64,000 bases of DNA from an uncultured Pelagibacteraceae bacterium (GTDB lineage: Bacteria; Pseudomonadota; Alphaproteobacteria; Pelagibacterales; Pelagibacteraceae): positions 149,226 to 213,225 of the forward strand of contig CACOMI010000001.1 of the NCBI GenBank assembly GCA_902628275.1. Reading direction: 5' to 3'. The number at the start of each line of letters is the position of its first letter. The first letter of the stretch is position 1. The translations under genes were made by a program, and so were the position numbers. Under the pieces are notes generated by a model that worked only from the letters and a program-made list of their open reading frames with translations, had not been told where the DNA came from and made no database searches. Of this stretch, positions 1 to 64,000 are shown one piece after another.

Positions 1-47
1 CCGTTTCCAGCTTTAATATAAATTTTGACTTGATCGAGAAATTTCAT
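1..47 (-). CDS. obgE: GTPase ObgE/CgtA, N-terminal fragment (cut by window start)
   Basis: Only the first 15 codons and part of the next are inside the window, read on the minus strand from an ATG at 47-45. They give MKFLDQVKIYIKAGNG, the characteristic start of the glycine-rich Obg fold. Obg is a ribosome-associated GTPase acting in late 50S assembly. Its position directly after rplU and rpmA matches the widespread bacterial order rplU-rpmA-obgE, which supports the call from so little sequence. The gene starts 31 bases after the rpmA stop and is probably co-transcribed from the promoter before rplU. Confidence 0.8.
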   Translation of the reverse strand, partial: MKFLDQVKIYIKAGN

Positions 48-78
48 AATACAACATCTATTTTAATTGGTTGTACTA

Positions 79-333
79 TTAATTGGGCTTTACAGAAACG
101 AAAGTTCTATCTGATTTAGATTTTTTGAAGACAACTTTCCCTTTTACAACTGAAAATATCGAATGATCTTTACCCATACCAACGTTTTCACCCGGAAAAA
201 TCTTAGTTCCTCTTTGTCTAACAATTATGTTTCCAGGAATTACTGTTTCACCACCATATTTTTTTACACCAAGTCTTCTACCGGCACTATCTCGTCCGTT
301 TCGTGATGATCCACCTGCTTTTTTTGTTGCCAT
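79..333 (-). CDS. rpmA: 50S ribosomal protein L27
   Basis: The 84-residue protein has the usual L27 length and the typical start [16 protein letters not shown], followed by [10 protein letters not shown] and the segment [12 protein letters not shown]27 sits near the peptidyl transferase centre, and its flexible N-terminus reaches toward the tRNA acceptor ends. It starts with Ala-Thr-Lys-Lys after Met, so no N-terminal extension needing the Firmicutes-type cleavage is present. It lies 14 bases after rplU on the same strand, forming the conserved rplU-rpmA pair upstream of obgE. Confidence 0.97.
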
Positions 334-347
334 AATTTACCTAATAA

Positions 348-746
348 CTATTTGCTTACTGCTTCCTTAACTTCTTCCTTTTTTGAAGTTTTAGAAATTT
401 TTTCAGCTTCTGATAATACTTTACCATCTTTTGAAAAAATCTTGTTAATTCTTATCATAGAATATTCTTGTCTATGCCCATTTTTTCTTCTTGAATTTTG
501 TCTTCTTCTTTTTTTAAAAATTAAAATAGTTCTATTTTTGCTATTTTTAATTAAATCAGCTTCTACTTTTGCACCCTCAACATTTGGAGTTCCTATTTCA
601 ATTGATTTATTATCACCGTATGCCAAAATTTCATTAAACTCTATTTTGGTCTCAGGTTTAGAGTCTGGTAATTTTTCAATCTTTAGAATTTCTCCAGATT
701 TTACTTTATACTGTTTTCCACCTGTTTTTATTACTGCGTATGACAT
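348..746 (-). CDS. rplU: 50S ribosomal protein L21
   Basis: The 132-residue product begins MSYAVIKTGGKQYKV, the standard L21 opening, and keeps the basic segment IFKKRRRQNSRRKNGHRQ that contacts 23S rRNA. The core family is about 103 residues. This one has a C-terminal lysine/glutamate-rich tail of some 25 residues (to EAVSK), an extension of the kind often seen in alphaproteobacterial L21. It is the first gene of the rplU-rpmA-obgE operon, and a strong promoter lies 27-54 bases upstream of its ATG. The long antisense frame across it is only a shadow. Confidence 0.96.
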   Translation of the reverse strand: MSYAVIKTGGKQYKVKSGEILKIEKLPDSKPETKIEFNEILAYGDNKSIEIGTPNVEGAKVEADLIKNSKNRTILIFKKRRRQNSRRKNGHRQEYSMIRINKIFSKDGKVLSEAEKISKTSKKEEVKEAVSK

Positions 747-772
747 AGCATGATTTAATTTAAAGTTACCGC

Positions 773-800
773 AATATAGTTGTAGTCAGCCTTTAGTCAA
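773..800 (-). promoter_or_regulatory. Sigma-70 type promoter of rplU-rpmA-obgE
   Basis: Read on the minus strand, a -35 box TTGACT (800-795) is followed after 16 bases by a -10 box TATATT (778-773). Transcription would start near 766, giving a leader of about 20 bases before the rplU ATG at 746. The site fills the 64-base gap between gloB and rplU, so the ribosomal operon has its own promoter although gloB lies upstream on the same strand. Confidence 0.68.
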
Positions 801-810
801 GCCGAATTAA

Positions 811-1530
811 TTAGAAATTATCCTTAAAATCTCTTAATTTTGAAAAAGTTTTTACATTTTTTGCTCTTAAAAATATATTACAATCCAATTCCTCTTTTAA
901 AGTTGAGGGTATGGTAGGAATTCCATTTTCTCTTAAATTTTCTATTTTTTCTATTTTTTTTTGTAAATCTTTGTTCTCAGAATCATATTTTTTACAAAAT
1001 TTTGCATTGTTAAGAGTGTATTCATGACCACAATAAATTTTTGTCTCTTTTGGTAATAATTTAATTTTTTTCAAAGATTCAAACATTTCTTCATAAGATC
1101 CTTCAAATATTCTTCCACAGCCAAGTGAGAAAAGTGTATCTCCAGTAAAAGCTAATTTTTCTTTAAAAAAATTAAAACAAATATGTCCTGATGTGTGTCC
1201 AGGTGTATGCATAATTTTAGCTTCAAAGTTTTCAGCTTTCCATATTTGATTGTCTTCTAACAATATGTCTATTCCAGGTATTCTTTTTGAGTCTCCTTTA
1301 AAACCTACAATAACTGATCCATATTTTTTTTTTAATTCTTGATTTCCTCCGATATGATCATAATGATGATGAGTATTAAGAATATATTTTAATTTTATAT
1401 TTTTATTTTTTAGGAAATTTATTATTGGTTCAGACTCACCGGGATCTACAACACATGCAAAATTATTACTTTCGTCTATTATTAAATAGCTATAGTTATC
1501 TTGAAGACAGGGTATAATTTTAATACGCAT
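811..1530 (-). CDS. gloB: Hydroxyacylglutathione hydrolase (glyoxalase II)
   Basis: This 239-residue metallo-beta-lactamase-fold enzyme would hydrolyse S-D-lactoylglutathione to D-lactate and glutathione, the second step of methylglyoxal detoxification in the cytoplasm. The binuclear metal motif THHHYDHIGG is at residues 53-62, with further ligands in HTPGHTSGH (107-115), FTGDTLF (129-135) and CGHEYT (167-172). The C-terminus ends FSKLRDFKDNF, matching the glyoxalase II signature LRxxKDxF and separating it from generic family members. Length is slightly under the usual 250-256. It starts one base after metW, so it is probably the last gene of the metX-metW-gloB transcript. Confidence 0.93.
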   Translation of the reverse strand: MRIKIIPCLQDNYSYLIIDESNNFACVVDPGESEPIINFLKNKNIKLKYILNTHHHYDHIGGNQELKKKYGSVIVGFKGDSKRIPGIDILLEDNQIWKAENFEAKIMHTPGHTSGHICFNFFKEKLAFTGDTLFSLGCGRIFEGSYEEMFESLKKIKLLPKETKIYCGHEYTLNNAKFCKKYDSENKDLQKKIEKIENLRENGIPTIPSTLKEELDCNIFLRAKNVKTFSKLRDFKDNF

Positions 1531-1531
1531 T

Positions 1532-2128
1532 TTATTTTTCTATCAAAAATATACCTAGATCTGCAAACAAATTTTTAATTCCTAAATTATTCTCATTTAT
1601 TATTGATGAATTAAGATTATTTAAAGCAAGTGATTTAAAAATTTTAATATCTTTTGATTTTACAAAGTGAAAAAAATCTTTAATTGTACACATATGTAAA
1701 TTTGGTGTGTTATACCATTCATCTGGTAATGTTTTTGTAATTGGCATTGTACCTTTTAATAATAAATGAAATCTTACTTTCCAGTATCCAAAATTAGGAA
1801 TCGTAACTATTGCTTTTTTTCCAACTCTTAAAAGTTCATCTAAAACTAATTCAGGATTAAGAAAAGCTTGAAGGGTTTGACTTAAAACAACATAGTCAAA
1901 TGATTTGTCTGGAAATTGCTTTAAATCTTTTTCAGCATTTCCTTCAATTACAGTTAAACCTTTAGCAATACATTCTTGTACTTTTTCTTTTGAAATCTCT
2001 AATCCTCTTATATTTATGTTTTTATTATCCTTTAAAAATTTCATCAAAGTTCCGTCGGCACAACCTACATCTAAGACTTTCTTATCTTTTTCAATTAAAT
2101 CTGCTATTATCTGAAATTCATTTTTCAT
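1532..2128 (-). CDS. metW: Methionine biosynthesis protein MetW
   Basis: The 198-residue protein is a class I SAM-methyltransferase fold with motif I VLDVGCADG at residues 18-26 and the MetW-typical stretch LQAFLNPELVLDELLRVGKKAIVTIPNFG. MetW proteins partner MetX homoserine acetyltransferases in many proteobacteria and are needed for full methionine synthesis; the exact reaction is not settled from sequence. Here it follows metX by only two bases, the classic metX-metW pair, so it falls under the same SAM-II riboswitch control. Confidence 0.93.
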   Translation of the reverse strand: MKNEFQIIADLIEKDKKVLDVGCADGTLMKFLKDNKNINIRGLEISKEKVQECIAKGLTVIEGNAEKDLKQFPDKSFDYVVLSQTLQAFLNPELVLDELLRVGKKAIVTIPNFGYWKVRFHLLLKGTMPITKTLPDEWYNTPNLHMCTIKDFFHFVKSKDIKIFKSLALNNLNSSIINENNLGIKNLFADLGIFLIEK

Positions 2129-2130
2129 AA

Positions 2131-3246
2131 TTAATTTTCTTCGTAAGATTTATCTAAAAAGTTTTTAAGTGCGTTTAAGAAATCAGGAACGTCTAATAAG
2201 AAGGAGTCGTGACCTTTATCTGAATCAATTTCTACAAATCCAACATCAGCTCCTATTGAGTTTAAAGCAATCACAATATCTTTGTTTTCTTGGGTTGGAT
2301 AAAGCCAATCTGAAGTAAATGAGATTATAAAAAATTTCGCTTTTGAATTTATAAATGCTTCTGAAAGATTACCTTTGAATTGCTTAGCTAAATCAAAATA
2401 ATCCATAGCTCTAGTAATATAAAGATAACTATTTGCATCAAATCTATCTACAAAAACTGAGCCCTGGTATCTTAAATAACTTTCTATTTGAAAGTCAGCG
2501 TCAAATCCAAATTTAAGATCTTCTCTTTCTTGTAACTTCCTTCCAAATTTTTCCTGCAAACCTTTTTTAGATAAATAAGTTATGTGAGCTGCCATCCTAG
2601 CTACCGCCAATCCTTTTCCAGGATTAGTTTCGTTTGATGTATAGTTTCCATCTCTCCAGTTACTATCAGCTGTAATAGCTTGTCTGCCTAGTTCGTTAAA
2701 AGCAATATTTTGTGCTGAATGACTAGATGTGGTTGCTATTGGTATCACTGTTTTAGATTTATCAGGAAAGTTGCTTATAAACTGAAGGACTTGCATACCT
2801 CCCATTGAACCACCAGTTATAGAAAATAGTTTATCAATACCAAAATGATCAAGTAAATTATATTGAGCATTAACCATATCATTAATTGTAATAACTGGAA
2901 AATTTGTTCCAAAAATTTTTTGATCAGGATCTTTATGACTTGGTCCGTATGATCCCATACATCCACCAATTACGTTAGAGCAAATGACAAAATATTTATT
3001 TGTATCGATAGCCTTATCAGGTCCTACTGCATAACTCCACCAACCCTCTTTGTTAGTGACAGGGTTTATTCCGGTTACAAATTGATCTCCTGTTAGAGCA
3101 TGAAAAACTAATATTGCATTATCTTTTTTAGAATTAAGTGAACCATAAGTTTCATAGGCTAGTGGAAAATCTTTTATGGTTTTTCCACAGTCTAATTTTA
3201 GTGGTTTCTTTACAATTAAAGTTTTTATGTTTTTCTCAGTATTCAT
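2131..3246 (-). CDS. metX: Homoserine O-acyltransferase
   Basis: This 371-residue alpha/beta-hydrolase acylates homoserine (normally from acetyl-CoA) as the first committed step of methionine synthesis by direct sulfhydrylation. The nucleophile elbow GGSMGG puts the catalytic serine at 147. The Asp and His of the triad lie in SDWLYPT and KGHDSFLLD near the C-terminus. NVIGGCMGSYGPSH around residues 91-104 is a family hallmark. Length is normal for MetX. Some MetX-fold enzymes use succinyl-CoA, so the acyl donor is inferred. A SAM-II riboswitch precedes the gene, and metW and gloB follow. Confidence 0.93.
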   Translation of the reverse strand: MNTEKNIKTLIVKKPLKLDCGKTIKDFPLAYETYGSLNSKKDNAILVFHALTGDQFVTGINPVTNKEGWWSYAVGPDKAIDTNKYFVICSNVIGGCMGSYGPSHKDPDQKIFGTNFPVITINDMVNAQYNLLDHFGIDKLFSITGGSMGGMQVLQFISNFPDKSKTVIPIATTSSHSAQNIAFNELGRQAITADSNWRDGNYTSNETNPGKGLAVARMAAHITYLSKKGLQEKFGRKLQEREDLKFGFDADFQIESYLRYQGSVFVDRFDANSYLYITRAMDYFDLAKQFKGNLSEAFINSKAKFFIISFTSDWLYPTQENKDIVIALNSIGADVGFVEIDSDKGHDSFLLDVPDFLNALKNFLDKSYEEN

Positions 3247-3280
3247 AGTTTTTTACTGTTTCGAATTGTGAGAAAAAAAA

Positions 3281-3331
3281 CTATTTTAGCGGTTTTTTTT
3301 AAGCGCTCGCAATTCAGTTAAATCAGCGCAT
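3281..3331 (-). ncRNA. SAM-II riboswitch upstream of metX
   Basis: On the minus strand from about 3331, the leader shows P1 strand GCGCT, then GATTTAACTG, then AATTGCGAGCGC (the AGCGC closes P1), an A-rich linker and CCGCTAAAATAG. This order and wording match the known SAM-II (metA) fold: GCGCUGAUUUAAC, AUUGC, AGCGC, then a pseudoknot strand GCUAAAA. SAM-II RNAs bind S-adenosylmethionine in alphaproteobacteria, mostly before metA/metX-type genes. Oddly, a run of eight U follows the pseudoknot strand, and no clear Shine-Dalgarno lies before the ATG 35 bases further on. Confidence 0.87.
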
Positions 3332-3335
3332 AATT

Positions 3336-3364
3336 TTTTTACTAGAACTTATTTATTATGTCAA
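3336..3364 (-). promoter_or_regulatory. Sigma-70 type promoter of metX
   Basis: A perfect -35 TTGACA (3364-3359, minus strand), a 17-base spacer and a -10-like TAAAAA (3341-3336) place the transcript start at about 3329-3331. That is exactly where the SAM-II aptamer begins. The -10 matches only four of six consensus bases, but the coincidence with the aptamer 5' end supports it. Confidence 0.65.
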
Positions 3365-3437
3365 TTTTTTAAAAAAACCTCTTATTCTCTATAAAATTTT
3401 GTAATTTTATCTATAAAGAGCACATAAATTAAAAAAT

Positions 3438-4523
3438 ATGACAACTCCAAATTTCAAAAAATTTAATATTGAGGTTTATAAGCCTGGAAAATCAAAAGTT
3501 AAGAAACTTAAGAACGTAATTAAGCTTTCTGCGAATGAGTCTGCTTTAGGCATGAGTCCTAAAGCAAGGAAAATAATATCAAATAAAAATCTAAATTTAG
3601 ATAAATATCCGGATGGAAAATCTCAAAGTTTAAGAAAAGCAATATCTAAAGCTTATAAATGTAATTCTGAGAAAATAATTTGTGGAGCAGGTTCAGATGA
3701 AGTGATTCAAATGATATGTCAGTTGTTTTTAAACCCAAAAGATGAGGTTGTAGTACCTGATTATAGTTTTTTAATGTACAGAATTTATTCAAAAATTGTT
3801 GGTGCAAAAGTTGTATTTGCAAAAGAAATTAATTTTAAAGTTTCAGTAAATGAAATTTTAAAAAAAATAACAAAAAAAACTAAAATTGTGTTTATAGCTA
3901 ACCCAAACAATCCTACAGGAACCTACTTAACGAAAAAAGAAGTTTTAGAATTAAGAAAAAGATTAAATAAAAAAATTTTACTAGTTATAGATGATGCCTA
4001 TGCAGAATATATGAAAAACAAAGATTATTCATCCGGGCTAGATTTGTTTAAAAATAAAGACAATGTTTTCATACTGAGAACTTTTTCAAAAATGTTTGGA
4101 TTAGCTTCTCTAAGAGTAGGTTGGGGATATGGATCAAAAAAAATAGTTGATGCGCTAAATGTTATAAAACCTCCTTTTAATGTAAATGGTATTGCTCAAT
4201 TAGCTGCAACCGAGTCACTTAAGGATAAAGCTTTTATAACTAAATCGATTAAACATAATTTATTGTATTCTGAAAAAATTAAGAAATTTCTTGAGACATA
4301 TAATATTTTTTCAAATTCAGTTTCAGCAAATTTTTTGTTACTTAATTTTGAAAAATGCAGATATTCGGCAAAATTTCTTTATGAAAAACTTAAAAATAAG
4401 GGAATTATTTTAAGATCAACAGAAGATGGTTATCGTATAAAGAATAAATTAAGGCTAACTATTGGATCTAAAAAGGAAAACTTAAAATTTATGAGTGTTA
4501 TTAAGCAAGTATTGAAAAAATGA
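3438..4523 (+). CDS. hisC: Histidinol-phosphate / aromatic aminotransferase (HisC family)
   Basis: The 361-residue fold-type I PLP enzyme has NPNNPTG at 155-161, the PLP lysine at 218 in RTFSKMFGLASLRVGWG, and the N-terminal motif KLSANES. HisC enzymes transaminate histidinol phosphate, and many also act on phenylalanine, tyrosine and their keto acids. The gene overlaps tyrA by four bases, and the pair suggests a tyrosine-biosynthetic role (prephenate dehydrogenase followed by aromatic transamination), perhaps doubling for histidine synthesis. Specificity cannot be read from sequence alone. Confidence 0.88.
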   Translation: MTTPNFKKFNIEVYKPGKSKVKKLKNVIKLSANESALGMSPKARKIISNKNLNLDKYPDGKSQSLRKAISKAYKCNSEKIICGAGSDEVIQMICQLFLNPKDEVVVPDYSFLMYRIYSKIVGAKVVFAKEINFKVSVNEILKKITKKTKIVFIANPNNPTGTYLTKKEVLELRKRLNKKILLVIDDAYAEYMKNKDYSSGLDLFKNKDNVFILRTFSKMFGLASLRVGWGYGSKKIVDALNVIKPPFNVNGIAQLAATESLKDKAFITKSIKHNLLYSEKIKKFLETYNIFSNSVSANFLLLNFEKCRYSAKFLYEKLKNKGIILRSTEDGYRIKNKLRLTIGSKKENLKFMSVIKQVLKK

Positions 4524-5416
4524 AAAATATTTTAATTATTGGCTGTGGATTATTAGGTTCATCTTTATTAAGGCGTATTAGCAAAAAAAAAATAGCAAAA
4601 AAAATATTTATTTACGAAAAATCGAAATCAAATATTGCTAAGATAAAAAGATTAAAATTACCTGGAACAATTGTTAAATCATTAAAAGAAGGTGTAAGTA
4701 ATTCCGATTTAATCATTTTTTGTACACCAATGAGTGAATACAAAAATATTATTCTAAAAATTAATAAATTTATACCGTTTAAAACATTGATTACAGATAT
4801 TGGTTCTTCAAAAATTGAAACTTCTAAAATTATAAATAAATTTTTAAAGAAAGGTATTCATTGGATTCAAAGTCACCCAATAGCTGGATCAGAGGTCAGC
4901 GGACCAGAGTATGGTAAAGAAAATATGTTTACTGATAGATGGTGCATAATAATTAAAGAAAAAAATATTAAAAAAAATAATTTAAATATTCTAACTAAGT
5001 TTTGGAAAAAAATTGGAGCAAAAGTAGTTGTTATGAGCGCTGAAAAACATGACAAAATTTTTTCTATTACTAGTCATTTACCACACTTAATTGCATATAA
5101 TCTGGTGAAATCTGCACAAGATTTTGAGAAAAAACAAAATTATGAGCTGATCAAATATAGCGCTGGTGGGTTACGAGATTTTTCTAGGATTGCAGCATCA
5201 AATGAAATCATGTGGAGAGATATTTTTTTTAACAATAAAAATAATATTTCAGAAGCAATTGATTTATTCATTAAAAATTTAAATCAATTTAAAAAAGATA
5301 TTAATTCAAAAAATAATAAGTCTATAGTAAAGAAACTTATTCAGACTAAAAAAGTAAGGTCAAAAATCATCAAATTAAAACAAGATATTGATAAACCTGA
5401 CTTTGGAAGAAATTAA
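4520..5416 (+). CDS. tyrA: Prephenate/arogenate dehydrogenase
   Basis: This 298-residue NAD(P)-dependent dehydrogenase begins with a Rossmann motif IIGCGLLGSSLLR. It continues with FCTPMSEY, TDIGSSK and the TyrA hallmark HPIAGSEVSGPEYG, then TSHLPHLIAY and GGLRDFSRIAASN. It would oxidise prephenate to 4-hydroxyphenylpyruvate, or arogenate to tyrosine. No fused chorismate mutase or ACT domain is visible, as expected for the compact alphaproteobacterial form. The ATG overlaps the hisC stop in ATGA. The 3' end overlaps the convergent NlpC/P60 gene by four bases. Confidence 0.92.
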   Translation: MKNILIIGCGLLGSSLLRRISKKKIAKKIFIYEKSKSNIAKIKRLKLPGTIVKSLKEGVSNSDLIIFCTPMSEYKNIILKINKFIPFKTLITDIGSSKIETSKIINKFLKKGIHWIQSHPIAGSEVSGPEYGKENMFTDRWCIIIKEKNIKKNNLNILTKFWKKIGAKVVVMSAEKHDKIFSITSHLPHLIAYNLVKSAQDFEKKQNYELIKYSAGGLRDFSRIAASNEIMWRDIFFNNKNNISEAIDLFIKNLNQFKKDINSKNNKSIVKKLIQTKKVRSKIIKLKQDIDKPDFGRN

Positions 5417-6162
5417 TATTTTATTCTAGATACTTTTTTTACCTTTAGCTTGGCAGTTTTTTCAATTCTATTAATTGTTTCTATAATTGGCATAATAATT
5501 ACTTTTCTTTCTGGACCATAAGCATGAATTAGTTGTTTAGAATTTAAACACATAGCAACATGACCTTTCCAAAAAATAATATCTCCTTTTTTGAATAGTC
5601 TTTTCTTTGAATTCTTTTTTGTATATCTGATCTGATCTTTTGTATCTCTCGGATAAAACGAATTATTATAAAAATAAAATATTTGCAATAAGGCTGAACA
5701 ATCAATACCTTTAAATGTTTTTCCACCCCAAACATATTTTACATCGAGAAATTTTTTAAATATTTTTGTAAAATTATTTTCTTTATGGTTTATTTTTTTA
5801 ATATCTACTTTTTTAATCCATTTATTTTTTTCAATTTTTACATAATTCTTATTTTGCTCAAATACAGATAATTTGGATGCAAGCGGAAGCCAACTGCTAG
5901 TTCCAATTCCAGGTTTTTTATAAATCTTTGCTTTTAGTGAACTGACTTTATAATTGGTGCTAAATTTTTCTATATATTTTGAATTTTTTATAAAGCCCTC
6001 ATAACTATCAAATAAAGTTTTAATTTTTATCCAATTTTTATTTTTTGCTAATATTTTGAATTTTTCACCATGTATAATTTGTGAAGTTACCTCAGATTTT
6101 TTCGAAGGATTTTTGTAAATATTCGAAAAATTACCTATGAAATAAAAGTTATTTTGCACCAA
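5413..6162 (-). CDS. NlpC/P60 peptidoglycan peptidase with bacterial SH3 domains
   Basis: The roughly 249-residue protein has two SH3b-like segments (about 10-65 and 72-120), then an NlpC/P60 catalytic domain. The cysteine is 155 in GIDCSALLQ, the histidine 201 in KGHVAMCL, and the third polar residue is near His213 in LIHAYGP. Family members cleave gamma-D-glutamyl-diamino acid bonds in stem peptides. No signal peptide is visible, which fits the cytoplasmic YkfC-type enzymes that trim recycled muropeptides. It overlaps ampG, a muropeptide permease, by 14 bases. No ATG is available at the 5' end: the start is TTG (6162) or GTG (6159). Confidence 0.85.
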   Translation of the reverse strand: MVQNNFYFIGNFSNIYKNPSKKSEVTSQIIHGEKFKILAKNKNWIKIKTLFDSYEGFIKNSKYIEKFSTNYKVSSLKAKIYKKPGIGTSSWLPLASKLSVFEQNKNYVKIEKNKWIKKVDIKKINHKENNFTKIFKKFLDVKYVWGGKTFKGIDCSALLQIFYFYNNSFYPRDTKDQIRYTKKNSKKRLFKKGDIIFWKGHVAMCLNSKQLIHAYGPERKVIIMPIIETINRIEKTAKLKVKKVSRIKY

Positions 6163-7525
6163 TTTTAATTTTGTTTTTAATTAACCACAAACAAATTAAT
6201 GATGGTATTACCATTATAGTCGTTAAAACAAAAAATGTTCCCCAATCTCCGTTTAACCAGTCAACTAAAGCTCCTGAGGATGAAGCTAAAGTAGTACGAC
6301 CAGCAGTACCAATTGAAGCAAGCAATGCATATTGTGTGGCTGTATAAGTTCTATCAACTAGTAATGATATAAATGCAACAAATGCTACAGTTGCAAAAGC
6401 TGCTGTGATATCATCAGCTATAACCGCAATTGCAAATAAAATTTCTGATTTTCCAGTCCATGCTAAAACTGCAAATAAAAGATTGGTTATAGCCATTAAC
6501 CCACCAGCAAAGAACATAGTTTTAATTGTTCCAGCTCTCATGGCCATTACTCCACCCAATAAAGTAAATACAACTGTTGTTATCCAGCCAAGTCCTTTTG
6601 AATAAATTGCAATTTGACCCTTAGAGAAACCAATTTCTTTATAAAAAACAATAGACATTCTTCCCATAAATGCCTCACCTATCTTAAACAAGAAAACAAA
6701 TCCTAAAATTCCAGCTGCAATGGCAAAACCATTTTTTCTAAAAAAACTAATAATAGGTCCACCTATAGTTCCTGTAATATATGCAATAAAGTTTGTAATA
6801 ATATTGCTAGATCCAAGTTTTCCCTCAATTAATTTGTCTGTTTCTCTCTGTTTTGCTTGTCTGTTTGTCTCTTTAGGTTCATGAACAAACATTAATCCAA
6901 TATTCATTAAAATTATTAAAATACCTAAAATTAAAAAAGTAGCTTGCCAGTAGTCAGCTACCCCTAGGTTTTCAAAAAATTCTGCTGTGAATAAAGCGAC
7001 AACTCCACCTAATTTATAACCTGTCCACCAACCAACAACAGCCATAGCTGCACCAGCAGCCATTGATTTTCCTTCATTTTCATTTATCTGTTCAATTCTT
7101 AATGCATCTACAGTTATATCTTGGGTTGCTGACGCAATAGCAATAATTAAACCCACAGTAATTAACAATGCCAAATTTTCAGTCGGATTAATCACACTCC
7201 AAACAACAAGACTTAACAAAATAATTAATTGCATCAAAACTATCCATCCTCTTCTATGACCTAATTTTTTTGTTAGTATTGGAATTTGAATTCTATCTAT
7301 AATTGGAGCCCACAAATAATTGAAAGCGTATACTCCAAAAATTAAACCTGCCCACCCAATTGTTGATCTACTAAGACCTTCTTCTTTAAGCCAAAGACTC
7401 AAGCTGCTTGCAATTAATACCCAAGGGAAACCACTTATGGCACCTAATAAAAGAATTCTTACCATTCTAACATCTTTATAAACCGCAAGAGAATCAAGCC
7501 ATGTTTGTTTTTTTGTTTCAGTCAT
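6149..7525 (-). CDS. ampG: AmpG-family muropeptide permease (MFS)
   Basis: This 458-residue, 12-helix major facilitator protein has the AmpG-like opening GFPWVLIASSLSLWLKEEG followed by FNYLWAPIIDR, and RTYTATQYALLAS near the C-terminus. AmpG imports anhydro-muropeptides (GlcNAc-anhMurNAc peptides) from periplasm to cytoplasm for recycling. I prefer the ATG at 7525 over an in-frame TTG at 7540, because GGAAAAA lies just upstream and the ATG clears the trkH stop by two bases. The next gene is an NlpC/P60 peptidase, so the two could act in series on recycled wall peptides. Confidence 0.85.
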   Translation of the reverse strand: MTETKKQTWLDSLAVYKDVRMVRILLLGAISGFPWVLIASSLSLWLKEEGLSRSTIGWAGLIFGVYAFNYLWAPIIDRIQIPILTKKLGHRRGWIVLMQLIILLSLVVWSVINPTENLALLITVGLIIAIASATQDITVDALRIEQINENEGKSMAAGAAMAVVGWWTGYKLGGVVALFTAEFFENLGVADYWQATFLILGILIILMNIGLMFVHEPKETNRQAKQRETDKLIEGKLGSSNIITNFIAYITGTIGGPIISFFRKNGFAIAAGILGFVFLFKIGEAFMGRMSIVFYKEIGFSKGQIAIYSKGLGWITTVVFTLLGGVMAMRAGTIKTMFFAGGLMAITNLLFAVLAWTGKSEILFAIAVIADDITAAFATVAFVAFISLLVDRTYTATQYALLASIGTAGRTTLASSSGALVDWLNGDWGTFFVLTTIMVIPSLICLWLIKNKIKIGAK

Positions 7526-7527
7526 AA

Positions 7528-8967
7528 TTAATTTTTCCAAAAAGATGGTAAGAATAATACTAATATCGCAAACAACTCAAGTCTACCTAAAATCATACCC
7601 ACAGTTAAGATCCATTTTGAAATATCAGGCAAAGCTGAGAAATCTCCATTAGGTCCAATAATAGGGCCTAAACCTGGACCAACATTTGATATTGATGTTG
7701 CTGCTCCAGAAATAGCGGTAATAAAATCGAGACCTGTTAAAGATAATAAAGCAGTTAAAATAAAAAAAATGACAAAGTAAAAATAAATAAATGAAATTAT
7801 TGACGCAATAAATTTATCTTCTACAGATCCTTGATCGTATTTAATTATAAATATCCCCTTAGGATATATAATTTTTTTTAATTGATTTAATATAAACAAA
7901 TATAGAATTTGAATTCTAAATATTTTAATACCACAAGTAGTTGATCCAGCACATCCTCCAATAAACATTAATGCAAGAAATATTGTTATAGGAAAACTTC
8001 CCCAACCATCGAATTCAGCATTTACATAACCTGTTCCAGTCAATATTGAAATTGTATTAAAAAAAATAGATCTTAAACTAAAGTTTCCGTTATTATTTAA
8101 TAATAAATAAATTGATAATATAATAATGCTTATAATTATTATTTTAATAAATGTTCTGATTTGAATATCGTTTAAAAATATTTTTTTATTACCACTAATA
8201 AATTTAATATATGCAATAAATGGGATGCTTCCTAAAATTATAAAAATCATCGATGATATTTCTATAAGAACACTGTCAAAATATCCGATAGATTGATTAT
8301 AATTAGAAAATCCACCTGTAGCTATAGTAGTCATAGAATGAGTTAAACTATCAAATTTTCCCATTCCAAATATCCAATATGATAATGCACAAAGAGCAGT
8401 TAGACCTGAATAAATATAAATAAGTCTCAAAGCTATTTCTTTTGATTTAGGAAGAATTTTTTCAGAAGAGTCGTTGCTAGAAATTTTGAATAATTGCATA
8501 CCACCAACATTCATTATAGGCATTAGGGTAATTGCCATTACAATAATACCAATACCACCTAGCCATTGTAATATTGCTCTCCATAATAGAATACCTTTTG
8601 GAGTATTTTCTAAGTTAGAAATAATTGTTGATCCAGTTGTTGTAATACCAGACATACTCTCAAAAAAAGCATCAGTAATTGAAAGCTCCATAGTCGAAAA
8701 TATAAACGGTAAAGATCCAAAAATAGCAATACTTAGCCATGACAAAGCAGTTAATAAAAATGCTTGTTGTAAATTTAACTTTTTGTCGTGGTCTAGATTT
8801 GAAAGAAAAAATAATGATCCAAATATTATTGTCACAATAGATGCACCAAAAAATGATGAATCTATTTCAGAATAAATAAATTGGGCAATTATTGGGATGA
8901 ACATAGAGACCCCTAAAATTATTTGTAAAATTCCTAGTGTAAAAAAAACAGTTTTATAATTAGACAT
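7528..8967 (-). CDS. trkH: Trk system potassium uptake protein TrkH
   Basis: The 479-residue membrane protein matches the TrkH/KtrB superfamily in length (E. coli TrkH has 483) and carries four pore loops with selectivity-filter glycines: GITTTGSTI, ATGGFSN, TGTGYVN and SNVGPGLG. It forms the K+ translocating subunit of the Trk system, gated by the cytoplasmic NAD/ATP-binding TrkA, which is not encoded in this window. The C-terminus reads ILGRLELFAILVLF, conserved in the family. It is first in a trkH-ampG-nlpC run and is divergent from lysS. Confidence 0.93.
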   Translation of the reverse strand: MSNYKTVFFTLGILQIILGVSMFIPIIAQFIYSEIDSSFFGASIVTIIFGSLFFLSNLDHDKKLNLQQAFLLTALSWLSIAIFGSLPFIFSTMELSITDAFFESMSGITTTGSTIISNLENTPKGILLWRAILQWLGGIGIIVMAITLMPIMNVGGMQLFKISSNDSSEKILPKSKEIALRLIYIYSGLTALCALSYWIFGMGKFDSLTHSMTTIATGGFSNYNQSIGYFDSVLIEISSMIFIILGSIPFIAYIKFISGNKKIFLNDIQIRTFIKIIIISIIILSIYLLLNNNGNFSLRSIFFNTISILTGTGYVNAEFDGWGSFPITIFLALMFIGGCAGSTTCGIKIFRIQILYLFILNQLKKIIYPKGIFIIKYDQGSVEDKFIASIISFIYFYFVIFFILTALLSLTGLDFITAISGAATSISNVGPGLGPIIGPNGDFSALPDISKWILTVGMILGRLELFAILVLFLPSFWKN

Positions 8968-9058
8968 TTTGAAAGAACATTATTTTATGGTAAATAAATT
9001 TCAACTCTATAAGAATTAATAAAATCGCCAATTTAAGATTTTTATAAAGTATATATTC

Positions 9059-10621
9059 GTGATTAAAAAAGAAATTTTAGACAAAACAAGTGCTTGGCCT
9101 TTCGTTGAAGCAAAAAAAATGCTTCGTGAGAGAAAATCATTTATTGATAAAAAAGGTAAAATTACTCTTCAAACTGGATATGGTCCAAGTGGCCTTCCTC
9201 ATATTGGAACATTTGGTGAAGTTGCAAGGACCTCAATGATGGTTAATGCTTTAAAGCAACTTACAGATCTGCCCACAGAGATAATTACTTTTTCTGATGA
9301 TATGGATGGTCTAAGAAAAGTTCCTGATAACGTTCCTAATCAGGAATTACTAAATAAAAATTTACATAAACCATTAACACAAGTTCCAGATCCATTTGAA
9401 AAATTTCCAAGTTTTGGAGAACATAATAATGAAATGTTAAAAGATTTTTTAAATAGTTTTAATTTTAAATATAGTTTTAAAAGTTCGACATCTTTATACA
9501 AAGGTGGTTTTTTTAACCCAACTTTAAAAATTATTTTAGAAAATTATGATGGTATAATGAATATTATACTTCCAACTTTAGGCAAAGAACGTCAACAAAC
9601 TTACTGCCCCTTTTTACCTATTTGTCCAGATACAGGTCACGTCCTCGAAATTCCAGTTATAGAAATTGATAAAAAAAATTTTAAAATAATTTTTGATAAT
9701 AAAGGTAAAAAATTAGAATCTAGTATTTTGGATGGAAATTGCAAATTACAATGGAAAGTTGATTGGGCAATGAGATGGTATGCCCTTGATATAGATTTTG
9801 AAATGTATGGAAAAGACCTTATTGAGAGCGCAATCTTATCGACCAAAATTATAAATTTAATTGGTAAAAAACATCCATCTGGATTTGCTTATGAATTATT
9901 TCTTGATGAAAAGGGTGAAAAAATTTCAAAATCAAAAGGAAACGGTATTACTATCGACCAGTGGTTAAAATATGCCTCACCTGAAAGTTTATCTTTATAC
10001 ATGTATCAAAATCCAAAAAGAGCAAAAAAACTTTATAAAGAAATAGTGCCTAAAGCAGTAGATGAGTACCTTGATAATATTGAAAAATCAAAAAAACAAA
10101 CTGAACAACAATTAGTGATGAATCCTGTTTGGCATGTTCATAATGGACATATTCCAAAAGAAGAGATGATTATGACCTTTTCTATGTTGTTGAATTTAGT
10201 TGAAACAAGTAACGCTGATAACAAAGATTTATTATGGAAGTTTGTTAGAAAATATAAATCTAATATTAATGAAAAAAACTTTCCAATTTTTGATGGATTA
10301 GTTGGTTATGCAATTAAGTATTTTAATGATGTTATTAAGGCTCAAAAAAAATATAAAAAACCTTCTGAAAATGAAAAATTAGCCCTACAAGCTCTAGTTA
10401 AAACTTTAGAAAAATGTAATGATCAGATGTCTCCTGAGGATATACAAACATTAATTTATTCAACAGGTAAAGAGAATGGGTATGCAGAAAATTTAAGAGA
10501 TTGGTTTAAGTTAATTTATGAAGTGGTGTTTGGAGATGAAAATGGACCTAGAATGGGTTTTTTTATAAGTTTTTTCGGTGTTAACGAAACAAAAGAATTG
10601 ATAATTAATAAATTGAAATAA
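9059..10621 (+). CDS. lysS: Lysyl-tRNA synthetase, class I
   Basis: The 520-residue protein is the class I form (LysK type), not the common class II enzyme. It has a HIGH-like motif GLPHIGT (46-52) in a Rossmann fold, then TFSDDMDGLRKVP, ADWAMRW-like VDWAMRW, and the KMSKS-like KISKSKGN near residue 288. It charges tRNA-Lys. Class I LysRS is typical of archaea, spirochaetes and many alphaproteobacteria. The start is GTG at 9059. The stop overlaps the pyrD ATG by one base, so the two are co-transcribed. Confidence 0.94.
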   Translation: MIKKEILDKTSAWPFVEAKKMLRERKSFIDKKGKITLQTGYGPSGLPHIGTFGEVARTSMMVNALKQLTDLPTEIITFSDDMDGLRKVPDNVPNQELLNKNLHKPLTQVPDPFEKFPSFGEHNNEMLKDFLNSFNFKYSFKSSTSLYKGGFFNPTLKIILENYDGIMNIILPTLGKERQQTYCPFLPICPDTGHVLEIPVIEIDKKNFKIIFDNKGKKLESSILDGNCKLQWKVDWAMRWYALDIDFEMYGKDLIESAILSTKIINLIGKKHPSGFAYELFLDEKGEKISKSKGNGITIDQWLKYASPESLSLYMYQNPKRAKKLYKEIVPKAVDEYLDNIEKSKKQTEQQLVMNPVWHVHNGHIPKEEMIMTFSMLLNLVETSNADNKDLLWKFVRKYKSNINEKNFPIFDGLVGYAIKYFNDVIKAQKKYKKPSENEKLALQALVKTLEKCNDQMSPEDIQTLIYSTGKENGYAENLRDWFKLIYEVVFGDENGPRMGFFISFFGVNETKELIINKLK

Positions 10622-11673
10622 TGTATTCAAATTTAAGATCTTTAATATTTAAAATAGATCCTGAAAGAGCACATTTTTTAGCAATTCAATCACTTAAACT
10701 CAATTTAGTTTCAAATATATTTGATGAAAACAAAAATGATCCTATTTTAAAAACAAAACTATTTAATCAAAATCTTGATAATCCCATAGGTATTGCAGCA
10801 GGTTTTGATAAGAATGCTGAGGTATACAACCCTTTATTCAAGTTGGGTTTTGGATTTGTTGAAGTAGGTACAGTTACTCCATTAAAACAATATGGAAATG
10901 AAAAGCCAAGAGTATTTAGATTGGTAGAAGATCAAGCATTAATTAATAGGTTAGGTTTTAACAACCAGGGATCAGATGTAATATTAAATAGAATAAAATC
11001 TAATAAAAAAATAGGTTTGCTAGGTGTAAATGTAGGTCCAAACAAAAATTCTAATGATAGATTGAATGATTATTTAATTGGATTAGAAAAATTTTCTGAG
11101 GTTGCAGATTATATTACAATCAACATTTCTTCACCAAATACTGAAAATCTAAGAAACTTTCATGATGAGAATAAATTAAAAGAGTTATTAACTTCTATCT
11201 CAAAGAAAAAAAAACAATTAAAAACTAAAATTCCTGTGGCTGTAAAAATTTCACCAGACATTAACGAAAATCAAACTGACTTAATTTCAGAAATACTTTT
11301 AGAAAACGATATAAGTGCAATAATAATTTCAAATACATCCGAAGCTTCTAGAGAAACACTTCAAAATATACAGAGACATCAAAAAGGTGGTTTATCTGGA
11401 AAACCTATTGAAAAAAAATCAAATTTTTTAATAAGTAAATTCTATAATTTAATTAAAGGTAAAATTAAAATAATTGGAGTAGGTGGTGTTGATTCTGGTA
11501 AAGCAGCTTATGATAAGTTTTTATTGGGAGCAGATTATGTTCAACTTTATACCGGCATGGTATTTCAAGGACCCAATATTGCTGGGAAGATTAAAAAAGA
11601 CCTAAAAGAATTACTTATAAGAGATGGTGTCAAAAATTTCACAGAAATTGTGGGAAATAAAACTGTTTCTTAA
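10621..11673 (+). CDS. pyrD: Dihydroorotate dehydrogenase (quinone), class 2
   Basis: This 350-residue FMN enzyme oxidises dihydroorotate to orotate in pyrimidine synthesis, passing electrons to the membrane quinone pool. Seen are the N-terminal membrane-associating segment ([18 protein letters not shown]), [33 protein letters not shown], the catalytic-serine loop [12 protein letters not shown], and the FMN phosphate site GVGGVDSG with [11 protein letters not shown]. The N-terminal extension and the serine base identify class 2. The ATG overlaps the lysS stop (TAATG). Confidence 0.95.
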
Positions 11674-11684
11674 ATGTATTAAAC

Positions 11685-11713
11685 TTGACGCCTTCAATAT
11701 CTCGCCTTATATA
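11685..11713 (+). promoter_or_regulatory. Sigma-70 type promoter of rpmB
   Basis: TTGACG (11685-11690), a 17-base spacer and TATATA (11708-11713) form one of the best promoter matches in the window. The start would be near 11720, leaving a leader of only about six bases before the rpmB ATG at 11726. The promoter lies in the 52 bases between pyrD and rpmB and argues against extending rpmB upstream. Confidence 0.72.
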
Positions 11714-11725
11714 GGCACTGTTATT

Positions 11726-12037
11726 ATGTCAAAAAAATGCGAACTTACCGGTAAAATTCCTATGAAAGGTCATAATGTTAGTCATGCAAACAACAAGACT
11801 AAAAGAAGATTTTTACCTAATCTTAAAAAAGTAAAATTTACAAGTGAGCTCACTGGAAGAAGTTTAAAACTTACTGTAAGTAATTCAGGTGTAAGATCAG
11901 TCGATAAAAAAGGTAGTTTTGATGAATTTTTAAAGACTGTAAAAAATAAAAATTTATCTCCTAGATTAAAAAAGTTAAAAAAAGTAGTTTTAATCAAATC
12001 CCCTTTCAAAAAGAAACCTGTAGCTAAATCAGCTTAA
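11726..12037 (+). CDS. rpmB: 50S ribosomal protein L28
   Basis: The 103-residue protein starts [20 protein letters not shown], the typical L28 opening, and continues [13 protein letters not shown] and [21 protein letters not shown]28 binds 23S rRNA in the large subunit. An open frame extends 34 codons further upstream, but that extension has no L28 similarity, overlaps pyrD and contains the promoter, so I start at the ATG 11726. The C-terminus is longer than the usual 77-98 residues because of a basic tail ([13 protein letters not shown]). The next gene overlaps its stop by one base. Confidence 0.94.
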
Positions 12038-12594
12038 TGAACAAATTATTTATCACCCTTTCAATAATGATGGGGATTGTTGTATTATCTTCTAATTATT
12101 TAGTTCAGTTCCCAATAAACTATTTTGGATTAAATGAGATTTTAACTTATGGAGCTTTTAGTTACCCAATAGCTTTTTTAATAACAGATTTAGCAAATAG
12201 GTCGTATGGAAAATTATTAGCAAGGCAAATTGTATATTTGGGCTTTTTAATAGGAATTATATTTACATTGTTATTCTCAACTGATTTTGCAGATTTAATC
12301 TCTGTTAGAATTGCAATAGGATCAGGGGTAGCTTTTATTACCGCTCAGTTGTTAGATATTCAAATTTTTGATCGATTAAGAAAAAAAAAAGAGTGGTTTG
12401 TAGCTCCTCTTACTTCGTCGTTAATTGGATCAACTGTCGACACATTTTTATTTTTCTCAATATCATTTTATGCAACAGGAGTACCTTGGGTTACTTTATC
12501 TCTTGGAGACTTAGCAGTAAAAATTTTAGTTGCTATTATAATGTTGATACCATTCAGAATGTTATTGAAAATTATTAAACCAATTAAAGTTTAA
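12037..12594 (+). CDS. yhhQ: Queuosine precursor transporter, YhhQ/VUT family
   Basis: The 185-residue integral membrane protein has about six hydrophobic segments and the family phrase TYGAFSYPIAFLITDLANRSYGK, plus APLTSSLIGSTVDTFLFFSISF. YhhQ proteins (COG1738, former DUF165) import preQ0/preQ1 for synthesis of the tRNA base queuosine. Whether this cell uses it for salvage cannot be told here, since no queuosine genes lie in the window. It starts inside the rpmB stop (TAATGA) and its 3' end overlaps the convergent agmatinase gene by four bases. Confidence 0.87.
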   Translation: MNKLFITLSIMMGIVVLSSNYLVQFPINYFGLNEILTYGAFSYPIAFLITDLANRSYGKLLARQIVYLGFLIGIIFTLLFSTDFADLISVRIAIGSGVAFITAQLLDIQIFDRLRKKKEWFVAPLTSSLIGSTVDTFLFFSISFYATGVPWVTLSLGDLAVKILVAIIMLIPFRMLLKIIKPIKV

Positions 12595-13466
12595 TATAAA
12601 AATTTATAAGACAGAATTTTATAAGCTAACTTTGCAACAAGAAAATTATAAGAATCAAATCCTTTAATTGGAGACAGTTCATTAATATCTGCACCAACAA
12701 TTTTTGAATTTTTAGCTGCAATTTTTATTATATCCAATGTTTCGTCCCACAAAAGTCCTCCTGGTTCAGGTGTTCCAGTTGCAGCCATAATGCTTGAATC
12801 TAATCCATCTACATCAAATGTAAGATATACAGTTTTATTTTTAATTAATTTTTTAAATTTAGATAAGTTCCATTTCTTTTTATCTTTTGCCCAAAAAATA
12901 TTTATTCTTGAAGAATTCTTTTTTAAAAATGAGATTTCACTTTCTGAGATATTTCTTATCCCAAATGAAACTATAGAGATATTTTTATAATCCAAACACC
13001 TTCTAATTGCTGAAGCATGTGAAAATTTTTCTCCATTATAACTTTGACGTAAATCTGCATGGGCATCAAAATGCAAAAGGCAAATATTTTTATATTTTTT
13101 AGTAAAAGGAACAATACATCCAGGAGTTATTGAATGTTCTCCACCTAAAGTCATTGGGAAAAGTTTTTTATCTAATATCTCTTCATTAATTTTTGAGATT
13201 TTATTAAGTGCTTTTTTAATATTTTTATCTATTTTCAATGGCTTTAAAGTTTTAATTCCTATTTTCTTATAAGGTTCGCAGTTAAGTTCTTCATCATATA
13301 GCTCAACTTGATGAGATGCTTTAATAATTTCCCTAGGCCCATTTCTGGTTCCTCTCCCATAACTGACAGTTTTTTCTAGACCAAATGGAATAATTACAGC
13401 TTTTTCTTTAAAATTAAATTTATTATCAATTCCTAAAAAACCGTTTTTATTTGAGAGATATTTCAA
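12591..13466 (-). CDS. speB: Agmatinase/ureohydrolase family protein
   Basis: This 291-residue ureohydrolase retains the binuclear Mn motifs GGEHS (108-112), HFDAHADL (132-139) and DVDGLD (218-223), plus His150 in KFSHASAIRR as in agmatinases. The family hydrolyses agmatine to putrescine and urea, or related guanidino compounds. It is the last gene of a three-gene polyamine operon behind a decarboxylase and a deoxyhypusine-synthase homologue. If the decarboxylase uses arginine, agmatine would be its substrate; otherwise another guanidino compound is possible. The start codon is TTG, overlapping the previous TGA stop as TTGA. Confidence 0.85.
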   Translation of the reverse strand: MKYLSNKNGFLGIDNKFNFKEKAVIIPFGLEKTVSYGRGTRNGPREIIKASHQVELYDEELNCEPYKKIGIKTLKPLKIDKNIKKALNKISKINEEILDKKLFPMTLGGEHSITPGCIVPFTKKYKNICLLHFDAHADLRQSYNGEKFSHASAIRRCLDYKNISIVSFGIRNISESEISFLKKNSSRINIFWAKDKKKWNLSKFKKLIKNKTVYLTFDVDGLDSSIMAATGTPEPGGLLWDETLDIIKIAAKNSKIVGADINELSPIKGFDSYNFLVAKLAYKILSYKFLY

Positions 13467-14512
13467 TTTTTTTCAAAAATTTTTGTAAAGTTTTTTCTTG
13501 CTCTATTTTTCCATTCACCTTTATGATAAGCGTCACTAGCTATCAATGGTAAAACACTAGTAGCTTCTGCAAATACCATCTGTTCTTTCGTAATATCTAC
13601 TTTGCCCCATGAACTTGCTTCTTTTAAAGTAGAACTGCTACAAGCGCCATCTCTACTATCTGCAACAGTAATTTGAACAGCATATTTATGCATATCTACA
13701 TCTTTTCCTAATAACTCAGCACAAATAACAGTATCTTGAATAAAATTTTTAGGCACACCGCCACCAATCATAAATAATCCAGAACCTTTGGATTTAATTT
13801 TAATTTCTGTTAGTTCTCTAAATTCTCTAACTGAATCTATTGTCATATGTTTTTTTGGATTTTGTTCTTGATGCATAACTAAACCGAAACCCGCACTCGA
13901 GTCAGTAAAAGCAGGGCAGAAGATAGGAACATTGTTGTCAAAAGCCGTTTCAATTAAAGAGTCTTTTTTCTTTGAGTTATTTTTTAAATATTTTCCCATT
14001 TCATAAATGAACTCTCTTGAAGTATAGCTTCTCGCTTCCAAGTTATTTGCGATTTCACATATGATTTTATCACACATTTGAAGCTCTTCTTCATCTATGT
14101 AGGTATCGTAAATTCTATCTATATAGTTGTTCCTCAACTCAGTATCATCTTGAAATTGTGAACCTTGATAATGTTTAAAACCAAGAGCTTCAAAAAAATC
14201 CATATCTACGATTGAGGCACCAGTTGCAACAATTGCATCTACCATATTATATTTAACTAAATCTTTATAAATATTCATACATCCAGCTGCCGAAGTAGAG
14301 CCCGCTAAAGTAAGGAAAATTGTACAATCTTTATCTTTAAGCATCTCGTTATAAATATTAGCAGCATTTGCAGTTTCTCTAGAAACAAATGACATTTTTT
14401 CCATAGAGGATATAATTTTTCTACTATCAAAAGAAGTTATATCGATGTGCTCAACAGGATTTTTTAAGAAATCTCTTTTACTGTTATGACCTGGATTTTT
14501 TTGACCTGACAT
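13463..14512 (-). CDS. Deoxyhypusine synthase homologue (probable polyamine aminobutyltransferase)
   Basis: The 349-residue protein shows clear deoxyhypusine synthase (DHS) family features: LTLAGSTSAAGCMNIYKDLV, VATGASIVDMD, NNVPIFCPAFTDSSAGF, and a C-terminal DSRDGACSSSTLKEASSWGK. The lysine at 304 in SSWGK matches the enzyme-intermediate lysine of eukaryotic DHS. Bacteria have no eIF5A target, and DHS-related enzymes in bacteria include homospermidine synthases. Its place between a PLP decarboxylase and an agmatinase therefore points to a polyamine product, likely by NAD-dependent aminobutyl transfer from spermidine or putrescine. Which acceptor it uses cannot be seen. It overlaps both neighbours (one and four bases). 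Confidence 0.85.
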   Translation of the reverse strand: MSGQKNPGHNSKRDFLKNPVEHIDITSFDSRKIISSMEKMSFVSRETANAANIYNEMLKDKDCTIFLTLAGSTSAAGCMNIYKDLVKYNMVDAIVATGASIVDMDFFEALGFKHYQGSQFQDDTELRNNYIDRIYDTYIDEEELQMCDKIICEIANNLEARSYTSREFIYEMGKYLKNNSKKKDSLIETAFDNNVPIFCPAFTDSSAGFGLVMHQEQNPKKHMTIDSVREFRELTEIKIKSKGSGLFMIGGGVPKNFIQDTVICAELLGKDVDMHKYAVQITVADSRDGACSSSTLKEASSWGKVDITKEQMVFAEATSVLPLIASDAYHKGEWKNRARKNFTKIFEKN

Positions 14513-15696
14513 TAAGCTACCAAGTTAGCTTTGTTAATGTCTTTATCATACATTGTCATTATTGGTTTATCTTCAACTTCGTAAATTTCATTTGAGTAAT
14601 AACCATTAAATTGAGTTCTAAATGTCAATCCGTACGCCCCAAGTTGGCCAAGTTCAATATAATCATTTTCTTTTATATTATTTGGAAGCAAAAAAGGACC
14701 CTTCATATAATCCATGCTATCACATGTTGGTCCAAAGAAATCATAAGCGGTTAGTTTTTTTGAAATCATTTTGTTTGAATTTTCTTTTATCATTTTAGAT
14801 GGAAATACAATATTTGGTGTACCTGCATCAAAAAGAGTTCCATATGTTCCATCATTTATATAAAGCTTTTGTTTTTTTCTCAAATTAACTCTTACAACGG
14901 TTGAACCACTTTCAGCTACTAGAGCTCTACCAGGTTCACAAATAATTTCTGGAAGTTTTTCAAGTTTTAAATTTTCTAAACTTTTTTTTATCTCATTAAA
15001 ATAATTATTTAAGGATTGTGGAATTAAATCAGGATAGATTGTGGGGAAACCCCCACCTACATTTATGTAGTCTGGAATAATTTTTGTCTTTTTAATTATA
15101 TTTCCAATTTCACTAATTCCTTTTGCATAAGAAATTGGATGCATGCATTGTGAGCCAACGTGAAAACTTAAACCAATCCTTATAGCATGTTGTTTTACTA
15201 GTCTTAACAAACCTATTGCTTCTGAAGTTAAAGCACCAAATTTTTTTGATAAATCAATTTCTGCATGTTCATTTGAAACAGCAACTCTTACAAATAATTC
15301 TAAATCTTTGGCATTATTTGTACTTTCGATTATTTTAATAAGTTCATCCTTTGTATCTAATGAAAAAGTTTTAACACCATAATTAAAATATGCTTCTTTT
15401 ATACTTTCTCTACTCTTAACAGTATGCATATATGAACATTTCGCTTTATTACTAAAAATCCTTATATTTTTAATTTCCTCAATTGAGGCGACATCAAATT
15501 GTTCTACACCACTATCAATAATTGTTTTAATTACTTCAGGGTGTGGATTAGTTTTCACTGCATATAAAATTTTACCTGGAAATTTATTTAGGAAAAATTT
15601 AACCGCAGATTTTATAGAATTCTTTCTTATACAGTAAACTGGTTTTTCAGGTTTCAGCTGATTAACTAAATTTTCAACTGATTTAAATTTTTGCAT
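14512..15696 (-). CDS. Ornithine/lysine/arginine decarboxylase, alanine-racemase fold
   Basis: This 394-residue fold-type III PLP enzyme has the PLP lysine at 48 (YAVKTNPHP), FHVGSQC, NVGGGFP, CEPGRALVAESG, and the intersubunit active-site Cys325 in GPTCDSMD. The family decarboxylates ornithine, lysine or sometimes arginine; ornithine to putrescine is the default reading. The ATG at 15696 is chosen because GGAGG lies about eight bases upstream. An in-frame TTG at 15711 lies before that site and is not preferred. It heads the polyamine operon with the DHS homologue and the ureohydrolase. The leader between it and regA is about 165 bases and T-rich. Confidence 0.9.
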   Translation of the reverse strand: MQKFKSVENLVNQLKPEKPVYCIRKNSIKSAVKFFLNKFPGKILYAVKTNPHPEVIKTIIDSGVEQFDVASIEEIKNIRIFSNKAKCSYMHTVKSRESIKEAYFNYGVKTFSLDTKDELIKIIESTNNAKDLELFVRVAVSNEHAEIDLSKKFGALTSEAIGLLRLVKQHAIRIGLSFHVGSQCMHPISYAKGISEIGNIIKKTKIIPDYINVGGGFPTIYPDLIPQSLNNYFNEIKKSLENLKLEKLPEIICEPGRALVAESGSTVVRVNLRKKQKLYINDGTYGTLFDAGTPNIVFPSKMIKENSNKMISKKLTAYDFFGPTCDSMDYMKGPFLLPNNIKENDYIELGQLGAYGLTFRTQFNGYYSNEIYEVEDKPIMTMYDKDINKANLVA

Positions 15697-15703
15697 TTTA
15701 AAT

Positions 15704-15709
15704 GCCTCC
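15704..15709 (-). promoter_or_regulatory. Shine-Dalgarno site that fixes the decarboxylase start
   Basis: On the minus strand the sequence TTGGAGGCATTTAAAATG places a strong GGAGG about eight bases before the ATG at 15696. The in-frame TTG at 15711 is immediately 5' of this site and is unlikely to be the start. Strong Shine-Dalgarno sites are uncommon in this window, so this gene may be well translated. Confidence 0.7.
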
Positions 15710-15828
15710 AAAAAAAATTTAATAAAAAAAAGTCTTTATAAAAAAAACTTTAATATTTTTTGGCATATAAAGTAAACAGCACTAAAGTAAAGCAAATAAT
15801 TCAAGCTAGAATAGGATAAATTCATGTA

Positions 15829-15858
15829 TTGAAATATTTTACAATGACCCCATATAAG
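15829..15858 (+). promoter_or_regulatory. Candidate promoter of regA
   Basis: TTGAAA followed after about 18 bases by TATAAG (15853-15858) is a fair sigma-70 match. The ATG at 15863 starts only four bases after the -10, closer than a normal transcription start allows. Either the message is leaderless with an unusually short spacing, or another promoter is used. Confidence is kept low because AT-rich DNA gives chance matches. Confidence 0.3.
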
Positions 15859-15862
15859 AGCT

Positions 15863-16426
15863 ATGAAAGAGGAAGTAAAACTGCAGAATCTCAGTGATTT
15901 TGAGAATAAGTCATTACTAATAGTGGACGACGACAATCCTTTTCGTGAGCGTTTAGCCAGAGCTATGGAAAAAAAGGGGTTTGAAGTTTTTCAAGCTGAG
16001 AGTGTGCAAAAAGGAGTTGAGTCTGTAAAAACTAAAAAACCTGGTTTCGCTGTTGTAGATTTAAGACTTGGGGATGGTAATGGACTTGAGGTTGTAAAAG
16101 AAATTCAATCTTCAAATAGTGAAAGTAGAATTATTATGTTAACTGGTTATGGAAATATTCCAACCGCAGTGGCTGCAATTAAAGAGGGTGCTATAGATTA
16201 TTTAGCTAAACCTGCTGATGCAGAAGATGTTGAGAAGGCGTTATTAGCAGACCCCACAAAAAAAGCAGCTCCTCCAGAAAACCCAATGTCTGCTGACAGA
16301 GTTAAGTGGGAACATATACATAGAGTTTTTGAGCTATGTAACAGAAATGTATCAGAAACAGCGAGAAGACTTAAAATGCATAGAAGAACTCTTCAAAGAA
16401 TTCTCTCTAAAAGATCACCTAGATAA
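15863..16426 (+). CDS. regA: Response regulator of the RegA/ActR/PrrA family
   Basis: The 187-residue protein has a receiver domain (acidic pocket VDDD at 21-24, phospho-acceptor Asp66 in VVDLRLGDGNG, Lys116 in YLAKPAD) and a Fis-type C-terminal helix-turn-helix (WEHIHRVFELCNRNVSETARRLKMHRRTLQRIL). RegA/ActR/PrrA proteins are global redox regulators in alphaproteobacteria, normally phosphorylated by a RegB/ActS/PrrB kinase in response to quinone and respiratory state. No such kinase is adjacent here. The gene is divergent from the polyamine operon, and its 3' end overlaps bioY by eight bases. Confidence 0.92.
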   Translation: MKEEVKLQNLSDFENKSLLIVDDDNPFRERLARAMEKKGFEVFQAESVQKGVESVKTKKPGFAVVDLRLGDGNGLEVVKEIQSSNSESRIIMLTGYGNIPTAVAAIKEGAIDYLAKPADAEDVEKALLADPTKKAAPPENPMSADRVKWEHIHRVFELCNRNVSETARRLKMHRRTLQRILSKRSPR

Positions 16427-16973
16427 ATTTTTTAATTTTAATAATTTGCTTAGTCAAAAGAGCTAAAAGCATAATTTTAAATATTTCAGCTAATAAGAAT
16501 GGTTTTGCACCCAAGACAAAAATTGGCTTATCCCATCCAATTAATGTTCCAAGCCAAAGTAGACCCAAAATATAAATTGTTGAAGTTGCAATAATTAATT
16601 TAAATAAAATAACAAAAAGATTGTCATTTACTTTTATTTTAGAAGCTAAGTAACAAGCAGTTAAAAAGCCAATTAAGTAACCCATAGTTGGTCCTGTAAA
16701 GTAAACTAATCCAACACCTTTTTCAGGAGAATTTGAAAATACAGGAAGTCCTGCAATTCCTTCAATTAAATAAAGTCCAATTGCAGCTAGTGCAACTTTA
16801 GTTCCTAAACTTATTCCTAAAAACAATACGACAAAAGTTTGCATAGTCATAGGAACTGGATAAAAAGGAATTTTGATTTTTGCTGATATGGTTAGTGCTA
16901 TTGAACCAAGAACAACAACAACCAGGGATTTAATTAGTTTGGCATTTGTGAGACTTTTTGTTAATTCCATCAT
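16419..16973 (-). CDS. bioY: Biotin transporter BioY
   Basis: The 184-residue, roughly six-helix protein has the BioY signature KIPFYPVPMTMQTFVVLFLG, followed by YLIEGIAGLPVFS and TGPTMGYLIGF. BioY is the S-component of ECF biotin transporters and can act alone or with EcfA/T modules; no ECF ATPase is nearby. Biotin uptake fits a streamlined marine bacterium dependent on external vitamins, but I did not see whether biotin synthesis genes exist elsewhere. Two adjacent ATG codons (16973 and 16970) could both serve as start. Confidence 0.92.
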   Translation of the reverse strand: MMELTKSLTNAKLIKSLVVVVLGSIALTISAKIKIPFYPVPMTMQTFVVLFLGISLGTKVALAAIGLYLIEGIAGLPVFSNSPEKGVGLVYFTGPTMGYLIGFLTACYLASKIKVNDNLFVILFKLIIATSTIYILGLLWLGTLIGWDKPIFVLGAKPFLLAEIFKIMLLALLTKQIIKIKKFI

Positions 16974-17085
16974 TTAATAATACTCAAAATATAAAAAATA
17001 ATCTACTTATAATTGTTATGATAATTGAAAGTAAATTTTTTTTATATACAGAATATGTTAGCATTGTAATATTTAATTATATTTC

Positions 17086-19860
17086 ATGAATAAAATTCAA
17101 AAAACAGATCACTTTTATTTAATTGATGGCTCTGGATATATTTTTAGAGCATATTATGCTTTACCTCCTTTAACGAGAAAAAGTGATGGACTTCCAACAG
17201 GTGCTGTAAGTGGTTTTTGCAGTATGTTATTTAAATTATTAGAGGACTCAAAGTCTGATCAAAACTTGCAGAAACCAACACATTTTGCAGTAATATTCGA
17301 CTCAGCAAGAAAAACTTTCAGAAATGAAATTTATAGCGATTACAAAGCTAATAGGTTAGAGGCACCTGATGATTTAGCTCCACAATTTGAGTATATAAGA
17401 AAATCAGTTTTAGCATTTAATTTACCATCTGTAGATCTTCCTAATTATGAGGCGGATGATTTAATAGCCACATATGTTGATCAAATTCTTAAAAAAGGTG
17501 CAAAGGTTACAATTGTCTCATCAGATAAAGATTTAATGCAGCTTTATAAAAAAGGGGTACGAATTTTTGATCCTATGAAAAATAAATTTATAACTAATGA
17601 TGATGTTGTAAAAAAATTTGGAGTGGATGCCTCAAAAGTTATTGATGTGCAATCTTTAGCGGGAGATAGTAGTGACAATGTTCCTGGTGTTCCAGGCATA
17701 GGTATTAAGACAGCTGCAGAGCTAATTAATAAATATGGAACTTTAGAAAATTTATTAAAATTTGCGCACGAGATTAAACAAAACAAAAGAAGAGAAACTT
17801 TAATTGAGAATAAAGATAAAGCATTAATAAGCAAAAAACTTGTAACACTTGATCACAACTCTCCTGTTAATACAGAATTAAATGAATTTAAATTGCAAAA
17901 TATAGATAAAGACAAGTTATATAAATTTTTAAGAGAAATGGAATTTAACAGGTTGTTAAGCTCTGCAATTTCTGCTTATGGAGAACCTGAACTAGAAAGT
18001 AATAAGATTGAAAGCCAAAATCTAGAAAAAAAACAAAAAATAAATAACAAAAATTATTTTTTGATTAACAGTTTAGATGAAATTGATAAATGGATAGAGG
18101 AAGCAGAAGAAGTCGGTGAAATTGCTGTAGATACGGAAACCACTTCACTTGATCCTCACCAAGCAGATTTAGTGGGTATTTCTCTCTGTTCTAAAATCGG
18201 AAAAGCATGTTACATACCAGTTGGTCATAAGTCACCAAAATGCATAAACAAAGAAGCTGTAATTAAAAAATTAAAAAAAACACTAGAAGATCCAAGTATA
18301 AAAAAAATAGGTCAAAATATAAAATTTGATTTTATAGTATTTTATAAGCATGGAATAACCCTTTCATCGATGGAAGATACAATGCTGATGTCTTACGTCT
18401 TGGATGCAGGAAAAAATAGACATAATATGGATACTTTATCGGAAATTCATTTAGGTCATAAAACTATTTCCTTTAAAGAAATGGTAGGTACAGGCAAGAA
18501 AGAAATTAATTTTAGTGAAGTAGAATTAGATAAAGCAAAAGATTATGCCGCTGAAGATGCTGATATAACTTTTAGATTATATAAAAAATTTACTAAAAAT
18601 TTAAAATCAGAAAATATGATAAATATTTATGAAATTTTTGAGAAGCCATTAATAAAAATTCTAGCATTTATGGAAATAGAGGGAGTTGAAATTGATAGTA
18701 AGTTTTTAAAATCTCTTTCTTCCAAATTTGAAAAAAAAATTCAAAAACTCGAAAAAGAAGTATTTAAAATATCTAAAAAAGAGTTCAATATTGCATCCCC
18801 AAAGCAGTTAGGAGAAATAATTTACAATGATTTAAAAATAGCTGGATTAAAGAAAACTAAAAAAGGAAGTTTTGCAACAAGTGCAAGTGTATTGGAGGAT
18901 TTAGCTTTCAAAGGTCATGAGTTTCCTAAATTAATTTTAGAATGGAGACAAGTTTCAAAATTAAAAAATACTTACTCTGATGCTTTACCCGAACATTTAA
19001 ACCCAAATACAAAAAGAGTTCATACATCTTTTTTGTTAGCTGCAACAACTACCGGAAGACTCGCTTCTAGTGATCCTAATTTACAAAATATTCCAATTAA
19101 ATCAGAAGATGGAAAAGATATAAGAAAAGCTTTTAAAGCAAAAAAAGACCATTTATTTATTTCAGCAGATTACAATCAAATTGAGATGAGAATTTTAGCA
19201 GATCTAGCTGATGTAAAAGAACTTAAAAAAGCTTTTAAAAATAATGAAGATATCCATTCTTTAACAGCCAGCCAAATATTTAATTTAGATATTAAAAAAG
19301 TTAATCAAGATCATAGGCGAAAGGCTAAGGCTATTAATTTTGGAATTATTTACGGAATTTCACAATATGGGTTAGCTAAGCAAATAAATGTTTCTAATCA
19401 TGAAGCAGAGGAGTTTTTAAATTCTTATTTCGCAAAGTTTCCAGAAATTAAAGTTTATATGGATAATACAATAAAATTTTGTAGGAAAAGTGGATATGTA
19501 AATAATATTTTTGGTAGAAAATCACACTTTAATGGAATAAATGATAAAAATTTCAATGTAAGAAATTTTCAAGAGCGTGCAGCAATTAATGCACCCATTC
19601 AAGGTTCTGCTTCTGAAGTAATGAGATTAGCTATGATAAGATTAGATAAGAAATTATCAGAGAAAAAAATATATAATTCAAAAATGCTATTGCAAATTCA
19701 TGATGAATTAATTTTTGAGATCCCTAAAAAAGATGAAAAAGCAATGATTAAATTAATTCAGAAAGAGATGACCAGTGTAGCTCAAAGTGATTATCATTCT
19801 TTTTCCACACCTTTAACGGTTGATGTTAATGTGGGAGATAATTGGGGAATGTTACATTAA
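17086..19860 (+). CDS. polA: DNA polymerase I
   Basis: The 924-residue enzyme carries all three classical domains. The 5'-nuclease is at about 1-300 (LIDGSGYIFRAYYAL, NYEADDLIATY, SSDKDLMQL, GDSSDNVPGVPGIG). The 3'-5' exonuclease is at about 340-530 with its DxE intact (VDTETTS, GQNIKFDF, YAAEDADITF), so proofreading should be active. The A-family polymerase domain follows (TTTGRLASSDPNLQNIP, SADYNQIEMRILA, RRKAKAINFGIIYG, LQIHDELIFE). It fills gaps in repair and removes Okazaki primers. It is a monocistronic gene between bioY and chvI. Confidence 0.97.
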   Translation: MNKIQKTDHFYLIDGSGYIFRAYYALPPLTRKSDGLPTGAVSGFCSMLFKLLEDSKSDQNLQKPTHFAVIFDSARKTFRNEIYSDYKANRLEAPDDLAPQFEYIRKSVLAFNLPSVDLPNYEADDLIATYVDQILKKGAKVTIVSSDKDLMQLYKKGVRIFDPMKNKFITNDDVVKKFGVDASKVIDVQSLAGDSSDNVPGVPGIGIKTAAELINKYGTLENLLKFAHEIKQNKRRETLIENKDKALISKKLVTLDHNSPVNTELNEFKLQNIDKDKLYKFLREMEFNRLLSSAISAYGEPELESNKIESQNLEKKQKINNKNYFLINSLDEIDKWIEEAEEVGEIAVDTETTSLDPHQADLVGISLCSKIGKACYIPVGHKSPKCINKEAVIKKLKKTLEDPSIKKIGQNIKFDFIVFYKHGITLSSMEDTMLMSYVLDAGKNRHNMDTLSEIHLGHKTISFKEMVGTGKKEINFSEVELDKAKDYAAEDADITFRLYKKFTKNLKSENMINIYEIFEKPLIKILAFMEIEGVEIDSKFLKSLSSKFEKKIQKLEKEVFKISKKEFNIASPKQLGEIIYNDLKIAGLKKTKKGSFATSASVLEDLAFKGHEFPKLILEWRQVSKLKNTYSDALPEHLNPNTKRVHTSFLLAATTTGRLASSDPNLQNIPIKSEDGKDIRKAFKAKKDHLFISADYNQIEMRILADLADVKELKKAFKNNEDIHSLTASQIFNLDIKKVNQDHRRKAKAINFGIIYGISQYGLAKQINVSNHEAEEFLNSYFAKFPEIKVYMDNTIKFCRKSGYVNNIFGRKSHFNGINDKNFNVRNFQERAAINAPIQGSASEVMRLAMIRLDKKLSEKKIYNSKMLLQIHDELIFEIPKKDEKAMIKLIQKEMTSVAQSDYHSFSTPLTVDVNVGDNWGMLH

Positions 19861-19891
19861 ATTTATAAGATTGCCCAATTTAGGACAATTT

Positions 19892-19908
19892 AGTATTTTT
19901 AAAATACT
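19892..19908. repeat. 17-base perfect AT palindrome before chvI
   Basis: AGTATTTT-T-AAAATACT is a perfect inverted repeat with one central base, ending three bases before the chvI ATG at 19911. It could be a dimeric operator or, as RNA, a weak hairpin covering the ribosome entry site of chvI. No stronger Shine-Dalgarno is visible. Chance occurrence is possible in such AT-rich DNA. Confidence 0.4.
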
Positions 19909-19910
19909 TT

Positions 19911-20618
19911 ATGCAAAAACAGACAATAGCATTAATAGATGATGATAGAAATATTTTAACAAGTTTAAGTATCGCATTAGAAAAAGAGGGCTTTAAAGTT
20001 CAAACTTATATTGATGGCGAAAGTGCTTTAATCGGCTTAACCAGAATGCCCCCTGACTTGGCAGTCATAGATATAAAAATGCCTAAAATGGATGGAGAGG
20101 AACTATTAAAAAAACTAAGAAAAAAAACTTCTCTACCAGTAATTTTTTTAACATCCAAAGATGATGAGATTGATGAATTATTAGGTCTAAAATTAGGTGC
20201 AGATGACTTTGTTAAAAAGTCAGGAGGTTTTTCTATTAAAGTTTTGATTGAAAGAATAAGAGTTCAATTAAGAAAAAAAGACTCAAATAATTTTATAGAA
20301 GAAAATAAAAGTTTGATCATTCATGGTAGTTTAAAGTTAGATCCCTCTCAGCTTGAATGTGAATGGAATGGTAAACCACTACCTGATAAATTGACTACTA
20401 CAGAATTTTTAATAGTAAAAGAATTAGCAAAGAGACCTGGCAATATTAAAGAAAGAGCTCAACTTATGGATATTGCTTACAGAGAGGATACGGATATCGA
20501 GGACAGAACTATTGATAGTCACGTAAAACGAATTAGAAAAAAATTTAAAAAAGTAGATCCTGATTTTTCAGCTATTGAAACTAGGTATGGTAGTGGATAT
20601 AGATGGAATGTTAGCTGA
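19911..20618 (+). CDS. chvI: Response regulator ChvI (OmpR family)
   Basis: The 235-residue OmpR-type regulator has a receiver domain (IDDDR at 9-13, phospho-acceptor Asp54 in VIDIKMPKMDGEE) and a C-terminal winged helix (TTEFLIVKELAKRPGN, EDRTIDSHVKRIRKKF, GSGYRW). With the adjacent chvG kinase it matches the ExoS/ChvG-ChvI envelope and acid-stress system of alphaproteobacteria. An oddity is that the conserved receiver lysine (103) is followed by SGGF rather than the near-universal proline. The stop overlaps the chvG ATG by one base. Confidence 0.9.
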   Translation: MQKQTIALIDDDRNILTSLSIALEKEGFKVQTYIDGESALIGLTRMPPDLAVIDIKMPKMDGEELLKKLRKKTSLPVIFLTSKDDEIDELLGLKLGADDFVKKSGGFSIKVLIERIRVQLRKKDSNNFIEENKSLIIHGSLKLDPSQLECEWNGKPLPDKLTTTEFLIVKELAKRPGNIKERAQLMDIAYREDTDIEDRTIDSHVKRIRKKFKKVDPDFSAIETRYGSGYRWNVS

Positions 20619-22159
20619 TGTTTAGTAAATATATAAAAAATCTTTCAATATTAAATAAGTTCTTATTTATAAATGCAGTTATTTTTACAATTATTGGATT
20701 ATTTACATTTATATATTTAAATAATATTCAACCAAGTTTGTTAAAAAAAAAAACTCAAAATCATACAGTTATAATAAATAACACTATTGATAATATTTTG
20801 AGGCTAGATGTAAAATTTAAATCTGATGATATCAGAAGATTTTTATTTTCTACAAGATTTATTTTTCAAAATTTAGATAGAGTAATATTTTTTGACAATC
20901 AATTAAATCTTATTGGAGATACTGACACTTTAGATCTTGATCCAAGGTCATTCTCAACAAGACTTGATAAAATTGAATTTGAAAGTCTAGATAATCAAGA
21001 TGCAGAAAAAAATATTGAACAAAAAAATATAAATATAGATGAAAAAAAACCTGTTTCATTTAAAGATATATTAAAAAAATACTCTAATTCTGAAAATTTA
21101 GGAAATCCATATACCTTTACACAAGAAAATTTTAATCAATTTAAAGTCACAACAATAAAGAATGTAACAAATAATAAAATCAGTCTTGGTTATGTTGCAA
21201 TCACAGAAAATGCTAACGAGATAAAGACTGCGATAGATGAAAGGAAAGCATTTGTAATAAGGACAGCTATTTCTGTTGGATTTGTAATATTAATTTTTTC
21301 TTTTGTATTAAGTAGATATTTTATCAAGCCAATACAAAATCTAGTTGGATACACAATTCGCGTCAAAGAGAAAAGTCAAGTCAAACCAGGCATTGAAAAT
21401 CTTAAAAAAAGAAATGATGAATTGGGTCTTTTGTCTAATTCTTTAGAGGATATGACAAATGAGCTTCAAAATAGAGTCACACATGCAGAAAACTTTTCAA
21501 CAGACTTGGTTCATGAAATTAGAAATCCATTGGCATCTTTAAAAAGCGCCTCTGAAATTTTACAAGATACAAGTGATAATGAACAAAGAGATAGATTATT
21601 AAATATACTGAGTCATGATGTGCAAAGAATAGAAAGATTAATTACTGATTATTCACAAATGTTAAAAGATGAAGTTGCCTTAAGTAAAGAAAAAATGAAA
21701 AAAATAAACATTGAGCCCATTATTCAATCAGTTGTAGATGATTACAATAATATTCATCAAATGAAAAAAAAAATAAAAATTGAATATAAAAATGATGGAA
21801 AAGATGAATATTTAATTAATGGAATAGAAAATAGAATTGAACAAATTATTGCAAATTTGTTAGATAACTCTATATCATTTAGTAAAAATGGAAGTAATGT
21901 TTTTGTGAATGTCTCTGTTAATGAAAAAAAAAATATATCAATAAAAATTATTGACGAAGGTCAAGGATTTAAAGAAAAAGATACATCAAAAATTTTTAAA
22001 AGATTTTACAGTAATAGACCTGAAAAATTTGGAGAACATTCGGGCTTAGGTTTAAATATAGTAAAAAATTTAGTTGAACTCCATGATGGTGAAATTGTAG
22101 CATCAAATCGTCCAGATAATGAAGGGGCAATGATAGAGATAAGATTTCCCAATGTTTAA
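20618..22159 (+). CDS. chvG: Sensor histidine kinase ChvG
   Basis: This 513-residue membrane kinase has a TM segment near residues 12-32, a periplasmic sensor domain, and a second TM near 213-232. HAMP, a dimerisation domain with the phospho-acceptor in LVHEIRNPLASL (about His299) and a HATPase domain (LLDNSISFS, IIDEGQGF, HSGLGLNIVKNLVELHDG) follow. It is shorter than typical ChvG proteins (near 590-600), mostly in the sensor region. It would phosphorylate ChvI. The usual neighbours such as hprK and a PTS EIIA are absent; ahcY follows instead, as is also common in alphaproteobacteria. Confidence 0.9.
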   Translation: MFSKYIKNLSILNKFLFINAVIFTIIGLFTFIYLNNIQPSLLKKKTQNHTVIINNTIDNILRLDVKFKSDDIRRFLFSTRFIFQNLDRVIFFDNQLNLIGDTDTLDLDPRSFSTRLDKIEFESLDNQDAEKNIEQKNINIDEKKPVSFKDILKKYSNSENLGNPYTFTQENFNQFKVTTIKNVTNNKISLGYVAITENANEIKTAIDERKAFVIRTAISVGFVILIFSFVLSRYFIKPIQNLVGYTIRVKEKSQVKPGIENLKKRNDELGLLSNSLEDMTNELQNRVTHAENFSTDLVHEIRNPLASLKSASEILQDTSDNEQRDRLLNILSHDVQRIERLITDYSQMLKDEVALSKEKMKKINIEPIIQSVVDDYNNIHQMKKKIKIEYKNDGKDEYLINGIENRIEQIIANLLDNSISFSKNGSNVFVNVSVNEKKNISIKIIDEGQGFKEKDTSKIFKRFYSNRPEKFGEHSGLGLNIVKNLVELHDGEIVASNRPDNEGAMIEIRFPNV

Positions 22160-22166
22160 TCTAATG

Positions 22167-22194
22167 TTGATAAATTAAATCCTAGCTGTATAAA
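22167..22194 (+). promoter_or_regulatory. Candidate promoter of ahcY, implying a leaderless message
   Basis: TTGATA (22167-22172), a 16-base spacer and TATAAA (22189-22194) form a good sigma-70 match. The expected transcription start is at about 22201, next to the ahcY ATG at 22202, so the message would have almost no leader. It sits in the 42-base gap after chvG. Confidence 0.5.
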
Positions 22195-22201
22195 GCTTTC
22201 C

Positions 22202-23488
22202 ATGGAAGATTATAAAGTAAAAGACATATCCGAAGCTGATTTTGGTAGGAAAGAAATTTCAATAGCTGAAAGTGAAATGCCTGGATTAATGGCTTTAAGA
22301 GAGGAGTATTCCAAGAAAAAACCATTAAAGGGTGCAAAAATTATTGGATGTCTTCATATGACCATACAAACCGCTGTATTAATTGAAACTTTGATTGAAT
22401 TAGGTGCTGAAGTACGATGGTCGTCTTGCAACATTTTTTCAACCCAGGATCATGCTGCTGCTGCAATTGCGAAAGCTGGTATCCCAGTTTATGCTTGGAA
22501 AGGTGAAACTGAGGAAGAATATTTATGGTGTATTAAGCAAACTATAGTTGGAAAACCAGATTGGAAGCCCAACATGTTATTAGATGATGGTGGAGATTTA
22601 ACAGCTATTATGCATAACGAGTATCAGGATTTAATGAAAAATATTAAAGGTGTTTCAGAGGAAACCACCACTGGAATTAAAGCACTCAATAAAATGGAAA
22701 AAGATAAATCACTTTTAGTTCCAGCAATTAACGTTAACGACTCTGTCACAAAATCAAAGTTTGATAATTTATATGGATGTAGAGAAAGTTTGGTAGATGG
22801 AATTAGAAGAGCTACTGATGTAATGATGTCTGGAAAAATTGCAATTGTTGCGGGTTTTGGAGATGTTGGAAAAGGAAGTGCTGCATCTTTAAGACAAAGT
22901 GGTGCCAGAGTTTTAGTCACAGAAGCAGATCCAATTTGCGCTCTACAAGCTGCAATGGAAGGTTACGAGGTAGTATTAATGGAAGAGGCAATTAGTAGGG
23001 CAGATATTGTTGTAACAGCAACTGGAAACAAAGACATTGTTACAGCAGATCATATGAGAGAAATGAAGGATAGAGCTATATTATGTAACATTGGTCATTT
23101 TGATAATGAAATACAAGTTGAAGCTTTAAAAAATTATAAATGGACTGAAGTAAAACCCCAAGTACATGAAATAGAGCTCCCGAGTGGAAAAAGAATTATT
23201 CTTTTAGCTGAAGGAAGACTAGTCAATCTTGGTTGCGCAACTGGACATCCAAGTTTCGTAATGAGTGCATCATTTACAAATCAAGTTATTGCTCAAATAG
23301 AGCTTTGGCATAATCATAAAAATTATGAAAATAAAGTATACGTGCTTCCAAAACACTTAGATGAAAAAGTAGCAACATTACATCTTAAAAAGGTAGGAGC
23401 AAAACTAACAAAATTATCAAAAGAACAAGCAGACTATATAAGCGTTAAAACAGAGGGTCCTTTTAAACCAGATGCCTATCGCTATTAA
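22202..23488 (+). CDS. ahcY: Adenosylhomocysteinase
   Basis: The 428-residue NAD-dependent enzyme hydrolyses S-adenosylhomocysteine to adenosine and homocysteine, clearing the inhibitor of methyltransferases and feeding the methionine cycle. Visible are [22 protein letters not shown], the NAD site [26 protein letters not shown], and the C-terminal PFKPDAYRY with its active-site lysine and tyrosine. Length is normal for the short bacterial form. The last 17 bases overlap the start of tsaE in another frame. Confidence 0.97.
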
Positions 23489-23921
23489 AGATAGCAAAAT
23501 CAATATCACTTCAGAGAAGCTCACTAAAGAATTAGCTAAAAAATTTACAAAATATCTTAAAGGTGGCGAGTTTATTTTTTTATATGGTGAAATGGGTGTT
23601 GGCAAAACAACATTTGTCAAATATTTTATAAATGAGTTTCAAACATTACATAATTTACCTCACTCAGAAATTACAAGCCCTACTTTTAGTTTATTAAATG
23701 AGTATCAAGTGAAAGATATTAGAATAAAACATTATGATTTGTTCAGAATTAATAGAAAAGAAGATATCAAAAATTTAGATATTTTTGAAAAAGATAATAA
23801 GTTAATAACTCTTATAGAGTGGCCACAATTACTAAATAATATACAGAATATAAAATCTATAGATTTAACCTTTAAATATTTAAATGATTTAAATGATAGA
23901 AGTGTAGATATAAAAGTTTAA
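23472..23921 (+). CDS. tsaE: tRNA threonylcarbamoyladenosine biosynthesis ATPase TsaE
   Basis: The 149-residue protein has a Walker A motif GEMGVGKTT (39-47), [10 protein letters not shown] and a C-terminal [11 protein letters not shown], all typical of TsaE (YjeE). It assists TsaB-TsaD in making t6A37 on ANN-decoding tRNAs. The ATG at 23472 lies inside the 3' end of ahcY (17-base overlap, different frame). The SPTF and EWP motifs confirm the frame. The arrangement tsaE-amgK-murU is common in alphaproteobacteria. Confidence 0.93.
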
Positions 23922-23937
23922 ACTAAAACTTATTTTG

Positions 23938-24882
23938 ATGAAAAGCATAGCAATATTAAAACAAATAAAAGGGGATGCTTCATTTAGAAAGTTTTATAGA
24001 AACAAAGAAAATAATTCGATTTTGGTACTTTCTAAGAAAGAAAAGTTAAAAAATCTTTTAATTTATGATGCGATTAATAAGATTTTAATTAAAAATAAAA
24101 TTTTAGCACCAAATCTATTAAGTGAAAATTACCCAAATGATTACATAGAAATTCAAGATTTTGGAGATCAAACCTTATTTGAAATTTTAAAAAATAAAAG
24201 GAATAATAAATTTAATATCTTTAAGGAGATTGTGAAAATTTTAAATAAAATACAATTAATAAAAGACAAAAAAGTAAAAAATTTTAAAAATAAGTTTTAT
24301 AAAATTAAAGATTATAAAAAAAAAATTTTATTTGATGAAGCTAAACTTTTTTGTGACTGGTATGTACCAAAGATACTACCTAAAGTAAAAAGTAATAAAT
24401 TTAATAAAAAATTTAAACTAGAGATAAAAAATTTATTATCAAAATTAAATTATAAAAATATTACATTTGTTCATAGAGATTTTCATGTTTCAAATTTGAT
24501 GTATTATAACAAAAAAATTGCGGTAATAGATAGTCAGGATGCACTATTTGGTAATAGAGCTTACGACTTAGCATCCTTAATTGACGACGTAAGATTAAAA
24601 ACATCTAATAGATTAAAAGAGAAAGTATTTAAGTATTATGTCAAAACAAATAAAAAAATTGATTTGAAAAAATTTAAAAAAGATTTTGAAATATTGTCCA
24701 TTTTAAGGAATTTAAAAATAATTGGTATATTTATGCGTTTAGCTGTTAGAGACAATAAAAAAAAATATCTTAAATTAATTCCCTACGCTTGGGAATTGGT
24801 TAATCATAGAATTAAAGAGCAAAATGAATTCAATAATTTGATGATACTGTTAAAAAATAATTTTCCAAAATTTATAAGGTAG
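23938..24882 (+). CDS. amgK: N-acetylmuramate/N-acetylglucosamine kinase AmgK
   Basis: This 314-residue aminoglycoside-phosphotransferase-fold protein has the catalytic loop FVHRDFHVSNLMY (about residue 178) and the metal motif VIDSQDALFGNRAYDLASLIDD. AmgK phosphorylates C1 of MurNAc (and GlcNAc) in the peptidoglycan-recycling shortcut to UDP-MurNAc. The neighbour murU encodes the next enzyme, which makes this assignment much firmer than the fold alone. The ATG at 23938 is preferred to a TTG one codon earlier. Lysine-rich, AT-driven composition is strong here. Confidence 0.87.
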   Translation: MKSIAILKQIKGDASFRKFYRNKENNSILVLSKKEKLKNLLIYDAINKILIKNKILAPNLLSENYPNDYIEIQDFGDQTLFEILKNKRNNKFNIFKEIVKILNKIQLIKDKKVKNFKNKFYKIKDYKKKILFDEAKLFCDWYVPKILPKVKSNKFNKKFKLEIKNLLSKLNYKNITFVHRDFHVSNLMYYNKKIAVIDSQDALFGNRAYDLASLIDDVRLKTSNRLKEKVFKYYVKTNKKIDLKKFKKDFEILSILRNLKIIGIFMRLAVRDNKKKYLKLIPYAWELVNHRIKEQNEFNNLMILLKNNFPKFIR

Positions 24883-24886
24883 GGTT

Positions 24887-25576
24887 GTGAAAATAAATAC
24901 AGCTTTAATTTTATGTGCAGGTTTTGGAAAGAGATTAAATCCAATTACATTAAATACTCCTAAGCCCTTATTAGAGATTAAAGATGTAAGTATGTTGGAG
25001 AGATGTATTAATTTGATCAAACAACTAGGCATTCAAAAAATCTTAATAAATACTTTTTATTTAAAGGATCAATTTTCAGTTTTTTTAAACAGTAAAAATT
25101 TCAATATTGATATCAAAATAATTGAGGATGGTGAGCATATTTTAGATACGGGTGGAGGTATTCAAAATATGGTTAAAGACTCTAATGAAAAGGATTTTTT
25201 AATTTTTAATCCAGATACAATCTGGAGTGATGACTATAAATATGAGATATTAAAAATGAAAAAAATGTATTTTTCTGAAAAATTAGAAAACATTCTTCTC
25301 CTAGCAAATAAAAAATTAAGTTTTGATAAAAAGCTAAAAGGAGATTTCAATTTAAAAAATAATTTAATTAACAAAGAGGCTGAAAAAAAATTTATTTACA
25401 TTGGGTGTCAAATAATTAATAAAAAATTATTTATTAAAGAGAAAATAGAAAATTACTCAATTTTGGAAATTTGGAATAAATTATTAAATCAAAAAAAGTT
25501 ATTTGGTTATGAAAGCCAAAAAGACTTTTATCATTTAACTGATCTGGATATTTTTAAAAAACTAAAAGATCTTTAG
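24887..25576 (+). CDS. murU: N-acetylmuramate alpha-1-phosphate uridylyltransferase MurU
   Basis: The 229-residue nucleotidyltransferase opens with LCAGFGKRLNPITLNTPKPLLEI, the GXGXRLXPXTXXXPKP pattern of sugar-1-phosphate nucleotidyltransferases. It continues with DTGGGIQNM and FNPDTIW. In this context it should convert MurNAc-1-phosphate and UTP to UDP-MurNAc, bypassing fosfomycin-sensitive MurA. The start is GTG (24887), with GGTAGGG just upstream, five bases after the amgK stop. The 3' end overlaps the convergent gpmA by 23 bases. Confidence 0.87.
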   Translation: MKINTALILCAGFGKRLNPITLNTPKPLLEIKDVSMLERCINLIKQLGIQKILINTFYLKDQFSVFLNSKNFNIDIKIIEDGEHILDTGGGIQNMVKDSNEKDFLIFNPDTIWSDDYKYEILKMKKMYFSEKLENILLLANKKLSFDKKLKGDFNLKNNLINKEAEKKFIYIGCQIINKKLFIKEKIENYSILEIWNKLLNQKKLFGYESQKDFYHLTDLDIFKKLKDL

Positions 25577-26261
25577 CTCTTTCTTGGTCAAGATATTTAC
25601 AATTAGAAATTTTGCTATTTTCAAATTCAATTAAAAGTGGGTTTCCTGTAGGAATTTCAAGTTTTGAGATTTCATTATCATTTAAATTAAACAAATGTTT
25701 GCAAAGAGCTCTTATAGAGTTTCCATGAGCTGAAATGAGAATGTTTTCACTCTTTTTATTTTTTATCTCCTTACTATAAAATTTTATTACTCTTTCATAC
25801 GTATCTTTTAAAGACTCGGTGTCAGGAATTTTTTTTGACGGAATTTTTTTGTATGTTTCAATATTTAGCGGATGATATGGATTTTTTTTATCCAAAGGTT
25901 CAGGTCTAAGATCCCAAGAACGTCTAAATTGATGAACTTTTTCTTCCCCAAGTCTTTTTTTCATTTCATCTTTATTTAGCCCTGTGAGCGCTCCATAATG
26001 TCTTTCATTTAATTCCCAAGCATTATTTACTTCTTTAAAGTCTTTCAATTCTCCTTGTATTATTTTTAAAGTATTTTTTGCTCTTATTTGAAAAGATGAA
26101 TAATAAAAATCAATTTTAATTTGTTCTTTTTTAATCAATTGACCTGCTTTTTTGGCCTCTAATTTTCCATTTTCTGTTAAATCCACATCTACCCATCCAG
26201 TAAATTTTTTTTCAAGATTCCAAACACTTTGACCATGTCTTACTAAAATTAAATAACTCAT
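25554..26261 (-). CDS. gpmA: 2,3-bisphosphoglycerate-dependent phosphoglycerate mutase
   Basis: The 235-residue enzyme has the phosphohistidine motif LVRHGQSVWNLE (His9), FTGWVDVDLTENG, ERHYGALTGLNK, RRSWDLRPEPL and the second catalytic histidine in SAHGNSIRALCKHL. It interconverts 3- and 2-phosphoglycerate in glycolysis/gluconeogenesis. The length and the ERHYGAL motif identify the dPGM type rather than generic histidine phosphatases. It is transcribed toward murU with a 23-base tail overlap. Confidence 0.95.
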   Translation of the reverse strand: MSYLILVRHGQSVWNLEKKFTGWVDVDLTENGKLEAKKAGQLIKKEQIKIDFYYSSFQIRAKNTLKIIQGELKDFKEVNNAWELNERHYGALTGLNKDEMKKRLGEEKVHQFRRSWDLRPEPLDKKNPYHPLNIETYKKIPSKKIPDTESLKDTYERVIKFYSKEIKNKKSENILISAHGNSIRALCKHLFNLNDNEISKLEIPTGNPLLIEFENSKISNCKYLDQERAKDLLVF

Positions 26262-26305
26262 CTGTTTATCTTTTAGATCAATTTGATAAAGATATATTTA
26301 TATAA

Positions 26306-26701
26306 ATGTTTCATTTTTTTAACAAATACAATTTTATTTTTTATTTAATTAACTTAATTGTAATTGTTTTTTATTTATTTCCAGGAAGCTTGATTGGATG
26401 TATTTTATATAGTAATTGTCAGTTGGAACCTAAAATTGAGCCAAATTTTTTAATATCCACAAATCATATGCTTATTTTTTTTATTCTTTCTCTGATTGGT
26501 TTTTTCACTTTTAGAAAAATTAATGAATATAGATTATTAGTGATTCACTTAACGTTTTTATGTTTTTTTTTAGAGGTGATGCATAATTTTATCCCAGAGA
26601 GAAGTTTTGAATACAAAGATTTATTAGGAAACTTTATTGGAATTGTTATAGGGGCTTTAGCTTTTTTTTTTTTAAAAAAATATGAAAATAATAAAAATTA
26701 A
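26306..26701 (+). CDS. VanZ-like membrane protein
   Basis: The 131-residue protein has four hydrophobic segments and the VanZ-family pattern: STNHMLIFFILSLIGF in the second helix and NFIPERSFEYKDLLGNFIGIVIG at the end, where an acidic/arginine pair precedes the last helix. VanZ-like proteins are small membrane proteins of unclear function, sometimes near envelope genes. The gene is divergent from gpmA and its last 20 bases overlap the start of the transglycosylase lipoprotein gene, so the two are probably co-translated. Confidence 0.7.
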   Translation: MFHFFNKYNFIFYLINLIVIVFYLFPGSLIGCILYSNCQLEPKIEPNFLISTNHMLIFFILSLIGFFTFRKINEYRLLVIHLTFLCFFLEVMHNFIPERSFEYKDLLGNFIGIVIGALAFFFLKKYENNKN

Positions 26702-27281
26702 TACTTTTTTTTTGATTTTTTTTTTAATTATAGGATGTTCATCAATACCAAAGAATACTTTAAATAGTTGTTCAATATTTAATGAAAGATATTTTTGGTA
26801 TAAGTATGCTAAAAAATCAGAAGAAAAATGGGGAACTCCTATATATTTACAGCTTGCAATTATAAAAATGGAGTCCGATTTTAATTGGCTAGCAAAACCA
26901 CCAAGGCAAAAATTATTTAAAGTCATTCCTTATAAACGTCCATCGAGTTCATTCGGATATTCCCAAGCAGTAAAAGGTACTTGGAAAGATTATAAAGATG
27001 AAACGGGTAATAAATTTGCAAGAAGATCAAGATTTAAAGACAGTGTTGATTTTATAGGGTGGTATACAAACAAAACTGAAAAAATTTTAAAAGTTTCAAA
27101 GAAAGATTCTTTTAAACAGTATATTGCTTATCACGAAGGCTGGGGTAATTATAAAAATTATAAAAATAATAAAAAAGTTATTAAACTAGCTAAAAGAGTA
27201 GAAAAGCAATCAAATATTTATAAGCAACAATTGTCAGAATGTAAAAATTCCTTATCAACCTCAAAATATATTATTTTTTAG
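26682..27281 (+). CDS. Lytic transglycosylase (SLT-type) lipoprotein
   Basis: The 199-residue protein starts with a lipoprotein signal (lipobox IIGCSS, Cys19) and carries a lysozyme-like SLT fold: catalytic Glu64 in IKMESDFNWLA, SSFGYSQAVKGTW, and YIAYHEGWGNY. It would be an outer-membrane-anchored glycan hydrolase releasing anhydro-muropeptides, the substrates of AmpG. Its neighbourhood (AmgK, MurU upstream; AmpG 20 kb away) fits wall recycling. The gene overlaps the VanZ-like gene by 20 bases and the convergent RND gene by four. Confidence 0.83.
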   Translation: MKIIKINTFFLIFFLIIGCSSIPKNTLNSCSIFNERYFWYKYAKKSEEKWGTPIYLQLAIIKMESDFNWLAKPPRQKLFKVIPYKRPSSSFGYSQAVKGTWKDYKDETGNKFARRSRFKDSVDFIGWYTNKTEKILKVSKKDSFKQYIAYHEGWGNYKNYKNNKKVIKLAKRVEKQSNIYKQQLSECKNSLSTSKYIIF

Positions 27282-30200
27282 TTTAATTGTTTTTTTAGTT
27301 CAATATCTACTGAATCAATTCGCTTTGTATTTTTAGCAAGGGCTAAATACATAGTAGGAGTTACATACAGAGTAAAGAAAGTAGAAATTATCATCCCACC
27401 TAAAATTGTTGAGCCAACCGCTAATCTTGAGCCTTCTCCTGCACCAGGGCCAATATTTCCTATAACTAACGGAAGCATAGCTATCATTGTACTTAGTGAC
27501 GTCATTATGATTGGTCGAATTCTTAGCTGACAAGCTTTTATTATAGCATCGTGAACTTTGACTCCTGTTGTTCTTATTTGATTGGTATAGTCGACAATTA
27601 GAATACTATTCTTAGTAGATATACCAATAAGTATTATTAGTGCAATTTGAGAGAATATATTTACAGAACTGTTTAAAAATAAAATAAAAACTAGTCCACC
27701 GAATACAGCCAAAGGAACAGTTAAAATAATAATAAACGGATGAATAAAAGAATTAAAGGTTGCTGCCATAACTAAATAAGCAGTTAATAATGCGAGAGCA
27801 AAAATTAAATATATTTCATTTGTTGTTTCTTTTAATTCCTCTGATTTACCTTTCCAAGTAATTTGGTTTTGTGGAGCAACTCTAATCATTATATCTTCTA
27901 AGTATTTTATTGCCTCTGTTAGTGTGTAATCTTCTGCAAGCGCAGCAGAAATTGTAACAGCTCTTTGACGATTATATCTTGGGAGTGCTTCAGCAGTACC
28001 TTTTTCTCTAAACTCAACTAAACTTGCAACAGATACGAGTTTACCTGTTGTTTCAGATCTAACAAAAATTTTTGATAAACCATCTTTATCTCTTCTGTCT
28101 GCTAAATATTGTTGTAAAATAATTGGGTATTCTCTTCCTTCTTTGCTAAAAGTTGTCACTTTTTTTCCTCCATAAAGAGTTTCTAAAGTTCTACCTATAT
28201 TTTCCGTAGAGACACCTAGATCATTAGCTCGATTTTTGTTTGTTATTAATTTAACTTCGGGTTTATTTTTCGTAAAGTCACTTTCAATCCGGAACATATT
28301 CCTATTTTTTCTCAATTCTCTCAAAACATTGTTTTGAATTTCTTCTAATTCCTCATAATTAGATCCATATATAACCATTTGAACTGGTTTGTTATAACTA
28401 GATACTCTTATTGATTGAGGTGAAATTGGAAAAGCAAAAGTTTCAGGTACTGAAACCACCTGTCCAATTGCCTCCCTTAGTATTGTTTGACTATCTTTTT
28501 CTCTATTTTTCCATTCGTCTAGTAACGCAATTATAATAAATGTATTATAAGTTGTTGCTGATTTACCAAAACCTGGAACTCTCATTATGAGTCTTTCGTA
28601 AGGACTGTTTTCAGCTTGTAGCAACTTTAAAATTCTACCTTCAATTATTTGTGCTTTTTCTTGGGTATACTCAAATGAACTTCCTTCATCTGTTGATCCT
28701 ATTATTAAATAAGCACCCCTATCTTCCATTGGTAGTAACTCTTTTTTTGAAAAACTAAAAAGATATGCTGACACAGCTATAACAAAGATAATAAATACTG
28801 AAATCGTCTTTTGTTTATTGATCCAATAACCAAGGGAACTTATATAGAAATTAGTAAAAGATTTAAATCCATTGTTAAATTTTTTAACGAAGAAATTAAT
28901 TTTTTCTTTCTTGTTTAAAAACTTACTACCAAGCATTGGTGACAAAGTTAATGCAACAAAAGATGAAACTACAATAGAGAAAGAAAGTGCGATAGCTGTT
29001 TCTTTAAATAACGTTCCTGAAATACCTTTTATAAAAATTAAAGGTAAGAAAACAGCAATTAATATTAAAGTAGTTGCAATAATTGCAAAGGTTATTTGTT
29101 TTGAACCCTTATAAGCTGCAACTAAAGGTGTTTCTCCATTTTCAATTCTAGTATAAATTGCGTCTGTCATAATTACTGAGTCATCAGTTATTATTCCTAT
29201 TGCAAGGATAAAACTTAGTAGAACAAAAATATTAATTGATAGATCAAATATATATAGTCCAAGAAATGATCCTATAATACTTACTGGTAAAGCAACTGCA
29301 GGGACTATCACTGCTTTAAGATTGCCTAAAAAAAGATATATAATTAAAACAACTAAAATAAATGCAATAACTAAACTTTTATAAACTTCTTCAATTGCAG
29401 CACCAATATAAGTTGCTCTGTTAAAAGCTATTTCTAATTTTAATCCATCTGGCAAGGATTTATTAAGTTCTTTTATTTTAACTTTTATCTGTTTAGATAG
29501 TTCTACTGTTGAAGCACCGCTTTTAGCGTAGATTCCAATTCCTACAGTTTTTAGGTTTACTGCATTTTTCCTTTGTGCAGTAAATAAAGTTTTTTCTGAA
29601 ACAGGCCCAAATTCAACATTTGCAATATCAGAAAGAATTATCACTTTTTCTTTATTTTTTCTAAGAGGAAGCTGTTTTATTGTATCTATATTAGTGTAAG
29701 ATTTATCAATATTTAGAGTTAAATCTTTATTATTAGCCTCCAATGTACCCGCTGGAAGGTTAATATTTTCATTTCTTAAGGCTCTTTCAACTTCTTGGAT
29801 GGTGAGATCATTAGCTGCTAACTTGATGGGGTCTATCCAAACTCTGACACTAAGTTCTCTCAATCCACCAACTAAAATTCTACCAACATTTGGAACACTT
29901 GAAAATGCATCGATTAAATATCTTTCAGCATAATCTCCAAGATCTAGATCATTCCATGTTGGAGAAGAAAGCCCTACCCACATAGTAGTTGTAAAACCCG
30001 CAGCTTGTTTTAAAATTTGCGGTGCATTTGCCTCACTTGGTAAATTATCTACAACACGTGCCACTCTTTCTCTAATGTCATTGGCAGCATCATCTAAATC
30101 TATATCTGTATTAAATTGTATATCAATTCTACTTGTTCCATTTAAAGAATTTGAGTCAATATTTTTAATCCCTTCTGCACCACCAATAACATCTTCAAGT

Positions 30201-30400
30201 TTTTGAGTTATTTCTTCATCAATTATCTCTGCTGAAGCAGATTTGTAATCTGTTTTTACTTGGACAACCGGTGGCTGAATACCATCTGGAAGTTCTCGGA
30301 CTGGAAGTTCTGAAAAAACAAATATACCAAAAATAATTAAAATTAAAGACATGACCCAAGCTACAACGGGTCGTTTAATACTAACTTCAGTTATAAACAT
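27278..30400 (-). CDS. RND family efflux transporter, inner-membrane pump
   Basis: The 1040-residue protein has the AcrB/MexF plan: MFITEVSIKRPVVAWVMSLILII at the start, two large periplasmic loops, TM4 with ILAIGIITDDSVIMTDAI (proton-relay aspartates), FIKGISGTLFKETAIAL, and a mirrored second half ending GGMIISTFFTLYVTPTMYLAL. It exports hydrophobic or toxic compounds using the proton gradient, normally as a trimer with an adaptor and an outer-membrane channel. The adaptor gene is five bases upstream; no TolC-like gene is in the window. Substrate is unknown. Confidence 0.92.
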   Translation of the reverse strand: MFITEVSIKRPVVAWVMSLILIIFGIFVFSELPVRELPDGIQPPVVQVKTDYKSASAEIIDEEITQKLEDVIGGAEGIKNIDSNSLNGTSRIDIQFNTDIDLDDAANDIRERVARVVDNLPSEANAPQILKQAAGFTTTMWVGLSSPTWNDLDLGDYAERYLIDAFSSVPNVGRILVGGLRELSVRVWIDPIKLAANDLTIQEVERALRNENINLPAGTLEANNKDLTLNIDKSYTNIDTIKQLPLRKNKEKVIILSDIANVEFGPVSEKTLFTAQRKNAVNLKTVGIGIYAKSGASTVELSKQIKVKIKELNKSLPDGLKLEIAFNRATYIGAAIEEVYKSLVIAFILVVLIIYLFLGNLKAVIVPAVALPVSIIGSFLGLYIFDLSINIFVLLSFILAIGIITDDSVIMTDAIYTRIENGETPLVAAYKGSKQITFAIIATTLILIAVFLPLIFIKGISGTLFKETAIALSFSIVVSSFVALTLSPMLGSKFLNKKEKINFFVKKFNNGFKSFTNFYISSLGYWINKQKTISVFIIFVIAVSAYLFSFSKKELLPMEDRGAYLIIGSTDEGSSFEYTQEKAQIIEGRILKLLQAENSPYERLIMRVPGFGKSATTYNTFIIIALLDEWKNREKDSQTILREAIGQVVSVPETFAFPISPQSIRVSSYNKPVQMVIYGSNYEELEEIQNNVLRELRKNRNMFRIESDFTKNKPEVKLITNKNRANDLGVSTENIGRTLETLYGGKKVTTFSKEGREYPIILQQYLADRRDKDGLSKIFVRSETTGKLVSVASLVEFREKGTAEALPRYNRQRAVTISAALAEDYTLTEAIKYLEDIMIRVAPQNQITWKGKSEELKETTNEIYLIFALALLTAYLVMAATFNSFIHPFIIILTVPLAVFGGLVFILFLNSSVNIFSQIALIILIGISTKNSILIVDYTNQIRTTGVKVHDAIIKACQLRIRPIIMTSLSTMIAMLPLVIGNIGPGAGEGSRLAVGSTILGGMIISTFFTLYVTPTMYLALAKNTKRIDSVDIELKKQLN

Positions 30401-30404
30401 TTAA

Positions 30405-31400
30405 TTATTTCTTCTCTTTTTCGGATTTTTTAAATAAATTTTTTAACCAATCAAACTTACCTTTTTTTGCCTCAGCTTTTTTTGATTTATCTTTTTTACC
30501 CCAGCTAGAATTCCCTTGTTTATTTTTGGCACCTTTTTCAATCGGTCTAATTGTTAAATTTGGTCTAACTTTTTTTGTCCCTTCGGCAACAATTTTATCT
30601 CCATCGTTTAATCCATTTAATATTTCTACAAATCCCAAATATCTATCACCTATCGTTACTTTTGTTTTCATTACTTTATTTTTCTCGTCAACTTTATAAA
30701 TAAAAATATTCTCACCTTCGACTATTGTACTTGTATCAGGTGCGCCTAAGCCATTTCTTACATCGTACTTAATTGAAATTTCTAGAAACGATCCTGGAAG
30801 TATTTCCCCAGATGCATTATCCATTTTTATTCTTGTTGCTAAAGCTCTTGTATCCTCACTTATTCTACTTGCAAAAGACTCAACCTCTCCATTGTAAATT
30901 TTATTCTTATAACCAGAGAATTTAATATCAACTGGTAAACCCACCTTAATAAATGGAACAAAGATTTCTGGTATATCTACATCACAATATATTGAACTAG
31001 TGTCCTCAAGATTAATTAATAGAGAAGACTTTGAAACCTCTATATCTTCTGAAAATTCTCTTTTTCCAATTACTCCATCAAATTGTGCAATTATTTTTCT
31101 ATTTTTAAGGTCAGCAATTATGTCTCCTTTTTTAACTTTTTGATTAAAATTTATTGGTTTTAGTATTTCATATTTTTCAATTTTAAATGATTGGGTCTGA
31201 ATAGGTGTTGCTGTTCCATAAGTGCTGATAACATTTTCAAAAACCCTTTCTTGTGTTGTAGTTACTATTATTCCTGGAGGCGGCCTTTTACTAAATTTTT
31301 TTTTGAAATGATTTCCAATCATTGTTCTTCCAATAATTACAGTCGCAATAATTAGAAAAAATATAATTACTATACTTGTGACTTTTGTAGATGTTTTCAT
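30405..31400 (-). CDS. RND efflux periplasmic adaptor (MFP) lacking the alpha-hairpin
   Basis: The 331-residue adaptor has an N-terminal membrane anchor (TSIVIIFFLIIATVIIG), a biotinyl-lipoyl-like domain, a beta-barrel (GLPVDIKFSGYKNKIYNGEVE) and a membrane-proximal domain (GDRYLGFVEILNGLNDGDKIVAEG). It ends in a very basic lysine-rich tail. The two lipoyl halves (KVKKGDIIADL and IIAQFDGVIGKREF) are separated by only a few residues, so the long coiled-coil hairpin of AcrA-type proteins is absent. Hairpinless adaptors are known in some RND subfamilies. It precedes and drives the pump gene. Confidence 0.88.
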   Translation of the reverse strand: MKTSTKVTSIVIIFFLIIATVIIGRTMIGNHFKKKFSKRPPPGIIVTTTQERVFENVISTYGTATPIQTQSFKIEKYEILKPINFNQKVKKGDIIADLKNRKIIAQFDGVIGKREFSEDIEVSKSSLLINLEDTSSIYCDVDIPEIFVPFIKVGLPVDIKFSGYKNKIYNGEVESFASRISEDTRALATRIKMDNASGEILPGSFLEISIKYDVRNGLGAPDTSTIVEGENIFIYKVDEKNKVMKTKVTIGDRYLGFVEILNGLNDGDKIVAEGTKKVRPNLTIRPIEKGAKNKQGNSSWGKKDKSKKAEAKKGKFDWLKNLFKKSEKEKK

Positions 31401-31403
31401 TAA

Positions 31404-32216
31404 TTAGTTTTTTCCATACTCTGACCATGAGCCATCGTATATTGTCGGCATATATTTATCATTTATTAAAGAATAAGCCAGAGCCAATACGCTTGCGGTT
31501 ACTCCTGAACCACACGAAAATACTATATTTTTTTCAAGGTCAAATTTAAATGTATCAAATTTTTCTCGAATTTTATTTTTACTCACAAAGGTATGGTCTT
31601 CATCAATTAATTCGTAAAAGGGAAGGCAAAAAGAATTTTTAATTGAGCCACTTCTTAAACCTTTTCTTGGTTCAGCAACTTTTCCTTCAAACCTCTCTCT
31701 GCTTCTTGCATCAACTACATTAAATTCTTTTTTTTCAATATTTTCATCAATTTGTTTTTTACTTTTAACAAGTTTTTTATTTTCTTTGCATGAATATGTA
31801 GAAGTTTTAGTGGTCACTTTTTTGTTGTCTGTAGCTTTATTTTCTTTTTTCCATTTTTTTAGTCCACCATTTAATACATGAACTAGTTCTGGATCATGTC
31901 CGTAATAAATTAAACTATACCAACATCTACAAGAACTAATTACTTCAGAGTTATCGTAAACTACTATTCTATCATTATTTTCTATTCCCATGTTACCCAT
32001 TATTTTTTCCCAAGATTTAGGATCAGTAAGCATATGAGGTAAGTCGGTATCTAATTTTGAATTTTTATCTAAATCAAAAAAAATTGCATTTGGTATATGT
32101 TCTTTACAATACTCCTCAAAACCATTTCTTTTAGTTTGAGGCATATGCCATGAGCAATCAATAATTTTTACATTCTTAATATTATTTTCTAACCATGTGG
32201 TATCAATCAAAGACAT
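31404..32216 (-). CDS. sseA: 3-mercaptopyruvate / thiosulfate sulfurtransferase
   Basis: The 270-residue protein contains two rhodanese domains. The N-terminal one has IIDCSWHMP, HIPNAIFFDLD and VVYDNSEVISSCRCWYSLIYYGH. The C-terminal one has VVDARSRERFEG, IKNSFCLPFYELID and the active-site loop FSCGSGVTASVLALA, with catalytic cysteine near 236. SseA-type enzymes move sulfane sulfur from 3-mercaptopyruvate to thiols. The CGSGVTAS loop is the form seen in mercaptopyruvate sulfurtransferases. It follows msrA by one base and precedes the RND adaptor. Confidence 0.9.
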   Translation of the reverse strand: MSLIDTTWLENNIKNVKIIDCSWHMPQTKRNGFEEYCKEHIPNAIFFDLDKNSKLDTDLPHMLTDPKSWEKIMGNMGIENNDRIVVYDNSEVISSCRCWYSLIYYGHDPELVHVLNGGLKKWKKENKATDNKKVTTKTSTYSCKENKKLVKSKKQIDENIEKKEFNVVDARSRERFEGKVAEPRKGLRSGSIKNSFCLPFYELIDEDHTFVSKNKIREKFDTFKFDLEKNIVFSCGSGVTASVLALAYSLINDKYMPTIYDGSWSEYGKN

Positions 32217-32217
32217 T

Positions 32218-32661
32218 TTATCTTTTTTCTAAATATCGCTGGTGATACTCTTCTGCTGGACAATAGTTTTTAAGTAAAGAAATTTTTGTGACTACTTTCC
32301 CTGACAATTTAATATTCTCTTTTTTAATCATATTTTCAGCTATTTCCTTTTGTTTGTCATTTAAATAAAAAATTTCACTTCTATATTGAGTTCCAAAATC
32401 AGGACCTTGTGAATTTAGCGTTGTAGGATCATGAATTGCAAAAAAATATTCAATAATTTTTTCATAGGAAATTATTTTTGGATCAAAATCTAATTTAACT
32501 ACTTCAGCATGATTTGTAGTTCCAGAACAAACATCTTTATAGTTTGTTACAGCGCTATGGCCACCACAATATCCAACTTCAGTTTTTATAACGCCTTCAA
32601 TTTTACTAAATTTAATTTCTGGTCCCCAAAAACATCCTAATGCTAAAACTGCTATTTCCAT
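32218..32661 (-). CDS. msrA: Peptide methionine sulfoxide reductase MsrA
   Basis: The 147-residue enzyme reduces methionine-S-sulfoxide in proteins. It has the catalytic GCFWG (Cys10), EVGYCGG, NHAEVVKLDFDP, DPTTLNSQGPDFGTQYRS, and a C-terminal YCPAEEYHQRYL whose cysteine may act in resolving the disulfide. It starts almost at the catalytic motif, so it is near the minimal length for the family. It forms a pair with sseA (one-base gap) and diverges from a DMT exporter with a 33-base gap. Confidence 0.95.
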   Translation of the reverse strand: MEIAVLALGCFWGPEIKFSKIEGVIKTEVGYCGGHSAVTNYKDVCSGTTNHAEVVKLDFDPKIISYEKIIEYFFAIHDPTTLNSQGPDFGTQYRSEIFYLNDKQKEIAENMIKKENIKLSGKVVTKISLLKNYCPAEEYHQRYLEKR

Positions 32662-32694
32662 TGATAAATTACTTAATTAATTTAAGTTAACCAC

Positions 32695-33576
32695 ATGCTC
32701 TCGAAAAATCAATTAGGCTTTTTTTACATGTTTATATCTGTATGTGCTTTTTCTTTAATGGACGTGATTGTAAAATGGTCTGATGATTATCCAGTTGGAC
32801 AGGTATTATTTTTTAGGGGTTTTTGTGGAATCATTCCAATTTTGTTCCTTATACCAAAAGATAGATTTTTAAATTTTTATAAAACTGAAAGACCGATACT
32901 TCATATAAAAAGATGTCTAGCAGGGTTAATTGCAATTGTATCTATATTTGTAGCTTTGAGAAACTTACCCTTAGCCACAGTAGTAAGTATTTCATTTGCC
33001 TCACCGATATTTACAACAATTTTTTCTATATTTTTATTGAACGAAAAAGTTGGTTTTTATAGATGGCTTGCAGTTTTTGTTGGATTTATTGGAATAATAA
33101 TTATATCTGAACCAGGTTTTAGCTCCTTGAATATCTATTATATTTATCCAATAATTTTTTGTTTGGGACTTTCATACGTTGCAATAGCTATACGAAAATT
33201 GTCTTCAACCGAACCAGTTTGGTTAATTAGTTTCTTTTTCTCATTTTCAATTTTAATATTTAGTTTTTTCTCTTTATACCAAAAATGGATTATGCCATCT
33301 TTGATAGATCTAATTTTACTATCATCCATAGGTATTCTTGGAGGAATCGCAAATTTATGGTTATCACAATCATATAAATTTTCTGAGGTTAGTTTAGTAA
33401 GTCCCTTAAAATATTTAGCATTAGTATTTGCTATTGTATTTGGATACTTTATTTGGGATGAAATACCAACTATTAAAACATTAATGGGAGCTTTATTGGT
33501 AATACTATCTTCATTCATAATCTTTAGAAGAGAATTAACTATGAAAAAACAATTATCAGTTGCTAGACATGACTAA
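32695..33576 (+). CDS. DMT superfamily (EamA) transporter
   Basis: The 293-residue protein has ten hydrophobic segments in two EamA repeats: FSLMDVIVKWSDDYPVGQVLFFRG in repeat one, and PLKYLALVFAIVFGYFIWDEIPT in repeat two. The RGFCGIIPILFLIP, LRNLPLATVVSISFASPIFT and FLLNEKVGFYRW elements are typical. Members export or import small metabolites; substrate cannot be assigned. Its 3' end overlaps the glycosylase gene by eight bases. Confidence 0.88.
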   Translation: MLSKNQLGFFYMFISVCAFSLMDVIVKWSDDYPVGQVLFFRGFCGIIPILFLIPKDRFLNFYKTERPILHIKRCLAGLIAIVSIFVALRNLPLATVVSISFASPIFTTIFSIFLLNEKVGFYRWLAVFVGFIGIIIISEPGFSSLNIYYIYPIIFCLGLSYVAIAIRKLSSTEPVWLISFFFSFSILIFSFFSLYQKWIMPSLIDLILLSSIGILGGIANLWLSQSYKFSEVSLVSPLKYLALVFAIVFGYFIWDEIPTIKTLMGALLVILSSFIIFRRELTMKKQLSVARHD

Positions 33577-34204
33577 TACTCCCAAATATTGGAATTATGC
33601 TAAAAAATATATATCCAAAAAAGATAAAATAATGGCTAAATTAATTAAACAATATCATTCACCTTCTGAAATAATATTAAAATCTAGGAAAGATGTTTTT
33701 TTTTCATTATGTAAAAGTATTATCGGACAACAAATAAGTGTTGCTGCTGCAAACTCAGTTTTTTTAAAATTTAAAATAAAATGCAAAAACAACATTAACG
33801 CAAAAACTGTTAGTAAATTATCTATTAATCAATTAAAAAGTTGTGGCTTAAGCAGATTAAAAGCTTTAGGTATTAAAAGTCTTGCTAAACAAATATTAGA
33901 TAAATCTTTTAATCCAAGAATTATAAAAAAAATGAATGATGAAGAGGCTATTTTATATCTTTCAAAATTAAGACAAATTGGAAGATGGTCTGCAGAAATG
34001 ATTTTATTATTTACTTATAACAGGCCAAATATTTGGCCAATTCAAGATATTGGATTATTAAGAGCTATATCAAAAAATTATAAAAAGAAATATTTACCAC
34101 CAGATTCATATGTAAAATTATTAAATAAAAGATTTTCTCCATACTGCTCTGTTGCCACTTGGTATTTATGGAGAAGTATAGATCCTGAACCTATTCAGTA
34201 CTAA
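33569..34204 (+). CDS. alkA: DNA-3-methyladenine glycosylase II (AlkA-type HhH-GPD)
   Basis: The 211-residue base-excision enzyme has FFSLCKSIIGQQISVAAANSVF, the helix-hairpin-helix LRQIGRWSAEMILLF, and the catalytic aspartate in NIWPIQDIGLLRAI. It lacks the C-terminal iron-sulfur cluster of Nth/MutY. It would remove alkylated bases such as 3-methyladenine. The N-terminal domain of E. coli AlkA is missing, as in the short AlkA forms of many bacteria. I start at the ATG 33569 rather than a TTG three codons earlier. Confidence 0.87.
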   Translation: MTNTPKYWNYAKKYISKKDKIMAKLIKQYHSPSEIILKSRKDVFFSLCKSIIGQQISVAAANSVFLKFKIKCKNNINAKTVSKLSINQLKSCGLSRLKALGIKSLAKQILDKSFNPRIIKKMNDEEAILYLSKLRQIGRWSAEMILLFTYNRPNIWPIQDIGLLRAISKNYKKKYLPPDSYVKLLNKRFSPYCSVATWYLWRSIDPEPIQY

Positions 34205-34216
34205 ATTTTTATTAAG

Positions 34217-34504
34217 TTACATTCCTTCAAAAATTATATGATCTCTTGTTGCATTATTTTCTAAATGTTTTCTGGCCTCAACATATTCGTCAGAATTATA
34301 ACAATTTTTTGCTGTTTCAATGTCTGGGAATTCCGCTAGCGCAACTCTAACCATTTCTCTACCTTGAAGGGTAATATTATTTGCGCTTCTTGCTAATAAT
34401 CTTCCAGAGTATTTTTCAACTGCTTCTTTTGCTTTAATAGCGTATTTTTTAAGTCTTTCAGTGTCTTTTATTTCAGTATAGTTTGCAACCCAATATGCTT
34501 TCAT
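34217..34504 (-). CDS. DUF1330 domain protein
   Basis: The 95-residue protein shows the DUF1330 ferredoxin-like alpha/beta-barrel pattern: YWVANYTEIKDTERLKKYAIKAKEAVEKYSGRLLAR, then VALAEFPDIETAKNCYNSDEYVEARKHL. Such small dimeric proteins are common in proteobacteria with no fixed function. It has a clear Shine-Dalgarno (AGGAG) before its ATG. It is convergent with the alkA-type gene and divergent from the cytochrome c gene. I cannot link it to the purine genes. Confidence 0.8.
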   Translation of the reverse strand: MKAYWVANYTEIKDTERLKKYAIKAKEAVEKYSGRLLARSANNITLQGREMVRVALAEFPDIETAKNCYNSDEYVEARKHLENNATRDHIIFEGM

Positions 34505-34547
34505 AATTCTCCTTTTTAATTTTTTTTAATTATGATACCAAATTTCT

Positions 34548-34871
34548 GTGGGAAAATTATTTTTAAATTTATTTAGCACTTTATTAATTTTAATATTTGC
34601 TTCAAATATTCAGGCTAATGCTGATGAATTATTTAGTAAGGGAAAAGAGGTCTTTCTTGAGGCTGGCAATTGTGCTGCATGTCATAGTCTCTCAGACGCA
34701 GGATCAATTGCTGAGATTGGCCCAAATCTTAATCAAATTAGACCTCAAGTTCAAACAATTCTTATGGCTGTCAAAAATGGAATAGGGGTAATGCCTGCAA
34801 TGGAGGGAATTTTGTCAGATGAGGAAATAGAGGCTGTTGCTCATTATGTTTCTATAGCCGCAGATCAATAA
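34548..34871 (+). CDS. Small periplasmic c-type cytochrome
   Basis: The 107-residue protein has a signal peptide (FLNLFSTLLILIFASNIQANA) and a single haem-binding CxxCH in NCAACHSLSDAG. The likely axial methionine is in VMPAMEGILSDEEI, and the C-terminal helix is AVAHYVSIAAD. It is a class I cytochrome c of about 85 mature residues. The start is GTG at 34548. It lies at the edge of the purine island, tail-to-tail with puuE (nine-base gap). Since PuuD here lacks its usual cytochrome domain, this protein is a candidate electron acceptor for urate oxidation; that link is inference. Confidence 0.88.
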   Translation: MGKLFLNLFSTLLILIFASNIQANADELFSKGKEVFLEAGNCAACHSLSDAGSIAEIGPNLNQIRPQVQTILMAVKNGIGVMPAMEGILSDEEIEAVAHYVSIAADQ

Positions 34872-34879
34872 AAAAAAAT

Positions 34880-35779
34880 TTAACTATAATTTTTTATCCA
34901 ATGTTTAGCTATATCTACTCTTTTACAAATCCAAATATTTTTAAATTTTAAAACATAATCCAAAAATTTCTTGAGTGATTGTATTCTACCAGGTCTGCCA
35001 ATTAATCTACAATGCAAACCAACCGACATCATTTTTGGTGAAGTTTTTCCTTCCTCGTAAAGGGCATCAAAACTATCTTTTAAATAATTATAAAACTGTT
35101 CTCCAGAGTTAAACCCTTGATTAGTTGCAAATCTCATATCATTGTTATCAAGTGTATAGGGAATCATTAATTGTTTTTTTTTACCTTTTTTTATCCAATA
35201 AGGAAGGTCATCACTATATGTATCGCTGCTGTATAAAAAATTTCCATTTTTAATAACTAAATCTAGAGTATTTACACTGCATCTTCCTGTATACCAACCA
35301 GTGGGTTCAGCGCCAAAATTTTTTTTAATGGATTTTATTGCTAGTTTCATATCACTTTCTTCTCTTTTCTTTGGTACATTTTGATAATCAATCCATCTCC
35401 ATCCATGACAAGCAACTTCATAATTTGCTTTTTTTATGGCCGAACAAACTTCCTTATTCCTTTCTAGTGCCATCCCAACACCAAAAATAGTAAGCGGTAT
35501 TTTTTTCTTTTTAAATAAATCATGAATTCTCCAAAACCCTCTTCTTGATCCATATTCATAAATCGACTCCATATTTAAATGTCGACCTTTAATTGGTTTT
35601 GCTCCTATAATTTCAGACAAAAATACCTCCGAAGCTTTATCACCATGCAGAGTGCAATTTTCTCCACCTTCCTCATAATTTAATACAAATTGTAGAGCCA
35701 ACCTAGCATTACCAGGCCACCTTACTTTAATATTTTTGGATCCATATCCTACTAAATCTCTTGGGTATTTTTTTTTCAT
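34880..35779 (-). CDS. puuE: Allantoinase PuuE (polysaccharide-deacetylase fold)
   Basis: The 299-residue protein starts YPRDLVGYGSKNIKVRWPG, then LALQFVLNYEEGGENCTLHGD and CHGWRWIDYQ, all typical of PuuE. PuuE hydrolyses allantoin to allantoate without resembling the amidohydrolase allantoinases. ASSDTYSDDLPYW-like YSSDTYSDDLPYW and SVGLHCRLIGRPGRIQSL near the C-terminus support it. It is the last gene of the minus-strand set uraD-alc-allA-puuE, overlapping allA by four bases. Confidence 0.93.
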   Translation of the reverse strand: MKKKYPRDLVGYGSKNIKVRWPGNARLALQFVLNYEEGGENCTLHGDKASEVFLSEIIGAKPIKGRHLNMESIYEYGSRRGFWRIHDLFKKKKIPLTIFGVGMALERNKEVCSAIKKANYEVACHGWRWIDYQNVPKKREESDMKLAIKSIKKNFGAEPTGWYTGRCSVNTLDLVIKNGNFLYSSDTYSDDLPYWIKKGKKKQLMIPYTLDNNDMRFATNQGFNSGEQFYNYLKDSFDALYEEGKTSPKMMSVGLHCRLIGRPGRIQSLKKFLDYVLKFKNIWICKRVDIAKHWIKNYS

Positions 35780-36267
35780 TTTTTTAAAATAATTTTCTCT
35801 TTTTTAAATTTATAAATTTCAAGGTTCTTTCCTTTTCCTTTCCTATCAACAACAAGAAAATTCATATTTTTCATAGAAATTAGTGGAAAGTGCCAAATAC
35901 CAGCATTGTAATTTATTCCAGTTTGTTTTGGGACCACAAAGGATTGGATTTTATTTATATTTGGTTTATTTCCTCTCGGTGCCACGAATACTAAAAATTT
36001 TGTATCATCCATTGGTATAAAGGCTTGGCTTCCTAGAGGATGTTTTTCCATCATATCAATTTTCATGGGAAACCTTCTTTTTTTTGCTTTAAAAATACTA
36101 ACGATTGCTTTCCCATTTTTTTTAGAGGTATCTATATTTATCAAATCATTAAACCGCTTTGCATATCCATCATTAATATTTATAGGATTTTTTTTCGACG
36201 TATCTATTAATTGCCCAAATTTAGAAAAATTTTTTTTTGTTATGTTTTTTGCTTTTATTATGTTCAT
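35776..36267 (-). CDS. allA: Ureidoglycolate lyase
   Basis: The 163-residue protein has the AllA markers MMEKHPLGSQAFIPM, FLVFVAPRGNKPN, VPKQTGINYNAGIWHFPLI and FLVVDRKG, with the cupin-fold histidine and the acidic pocket preserved. It splits ureidoglycolate into glyoxylate and urea, the last step of the pathway in this island. It is sandwiched between alc and puuE with ATGA overlaps on both sides. Confidence 0.92.
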   Translation of the reverse strand: MNIIKAKNITKKNFSKFGQLIDTSKKNPININDGYAKRFNDLINIDTSKKNGKAIVSIFKAKKRRFPMKIDMMEKHPLGSQAFIPMDDTKFLVFVAPRGNKPNINKIQSFVVPKQTGINYNAGIWHFPLISMKNMNFLVVDRKGKGKNLEIYKFKKEKIILKK

Positions 36268-37250
36268 TTCACAAAATTTCCGAATGCTCTTATTCTTGAA
36301 ATTCCCCCATCTGGATAGATATTTATTCTAAGATAATTTTCCTTACTTCTTTTAATTAAGAACTTTTTAAAAATATGTTTTTTATGAGCAGATAGTTTGG
36401 ATTTATTTACAATAATTTTCCAATTTTTTGAATTATTGACAATTGATTTATTAGATAGATCTTTTGAAATATTTGCAGTTTGAATTGAGCAAGTATCGGG
36501 GTAATTCCCTTTAAAATGATGAGTATCTATCTCTAATCTTTTAATTAAGCCTGGTTTTCCAAATTTAATTATGAGCCAATCAAAGTTTTTTCCTCTGCTT
36601 CTTCGTGTTTCCCAGCCATCTCCCATATTTTTTCCTTTTCCAGGAGCTATGACATTTTCAGCTCTGCCAAAGTGTTCATTATTGCAACCAACAATTGAAG
36701 CACCAGTTAAAACAGATGTTAGATTAATATTTTTATTGCTCAAAAAGTTTCTTTCCATTTCAATTTTTCCAAAAAGTCTGAGTCTTGCAACTCCACCATC
36801 TGGAAAAATGTTTAATTTTATATAATTAAAAACTGATTTGTTTTGTGATTTAAAACTATGGTTTCTGTTTGCCCCAAGTCTTTTTTTTCCAAGTAATTGG
36901 AGCCATTTTGTTTTTTTGCTTGGTTTATTCTTACTGAAACAACCCTCTACTGAAGCATGGGTAGGTTGGTTTCCATTGAAGTGAGTTGTATCAATATCTA
37001 TATCAAATATCTTTCCAGGCTTTCCCAGTTTTAAAATTAAATAATCGAAACCTATTAATCTTCTTCTTCTAGTTTCCCATCCATCCATCCATTTTCCATG
37101 TTTGTCGAATAATCCATCTTTGAAAACTGGAGGATCAATTTTTAATATTCTATGAGCAGCTGCAAAAAAATCATCAGTCTTGTATATAATTTTAGATCCA
37201 ATCCTAGGATCTGCTAAATTGATCATTTTCGCACTTATAAATTTTTTCAT
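36264..37250 (-). CDS. alc: Allantoicase
   Basis: The 328-residue protein has two homologous jelly-roll repeats, each with a DGWETRRxR element: MDGWETRRRRLIGFDYLILKLG near 55-76 and MGDGWETRRSRGKNFDWLIIKFG near 211-233. HFNGNQPTHASVEG and HFKGNYPDTCSIQ also repeat. Allantoicase hydrolyses allantoate to ureidoglycolate and urea. Length is normal. It overlaps uraD and allA by four bases each. Confidence 0.94.
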   Translation of the reverse strand: MKKFISAKMINLADPRIGSKIIYKTDDFFAAAHRILKIDPPVFKDGLFDKHGKWMDGWETRRRRLIGFDYLILKLGKPGKIFDIDIDTTHFNGNQPTHASVEGCFSKNKPSKKTKWLQLLGKKRLGANRNHSFKSQNKSVFNYIKLNIFPDGGVARLRLFGKIEMERNFLSNKNINLTSVLTGASIVGCNNEHFGRAENVIAPGKGKNMGDGWETRRSRGKNFDWLIIKFGKPGLIKRLEIDTHHFKGNYPDTCSIQTANISKDLSNKSIVNNSKNWKIIVNKSKLSAHKKHIFKKFLIKRSKENYLRINIYPDGGISRIRAFGNFVK

Positions 37251-37744
37251 TTTTTATTTATTTCATTTAAACGAAAGGTTGCAATTTTTTTTACTTGTTT
37301 TTTTGCTTCAAAGAATTCACTTTCTACATCACTTTGTATTCTTTGTCTAAAATTATTCAAAATTTCATTTTTATCTTTACCTTTTACCGCAATTATAAAA
37401 GGAAAATTAAACTTTTTTTTATATTCTAAATTTAATTTTTTAAATTCCTCATATTCATCGTTAGAACATTGATTTAATTTTGCTGAAGCTTGTTCCGATA
37501 TAGATTCTGAAGTCATTTTTTTGGCCACTGCAAGTTCCGGATGTGCATTTAAAATTTCTAAAATTTTATTTTTCTCATAATTTTCATAAATATTTAACAT
37601 TTTAAGCACAATATCTTCAAAATTTTTAAATGGTTTAGATTTAAAAGCCTCTAAAGCCACAGATTCAGTCTTTTCAAAAACATTACCAAATATTGACAAA
37701 AAATCAGACTTGTTAAGATCGTTAATGTTATCTATTGTTCTCAT
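37247..37744 (-). CDS. uraD: OHCU decarboxylase
   Basis: The 165-residue protein decarboxylates 2-oxo-4-hydroxy-4-carboxy-5-ureidoimidazoline to S-allantoin. It shows the UraD signature: SIFGNVFEKTESVALEA at the start, the catalytic histidine in LNAHPELAVA, LNQCSNDEYEEFKKLN, and KFNFPFIIAVKGK. It is the first gene of the uraD-alc-allA-puuE operon and diverges from hiuH, the preceding step of the pathway, with 48 bases between starts. Confidence 0.94.
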   Translation of the reverse strand: MRTIDNINDLNKSDFLSIFGNVFEKTESVALEAFKSKPFKNFEDIVLKMLNIYENYEKNKILEILNAHPELAVAKKMTSESISEQASAKLNQCSNDEYEEFKKLNLEYKKKFNFPFIIAVKGKDKNEILNNFRQRIQSDVESEFFEAKKQVKKIATFRLNEINKK

Positions 37745-37792
37745 ATAATTTTAAATAATTTAAGTTTGAAATTTAAATGATACTATAATTTT

Positions 37793-38143
37793 ATGACAAA
37801 GCTCACAACTCATGTTTTAGATGTATATTCAGGCAAACCTGGAAAAGGTATCTTAGTTGAGTTGTTTTATTTAAATAATTCAGAAAGAAAAAAAATAACT
37901 TCAATAAAACTCAATGATGATGGTAGAGCGAGTTCTCCATTAGCAGAGGGAGATATTTTTGTTAAGGGTAAATACGAATTAGTTTTTTACATTGGTGATT
38001 ATTTTAAAAATACGTCATCAGTAAGTGATGTACCGTTCTTGGATGATGTAATTATTAGATTTGGTATTTCAGATCCTTCACAACATTATCATGTACCTTT
38101 ATTAGTATCTCCATGGAGCTATTCTACTTATAGAGGCAGTTAA
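37793..38143 (+). CDS. hiuH: 5-hydroxyisourate hydrolase (transthyretin-like)
   Basis: The 116-residue protein matches the transthyretin-related family. It has LTTHVLDVYSGKPGKG with the active-site histidine, RASSPLAEG, YHVPLLVSPWSYSTYRGS at the end, and the diagnostic C-terminal YRGS. It hydrolyses 5-hydroxyisourate made by urate oxidase to OHCU. No periplasmic signal peptide is present, so it should be cytoplasmic. The stop is followed at once by the GTG of xdhA. A TATAAT lies just before the ATG. Confidence 0.96.
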   Translation: MTKLTTHVLDVYSGKPGKGILVELFYLNNSERKKITSIKLNDDGRASSPLAEGDIFVKGKYELVFYIGDYFKNTSSVSDVPFLDDVIIRFGISDPSQHYHVPLLVSPWSYSTYRGS

Positions 38144-39580
38144 GTGATATCAAATTCAGTAAAGTTTCTTTTGAATGATAAAATTTTAGAAATTAAAAAT
38201 CCAGATCCTAATCAAACAATTCTTAATTATATTAGGACTGAATTAAAAAAAACTGGAACTAAGGAGGGATGCTCAGAAGGTGGTTGTGGTGCATGTACAA
38301 TTGTTTTAGGTGAGCTAGTAAGCAATGACGTAAAATATAGTTCAATTAATTCTTGTATTTCTTTTGTGCCATCTTTGAATGGTAAACAACTTTTGATTGT
38401 AGAGGATTTGGTTTCTAAAGATGGGAAACTTCATCCAGTACAAGAGGCAATGGTGAAATTTCACGGTTCACAATGTGGATTTTGTACTCCAGGGTTTGTT
38501 ATGTCTCTGTTTTCAATGTTTAAGAATAATAAAAGCTACAATAGCGAATTAATAACAGACTCAATTTCAGGAAATTTATGTCGTTGCACTGGCTATAGAC
38601 CTATTATTGATGCTGCTAAAAGTTTGAATAAGATAAGTAAGACAGATGAGTTTAGTAAAAATAAAAATAAAACTATAAAATTATTAAAAACTATTAAACC
38701 AAATAATATATTTATTAAAAAAGATGATAAAGTTTATTTCTCTCCTAAAAATGTCAAAGAATTAAAAAATATAATTAAAAATAATTCTAATTTTAATTTT
38801 CTTGCAGGTGGAACAGATTTATCTTTAACAGTTACAAAAGAAAGAAAAGAAATTCCGTTTATAATAGATTTAAAAGAGATAAAAGAATTAGATTTTATTA
38901 AAGTAAATAAAAATTATTTAGAAATTGGTGCAGCCACTCCTTTAATTAAGTTTGAAAATGAAATAAAAAAATATTATCCAGATTTTTACTCAGTATTGAA
39001 GAGATATGGTTCTGTTCAAATTAGAAATGTAGGTACCATCGGAGGTAATATTGCTACAGCATCTCCAATTGGAGACTCATTACCAATTTTATTATCTTTA
39101 AATGCTGAGATCTTGATTGAGAGCTTTAATAAACGAAAAGTTATACCAATTAACAATTTTTTCTTAGATTATAGGAAAACTAAACTAAAAAGAACAGAAT
39201 TTATAAGATCAATTAAAATCCCATTATTTAAAAAAAATATATTTAAAGCATTTAAAATTTCAAAAAGATTTGATGATGATATTTCTTCTGTTTGTGGCTC
39301 TTTTAATTTTGAAATCAATAATAATCAAATTAAAGAGGCATATATTGCATATGGAGGTATGGCTGCAGTGCCAAAAAGGGCCAAGGCATGTGAGAAAGTT
39401 CTTAAAAATATGCCTCTTAATATCAATACTTTTGACCATGCAAAAAATTATCTTGAGGAAGATTTAAGTCCAATTGGAGATATGAGAGCAAGTAAAGAAT
39501 ATAGGTTAGAGATAGCTAAAAATTTGTTAATGAAATGTTTTATAGAAATAAATTCTAATAAGTTAACTAGAGTTAATTGA
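38144..39580 (+). CDS. xdhA: Xanthine dehydrogenase, FAD/2Fe-2S subunit
   Basis: The 478-residue subunit has two 2Fe-2S clusters in its N-terminus (CSEGGCGACTIV, then CGFCTPGFVMSLFS and GNLCRCTGYRPI). An FAD-binding domain follows (FLAGGTDLSLTV, RNVGTIGGNIATASPIGDSLP) and then a CO-dehydrogenase flavoprotein C-terminal domain (AYGGMAAVPKRAKACE). It moves electrons from the Mo site to NAD+. The start is GTG at 38144, directly after the hiuH stop. xdhB starts directly after its TGA. Confidence 0.95.
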   Translation: MISNSVKFLLNDKILEIKNPDPNQTILNYIRTELKKTGTKEGCSEGGCGACTIVLGELVSNDVKYSSINSCISFVPSLNGKQLLIVEDLVSKDGKLHPVQEAMVKFHGSQCGFCTPGFVMSLFSMFKNNKSYNSELITDSISGNLCRCTGYRPIIDAAKSLNKISKTDEFSKNKNKTIKLLKTIKPNNIFIKKDDKVYFSPKNVKELKNIIKNNSNFNFLAGGTDLSLTVTKERKEIPFIIDLKEIKELDFIKVNKNYLEIGAATPLIKFENEIKKYYPDFYSVLKRYGSVQIRNVGTIGGNIATASPIGDSLPILLSLNAEILIESFNKRKVIPINNFFLDYRKTKLKRTEFIRSIKIPLFKKNIFKAFKISKRFDDDISSVCGSFNFEINNNQIKEAYIAYGGMAAVPKRAKACEKVLKNMPLNINTFDHAKNYLEEDLSPIGDMRASKEYRLEIAKNLLMKCFIEINSNKLTRVN

Positions 39581-41896
39581 ATGAGTAAAGATAATATTAT
39601 TGGAGATATAAGACCACACGATAGTGCTTACAAACATGTAAGTGGGTATGCTGAGTATACTGATGACATTGTAGAACCAAAAAATACAATTTATGGTGCA
39701 ATTGGTTTAAGTAAAAAAGCACACGCTATAATTAAAAAAATTGATTTAACTGAAGTAAAAAATAGCAAAGGTGTTATTTCAGTAGTTACACAAAGTGATA
39801 TTCCTGGTAGAAATGATGTTGGTCCTGTTTTTGATGGAGACCCTATTTTTCCGACAAACAAAGTTGAGTTTTATGGTCAACCCTTGTTTGCAGTTGCAGC
39901 TGAAACGACAGAATTAGCTAGAAAAGCTGTGTTAAAAGCCAAGGTTATCTATAAAGATTTAAAACCTATAATTACAATAAAAGAAGCTTTAAATAAAAAA
40001 CAGTTCCTATTCAAGCCTAGAAAAATAAAAAGAGGTAATGCCTCAAAGAAAATAAAAATATCTAAAAATGTTTTAAAAGGTAGCTTTACAACAGGAAGTC
40101 AAGAACACTTTTATTTAGAAGGTCAGGCAGCTTTTGTAATTCCTAAAGAGGATGATAATTTTTTAGTTTATAGCTCAACACAACACCCCTCAGAGACACA
40201 ACAATTAATTGCAAAAATGTTTAATCAAAAAAGTAATTCAATTAATGTTGAAGTAAGAAGAATAGGAGGTGGATTCGGTGGGAAAGAAACAAATTTTATG
40301 ACAGCTTGTATTTGCGCGTTATTGGCTAATAAATCAGGACAACCTGTGAAATTAAGATTAGATAGAGATGATGATATAATTTTAACTGGCAAAAGACATG
40401 AGTTTTTTTCTGAGTATGAAGTTGGTTTTAATGATGAAGGAATTATAGAAGGATTAAAAATAAATTTATCCTCAAATTGTGGAATGTCGCCTGATTTATC
40501 AGCTGCAATAAATGAAAGAGCCTTGCTTCATATAGATAATGCATATTATATTTCAGATATTGAGGTGGTAAACAATTTATGTAAGACAAATATCCCAACC
40601 TCTACTGCATTTAGAGGCTTTGGTGGAAACCAAGGAATGATGGCAATAGAGAATGTTGTAGATAATATTTCAAGGTATTTAAAAAAAGATCCACTTGAAG
40701 TAAGAAAGAAAAATTTTTATCAAAAAGATAAAAAGAACGTAACTCATTATGGAATGACTATTGAGGATAATGTTATTAATGAATTATTCAAAAATTTAGA
40801 AAATAAATCAAATTACAAGAAAAGATATTCTGATATAAGAAAATTTAATGAAGTAAATAAATTTAAAAAGAGAGGCATTGCCATTACACCATTAAAATTT
40901 GGTATTTCGTTTACAACAATTCACTTAAATCAAGCTGGAGCACTTGTCCATATTTATACAGATGGAAGTATATATTTGAACCATGGAGGTATAGAAATGG
41001 GTCAAGGAACACATACGAAAATAGCTCAATTAGTAGCAAATTCATTAGGATTGCCCTATGATTTAGTTCATATTTCATCTACCACTACATCTAAAGTTCC
41101 AAACACATCAGCAAGTGCAGCTTCATCAACCACTGATTTAAATGGAGCAGCAGCGCTAAATGCAGTAGCAAAAATTAAATTAAATTTAGAAAAATTTATA
41201 AAGAAAAAATATAAAATTTATAATCAGGAAGCAGTTTATAAAGATCAACATATAATATTTGGAAATAGGCAATTTGAATTTAAAAGTATTATTCAAGATG
41301 CATATTTAAATAGAATTTCTCTTTCATCTTCAGGTTTTTATTCAACACCAAAAATTAATTTTGATAAAAAAAAATTTAGAGGTAGGCCATTTTACTATTT
41401 TTGTTATGGTGCAGCTGTTTCAGAAGTAACTATAGACACACTAACTGGTGAAAATGTATTAGAAAGAGTTGATATTTTGCATGATGCTGGAAAACCAATA
41501 AATCCAGCACTTGAATTAGGTCAGATTGAAGGTGGGTTTGTACAAGGACAAGGCTGGTTGACAATCGAGGAACTCAATTGGAAATCAAATGGACAAATTA
41601 CAACATTTTCTCCATCAACATACAAAATACCAGCAGTTAGTGATATCCCAAAAAAATTTAATGTGGAGATTTACAAAGAGGGTATAAATAAAGAAAACGT
41701 TGTTAATAAAGCCAAGACCACTGGTGAACCACCGCTGATGCTAGCAATGAGTGTTTTTTATGCAATTAAAGATGCAATTGCTTCAATTGGAAATTACCAA
41801 ATTGCACCCGAACTTAATGCGCCAGCAACTCCTGAGAGAATCTTAATGAGTGTTAATAAAATTAAACAAAAATTAAAAAATCTAAATGGAAGATAA
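39581..41896 (+). CDS. xdhB: Xanthine dehydrogenase, molybdopterin subunit
   Basis: The 771-residue catalytic subunit oxidises hypoxanthine and xanthine to urate. Mo-cofactor loops are visible: GSQEHFYLEGQAAF, RRIGGGFGGKE, STAFRGFGGNQGM (substrate arginine), GGIEMGQGTHTKI and TGEPPLML, whose glutamate is the catalytic base. The E and R pair distinguishes xanthine dehydrogenases from aldehyde oxidases. No xdhC chaperone gene is next to it. guaD overlaps its last 11 bases. Confidence 0.95.
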   Translation: MSKDNIIGDIRPHDSAYKHVSGYAEYTDDIVEPKNTIYGAIGLSKKAHAIIKKIDLTEVKNSKGVISVVTQSDIPGRNDVGPVFDGDPIFPTNKVEFYGQPLFAVAAETTELARKAVLKAKVIYKDLKPIITIKEALNKKQFLFKPRKIKRGNASKKIKISKNVLKGSFTTGSQEHFYLEGQAAFVIPKEDDNFLVYSSTQHPSETQQLIAKMFNQKSNSINVEVRRIGGGFGGKETNFMTACICALLANKSGQPVKLRLDRDDDIILTGKRHEFFSEYEVGFNDEGIIEGLKINLSSNCGMSPDLSAAINERALLHIDNAYYISDIEVVNNLCKTNIPTSTAFRGFGGNQGMMAIENVVDNISRYLKKDPLEVRKKNFYQKDKKNVTHYGMTIEDNVINELFKNLENKSNYKKRYSDIRKFNEVNKFKKRGIAITPLKFGISFTTIHLNQAGALVHIYTDGSIYLNHGGIEMGQGTHTKIAQLVANSLGLPYDLVHISSTTTSKVPNTSASAASSTTDLNGAAALNAVAKIKLNLEKFIKKKYKIYNQEAVYKDQHIIFGNRQFEFKSIIQDAYLNRISLSSSGFYSTPKINFDKKKFRGRPFYYFCYGAAVSEVTIDTLTGENVLERVDILHDAGKPINPALELGQIEGGFVQGQGWLTIEELNWKSNGQITTFSPSTYKIPAVSDIPKKFNVEIYKEGINKENVVNKAKTTGEPPLMLAMSVFYAIKDAIASIGNYQIAPELNAPATPERILMSVNKIKQKLKNLNGR

Positions 41897-42356
41897 AAAA
41901 AAATTTATGGCAAAAGCCATTGAACTTTCCATAAATAGTGCAAATACTATTGGTGGGCCTTTTGGAAGTATCATAGTTAAGGATAATGAGATTATTGCAG
42001 AAGGTTCTAATAAAGTAACTTCTTCAAATGACCCTACTGCCCATGGTGAAGTTGTAGCAATTCGAGAGGCTTGTAAAAAATTAAATACTTTCGATCTATC
42101 AGGTTGCGAGATTTATACATCTTGCGAACCTTGTCCGATGTGTCTTTCTGCAATTTATTGGTCAAGATTAGATAAAATATATTATGCAAATACAAGAGAA
42201 GACGCAAAAAAAATAGATTTTGATGACTCATTTATTTATTTAGAGATTCCTAAAAAAATAGATGATAGAAAAATAAAAATGACACAAATGCTTAGAGATG
42301 ATGCTCTAAAAGCATTTGAAATTTGGGATAAAAAAGTAGATAAAATAAAATACTGA
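41886..42356 (+). CDS. guaD: Guanine deaminase (CDA-fold)
   Basis: The 156-residue zinc deaminase has the histidine-glutamate motif AHGEVVAIREACK and PCPMCLSAIYW, followed by YANTREDAKKIDFDDSFIY, typical of the GuaD (B. subtilis type) group. It converts guanine to xanthine, feeding xanthine dehydrogenase encoded just upstream. tRNA adenosine deaminases share the fold, but context and the C-terminal sequence favour guanine. It overlaps xdhB by 11 bases and puuD by one. Confidence 0.9.
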   Translation: MEDKKKFMAKAIELSINSANTIGGPFGSIIVKDNEIIAEGSNKVTSSNDPTAHGEVVAIREACKKLNTFDLSGCEIYTSCEPCPMCLSAIYWSRLDKIYYANTREDAKKIDFDDSFIYLEIPKKIDDRKIKMTQMLRDDALKAFEIWDKKVDKIKY

Positions 42357-43264
42357 TGGAATTTTTACCTTATACTATTAAATGGTTAGAAGTAATTTTA
42401 AGATGGGGCCATGTAGTGTTCGCTATTTTATGGGTAGGTAATAGTTTTTTATTTAATTACTTAGACAATAATTTAAATAAAAATATAACAAGCGATGATG
42501 TCGATGGTGAAGGATATCTGATGCATTCTGGTTTTTTTTACAAGTTATCAAGATTAAAAACATCGCCACCACAGGATTATTTAAATAGACTAGTAATCTT
42601 TAAATGGCAAAGTTATTTAACTTTTGTAACTGGAATGTTGCTGTTAGTTGTAATTTATTATTATAACGCAGGTGTATTAATGGTTGATAAACGTGTTTTG
42701 TTAATGCCTCCTAGTTATGCAATTATTATTTCACTTCTATCATTGATTGTTGCATGGTTTATTTATGATCGTTTGTGTAAATCTAAATTGATCGAAAATA
42801 ATGTATTATTTATTTCTATAGCAATTATTTTACTGACTGCTGTTTCTTTTGGTTTGACTAAATTATTTGGTCCAAAATTTGCAATTTTAAGTGTTGGATT
42901 GATTATAGGTACTAATATGTTTGGAAATGTTTTTACAGTAATTATACCTAATCAAATGAATATTATTAGTAGTAGTGAGAGAGGTGAAAAATTTGATATG
43001 AGCTTATCTTTAGCAGCTAAACAAAGATCCATTCACAATAATTACTCAACTTTTTTGGTTTTGTTTATAATGCTTTCGGGGCATTCAAGTTTTTTGGTCT
43101 ATCATAAGTATAACTGGTTAATTTTAGTTGCAATAGGAGTAATTACAGCAGTCGCTAGACATTATTTCAATTTAAGAGGAAGAAACATTCATAAGTTGTA
43201 TTTCTTAATTTCCTCAATAATCGCACTTATCGTTCTTGCAGTTTTGGTTTTATTATTTAAATAA
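42356..43264 (+). CDS. puuD: Membrane urate oxidase PuuD, lacking the cytochrome c domain
   Basis: The 302-residue protein has about eight hydrophobic segments and the PuuD N-terminal domain: RWGHVVFAILWVGNSFLFNYLDN, GEGYLMHSGFFYKLSRLKTSP, FKWQSYLTFVTGMLLLVVIYY and AAKQRSIHNNYSTFLVLFIMLSGH. PuuD oxidises urate to 5-hydroxyisourate in the cytoplasmic membrane. Known PuuD proteins carry a C-terminal cytochrome c domain; this one ends LVLLFK right after the last helix and has no CxxCH. Only 15 bases separate it from the next gene, so no fragment of the domain was lost by frameshift nearby. Confidence 0.88.
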   Translation: MEFLPYTIKWLEVILRWGHVVFAILWVGNSFLFNYLDNNLNKNITSDDVDGEGYLMHSGFFYKLSRLKTSPPQDYLNRLVIFKWQSYLTFVTGMLLLVVIYYYNAGVLMVDKRVLLMPPSYAIIISLLSLIVAWFIYDRLCKSKLIENNVLFISIAIILLTAVSFGLTKLFGPKFAILSVGLIIGTNMFGNVFTVIIPNQMNIISSSERGEKFDMSLSLAAKQRSIHNNYSTFLVLFIMLSGHSSFLVYHKYNWLILVAIGVITAVARHYFNLRGRNIHKLYFLISSIIALIVLAVLVLLFK

Positions 43265-43279
43265 TTAAATATAAAAATT

Positions 43280-43804
43280 ATGACAGAAAAATTAATTGTT
43301 AGTTGGAATGAATACAATCAGACGGTTGAAAAACTAGCAATCCAAATCCATGAAAGTGGATATGAACCTACAATCTTAGTTGGTATTATGCGAGGAGCAG
43401 CACCAATGATAGATGTTTTAAGTAGAATTTTTAAATTGAAATGTGCTTATTTAGCTGTGGAGTCTTATAGTGGAAAGGGTGTAGAGGATGAGCAAGGCGA
43501 TATTGTGTTCTCAAGAGAAATGAGCTCTATTGCACCTAATATGGGTGGCAGAATACTATTATGTGATGATTTATCAGACACAGGAATTACATTTAATAAA
43601 AGCATAGATTGGTTAAGAAAATATGAACCTATTAAAGATAAGATTGATGATATAAAAACCGCAACTTTATTTAAAAAAAAGAAATCAACATTTGAACCAG
43701 ATTTTTGTGCAAATAAACTTTCAGGAGATCCCTGGATTGTACAGCCTTTTGAAATTTACGAAGAGCTTAGAATTGAAGAAATAAAAAAGAAACACCACAA
43801 ATAA
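43280..43804 (+). CDS. Purine phosphoribosyltransferase (xanthine/hypoxanthine type)
   Basis: The 174-residue type I phosphoribosyltransferase has the PRPP motif ILLCDDLSDTGIT, an N-terminal VGIMRGAAPMIDVLS flexible-loop region and PWIVQPFEIYEE. It resembles the XPRT/HPRT-like proteins of archaea and bacteria that return free purine bases to nucleotides. Placed at the end of the guaD-puuD transcript, it would compete with degradation by salvaging hypoxanthine, xanthine or guanine. Base preference is unknown. A hairpin terminator follows immediately. Confidence 0.82.
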   Translation: MTEKLIVSWNEYNQTVEKLAIQIHESGYEPTILVGIMRGAAPMIDVLSRIFKLKCAYLAVESYSGKGVEDEQGDIVFSREMSSIAPNMGGRILLCDDLSDTGITFNKSIDWLRKYEPIKDKIDDIKTATLFKKKKSTFEPDFCANKLSGDPWIVQPFEIYEELRIEEIKKKHHK

Positions 43805-43832
43805 AAAAGGCCAGTTATGAAACCGGCCTTTT
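43805..43832. terminator. Bidirectional hairpin terminator between the phosphoribosyltransferase and BMP genes
   Basis: AAAAGGCC (43805-43812) pairs with GGCCTTTT (43825-43832). Three more base pairs lie inside a single A-C mismatch, closing a four-base loop. On the minus strand the stem is followed by six T, and on the plus strand by TTTTAAAATTTT. It lies between two converging operons, 21 bases before the end of the BMP gene. Confidence 0.85.
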
Positions 43833-43852
43833 AAAATTTTAGATTTATTAAC

Positions 43853-44923
43853 TTATTTAGGTATATCGCCCTCAACACCTTTTACATAAGTCATCATTCC
43901 CGCAAGCATTCCATCATCAGCAGTTTTACCTTCGGCAACCATTAAATTTCCTTTTTGGTCGTAAATAGGTCCAGTAAAAGCATGAACTTTACCTGATGCC
44001 AAATCAGCTTGAAGTTTTTTAACTTTGGATCGGACATCACTAGGAATAGCAGAGTCAAGATCAGATATAACAACCATACCGTCTCCGATACCATGCCATG
44101 TATCTTTTTGATTCCATGTTCCATTAGCTACAGCTTTAACTCTTTCTACATAGTAAGGTCCCCAATTATTTTCAACTGAAGTCAATACTGCTTTAGGAGC
44201 AAACTTATCCATATCACTTGCTTGACCAAACGCATAGACGCCTGCTTTTTCAGCAATCTGTACAATTGCAGTACTGTCAGTATGCTGGGCAATAATATCT
44301 GCACCTTGATCAATTAAAGCTTTAGCAGCTTCAGCTTCTTTACCAGGATCATACCAAGTAAATGCCCAAACAATCTTAGTTTTGATATTTGGATTTACTT
44401 TTTGAGCAGCTAAAGTAAATGAATTAATTCCTCTTATTACTTCTGGAATTGGAAAAGATGCTACATAGCCGATAACATTAGATTTTGTCATTGAACCGGC
44501 TATTGTTCCCAAGATTGCTCTACCTTCGTAGAATCTCGCGGCATATGTTGCAACATTTGGATGCTCTCTTTTGTACCCTGTTGCATGTTCAAATTTAACG
44601 TTTGGAAACTCTTTTGCAACTTTGTTTGTTGGATTCATATATCCAAAACTAGTTGTAAAAATAACATCATGACCAGAATTTGCTAATTGTCTAAGTACTC
44701 TTTCAGCATCGGCACTTTCTGGAACACCCTCTACGTAAGTTGTTTTAAATCCGGCAGCTTCTACAGCTTTTCTACCTACATCATGCTGATACGTCCATCC
44801 ATGGTCACCAGTCGGACCAATATAAACGAATGCTGCTTTAACATCTTTTGCTACTGCAGCTACAGTCAATGTAAACAAAAAAACTAAAGAAGAGACGAAA
44901 GAACGAATAAATAATTTATGCAT
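43853..44923 (-). CDS. BMP family ABC transporter substrate-binding protein
   Basis: The 356-residue periplasmic protein has a signal peptide (LVFLFTLTVAAVAKD) without a lipobox, then VKAAFVYIGPTGDHGWTYQHDVGRKAVE, the opening of BMP/PnrA-like purine nucleoside receptors. TSFGYMNPTNKVAKEFPN, YAARFYEGRAILGTIAG and QHTDSTAIVQIAE also fit. It would deliver purine nucleosides or bases to the ABC importer. It is the last gene of the operon, 79 bases after the second permease and with its own GGGGAAA ribosome site. Confidence 0.9.
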   Translation of the reverse strand: MHKLFIRSFVSSLVFLFTLTVAAVAKDVKAAFVYIGPTGDHGWTYQHDVGRKAVEAAGFKTTYVEGVPESADAERVLRQLANSGHDVIFTTSFGYMNPTNKVAKEFPNVKFEHATGYKREHPNVATYAARFYEGRAILGTIAGSMTKSNVIGYVASFPIPEVIRGINSFTLAAQKVNPNIKTKIVWAFTWYDPGKEAEAAKALIDQGADIIAQHTDSTAIVQIAEKAGVYAFGQASDMDKFAPKAVLTSVENNWGPYYVERVKAVANGTWNQKDTWHGIGDGMVVISDLDSAIPSDVRSKVKKLQADLASGKVHAFTGPIYDQKGNLMVAEGKTADDGMLAGMMTYVKGVEGDIPK

Positions 44924-45002
44924 AAATTTATTTCCCCTATTTAATTTTTTAATTAAGTTAAGCTTAAATTAAATAAATTAAAAAAAAATAATTATTTTAT
45001 AA

Positions 45003-45935
45003 TTAATTGTCTTTATAAAACGATTTACCCAGTGAACTTGGAGTACTTAACCTAATTTTTCTACTATCACGAGAAATTACAACTAATACTATTATTGTTA
45101 CAATATAAGGCAGGGCAGTTAAGAATTGAACAGGAATTCTCACACCTATCGCTTGCATATGAAATTGAATAATTGTTAATCCACCAAAAATCATTGCTCC
45201 GATTAAAATTTTAATTGGGTTCCATGTAGAAAAAACAACTAGTGCTAAAGCAATCCAACCTCTACCACCTGTCATATTTTCAATCCATTGTGGAGTATAG
45301 ATCATTGATAAATAAGCACCTGCAAGTCCACACATAGCGCCACCATATAGTATACAAGCGTAACGAACTAACTTTACGTTTATACCTTGGTTAGATGCAG
45401 ACTCTGGAGAGTCTCCTACAGCTCTCACAATTAATCCAATTTTTGTTTTTTTTAAAAAATAGCTTGTTGTAAAGGGCAAGGCAAAAGCAAAATAAAAAAC
45501 TACCGAATGTCCAAATAATATTGGACTTAAAAGTGGTATTGTGTCTTTTAAACTTTCAAATAGAACAGGAAATTCTTTTCCAGGAATACCAACAAAATTT
45601 TTTCCAATCATTGCAGAAATTCCTATTCCAAAAATAGTAAGAGCTAAACCAGTTGCTACATGATTTGTAATTAATGTTTGGGTAAGAAATGCAAAAATTG
45701 TTGAAATTAAAACACCTGCTAACATTGCCCCAAAAACTGCAATAATCAAACTTCCAGTAACAGTCATTAGTGCAAAGCCTGAAATAGCTCCAATGATCAT
45801 CATGCCTTCAACGCCGAGGTTTAGAACACCAGATCTTTCTGTAATAAGTTCCCCACAAGACGCTAAGATCAAAGGAACAGCAGAGGCCATGATTGATGCA
45901 ATTATCAGTCCAACAAAATTTATATCGATGATCAT
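45003..45935 (-). CDS. BMP-type ABC transporter permease (second subunit)
   Basis: The 310-residue permease has eight or more helices and the family motif LASCGELITERSGVLNLGVEGMM, followed by TGLALTIFGIGISAMIG and AVGDSPESASNQGINV, as in YufQ/NupQ-type subunits of nucleoside ABC importers. Together with the first permease it forms the membrane channel. It overlaps the upstream permease by four bases (ATGA). Confidence 0.9.
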   Translation of the reverse strand: MIIDINFVGLIIASIMASAVPLILASCGELITERSGVLNLGVEGMMIIGAISGFALMTVTGSLIIAVFGAMLAGVLISTIFAFLTQTLITNHVATGLALTIFGIGISAMIGKNFVGIPGKEFPVLFESLKDTIPLLSPILFGHSVVFYFAFALPFTTSYFLKKTKIGLIVRAVGDSPESASNQGINVKLVRYACILYGGAMCGLAGAYLSMIYTPQWIENMTGGRGWIALALVVFSTWNPIKILIGAMIFGGLTIIQFHMQAIGVRIPVQFLTALPYIVTIIVLVVISRDSRKIRLSTPSSLGKSFYKDN

Positions 45936-46996
45936 TTTTTTGAACCTATAAATTTAAATTTAAAAAAAAGTAGATAGTCTGAAGCAAGAAGAAAAAATAA
46001 AATCATTCCTTGAAAAACCTGGCCAGTATATTTTGGAATTTGCATAAATATTTGTGCTGTTTCGGCACCCAGATAAGTAATTGCAACAACTAGAGATGCA
46101 AAAATTATTCCAACAGGATGTAAACGGCCTAAAAACGCCACAATTATTGCAGTAAAACCATAATCTGGAGATACTTCTCTATGAAGCTGTCCGATAGGTC
46201 CGGTTATTTCACCAACTCCTGCTAAACCTGCACAAGCACCACTTATTAAAAAAACGAGGATAATCATTTTTTTACCTTTGTACCCAGCATATTTTGCTGT
46301 CTTTAAACTAAAACCTGAAACTTTCATTTGGAACCCCAAATACGTTTTATAAAAAATAAACCAACTGATAACTACTGCTGCTAAAGCTAGAAATATACCT
46401 GCATGAATTCTTAGTCCTTCAAATAATAAAGGAAGTCTTGCAGAGTCACTGAACTGTCTTGTTTCAGGAAAATTAAATCCTTCTGGATTACTCCAAGGAC
46501 CTACAACAAGATAATCCAAAATTAATTTTGAAACGTATACCAACATAAGACTTACTAAAATTTCATTTGTATTAAAGTAAGTTTTTAAAATTGCAGGTAT
46601 AGACGCATATAGCATACCACCAATTGCGCCAGCTAAAATAACTATTGGTAGAATATAAAATCCTTCTTGTTCATAAAATAATAATGCAACACCCCCTGAA
46701 ACAATGGCTCCAAAAGTTAATTGACCTTCTGCTCCAATATTCCAATTATTACTTTTAAAACAAAAAGATAAACCAATTGCTATTAAACAAAGTGGAGTGG
46801 CTTTTAATAGTAATTCACTGAATCCGTATTTATCTGCAATTGGAACTATGAAAAAAAACTTTAGGGCTTCAAAAGGTTTAAAACCCAGAATATAAAAAAT
46901 TAAACCTCCTGCTACCAAGGTTAAAAAAATTGCTAAAACAGGTGTAAGGAAAAATATAGCTCTTGAAGGTTCATCTCTTTTAACAATTTTAATCAA
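45932..46996 (-). CDS. BMP-type ABC transporter permease (first subunit)
   Basis: The 354-residue permease carries SFCFKSNNWNIGAEGQLTFGAI, FNTNEILVSLMLVYVS and VSGFSLKTAKYAGYKGKKMI, the YufP/NupP pattern. It has about ten hydrophobic segments. The start codon is TTG, overlapping the ATPase stop as TTGA, so translation is probably coupled. No in-frame ATG lies close by to replace it. Confidence 0.88.
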   Translation of the reverse strand: MIKIVKRDEPSRAIFFLTPVLAIFLTLVAGGLIFYILGFKPFEALKFFFIVPIADKYGFSELLLKATPLCLIAIGLSFCFKSNNWNIGAEGQLTFGAIVSGGVALLFYEQEGFYILPIVILAGAIGGMLYASIPAILKTYFNTNEILVSLMLVYVSKLILDYLVVGPWSNPEGFNFPETRQFSDSARLPLLFEGLRIHAGIFLALAAVVISWFIFYKTYLGFQMKVSGFSLKTAKYAGYKGKKMIILVFLISGACAGLAGVGEITGPIGQLHREVSPDYGFTAIIVAFLGRLHPVGIIFASLVVAITYLGAETAQIFMQIPKYTGQVFQGMILFFLLASDYLLFFKFKFIGSKK

Positions 46997-48483
46997 TTTC
47001 CTCCTCCCATTAGTATCCCAAGTTTTTCAGAGGTAACCTCATCAGCATCCATAATTTTTGATAATTTCCCCTTATGAATTACTGAAATTTTATCGCTCAA
47101 TTTTAATAACTCATCAGTATCTGTAGATATTAATATGATTGATTTATTTTGTTCATTAATTTTAATCAATGTTTCATGAATATAATTTATTGCTCCAACA
47201 TCTAGCCCCCAAGTTGGATTAAAACAAATTAATAAATCTGGAGAGGTGATTAATTCTCTTCCTATAATTAATTTCTGCAGATTACCTCCAGATAAAAATT
47301 GGCTTTTTAACTCTATGTTGTCTGTGTTAACATTAAAGTCCGAAATTATTTTTTTTGAATGCTCTTTAATTTTATTTTCATTGATTAACCCATTATTAAA
47401 AAAGTTTGAGGATTTATAATTATTTAGAGCTACATTTTCAAAAATTGCCATTTGTGGTATAGCAGCTTGCTCAAGTCTATCCTCTGGAGAAAAGGCCATC
47501 AAATATTCTCTTCTCTCTTGAGGATTTAAATCTCCAATATAATTTTTATTAAATTCTATAGAATTCTTATCTGATATTATTTCACCACTTAATACTTGAA
47601 ATAATTCACTTTGGCCGTTTCCTGATATACCAGCAATTCCCAAACATTCGCCTCGATTAACAGAAAAATTAATATCACTCAAATTTGTTTCAAATGGATC
47701 TTCGCTTATAAAATTAAGATTTGTAATATTTATTAATTTATCTGATGAATTTTTCTCTTTTTTTTTCTTGATATTTTTTAAGTTTTGACCCACCATTTTG
47801 TTAGCAAGTGTTTCAATATTTTCATTCTTTATTTCACTTACAGAAACCAGCTTTCCTCTCCTCATTACAGCAACTTCATCGCAAAGCTCCATAACTTCCT
47901 TAAGTTTATGAGTAATATAAATAATTAAAATCCCTTCTTCTGAAAATTTTTTCAAAGATAGAAATAATTCACTTGTTTCTTGCTCTGTTAATACAGATGT
48001 TGGTTCATCCATAATTAAAACTTTTGGACTCCTTATTAGACATCTAATTATCTCTACTTTCTGTTTTTGACCTGCCGAAAGATTTAAAACAGGTATATCA
48101 AGATCAATTGAAAAATTGTATTTACTCATAATTGAGTCAATTTTTTCTCTTAAACCTTCTCTTTGTTCGTCTGAGTCTATTATTAAGTTTTCAAATACAG
48201 ACAAAGTTTCGAAAAGGTTAAAATGCTGGAAGACCATCCCAATATCATTTTTTTTTGCATCTAATGGTGAATTAAGCTTTAGATTATTTTCATTTAAATA
48301 AATTTTACCTTCGTCAGGTATGATGACGCCTGATAGAATTTTAACCAGGGTTGATTTACCAGCACCATTTTCACCAAGAAGAGCATAAATTTTGCCACTA
48401 TTAAATTCGAGTGACACATTATCGTTTGCAACACATCCAGGATATATTTTGGTTACATTTGAAATTTTAAGATTTGTATTCAT
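46993..48483 (-). CDS. Sugar/nucleoside-type ABC transporter ATPase with two nucleotide-binding domains
   Basis: The 496-residue protein has two fused ABC domains. The first is complete: Walker A LLGENGAGKSTL, Q-loop FQHFNLFETLSVFEN, signature LSAGQKQKVEI, Walker B VLIMDEPTSVL. The second has a degenerate Walker A (IAGISGNGQSEL), signature LSGGNLQKLIIGREL and a Walker B region LLICFNPTWGLDVG. This fusion and degeneracy are usual for the RbsA/YufO group paired with BMP receptors. It powers nucleoside uptake and starts three bases after the deaminase gene. Confidence 0.92.
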   Translation of the reverse strand: MNTNLKISNVTKIYPGCVANDNVSLEFNSGKIYALLGENGAGKSTLVKILSGVIIPDEGKIYLNENNLKLNSPLDAKKNDIGMVFQHFNLFETLSVFENLIIDSDEQREGLREKIDSIMSKYNFSIDLDIPVLNLSAGQKQKVEIIRCLIRSPKVLIMDEPTSVLTEQETSELFLSLKKFSEEGILIIYITHKLKEVMELCDEVAVMRRGKLVSVSEIKNENIETLANKMVGQNLKNIKKKKEKNSSDKLINITNLNFISEDPFETNLSDINFSVNRGECLGIAGISGNGQSELFQVLSGEIISDKNSIEFNKNYIGDLNPQERREYLMAFSPEDRLEQAAIPQMAIFENVALNNYKSSNFFNNGLINENKIKEHSKKIISDFNVNTDNIELKSQFLSGGNLQKLIIGRELITSPDLLICFNPTWGLDVGAINYIHETLIKINEQNKSIILISTDTDELLKLSDKISVIHKGKLSKIMDADEVTSEKLGILMGGGN

Positions 48484-48486
48484 TGA

Positions 48487-49077
48487 TTAATTTAATGGTA
48501 TAGAATTTCCATCTTTATTTTCCTGATATTGATTTGATAAAGTTTGATATTTTTTTTTAATTTCATTTAATTGACTCAATTTTTTTTCTTTTTCTAATTG
48601 AGGTAAATTTTCAATAAGTAAATTTATATTTTGACTTTTCCAATAATAATTTTCTTTATTATATTCTCCATCATTAATTTTAAATACTTCCTTCAATATA
48701 TTTAAATCATGTGGAATATTAAAATCATCATTTGTGGCTGCATATGGAAACAGATAATAAAAATTATCAAATCCAGAAAAAGTAATTGCACTTAAGCACA
48801 TGCTACAAGGTTCATGTGAACTTAAAAATATACAATCTTTTTCATTGGGTCTCGTTTTTGCCTCTAATTCATAAAACTTTTTAAGAGCATGCATCTCACC
48901 ATGCCATAATGGATTTTCTATTTCATTATTTGTTTCGGCAATTACAAGTGACAAATCTTTCTTTTTAATTATGGCAGCCCCAAATATTTTACTACCTTTA
49001 GCAACACCACTCTCTGTTAGAGGTAAAACTTCCTTTAAAAATATATTTAGTATCTTTTCTAAGGCTTTTTCATTCAT
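48487..49077 (-). CDS. CDA-fold nucleobase/nucleoside deaminase of unknown specificity
   Basis: The 196-residue zinc deaminase has WHGEMHALKKFYEL and SSHEPCSMCLSAITFSGFDNFYYLFPYAAT. It differs clearly from the guaD in this island: a longer C-terminal tail rich in lysine and asparagine, and a different region after the zinc site. As first gene of the purine ABC importer operon it probably acts on an imported base or nucleoside. Whether that is guanine, adenine, cytosine or a modified base is not decidable. The ATG at 49077 is preferred over a TTG at 49089. Confidence 0.8.
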   Translation of the reverse strand: MNEKALEKILNIFLKEVLPLTESGVAKGSKIFGAAIIKKKDLSLVIAETNNEIENPLWHGEMHALKKFYELEAKTRPNEKDCIFLSSHEPCSMCLSAITFSGFDNFYYLFPYAATNDDFNIPHDLNILKEVFKINDGEYNKENYYWKSQNINLLIENLPQLEKEKKLSQLNEIKKKYQTLSNQYQENKDGNSIPLN

Positions 49078-49202
49078 ATGCTTGAACAATCAAATAAAGA
49101 ACACAATTGTTACTATAATTAAACTTAAAAGTAATAATAAATAAATTATTTATACAACTTTAAAGTTAATAATTTATTAAGAAAAAATGTTTGTTTAAAC
49201 TT

Positions 49203-49508
49203 ATGTTAAAATTTAAATCAGCTATAAGTCTTATAATAGTCTTAATTTTTTTATCAGGATGCCAAACAGTTAAAGAAAAAACTGATGCTATTGTAGAAAA
49301 AGAAAACGAAAAATTAAGTAAATTTCTTGGTAAATCTGCTAGTGAACTTCAAATGGAGCTTGGAAAGCCAGACGAAGATTTCAAAAATGCTAAAGGAAAT
49401 TTTGAGCTAGTTTATAATAGTAAAAAATACCTTGTACCTTGTGAACGAAGATTTGAAATTAATTCGGAAAATATAGTTATAGGCTTTGTATCTAACGGTT
49501 GTTTTTAA
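49203..49508 (+). CDS. Small lipoprotein of unknown function
   Basis: The 101-residue protein (ATG 49203; an in-frame TTG lies four codons earlier) has a lipoprotein signal ending LIFLSGCQTV. The mature part reads KLSKFLGKSASELQMELGKPDED, then YNSKKYLVPCERRFEINSENIVIGFVSNGCF. The pattern of a short helix, a GxPD-like turn, a beta-hairpin and a terminal GCF resembles small BamE-like or SmpA-like alphaproteobacterial lipoproteins, but I do not recognise the family. The paired cysteines could form a disulfide. It is between the deaminase and the NCS2 permease. Confidence 0.7.
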   Translation: MLKFKSAISLIIVLIFLSGCQTVKEKTDAIVEKENEKLSKFLGKSASELQMELGKPDEDFKNAKGNFELVYNSKKYLVPCERRFEINSENIVIGFVSNGCF

Positions 49509-49632
49509 AACTGATTGGTAGAATTGAATCTGCTCATTATAGGTTTTTTTATCACAATAAATTAAGTAATATTTGTTTCTAAATTATTTTTTATGTTAAT
49601 TCATGATCAATATTGTAACGTCATCTTAATAA

Positions 49633-49638
49633 GGAGGG
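49633..49638 (+). promoter_or_regulatory. Strong Shine-Dalgarno of the NCS2 permease gene
   Basis: AAGGAGGG lies five to six bases before the ATG at 49642, one of the strongest ribosome sites in the window. It fixes the start and suggests efficient translation of the permease. Confidence 0.7.
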
Positions 49639-49641
49639 TAA

Positions 49642-50964
49642 ATGGCTTCAAGAAAAACACAAATGGGCTCTACAAGCAGTCCAGACAATAAACTTCCATT
49701 AAATAAGTCCATACCTTTAGGAATTCAACATGTGCTTGCAATGTTTGCAGGCAATATAACTGTTCCTATTATTGTGGCTGGAGTTTTTGGTCAAACGCCT
49801 GAACAAAAAATATTTTTGATTCAAATGGCTTTGTTTGTAGCAGGAGTTGCAACAATCATTCAAACTGTTGGATATAAAGAGATTGGTGCAAGATTACCTA
49901 TTGTTCAAGGTACAAGTTTTGCATTTATACCAATCATGTTACCTTTTAAAGCAGCAGGATTAGGAGCAGTATTTACAGCAGCGTTCATTGGAGGAATTTT
50001 TCAAATTTTTATTGGAAAAGTTTTAAAACCAATAAGACATCTATTCCCACCATTAGTCACTGGTATAGTTGTGCTTATGATCGGATTTAGTTTGCTAAAA
50101 GTTGGTTTTATGTATGCTGGTGGAGGTGGATGGTTAATGAACAATAAACCTGAAATCTTTGCAAATGCAAATCACTTAACAGTTGCCGCTTCAGTCTTTA
50201 TAGTTGCTATCTTTTTTAATCTTAGAGGTAAAGGGATGGCTTCTGCAGCCTCAATTTTAATTGGAATAGTAGCTGGTTTCATAGTTGCAGCAGCATTAGG
50301 AATGGTTAACTATGGAAAAATTGCATCTGCAGCATGGTTTGCATTTCCAATGCCACTTCAATATGGAATTGATTTTGTACCTGGTGCAATAATTCTAATG
50401 TTATTTATGTCAGTTGTTACAACAATTGAAACAATTGGAGACATAAGTGCTACGACAATGGGTGGTGCTAAACGAGAAGCAACAGATAAAGAGATATCAG
50501 GTGGAATCATGGCAGATGGTGTCGGTACTGCATTTGGTGCAATATTTAATGCAATGCCAAATACATCTTATTCGCAAAATGCTGGACTAGTTGCGTTTAC
50601 AGGAGTTGTAAGTAGACACGTTGGAACTATAGCTGGAATAGTTTTAGTTCTAATGGGATTATTTCCAAAATTAGGTGGAATAATTGCTGCAATGCCAGAG
50701 TCAGTGATAGGTGGAGCAGCAATCATTATGTTTGGTATGATTGTAGCTGCTGGTATTAAATTAATTTCAAGGGCAGAAATGGATCAAAGAAATTTATTAA
50801 TCTTAGCTCTTTCTTTGTCTTTTGGAATTGGGATGTCATTGTTACCAGACTTTGTGAAAAATATTCCTGATTTTGGAATAAGTTTAAAACTACTGTTAAC
50901 AACTGGACTTATACCTGCTGGATTATTAGCATTTACTTTGAATGCTATAATGGCGAAAAAATAA
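49642..50964 (+). CDS. NCS2 family purine (xanthine/urate type) permease
   Basis: The 440-residue permease has the NCS2 opening GIQHVLAMFAGNITVPIIVAG, YKEIGARLPIVQGTSFAFIP, the helix-8 acidic VTTIETIGDISATT, and AMPNTSYSQNAGLVAFTGVVSR. The SQNAG motif (Q-N-x-G) is the type seen in xanthine/urate carriers, whereas uracil carriers have E-N-x-G. This favours purine uptake and fits the island. A perfect hairpin follows the stop. It is transcribed alone. Confidence 0.91.
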   Translation: MASRKTQMGSTSSPDNKLPLNKSIPLGIQHVLAMFAGNITVPIIVAGVFGQTPEQKIFLIQMALFVAGVATIIQTVGYKEIGARLPIVQGTSFAFIPIMLPFKAAGLGAVFTAAFIGGIFQIFIGKVLKPIRHLFPPLVTGIVVLMIGFSLLKVGFMYAGGGGWLMNNKPEIFANANHLTVAASVFIVAIFFNLRGKGMASAASILIGIVAGFIVAAALGMVNYGKIASAAWFAFPMPLQYGIDFVPGAIILMLFMSVVTTIETIGDISATTMGGAKREATDKEISGGIMADGVGTAFGAIFNAMPNTSYSQNAGLVAFTGVVSRHVGTIAGIVLVLMGLFPKLGGIIAAMPESVIGGAAIIMFGMIVAAGIKLISRAEMDQRNLLILALSLSFGIGMSLLPDFVKNIPDFGISLKLLLTTGLIPAGLLAFTLNAIMAKK

Positions 50965-50973
50965 TTAATTAAA

Positions 50974-50999
50974 ACTTGTGGGGAGAAATCCCCACAAGT
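50974..50999. terminator. Perfect ten-base-pair hairpin between the NCS2 and Hsp20 genes
   Basis: ACTTGTGGGG (50974-50983) pairs exactly with CCCCACAAGT (50990-50999) around a six-base loop. On the minus strand it is followed by TTTTAATTAATTATTTTTT, a fair terminator tail for the hsp20 transcript; on the plus strand no T-run follows. It separates two converging genes and likely stops both. Confidence 0.8.
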
Positions 51000-51011
51000 A
51001 AGGCATAAAAT

Positions 51012-51458
51012 TTATTTAATTTCAATAAGCTTCTTTTTTTTATGCTCTGGAATTATTCTTTCACAAGATATTGTTAAAAGACCGTCTTTAAGTTCAGCAC
51101 CATTAACTTTTACATCATCAGCAATAGTGAATGATCTTGCAAATTGCCTTTGAGAAATACCTTTATGAATTATTTCTCCATCAACATTATTATCTTCAGA
51201 TTTATTAACTTGTTTTGTTCTAACGGTTAATAAATTTTCTTCAAACTCAACCTCAACATCTTTTTTACTAAAACCAGCTAATGCTACTTCAATAGCATAA
51301 TTATCCTTACCAGTCTTTCGTATGTTATAAGGTGGGTAATTTGACTGCATTGTCAAATTTCCATTACCTAGCATATTTTCGAATTGATCAAACATGTCGT
51401 CGAAACCAATTGAAAAAGGTCTAAGTGAGTTAAATATAGATAGATCCTTACTTGTCAT
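51012..51458 (-). CDS. ibpA: Small heat-shock protein Hsp20 (IbpA family)
   Basis: The 148-residue protein has an N-terminal arm (FNSLRPFSIGFDDMFDQFENML), an alpha-crystallin domain from about 40 with YPPYNIRKTGKDNYAIEVALAGF, and a C-terminal GLLTISCER. It binds unfolding proteins as an oligomeric ATP-independent holdase. Class A alphaproteobacterial Hsp20 starts with a similar F-R-P-x-S-x-G-F-D motif. It has a sigma-32-like promoter and a ROSE-like leader, both strong heat-control signals. Confidence 0.95.
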   Translation of the reverse strand: MTSKDLSIFNSLRPFSIGFDDMFDQFENMLGNGNLTMQSNYPPYNIRKTGKDNYAIEVALAGFSKKDVEVEFEENLLTVRTKQVNKSEDNNVDGEIIHKGISQRQFARSFTIADDVKVNGAELKDGLLTISCERIIPEHKKKKLIEIK

Positions 51459-51514
51459 TAAATCCTCCTTTGTTAAGCAAGTTTATTTGTGCAAGCCCCA
51501 TTAGGCGACTTACT
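51459..51514 (-). ncRNA. ROSE-like RNA thermometer in the hsp20 leader
   Basis: Minus-strand leader: one hairpin AAGTCGCC-TAAT-GGGGCTT (51511-51493), then a hairpin in which CTTGCTT (51481-51475) faces the ribosome site AAGGAGG (51470-51464) across a four-base AACA loop, with one G opposite G. The UUGC-against-AGGAG pairing with a G-G opposition is the hallmark of ROSE elements, which melt on heating to expose the ribosome site of hsp20-type genes in alphaproteobacteria. The fold here is shorter than typical ROSE leaders with three or four hairpins. Confidence 0.7.
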
Positions 51515-51520
51515 CTATTT

Positions 51521-51548
51521 ATTTAGGAATTAATTAATTTTTTTCAAG
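51521..51548 (-). promoter_or_regulatory. Sigma-32 (RpoH) type promoter of hsp20
   Basis: CTTGAAA (51548-51542, minus strand), 14 bases, then CCTAAAT (51527-51521) match the alphaproteobacterial RpoH promoter form CTTGAA-N13..15-CCxxAT. The start would be near 51514, exactly at the beginning of the ROSE-like hairpins. Confidence 0.68.
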
Positions 51549-51560
51549 ATCGAAAATTTA

Positions 51561-53636
51561 CTAAATTTTTTTAGAAATTTTTAATGCAAATGCATAATCA
51601 ATAGCAATTTCTTCTATTGCGCCATCTCTTCCTGATTTTCCACCATGACCAGCATTCATTTCAGTTTTTAAAAGAAGTAAATTATTATCTGTTTTGTAGT
51701 CTCTAAGTTTTGCTGTGAACTTTGCAGGCTCATCAAATAAAACTCTATTATCACTTAAACTTGTTGTAATAAAAATATGTGGATAATCCATTTTTTTAAT
51801 ATTGTTATAAGGTGCATACGAAAAAATATAATCAAAGTGTTCTTTATTCTCTTTAGCATTTCCAAATTCGTCAAATTCTCCCACAGTGAGAGGTAAAGAA
51901 TGATCAAGATTTGTTGTTAAAGAATCTACAAAAGGAACAGCCATGATAATTCCTAAAAATAATTCTGGACATTGATTCACTACAGCTCCCATTAATAATC
52001 CTCCAGCTGATCCACCCATTCCAATTATATTTCCTTTTGAAGTATAATTCTTTTCGATCAAATATTTTGCAGCATATATATAATCTTCAAAAGTATTTTT
52101 TTTGTTTGTTAATTTTCCTTCTTTCCACCATTTCATACCTTTTTCCATTCCACCTCTGATATGAGCTGTGGCCCAAATTATATCTCTATTAATTAAACTT
52201 AATCTTGTAGAAGAAAAACTTGGGGACATAGAATTTCCATAAGATCCATATCCATATAACAATACATTTGCAGACCCATTAATTTTTGTTTTTTTGTGTC
52301 TTGTAATTGTTAATGGAACCATTCTCCCATCATGGGATTTAAACTCAAATCTCTCAACAATATAGTCATCTTTATTATGACCAGATGGAATTTCTTGTTC
52401 TTTAACAAGTTTTTTAGATTTATTTGATAGATTATATTTATATACTCTAGATGGTGTTTTAGGAGATGAGTATCCTAAGTAGACTTCGTCGGTATCTCTA
52501 TCTTTTTGAGTTAATGTAACTCCTGGTACATAAACTTTTTCATCAGAAAAAATTAATTCCTCTTCTAAATTTGTAGAAATATTTTTAACAAACAATTTAT
52601 CTAAAGCTCCAGATGTTTCACCTCGAATAATCCAATTTTTAAGAAATGTGGGTCCACCAATTAAAACCTCATCTTTAGCTGGTATGAATGTTTTCCAATC
52701 TTTTTTCTCTAAACTGTCACAAATATCTATTTTAAAGTCTTCAGCATTTTTATTTGTATGATTATAAAATTTGCCATCCCATGAACTTACAGAATAGAGA
52801 ACGCCCCTCTCTCTTTTAATAATAAGTTTGGGAAATGGATTTATCTCGTCTGATTTAAAATAATATTGCTCTGAAGTATTGTGATCAGAAGTATTTATAA
52901 AATAATATTTTTCATCTGAACTAATCCCAATACTAACTGTAAAAGCCTCACTTTTTTCCTCAAATATTAATTCATCTTTAGCATCAAAATTTCCAATTTT
53001 GTGTCTATAAATCTTTCTAGCTCTATGATTTTCATCTAGTTTTGAATAGAAAATATATTTATCATCCAAACTAAAAGTAATACCCCCAGAAGTTTCAGTA
53101 ATTTCTTTTGAAATTATTTTATTAGTTTTTATTTCTCTTATATAAATTGTATAATACTCAGATCCTTTAATATCTAATGAATATCCAAGATATTTATCAT
53201 TGTTACTGACTTCTAAATCTCCGACACCAAAATATTCTGTTCTAAGTTTTTCTTTTTCTTTATCACCATTCCAGATTTCTTCTATATTTTCTGAACCAAT
53301 TTTTTTTCTAAGTTTTATAGAGTAGTTTCCTTTAGCTGTAGTTTTTGTCCAATATTCATATGTATGATCTTTATACGGTAAAGACTCATCATCTAATTTT
53401 ATTCTACCTTTAATTTCATCAAATAATTTCTTTTGAATATCTCTTGTATCTTTTAAGTGATATTCGGTATAAGAATTTTCCTCTTCTAAATATTTTTTAA
53501 CTTCAGCATCTAGTTTTGATTTATCTTTAAGAACATCTAAAATATTTTTTTGATGTATCCAGCTATAATTATCTTCCCACTCTATGTTGTGACAAGATTT
53601 TATCTCTAGTTTTTTTTTTAGTTGTGGTATTTTCAT
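51561..53636 (-). CDS. ptrB: Oligopeptidase B (S9 prolyl oligopeptidase family)
   Basis: The 691-residue protein has an N-terminal seven-bladed propeller and a C-terminal alpha/beta hydrolase. The catalytic serine is in GMGGSAGGLLMGAVVNQ, the histidine in MNAGHGGKSGR, and the aspartate near TSLSDNRVLFDEP. YGYGSYGNSMSPSFSSTRLSL and HIRGGMEKG are typical of PtrB. It cleaves peptides after basic residues, in the cytoplasm since no signal peptide is seen. Its ATG is only 14 bases from that of the divergent J-domain gene. Confidence 0.93.
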   Translation of the reverse strand: MKIPQLKKKLEIKSCHNIEWEDNYSWIHQKNILDVLKDKSKLDAEVKKYLEEENSYTEYHLKDTRDIQKKLFDEIKGRIKLDDESLPYKDHTYEYWTKTTAKGNYSIKLRKKIGSENIEEIWNGDKEKEKLRTEYFGVGDLEVSNNDKYLGYSLDIKGSEYYTIYIREIKTNKIISKEITETSGGITFSLDDKYIFYSKLDENHRARKIYRHKIGNFDAKDELIFEEKSEAFTVSIGISSDEKYYFINTSDHNTSEQYYFKSDEINPFPKLIIKRERGVLYSVSSWDGKFYNHTNKNAEDFKIDICDSLEKKDWKTFIPAKDEVLIGGPTFLKNWIIRGETSGALDKLFVKNISTNLEEELIFSDEKVYVPGVTLTQKDRDTDEVYLGYSSPKTPSRVYKYNLSNKSKKLVKEQEIPSGHNKDDYIVERFEFKSHDGRMVPLTITRHKKTKINGSANVLLYGYGSYGNSMSPSFSSTRLSLINRDIIWATAHIRGGMEKGMKWWKEGKLTNKKNTFEDYIYAAKYLIEKNYTSKGNIIGMGGSAGGLLMGAVVNQCPELFLGIIMAVPFVDSLTTNLDHSLPLTVGEFDEFGNAKENKEHFDYIFSYAPYNNIKKMDYPHIFITTSLSDNRVLFDEPAKFTAKLRDYKTDNNLLLLKTEMNAGHGGKSGRDGAIEEIAIDYAFALKISKKI

Positions 53637-53650
53637 TTTATAGGAAATAT

Positions 53651-54154
53651 ATGAATATTATAATTTATACAGTATTAATTCTAGCAGGTTTATATTTTTT
53701 GCTAAGATATTTAACTGTAGTTGCGTCAAAAAAAATATCTAAGGGTTTAAGGATTTTATTATTTCTTATTTTGGCTATTTTTGCAATATTATTTGCGATA
53801 GGTGGAAAAGTTTTATTAACACTGCCTCTTACCCTTGCAAGTTTAGCACTCCTAAAATTAAAGGGTCTCTCCATTTTTCAATTAATTTCTCTTTATAGAT
53901 TAATTCAAACTTTAAGAAATTCTGGAAGGTTTTCTTTTAACAATCAAAATCCATCTAATTTAAGCACTATGTCAACGCAAGAAGCATACAGAATTTTAAA
54001 CTTAAATCCCTCTAAAAGCTTTACAAAAGAAGAAGTAAATAAAGCATACATTAAAATTCAAAAAAAAATCCATCCAGATATTTCTCCAGAAACATCAAGA
54101 TTGTCTTCTTTAGTAAATGAAGCAAAAGAAATTGTTTTAAGAGACATAGGTTAA
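53651..54154 (+). CDS. Membrane-anchored J-domain protein (Tim14/DjlA-like architecture)
   Basis: The 167-residue protein has two N-terminal hydrophobic segments (MNIIIYTVLILAGLYFLLRYL and ILLFLILAIFAILFAIG) and a C-terminal truncated J domain, STQEAYRILNLNPSKSFTKEEVNKAYIK, with HPD in KIHPDISPE. An anchor followed by a C-terminal J domain is the arrangement of mitochondrial Tim14/Pam18 and its alphaproteobacterial relatives, which stimulate Hsp70 at the inner membrane. No client can be named. The ATG 53651 follows AGGAA; an upstream GTG (53624) would overlap ptrB. Confidence 0.83.
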   Translation: MNIIIYTVLILAGLYFLLRYLTVVASKKISKGLRILLFLILAIFAILFAIGGKVLLTLPLTLASLALLKLKGLSIFQLISLYRLIQTLRNSGRFSFNNQNPSNLSTMSTQEAYRILNLNPSKSFTKEEVNKAYIKIQKKIHPDISPETSRLSSLVNEAKEIVLRDIG

Positions 54155-54199
54155 ATTATTTAATCTTTACTAAATTTATATTTTATATAAATTTTAAAT

Positions 54200-55084
54200 A
54201 TGAATAATATTAAAGGAATATACGCTGCATCAATGTCAGTATTAAATGAAAATTTGACATTAAATATAGATGAAACAATAAAGCATGCAGAAATGGTAAT
54301 TGACAAAGGTTGTCATGGAGTTGCAATCTTTGGAAGTACTGGGCAGGCACAACTTATTCCGATTTCAGAAAAAATTAACTTATTAAATAAACTTTCTATA
54401 AATAAATACAAAGATAAATATTTAATTGGAACTGGGCTCAATTCGTTAGGAGATACAATAAATTTTATGAAAGTGGCCAAATCATTAGATTTTAAAAAAT
54501 TTTTAATTATGCCACCTGCTTATTATATCTATGGTGATAATGAAGTGATTGATTTTTATAGTAAAATCGTTGAGGCAATCCCTGAAAGTAAAATTATTCT
54601 TTATAATTTTGAAAAATTATGTGGATATAAATTTAGTGTAGAATGTGTCGAACATCTTGTAAAAAAGTTCCCAGATCAAATAGTTGGAGTTAAAGACAGT
54701 TCCTATAATCTTTTTGAAAATTTAAAATTAGATAACTTTTCTATTATGCCTGGCTCCGAATCAAAACTATTAAAAGGACTTGAACTAGGTTGCTCTGGTA
54801 TAATTACAGCTACTTGCAATGTTACAGCGGTATTAGCAAGAAAAGTTTATGATGATTTTAGCGAAGGTACACCCCAAACAGTTAATAAAAAACTTTGTGA
54901 GGTTAGAAGTGAGTTTGAAAAGTATAATCTTATATCTGGTTTACATACTTTTTATAAAAAAAAAGATACTATCTACGAAAATTTATTACCTCCTTTGAGA
55001 GTTTTAGACGCTAAAAATGAAAAAGAGCTTGTTAGTAATTTAGAAAAACTCAACTTCTCAATTAAATCTTTAATGGCGGCATAA
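54200..55084 (+). CDS. DapA/NanA-family aldolase-lyase of unknown substrate
   Basis: The 294-residue TIM barrel has the Schiff-base lysine at 165 (VGVKDSS) and the tyrosine at 135 (ILYNFEK) of the dihydrodipicolinate synthase / N-acetylneuraminate lyase family. The substrate loop is GSTGQ rather than GTTGE, so it is probably not the true DapA and may cleave or make another 2-oxo acid. IPPAYY-like MPPAYYIYGD and ITATCNVTA are family features. It is two bases upstream of cfa, but a link in function is not evident. Confidence 0.82.
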   Translation: MNNIKGIYAASMSVLNENLTLNIDETIKHAEMVIDKGCHGVAIFGSTGQAQLIPISEKINLLNKLSINKYKDKYLIGTGLNSLGDTINFMKVAKSLDFKKFLIMPPAYYIYGDNEVIDFYSKIVEAIPESKIILYNFEKLCGYKFSVECVEHLVKKFPDQIVGVKDSSYNLFENLKLDNFSIMPGSESKLLKGLELGCSGIITATCNVTAVLARKVYDDFSEGTPQTVNKKLCEVRSEFEKYNLISGLHTFYKKKDTIYENLLPPLRVLDAKNEKELVSNLEKLNFSIKSLMAA

Positions 55085-55085
55085 A

Positions 55086-56276
55086 ATGCAATTAGCAAGA
55101 TTCCTAAATAGTGTTTTTAAGAGAGATGGATTTATATTAGTTGATGCTAATTCAAAAAATTATATTATTGGGAATCCCAAAAGTGATAATCCTATTAAAG
55201 TTAAAATTTTAAACAAAAATCTTCACTATAAGTTGTTATTTCATCCAGATCTTTATTTTGGCGAAGCCTACACAGATGGTGATATAGTTATTGAGAATGG
55301 AAGCCTTACTGATTTTCTAGATTTATCATTAATGAATTTTGGAAGAGGAGATTTAAATTTTTTTAGTTATTTAATCAATAGATTAAGGGGCTCTTATAGA
55401 TACTTAACTAATTTCAATTTTATAAAAAAATCTAAAATGAATGTTTCACACCACTACGATATCTCAGATGACCTTTATGATTTGTTTTTAGATCCTAAAA
55501 GACAATATTCTTGTGCATATTTTAAAAGCAAGACTGATAGTTTAGAAACAGCACAAAATAATAAAATTCAACATATAATTAAAAAATTAAATATCAAACC
55601 AAATCAAAAAGTTTTAGATATAGGATGTGGATGGGGTTCATTAGCGATAGATATTGCTAAAACTGCAAATTGTGAAGTTACAGGAATAACACTTTCAGAA
55701 AACCAGCTTAATTATTGTAAAAAAAAAGCAAAGGAACTTAATTTAGAGAACCAATTAAGTTTTAAATTAATGGATTACAGAGAGCTTACCGAAAAGTTTG
55801 ACAGAATAGTTAGTGTAGGAATGTTTGAACATGTTGGTAGAAAATTTTATAAAAAATTTTTTTCACAAGTTGAAAAATTATTAAAAGATGACGGTGTATC
55901 TTTAATTCACACTATTGGGTCTGTAAATCCACCAAGGGATCCTCATCCTTGGATTACAAAGTATATATTCCCAGGTGGTTATACTCCAAGTTTGAGTGAA
56001 GTAACAACGCCAATAGAAAAAGCTGGTTTAATTGTTGCAGATATTGAAGTTTTAAGAATGCATTATTCTCACACTTTAAGACATTGGAAAGAAAATTGTC
56101 TCAAAAATAAAGACAAAATAATTCAAATGTTTGATGAGAGATTTTTTAGGATGTGGGAATTTTATCTTGCTGGTTGTGAGATGGCATTTAAATGGGGTGA
56201 TCAAGTTGTATACCAATTTCAATTAACAAAGAATTATTCTTCTACACCTGTTACAAGAGACTATATTTATCAATAA
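55086..56276 (+). CDS. cfa: Cyclopropane-fatty-acyl-phospholipid synthase
   Basis: The 396-residue protein has an N-terminal lipid-binding domain and a SAM-methyltransferase domain with VLDIGCGWGSLAIDIAK. Further markers are HYDISDDLYDLFLDPKRQYSCAYF, VSVGMFEHVG, KYIFPGGYTPSLSE, HYSHTLRHWKENC and the C-terminal AGCEMAFKWGDQVVYQFQLTK. It adds a methylene bridge from SAM to unsaturated membrane lipids, which stabilises membranes under stress. Length equals that of E. coli Cfa. Confidence 0.93.
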   Translation: MQLARFLNSVFKRDGFILVDANSKNYIIGNPKSDNPIKVKILNKNLHYKLLFHPDLYFGEAYTDGDIVIENGSLTDFLDLSLMNFGRGDLNFFSYLINRLRGSYRYLTNFNFIKKSKMNVSHHYDISDDLYDLFLDPKRQYSCAYFKSKTDSLETAQNNKIQHIIKKLNIKPNQKVLDIGCGWGSLAIDIAKTANCEVTGITLSENQLNYCKKKAKELNLENQLSFKLMDYRELTEKFDRIVSVGMFEHVGRKFYKKFFSQVEKLLKDDGVSLIHTIGSVNPPRDPHPWITKYIFPGGYTPSLSEVTTPIEKAGLIVADIEVLRMHYSHTLRHWKENCLKNKDKIIQMFDERFFRMWEFYLAGCEMAFKWGDQVVYQFQLTKNYSSTPVTRDYIYQ

Positions 56277-56304
56277 ATAATTGGTAGAAATTAATTCCCT
56301 TAAA

Positions 56305-57531
56305 ATGAAAAAAAAGAAAAAAAAATTAAAAAAAAGTACTTCTAAAAATCAAAGAAAAACTAAAAAAAAAGTTAAAAAAACATTCAAAAAGTCAAATAAA
56401 TTTAAGATTAAAAACAAATCTGTAAAAAAAATTAATAATAGAAAAAAACAAAAAAATAAAAAACAAAAAAAAACAAAAAAACTAAAACAATCAAGAAAGA
56501 TTTCAAAAAAGTTTAAATCTACTATACAAAAGAAACCAGATTTTCTTTTAAAGGTAGTTAACTTTCAAAATTCTCTAAAGCCCGAATTTAAGTTTAGATT
56601 AAATTTTGGTTTCGAAAAATATATCCAGGCATTTTTTGATAAAATAGCAGATACAATTTCACAGTATAAAATTCTAAAAAAAGATGAAGCTAGAAGGTTA
56701 AAATTAGAAAAACAAGAAAAAGAACGATTAGAAAAGATTGAAACTGCAAAAGAAAAGCAAAAAGAGGCTGAATTAAAAGTCAAATTAAAAGAACAAGCTT
56801 TAAAAGATGAAATTAGATTAGAAAAACAAAGAACAAAAGAAATAAAATTATTCTTAAGAAAAGAACAAGCTCTTTTAAGAATTGAACAAGCAGAAAAACA
56901 AAAGCAATTTTTACAACAATTAAAATTAGATAAGCAAATTGAAAAGTTTAGAGTTAGAGAAGTTAAAGAATTAGAGAAATTGGAAAAAATTTCCTTAAGA
57001 GAAAAAAGAGAGGATTATGCTGGCTTACAACAAAGAATAGAAAAATTAAAAGAAAAATATCGAATTATAAGAGATCAAAAAATTAGAGAAAGAGTAGAGG
57101 CCTTAGGAGTTAAAATTCAAGGAGATGAAGATAGAGAAACACTTTTACAAAAAGAAAAAGAATATACTTTAGCTAGACAGAAAATTGAGTTTGCTCTTGA
57201 AAGCTTTTACAGAAGTGCTAGCAGTTTAGTATTTCAATTAAACAAAAGACACATAACAAGACATATGTCTATCTTTAGATGTATAGACAGAAGATTCGAA
57301 ACAGGAGAAATATTTGTTAAATGGGATGAAGCCTCAGATGATGAATGGCTTTTATTAATTTATATAAAAAATAATTCACCAGATGAAGGAATAGTTATTG
57401 AAGATAAAACCAATCCGGAAAAAAATATTTCTCATGAGTTTAAAAATAATGAAATATTTAAGGCTTCAGATACTATGGTTGACGCACTTACCCAACTAAT
57501 TGGAAGAAAAAGAGCCAAAAATATCAATTAA
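56305..57531 (+). CDS. Lysine-rich coiled-coil protein of unknown function
   Basis: The 408-residue protein (ATG 56305 preferred over a TTG at 56281) has three parts. Residues 1 to about 80 are almost half lysine with few acidic residues, like a histone-H1 tail. From about 120 to 280 it is a long charged K/E/R-rich helix with heptad-like spacing (KKDEARRLKLEKQEKERLEK). From about 290 it ends in a folded domain (RHMSIFRCIDRRFETGEIFVKWDEASDDEWLLL and DALTQLIGRKRAKN). No family comes to mind. DNA, RNA or ribosome binding is only a guess from the charge. Confidence 0.8.
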   Translation: MKKKKKKLKKSTSKNQRKTKKKVKKTFKKSNKFKIKNKSVKKINNRKKQKNKKQKKTKKLKQSRKISKKFKSTIQKKPDFLLKVVNFQNSLKPEFKFRLNFGFEKYIQAFFDKIADTISQYKILKKDEARRLKLEKQEKERLEKIETAKEKQKEAELKVKLKEQALKDEIRLEKQRTKEIKLFLRKEQALLRIEQAEKQKQFLQQLKLDKQIEKFRVREVKELEKLEKISLREKREDYAGLQQRIEKLKEKYRIIRDQKIRERVEALGVKIQGDEDRETLLQKEKEYTLARQKIEFALESFYRSASSLVFQLNKRHITRHMSIFRCIDRRFETGEIFVKWDEASDDEWLLLIYIKNNSPDEGIVIEDKTNPEKNISHEFKNNEIFKASDTMVDALTQLIGRKRAKNIN

Positions 57532-57561
57532 ATTATCTTAAATAATTAAGTATCATTTAAA

Positions 57562-57855
57562 ATGTTATTTTCATCTGCATTAATGATCATTTTGTATTTA
57601 ATATTCAGATATGTACTTGCATGGATAAGATACTTTAATAGTCTTGACTCTAGGTTAGGTCAGTCTACCTGGCGATGGAGTTATGATTATCCAGTTATAG
57701 GTGAAAGAGATATCTCAGATCTTGATGACAAAACTTTCGTTAGATTGAGGAGAAAAAGAAATAGAGTTATAACTCTGATGTACTCAATCTTATTAATAAT
57801 GTTCTTGCTATCCATGTCTTTACTGAGCGAATTTTTAATAATTTTCTTAACTTAG
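57562..57855 (+). CDS. Small membrane protein of unknown function
   Basis: The 97-residue protein has two hydrophobic segments (SSALMIILYLIFRYVLAWI and ITLMYSILLIMFLLSMSLLSEFLIIFL). A polar loop between them carries DSRLGQSTWRWSYDYPVIGERDIS. The WRWSYDYPVIGE segment looks conserved, but I do not recognise the family. It starts 30 bases after the lysine-rich gene and may be co-transcribed with it. The 3' end overlaps the DUF393 gene by four bases. Confidence 0.68.
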   Translation: MLFSSALMIILYLIFRYVLAWIRYFNSLDSRLGQSTWRWSYDYPVIGERDISDLDDKTFVRLRRKRNRVITLMYSILLIMFLLSMSLLSEFLIIFLT

Positions 57856-58199
57856 TTTTTGAGTTGCTTTTTATTTTTTAAATATAAAAAAAAGGCAATC
57901 ATTTCATACCCATATTTAAAGATTGTGAAAATTATTGGTAATTTAAAAAATTTATATAAAAATTTATATTTTGGAATTTTTTTCCAAACATATAGAAATG
58001 CTTCTGCACCCTGAATAATTTTACCATTTTCTTGAACATGTAGTCTTCTTAACAATTCTTTATTATTTCTAGATGTTTCTTTTTCAGCATCTGAATTATT
58101 AGTTATGTCTATCCAGTCAATATCTTTGATATTTTCTTTTTTATATAAGTTAATTTCTGATCTACAGATTTTACAAGAATTATTAAAATATACCCTCAT
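57852..58199 (-). CDS. DUF393 (DCC-type) thiol-disulfide oxidoreductase family
   Basis: The 115-residue protein has VYFNNSCKICRSEINLYKKEN, the CxxC form of DUF393 (usual text YDGxCPxCxxE), and a C-terminal hydrophobic region (YKFFKLPIIFTIFKYGYEMIAFFLYL). DCC-family proteins are thioredoxin-like, with function seldom known. Here the motif is CKIC with the preceding aspartate-glycine replaced by N-N. It is divergent from tldD. Confidence 0.78.
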   Translation of the reverse strand: MRVYFNNSCKICRSEINLYKKENIKDIDWIDITNNSDAEKETSRNNKELLRRLHVQENGKIIQGAEAFLYVWKKIPKYKFLYKFFKLPIIFTIFKYGYEMIAFFLYLKNKKQLKN

Positions 58200-58250
58200 T
58201 TAACAATAATTAACTTTTAGTAAGAAATTGTACATGCGTAAAATGATCAG

Positions 58251-58278
58251 TTGAAAATTATCAACAAACCACTATTTA
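58251..58278 (+). promoter_or_regulatory. Candidate promoter of tldD
   Basis: TTGAAA (58251-58256), a 16-base spacer and TATTTA (58273-58278) lie six bases before the tldD ATG at 58285. As for ahcY, the predicted start would be at or very near the start codon. A GGGAG also lies directly before the ATG, but it is too close for normal ribosome binding. Confidence 0.38.
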
Positions 58279-58284
58279 GGGAGT

Positions 58285-59697
58285 ATGAGTAATTTCTTTA
58301 ATAAATCTGATTTAACAAGACAAGATACAGATAAAATAGTATCTGAAACCCTAAAAAATTGTGATGATGGTGAGTTGTATTTAGAGGAGTCTAAATCGGA
58401 GTCAATTCTACTTGATGATAACAAAATTAAGAGTTCAAATTATAGTTCTGATTTAGGATTTGGATTTAGAGCTATTTCGGACGAGGTTGTTGCTTATTCA
58501 TATTCAAATGAAATATCAAAAGACTCATTAATAAGTTCATCAGAAAATCTTAAGTCAACTTTAAAATCAATTAAAGGTACTTATAATCATGAAATACCAA
58601 AAACAAACAAGAAATTGTATGAAGATATTAATCCAATAGAACAAAAAACTTTGAACTCAAAAATAGAGGTTTTAAATAAAGTAAATGATTTTTTAAGAAA
58701 AAAAGATGGGTCAGTAAAACAAGTTACAGCAAGTTTTGCTGGTGAACAAAAATCAATAGAAATTATTAGATCGGGTGGAGAGTCACTGACTGATGTGCGT
58801 CCATTAATTAGATTTAATGTATCTGTAATGTTAGAAAAAAATGGCAGAAAAGAAACTGGTGTTTATGGTATTGGCGGTAGACAATCTTATGATGATTATT
58901 TAAAAAATGATAATTGGAAAAATGTTTGCGAAGAAGCTTTAAGAATTGCATCAGTAAATTTAGAAAGTAAACCCGCACCTGCTGGAGAAATGAAAGTAGT
59001 CTTAGGACCTGGTTGGCCAGCAATATTAATTCATGAAGCAATCGGTCATGGTCTTGAAGGAGATTTTAATAGAAAAAAAACTTCAGCATTTCACAATCTT
59101 ATGGGCCAAAAAGTTGCCAGTGAAGGTGTAACAATTGTAGATGATGGAACAATAGATAATAGAAGAGGAAGTCTAACCATTGACGATGAAGGAACCCCAA
59201 CTGAAAGAACAGTTTTAATTGAAAACGGTATTCTTAAAGGTTTTATGCAAGACAGACATAATGCTCGATTAATGAATACAAAATCAACTGGTTCTGGAAG
59301 AAGAGAAAATTATAGACATGTTGTTTTACCAAGAATGAGAAACACGATGATGTTAAGTGGTAATCAAACTCAAGATGAAATGATTAAATCCGTAGATAAA
59401 GGTATTTTTGCTGTAAGTTTTGGAGGGGGGCAGGTAGATATTACTTCTGGAAAATTTGTATTTAATTGTACAGAAGCCTACGAAATAAATAATGGTAAAA
59501 TTGGTTCTCCAATTAAGGGAGCAACTTTAATTGGAGATGGACCATCAATACTTAGAGAAGTTTCAATGGTAGGAAATGATATGATGATGGATCCTGGTAT
59601 AGGTACTTGTGGAAAAGCTGGGCAAGGAGTTCCCGTAGGAGTAGCTCAACCTTCAATTTTAATTGATAAAATGACAGTTGGTGGAACAAAACTTTAA
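58285..59697 (+). CDS. tldD: Metalloprotease TldD
   Basis: The 470-residue protein is the catalytic half of the TldD/TldE heterodimer. It has the zinc motif HEAIGHGLEGDF near residue 250, and GWPAILIHEAIGH, DRHNARLMN, SGRRENYRHV, MRNTMMLSG and GDGPSILREVSMVGNDMM. TldD/E degrades unfolded peptides and processes ribosomally made peptide products such as microcin B17. tldE follows three bases later, so the dimer is produced from one message. Confidence 0.94.
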   Translation: MSNFFNKSDLTRQDTDKIVSETLKNCDDGELYLEESKSESILLDDNKIKSSNYSSDLGFGFRAISDEVVAYSYSNEISKDSLISSSENLKSTLKSIKGTYNHEIPKTNKKLYEDINPIEQKTLNSKIEVLNKVNDFLRKKDGSVKQVTASFAGEQKSIEIIRSGGESLTDVRPLIRFNVSVMLEKNGRKETGVYGIGGRQSYDDYLKNDNWKNVCEEALRIASVNLESKPAPAGEMKVVLGPGWPAILIHEAIGHGLEGDFNRKKTSAFHNLMGQKVASEGVTIVDDGTIDNRRGSLTIDDEGTPTERTVLIENGILKGFMQDRHNARLMNTKSTGSGRRENYRHVVLPRMRNTMMLSGNQTQDEMIKSVDKGIFAVSFGGGQVDITSGKFVFNCTEAYEINNGKIGSPIKGATLIGDGPSILREVSMVGNDMMMDPGIGTCGKAGQGVPVGVAQPSILIDKMTVGGTKL

Positions 59698-59700
59698 ATA

Positions 59701-61017
59701 ATGATTAAAGACCAAGAATTTTTAAAATCAAAAGCTTCTTATTGTTTAGATTTAGCAAAAAAAATGGGAGCAACAGATGTAAGTGTTACAGTTGGGCATA
59801 CAATTTCAGAAACTGTAAATTTTAGAAATAAAAATTTAGAGGCTTCGGATAGATCAGATGGGTTGGCTTTGAGTATTGAAACTTATATTGATAAAAAAAG
59901 ATCATCAATAACATCGTCAAATTTAATCGATGAAAATATAAAAACATTAGTTGAAAAATGCTATGAAACTACGAAAATTACTCCTGAGGATGAATTTAAC
60001 TCTTTGCCAGATAAAAATTTGTTAGCACAAAAAATAAAAAATCTTGATTTGTATGATCAAACAAGATTCGAAAATGAAAAAAAAATTAATTATTTAAATG
60101 AACTGGAGAAGGCTGCATCTGAACCAGAGAAAATTATAAATACAGAGTCAAGCTTTACTGAAAATAAAACAAATTTTATTTTAGCGAATAGTGATGGTTT
60201 TTGCGATGGCTGGAAAAAATCAAGTTTTACCGCTTCTAGTGTCACGGTTGCTAAAGATGAAAATAGTATGGAGCGAGATTATGCATATACTAGTTGCCGC
60301 CATTTAGTTGATATCAAGGAGGCTAGTGAACTAGGAAAAATAGCAGCCGCACAAACCATAAAAAAATTAAGTCCTAAAAAAATTGGTAGCGAAAAAATTA
60401 ATTTAATTTTTGATAAAAAAATTGCAAAAGGAATGCTAACTGCATTTGCAGGAGCTATATCAGCATCAGCAATTTCTCGAGGCACTTCATTTCTAAAGGA
60501 TAAAATTAATCAACAAGTTTTTTCAAAAATGATTAATGTAGTAGATAAACCTGATATTGTTAAAGGTATTGGCTCTAAATATTTTGATACTGAAGGAGTA
60601 AATTCAGAAACTTTAAATCTTGTAGAGGATGGTTTGCTCAAGAATTATCTTATAGATACTTACAATGGTAAAAAATTAAATTTGCAATCAAATGGAAGAA
60701 GTGGTGGAACAACAAACCTTTATTTTGAAAATGGGAATATTAGTTTTGAAGAGCTTTTAAAAAATAGCTCAAAAAGTCTTTATATCACAGAAACAATTGG
60801 ACATGGTAGCAACCTTGTAACTGGAGACTATTCAGTAGGAGCAGCTGGTTATTTAATTGAAAATGGTGAATTCAAATATCCTGTTAATGAAATTACGATA
60901 GCTGGTAATTTTAAGGATATGTTTAAAAATATAATTTTAGCAAATGATTTAGAATTTGAATATTCAGTTAATTCACCAACTATGATGATAGAAGGAATGA
61001 CAGTTGCTGGAAAATGA
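59701..61017 (+). CDS. pmbA: TldD/TldE partner PmbA (TldE)
   Basis: The 438-residue protein is the non-catalytic partner: it shares the TldD fold but lacks the HExxxH zinc motif. It shows VTVGHTISETVNFRNKNLEAS, FVLANSDGF-like FILANSDGF, GMLTAFAGAISASAISRGTSFLKD and GHGSNLVTGDYSVGAAGYLIENGE, all TldE markers. It completes the heterodimeric proteolytic chamber. The final codons overlap the next gene by four bases. Confidence 0.93.
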   Translation: MIKDQEFLKSKASYCLDLAKKMGATDVSVTVGHTISETVNFRNKNLEASDRSDGLALSIETYIDKKRSSITSSNLIDENIKTLVEKCYETTKITPEDEFNSLPDKNLLAQKIKNLDLYDQTRFENEKKINYLNELEKAASEPEKIINTESSFTENKTNFILANSDGFCDGWKKSSFTASSVTVAKDENSMERDYAYTSCRHLVDIKEASELGKIAAAQTIKKLSPKKIGSEKINLIFDKKIAKGMLTAFAGAISASAISRGTSFLKDKINQQVFSKMINVVDKPDIVKGIGSKYFDTEGVNSETLNLVEDGLLKNYLIDTYNGKKLNLQSNGRSGGTTNLYFENGNISFEELLKNSSKSLYITETIGHGSNLVTGDYSVGAAGYLIENGEFKYPVNEITIAGNFKDMFKNIILANDLEFEYSVNSPTMMIEGMTVAGK

Positions 61018-61985
61018 GTAGTTATTGTGTCATTGGCTCAGGAATATCTGGAGCAACAATAGCTAATCTATTAAGTAAAAAAAATTCTGTACATATTTAT
61101 GATAAAGCTCGAGGCCCAGGTGGCAGATGTTCTTTTAAAAGATTAAATAAGTCAAAAGGATTTGACCATGGCGCACAATATATTTCTCCAAAATCAATTC
61201 GATTTAAAAAATTTATTACAGATTTACGTAAAAAAAAAATCCTAAAAAAATGGACCGGCAAACATATTTTTTTAAACAGATTAAAAAAAGAAAATAAAAA
61301 TCATGTTAAAATAATTGGTTGCAAAGGCAACAACGATATTAGCAAACACTTAATAAAGAATATAAATTGTAATTTTCAAAGTGAGTTAGAGAAGATTAAA
61401 TATATTAAAAATAAATGGAAATTAGATTTTAAAAACAACCAAACAAAGTATTATGATAAATTAATATTAACTTGTCCATTCCCACAATTAAAAAAATTAT
61501 CAAAAAAATTTATAAAAAATCCGTTCATCAAACAAAAAATTAAAATGGATGCAAATATTACAGTCATGATTGAAATTAAAAAAACTAATAAAAATGTATC
61601 AAGTTATTTATTTAACGATAAAATTTTAGGATGGGCCGCTAAAGAAAATAGTAAAAAAAGATTTAAAAGTAATAATGATTTATGGACTTTACAAAGTACA
61701 AACCTATGGGCAAATAAAAAAATAAATAAAAATAGAGAAAATAAAGAAAAAAACTCAAAGATTTTAATTGATCAATTTTTTAAACTTACTGGAATTAAAA
61801 AAACGAAAATATTAACTTCATTAAATCATGGTTGGAAATATTCTTCAAATTCTAAATCCCTAAAGGTTAAAAGTTATTGGAACACTAAATTAAATTTAGG
61901 AGTTTGTGCAGATTGGTTCGTAGGTACTAGAGTAGAGGCTGGATGGATAAGTGCAAATGACCTTTATAAAAAAATAAATAAATAA
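61014..61985 (+). CDS. Renalase-like FAD-dependent oxidoreductase
   Basis: The 323-residue flavoprotein has the dinucleotide fold CVIGSGISGATIANLL, then YDKARGPGGRCSFKRL and FDHGAQYISPKS, matching the COG3380 renalase-like amine-oxidase group. The C-terminus NLGVCADWFVGTRVEAGWISA binds the second half of FAD. Renalase-like enzymes oxidise dihydro-NAD(P) isomers, but the reaction is not proven for most bacteria. It follows pmbA with a four-base overlap. Its lysine bias (many KK runs) reflects the AT-rich genome. Confidence 0.82.
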   Translation: MSSYCVIGSGISGATIANLLSKKNSVHIYDKARGPGGRCSFKRLNKSKGFDHGAQYISPKSIRFKKFITDLRKKKILKKWTGKHIFLNRLKKENKNHVKIIGCKGNNDISKHLIKNINCNFQSELEKIKYIKNKWKLDFKNNQTKYYDKLILTCPFPQLKKLSKKFIKNPFIKQKIKMDANITVMIEIKKTNKNVSSYLFNDKILGWAAKENSKKRFKSNNDLWTLQSTNLWANKKINKNRENKEKNSKILIDQFFKLTGIKKTKILTSLNHGWKYSSNSKSLKVKSYWNTKLNLGVCADWFVGTRVEAGWISANDLYKKINK

Positions 61986-61987
61986 CT

Positions 61988-62668
61988 TTATTGAAGATTT
62001 TTTAAACGATATTCCCAATCCCCCATTCTTTTATATGTAACTTTGACAATCACTGAAGTTTTTTTATCAAGCCAAATATCAAAATTTAATTTTTTATCCT
62101 CAGGTAGACTCATATCTTTAGATGTTAGTTTGAAGTGATCTGTTTTGTATTCTTTTCCATTAATGATAATGTTTTCCTTGGCGATGAAAGTAACAATTTG
62201 TTCTTTAATACTTCCTGAAATAGGACTTATTTGGCTTTCTGCTTGTAAAATTTTATGACTCCACCAATTTCCAATTATATTTTCTTCAGAAGCTTCACCT
62301 GAATATGAAGATCCTTTAATCTCAAACTTTTTTCCATTTTTGTCTAATTTTAAATTTACATATTTTCTTTTTTTATTTTGAAGTGTCTGTGATTGAAAAG
62401 AAATTAAATTATCTTTTAAATAAATTTCTTCTCCATATCCCTGTACTTTAAAAATTGTTGCTGATAGTAATTTTACTTCAAATTTATATTGATTTTTTAC
62501 TATAGTTGTTTCACCATCTCTCTCAAAAAAATAATTGTTATAACCAATGACTTCATTATTTCTCAAGATCTCCATTTCTATTTTGTCAAATTTGTTATAA
62601 TGACCTACATGAGCTAAAGAAATTGATGAGAAAAATACGGCTAGTAAAATGACCACAAAATTTTTCAT
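61988..62668 (-). CDS. Exported protein, probably DUF6134 family
   Basis: The 226-residue protein starts with a signal peptide (NFVVILLAVFFSSISLA, then HVGHYNKFD). It has a beta-rich body: EMEILRNNEVIGYNNYFFERDG, SATIFKVQGYGEEIYLKDN and GSSYSGEASEENIIGNWWSHKIL. This pattern resembles what I recall of the DUF6134 family (periplasmic proteins with a lipocalin-like beta fold), not verified. No cysteine pair or metal site stands out. It is convergent with the renalase-like gene with a two-base gap. Confidence 0.6.
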   Translation of the reverse strand: MKNFVVILLAVFFSSISLAHVGHYNKFDKIEMEILRNNEVIGYNNYFFERDGETTIVKNQYKFEVKLLSATIFKVQGYGEEIYLKDNLISFQSQTLQNKKRKYVNLKLDKNGKKFEIKGSSYSGEASEENIIGNWWSHKILQAESQISPISGSIKEQIVTFIAKENIIINGKEYKTDHFKLTSKDMSLPEDKKLNFDIWLDKKTSVIVKVTYKRMGDWEYRLKNLQ

Positions 62669-62721
62669 TTGGTAGTTACAATATTAGAATTTTTTATTAA
62701 TAGATATAGCTAATTATAATT

Positions 62722-63369
62722 ATGTTTTTAAAAATAAAAAAAATTCCAAAAGTAAAATGGAGCTCAAAAAAACCATTTAATTTTAAACCAAAATTTTCTA
62801 CATTTTTTTTCTTATGTTTTGGTTTATCTTTATTTGGATTGGGTGAAGGATTATTAATAGTTTCATTCACAGGAGCCTCTCCTTGGAGTGTTTTGGCTCA
62901 AGGTATTTCCTTAAATGTTAATTTAAGTATAGGCACTATCACATTATTAATAAGTATTGCTGTTTTAATTTTATGGATACCTCTAGGACAAAAACCAGGG
63001 GTGGGTACAATATTAAATGCTTTAATAATTGCAATCATGATTGATCTTTGTATCAAGTATGTTCCAACGCCATCAAATTATATTAATCAATTAATTTTAG
63101 CTGTAATTTCTGTAATCACTGTTGGAATAGGTGGAGGTATTTACTTAGTATCAAATTTAGGAGCAGGTCCCAGAGATGGACTCATGATAGGATTACAAAA
63201 ATTAACTAATTTTCCTATAGCTGTTGTAAGAGCAACATTAGAAATTTTAGTTGTTAGTATTGGATGGTATTTAGGAGGAACAGTAGGGATTGGAACATTA
63301 TTGTTTGCTTTTGGTATAGGCCCTTGCGTTGCGTTAGGACTTTATTTAGTTGATAAAACTTTTGATTAA
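62722..63369 (+). CDS. YczE/YitT-like integral membrane protein
   Basis: The 215-residue protein has about five hydrophobic segments with GLSLFGLGEGLLIVSFTGASPWSVLAQG, GQKPGVGTILNALIIA and GIGGGIYLVSNLGAGPRDGLMIGLQ, the double GA(S/G)PW/GP signature of the COG2364 YczE family. Function in bacteria is largely unknown. The N-terminal 33 residues are lysine-rich and cytoplasmic. The 3' end overlaps typA by four bases. Confidence 0.82.
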   Translation: MFLKIKKIPKVKWSSKKPFNFKPKFSTFFFLCFGLSLFGLGEGLLIVSFTGASPWSVLAQGISLNVNLSIGTITLLISIAVLILWIPLGQKPGVGTILNALIIAIMIDLCIKYVPTPSNYINQLILAVISVITVGIGGGIYLVSNLGAGPRDGLMIGLQKLTNFPIAVVRATLEILVVSIGWYLGGTVGIGTLLFAFGIGPCVALGLYLVDKTFD

Positions 63370-64000
63370 GCTGCAGCCGTAGCTTTTTCGCTTTTTTTTC
63401 TTTCGTGTGGATCAAGAATTGCTTTTCTTAATCTACAAGAGTCCGGGGTAATCTCCAAAGCCTCATCAGTATTAAGCATACTTAATTGTTCAGCAATAGA
63501 CATTGTTCTTACGGGTGTGAGCACAACATTTTCATCTGTCCCTTGAGTTCTCATATTAGTTAGTTTTTTACCTTTCATAACATTAATTATCATGTCACCT
63601 GGTTTAGGTGAAAGACCAACTATCATTCCAGGATAAACAGCATCATTGTGAGTTACTAACATTTCTCCTCTTGCTTGGAGGTTAAATATTGCGAATGCAA
63701 CTGCTTTTCCTTGTTCCATTGAGATTAAAGCTCCATTTCTTCTACCTTCCATTTCTCCTTCGAAAGGACCATAACTGTGGAATATTCTGTTAATCACTCC
63801 ATTTCCTTTTGTAAGTGTAAGAAATCTACTTGTGTACCCCATTAAGCCTCTCGTAGGTGCATGGAAAATTAATCTTTTTTTATTTGTTCCAGTATCTTTT
63901 AATTCTATTAGTTTACCTTTTCTTCTATTCATTGAATCAATTACCTTTGAAGAATGTTCCTCGTCAAGGTCCATAGTAATTTCTTCAATTGGCTCAAGTT
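63366..64000 (-). CDS. typA: Translational GTPase TypA/BipA, C-terminal part (cut by window end)
   Basis: The visible C-terminal 211 codons run from the window edge to the stop at 63366 and begin ...EPIEEITMDLDEEHSSKVIDSMNRRKG. They continue FHAPTRGLMGYTSRFLTLTKGNG, FHSYGPFEGEMEGRRNGALIS, LQARGEMLVTHNDAVYPGMIVG and the C-terminal ITPDSCRLRKAILDPHERKK, which are BipA-specific rather than EF-G or LepA. The GTPase domain lies beyond the window. BipA binds the ribosome and matters for growth under cold and stress. Confidence 0.96.
   Translation of the reverse strand, partial: LEPIEEITMDLDEEHSSKVIDSMNRRKGKLIELKDTGTNKKRLIFHAPTRGLMGYTSRFLTLTKGNGVINRIFHSYGPFEGEMEGRRNGALISMEQGKAVAFAIFNLQARGEMLVTHNDAVYPGMIVGLSPKPGDMIINVMKGKKLTNMRTQGTDENVVLTPVRTMSIAEQLSMLNTDEALEITPDSCRLRKAILDPHERKKSEKATAAA

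Follow-up and report, generated by a model that had tools for sequence, protein, structure and literature searches.

The SAM-II aptamer before metX in Pelagibacter carries a conserved U-tract and anti-aptamer arm and may be a hairpin-less off-switch

The stretch of DNA analysed here, referred to as the window, is 64,000 nucleotides long and comes from a Pelagibacter genome in which a predicted SAM-II riboswitch lies on the minus strand of the metX / hisC intergenic region, preceding the methionine genes metX and then metW. The features of the locus are as follows.

1532..2128, minus strand: metW, the next gene downstream of metX (TIGR02081, 237.7 bits, cut-off 189.5)
2131..3246, minus strand: metX, homoserine O-acyltransferase (NF001209, 508.5 bits, cut-off 331)
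3247..3262, minus strand: spacer before the start codon, 16 nt without a Shine-Dalgarno sequence, varying in sequence among relatives
3263..3272, minus strand: putative anti-aptamer arm CUCACAAUUC, able to pair with 3306-3315 at 9 of 10 bases
3273..3280, minus strand: U8 tract, directly on the pseudoknot strand (U6-9 in 169 of 171 distinct leaders)
3281..3290, minus strand: 3' strand of the P2 pseudoknot, GCUAAAAUAG, from the 22-sequence alignment
3281..3329, minus strand: predicted SAM-II aptamer, from the first P1 base to the last assigned P2 base, placed by sub-gathering Rfam matches and conservation of pairs
3293..3300, minus strand: A8 run in the aptamer loop, able to pair with U8 in an alternative hairpin (fold and inverted repeat)
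3303..3307, minus strand: P1 3' strand AGCGC, from the same alignment
3306..3315, minus strand: aptamer core GAAUUGCGAG, for which P2/P1 and the anti-aptamer arm compete
3309..3317, minus strand: 5' strand of the P2 pseudoknot, CU...UUGC, from the same alignment
3325..3329, minus strand: P1 5' strand GCGCU, from the same alignment
3336..3341, minus strand: -10-like TAAAAA behind a 17-nt spacer; the expected start, inferred, is at about 3329-3331, the 5' end of the aptamer
3359..3364, minus strand: -35-like TTGACA, present in 169/169 architecture-matching leaders (the search expression demanded TTGAC)
3438-4523, plus strand: hisC, divergent from the metX leader (TIGR01141, 306.2 bits, cut-off 276.55)

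Read along the minus strand, TTGACA (3364-3359) is followed by 17 nt, TAAAAA (3341-3336), six bases and the aptamer from G3329 to G3281, and onward by U8 (3280-3273), CUCACAAUUC (3272-3263), 16 nt and the metX ATG at 3246, which stands 34 nt past the first U of U8. The U8 tract adjoins the ...UAG of the pseudoknot strand, and P2 may include the first one or two U of the tract. MetX is called an O-acetyltransferase by NF001209, the model whose cut-off is passed, and falls below the cut-off in TIGR01392 (450.5 against 500) and NF047916 (453.2 against 560); the acyl donor may be acetyl or succinyl.

A default Rfam scan of the window lists nothing at the leader because both SAM-II models score under their gathering cut-offs, RF01726 (SAM-II long loop) matching 3276-3335 with 32.9 bits against a curated 44 (E 1.4e-4) and RF00521 (SAM_alpha) matching 3265-3339 with 25.2 bits against 36 (E 9.9e-4, both for 401 nt searched). 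The SAM-II element proposed in the first-pass annotation is favoured by significant E values in the covariance search and falls short of the gathering cut-offs in the same search. The sub-gathering score is a matter of curation threshold rather than a structural feature, and we read it as the consequence of an A/U-rich P2, no part of the aptamer being missing. The metX leader is the single RF00521 match in its own genome at E<=0.001, and at E<=0.01 the model finds matches in 258 of the 297 genomes of the order and in all 11 of its 11 genera, 37 of the genomes exceeding the cut-off, with none in 14 control genomes. No exact match to the window aptamer, or to the 50-nt core of the crystallised SAM-II RNA, was found in viral contigs.

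The pairs of P1 and P2 were assigned by eye on the SAM-II model, and were followed through a gapless alignment of 55 columns containing 22 SAR11 aptamers from four genera, picked for equal length. All eleven assigned pairs, the pseudoknot included, are intact in 22/22 sequences (242/242 cells), and sliding the partners as a control lowers pairing to 27-54 percent. The covariation score of 0.168, against a shuffled mean of 0.084, was reached by 0 of 500 shuffles, and none reached the number of paired cells; three pairs have changed on both sides, one in P1 (U-A to C-G) and two in P2, a count equalled in 37/500 shuffles. The aptamer also aligns without gaps, and at the same length, to that of L261, a locus holding the 52-nt SAM-II wild-type RNA, and has the conserved ligand-site letters GAUUU, UUGC and GCUAAA, which we take to be those that contact SAM. 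The element is thus almost certainly a SAM-II aptamer for which SAM binding is predicted, and the Rfam matches and the eleven pairs bear out its first identification. A SAM-II element ahead of P. ubique metX (SAR11_0217) has been published before (PMC2704228, in excerpt).

The leader of the window belongs to a form found throughout the genus. Among 210 Pelagibacter metX loci (L020-L229), 208 leaders were extracted by the aptamer alone, 171 of which are distinct, and 169 of these 171 share one architecture consisting of GCUAAA, 2-5 nt (mostly ...AG), U6-9, 0-2 nt, an anti-aptamer block with the consensus CUC(A/U/C)CAAUUC or minor variants of it, and a variable spacer. The tract is exactly U8 in 108 leaders, the block stands 16 or 17 nt from the first ATG in 99 of the 169, and conservation of the leader is far above that of the adjoining spacer. 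The U8 tract had been singled out as unusual for this copy; instead it follows the rule of the genus. A search for the pattern GCTAAA-N2..5-T6-N0..5-CTCNCAATTC yielded matches in 154 of 201 genus genomes, at most one copy in each, and the reversed control pattern has zero matches in the same genomes. A metX match was found in 162 of the 201; by eye, eight metX-bearing genomes are without the exact pattern (G009, G017, G020, G026, G033, G181, G211 and G217), and in the seven of these whose leaders were compared, all but G211, the block is slightly altered.

The promoter-like TTGACA-N17-TAAAAA that had been described as ending at the aptamer is likewise a feature of the genus, TTGACA standing at a constant distance from the first P1 base in 162 of 169 leaders and 1 nt off it in the other seven. 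Given this fixed distance, transcription appears to start at the first aptamer bases genus-wide. The promoter is absent from the list of a consensus scanner because the scanner requires a T as the sixth base of the second hexamer.

The anti-aptamer block at 3263-3272 was overlooked in the first-pass annotation. The aptamer core to which it is complementary holds the UUGC half of P2 together with the start of the P1 3' strand, so that the two folds are mutually exclusive. For the 88-nt window leader the unconstrained minimum free energy structure is the anti-aptamer hairpin, extended by A8C/GU8, at -15.2 kcal/mol, and with P1 enforced the same leader folds at -13.1 kcal/mol, a figure from which the energies of the pseudoknot and of SAM are left out. 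When the arm plus 20 nt was set against the aptamer in 44 diverse representatives drawn from the 169 leaders, the duplex beat dinucleotide shuffles in 44/44 (all with z below -1.5, mean z -4.1), although the block is common by descent and the 44 tests are therefore not independent; of 1000 such shuffles, 2 reached the duplex energy for the window leader, and between 0 and 27 did so in the 13 leaders tried. The aptamer side of the anti-aptamer helix, TTGCGAGCGC, is invariant in 169/169 leaders and so leaves no room for covariation within the genus.

The one position of the block that is mismatched, opposite C3309, is A in 136, T in 25, C in 3 and G in 1 of 165 blocks. The lone block with G is also without the neighbouring C (CCTAGCAATTC), and a second G, in L151 and outside the 165-block count, brings an extra base (CTCGCATAATTC). 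A change from A to G is normally an easy one, yet G is rare here, and it therefore looks as if a perfect helix is avoided at this position. Taken with the fold energies, the comparison of leaders indicates that the pseudoknot and the arm probably compete, and it is the conserved arm that speaks most strongly for a switching mechanism. The lengths of the A-run and the U-run have a correlation of r = 0.38 in the 169 leaders and 0.24 in the 49 distinct aptamers, and a short A-run does not bring a short U-tract with it (U7-8 in 14 of the 19 leaders having A6); as proof of A8:U8 pairing the coupling of lengths was rejected, r being weak.

The lack of a clear ribosome site, which had also been remarked upon earlier, extends across the genus, with SD-like 4-mers within 22 nt after the anti-aptamer block in only 11 of 169 leaders. 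There is no Shine-Dalgarno sequence in the P2 3' strand, which in the window reads GCUAAAAUAGU. The window also has a perfect 10-nt inverted repeat over the start codon, AUAGUUUUUU to AAAAAACUAU; its arms ATAGTTTTTT and AAAAAACTAT lie within 3245-3284 and it spans both the U-tract and the start codon of metX. As a switch the repeat was rejected, several relatives being without it by eye.

A terminator scan of the window found no hairpin terminator at the metX leader, and once the aptamer is masked nothing stable folds in what is left of that leader (0.0 kcal/mol). A rule that asks for a stem with at least three G/C pairs and then a T tail, after a SAM-II aptamer, identifies 0 of 30 Pelagibacter loci (L020-L049) but 30 of 30 f2 loci (L230-L259), 11 of 11 g8 loci (L261, L266-L275), and 4 of 4 g9 and 1 of 1 g10 metX loci (L287-L291) among SAR11 relatives, on each of which metX was confirmed by tblastn with the window MetX as query. 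With the aptamer masked a hairpin of -9.6 to -16.3 kcal/mol is retained in five examples from f2, g8, g9 and g10, and one of -4.1 and -6.1 kcal/mol in one g5 and one g7 example. The rule fails at L300 and L301, another two f2 loci with hairpins judged imperfect by eye, and at three g5/g7 loci where its aptamer expression matches, and the expression misses three g7 leaders and two g6 loci. The exact pattern of P2 strand plus terminator is present in 98 of 151 g8 genomes and, of the 12 with a completeness of 90 percent or more, in 11. In g5 and g7 there is GAGG or AAGGG inside P2 and a short hairpin before the ATG, and in g6 no SAM-II was seen by eye within 240 nt upstream of metX (2/2).

In g8, g9 and g10 the P2 3' strand AGCUAAACAGGG can pair with the 5' arm and loop of the terminator, GCCCAGUUUAGCU, as in an ordinary antiterminator; in partial folding the antiterminator appears in L288 and L291 and the terminator is preferred in L261 and L287. 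Pelagibacter is without the terminator hairpin of its relatives and has instead a U-tract on the pseudoknot and an arm against the aptamer core. Besides the U9 of the terminator, the g9 and g10 leaders (L287-L291) have a U5-8 run between P2 and the hairpin; this U5-8 run sits in the antiterminator loop and is a possible forerunner of the U8 of the window.

Other arrangements of SAM-II were met in the course of the comparison. In L262 (G249, g6) the element lies before a MetW-like start, recognised by eye, and is followed by an A/T-only hairpin, AAAAAAAATTATTAATTAATAATTTTTTTT; metX of the same genome (L293) has no SAM-II in the 240 nt upstream. Three g1 genomes (G226, G391 and G247; L276, L277 and L278) have second RF00521 matches with GGAG(G/A) right after GCUAAA and an ATG a few bases on, an arrangement of the ribosome-site type as judged from its letters, and one genus may therefore contain two different SAM-II outputs; no minus-strand frame of at least 150 aa is listed in L310 behind the G226 element. 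In L260, L263 and L264 (g10, g9 and g7) SAM-II is followed by a terminator hairpin with U9, a SAM-V-like sequence (by eye) and a GGAG site, in what would be the known tandem arrangement.

The relatives also contain the SAM-II RNA widely used in structural work, a 52-nt RNA which we take to be that of PDB 2QWY. It is found exactly in 2 of the 151 g8 genomes (G358 and G459; loci L306 and L307), and in both copies a GCCCAGUUUAGCUGGGC hairpin and a U run come directly after it; in L261 GCCCAGUUUAGCUGGGC is followed by U9 and, two bases past the U run, by a metX-like frame (by eye, with a tblastn match). This RNA is given as the SAM-II wild type in an excerpt of PMC8494917, and the Sargasso Sea / metX SAM-II RNA is described as acting, or probably acting, at the ribosome site (PMC9373788 and PMC10907184, both in excerpt). 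A terminator beside the 52-nt RNA conflicts with this usual description and suggests that the crystallised RNA may work by transcription attenuation instead of ribosome-site control.

The window element shares with the known SAM-II models (RF00521, RF01726) P1, the L1 GAUUU, UUGC, the A-rich loop, the GCUAAA strand, the P2 pseudoknot and its place before metX, and differs in having neither a Shine-Dalgarno sequence in P2 nor a terminator hairpin, with U6-9 on P2 and an anti-aptamer arm in their stead. Among the closest systems is the SAM-II/SAM-V tandem at bhmT of Ca. Pelagibacter, which has the lineage, SAM-II, a poly-U run and a proposed control of transcription in common with it; as far as the excerpts of PMC11508383 and PMC9481103 go, a linker hairpin is predicted before the poly-U at bhmT and a SAM-V aptamer comes after it, and neither is seen at the window metX. 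In Sinorhizobium meliloti SAM-II likewise precedes methionine genes in an alphaproteobacterium, but the metZ and metA leaders are credited with Rho-independent terminators and, at metA, a ribosome site (PMC9373788, in excerpt), whereas Pelagibacter metX has neither. If termination is the true output, the HMP-PP (thiS) riboswitch would be comparable, as aptamer and terminator are there one structure; its small aptamer is contained almost entirely within a classic terminator stem, with mutually exclusive folds (PMC6478431, in excerpt), unlike the H-type pseudoknot without a stem found here, and the terminator scan, the masked fold and the 30 loci reveal no such stem around the aptamer. A literature search confined for the most part to openly accessible papers met no description of a SAM-II platform made of a U-tract and an anti-aptamer arm.

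Taken together, we would give a probability of roughly 0.4 to the reading that SAM-II before Pelagibacter metX is an OFF switch with a new hairpin-less platform, in which transcription ends at pseudoknot plus U-tract. The OFF logic is very probable, by analogy with known SAM-II biology and with the terminators of the relatives, and that the output is termination at the U-tract is a tentative inference. On this model RNA polymerase would start at the aptamer. With SAM present the P2 pseudoknot would be clamped, leaving the U-tract and CUCACAAUUC single-stranded, and a clamped pseudoknot seated on the U-tract would cause the polymerase to pause and most likely to release the RNA, the aptamer itself acting as the terminator hairpin. 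With SAM absent the polymerase would pass, CUCACAAUUC would pair with the core and A8 with U8, and the pairing of arm and core would dissolve the aptamer and lock the transcript in its expressed form. It is somewhat less probable that SAM-stabilised P2 takes the place of a G+C hairpin in ejecting the polymerase at U6-9 with the arm making escape irreversible.

In favour of this mechanism is a platform fixed in 169 of 171 leaders that were extracted by the aptamer alone, and the U-tract ends about as far from P2 as it would from the hairpin of an ordinary terminator. Counted against termination are the lack of a hairpin terminator, which means that termination would have to use the pseudoknot itself, and the A/U-richness of P2; we know of no established mechanism by which a pseudoknot serves as an intrinsic terminator. 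The U-tract may be conserved only for its pairing with the A8 run. Furthermore the arm is transcribed after the U-tract and so cannot influence a decision there, and its conservation indicates a later output or a second role: either RNA that has escaped is held by it in the ON form, or the true output comes later. From the literature, the SAM-II aptamer is oftenest tied to terminators in alpha- and betaproteobacteria (PMC2258182, in excerpt) and its action at bhmT and metX is described as transcriptional (PMC5069961, in excerpt). Weighed against this, the same excerpt names osmC, bhmT, metY and mmuM as the four transcripts most up-regulated when P. ubique is limited for sulfur, and metX is not one of them.

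The main rival to termination is RNA decay or Rho, whereby SAM-bound RNA would expose the pyrimidine-rich UUUUUUUUCUCACAAUUC to RNase E or Rho and the anti-aptamer hairpin of SAM-free RNA would bury it and protect the message. We hold it to be somewhat unlikely, although it has the right sign and accounts for the conservation of an arm transcribed after the U-tract. It owes its rank to the presence in the genome of genes for Rho (684.5 bits) and RNase E/G (463.6 bits) and to folding with the aptamer masked as a proxy for the SAM-bound state, in which mean pairing across 44 leaders at 37 C goes from 0.92 to 0.42 in the U-run and from 0.83 to 0.44 in the anti-aptamer block. The distance from pseudoknot to start codon is only about 35 nt, which is short for a Rho loading site, and neither enzyme accounts for uninterrupted U directly on P2.

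Control of translation is a good deal less probable. It would have the U-tract, freed by SAM, pair with the A-rich start region or alter ribosome standby, and be held by A8 without SAM, and the inverted repeat over the window start codon and the regular distance between block and first ATG would suit it. However, pairing of the U-run and anti-aptamer block with the start region has a mean z of -0.4 (below -1.5 in 7 of 44 leaders, above 0 in 20), against shuffles that keep the A content, a result compatible with pairing by composition alone. Nor does the accessibility of the start region change consistently in the masked state, being lower in 27 of 44 leaders at 37 C and in 19 of 44 at 20 C, and translational masking by U-tract or block was rejected as giving no signal. 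Of the two outputs left open by the first-pass annotation, termination or another translational route, the former thus leads, unproven, and the latter has lost ground.

It would seem less probable again that CUC(A/U)CAAUUC is a sequence-specific site, bound by a protein as RNA or acting with the aptamer DNA as an operator, and that its complementarity is accidental. The near invariance of the block fits such a site, as does a fixed aptamer side that precludes a covariation test, but nine complementary bases in ten and a duplex energy that shuffles rarely reach do not. In the genome itself there are 7 copies of CTCNCAATTC, both strands counted, among them the two arms of the metX leader, and the tolerance of A, T or C opposite a C where G is rare fits control by pairing. 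A decayed, non-functional SAM-II remnant, for which only the sub-gathering Rfam scores speak, is scarcely credible with eleven pairs kept in 22/22 sequences, compensatory changes among them, and a leader conserved far beyond the spacer next to it.

For SAM-II, a small aptamer of the textbooks, the usual division of expression platforms is between a terminator type and a ribosome-site type. What precedes metX in Pelagibacter is an ordinary aptamer on an unusual platform that fits neither type, having a fixed U-tract and an anti-aptamer arm, and the comparison with relatives casts doubt on the mechanism commonly cited for the SAM-II RNA of structural work, the neighbour of which in the genome is a terminator. 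If RNA decay or Rho is the output this would likewise be unusual for SAM-II. Pelagibacter is a dominant bacterium of the ocean, about 20 percent of marine metagenomic reads having P. ubique as their nearest match (PMC2704228, in excerpt), and the platform hints at an unusually compact off-switch for a gene. Should termination be confirmed, Pelagibacter metX would have an intrinsic terminator that is gated by a ligand and made from a pseudoknot, in a lineage without the terminator hairpin of its relatives, and if it is true that a pseudoknot terminates alone, the definition of an intrinsic terminator would become wider.
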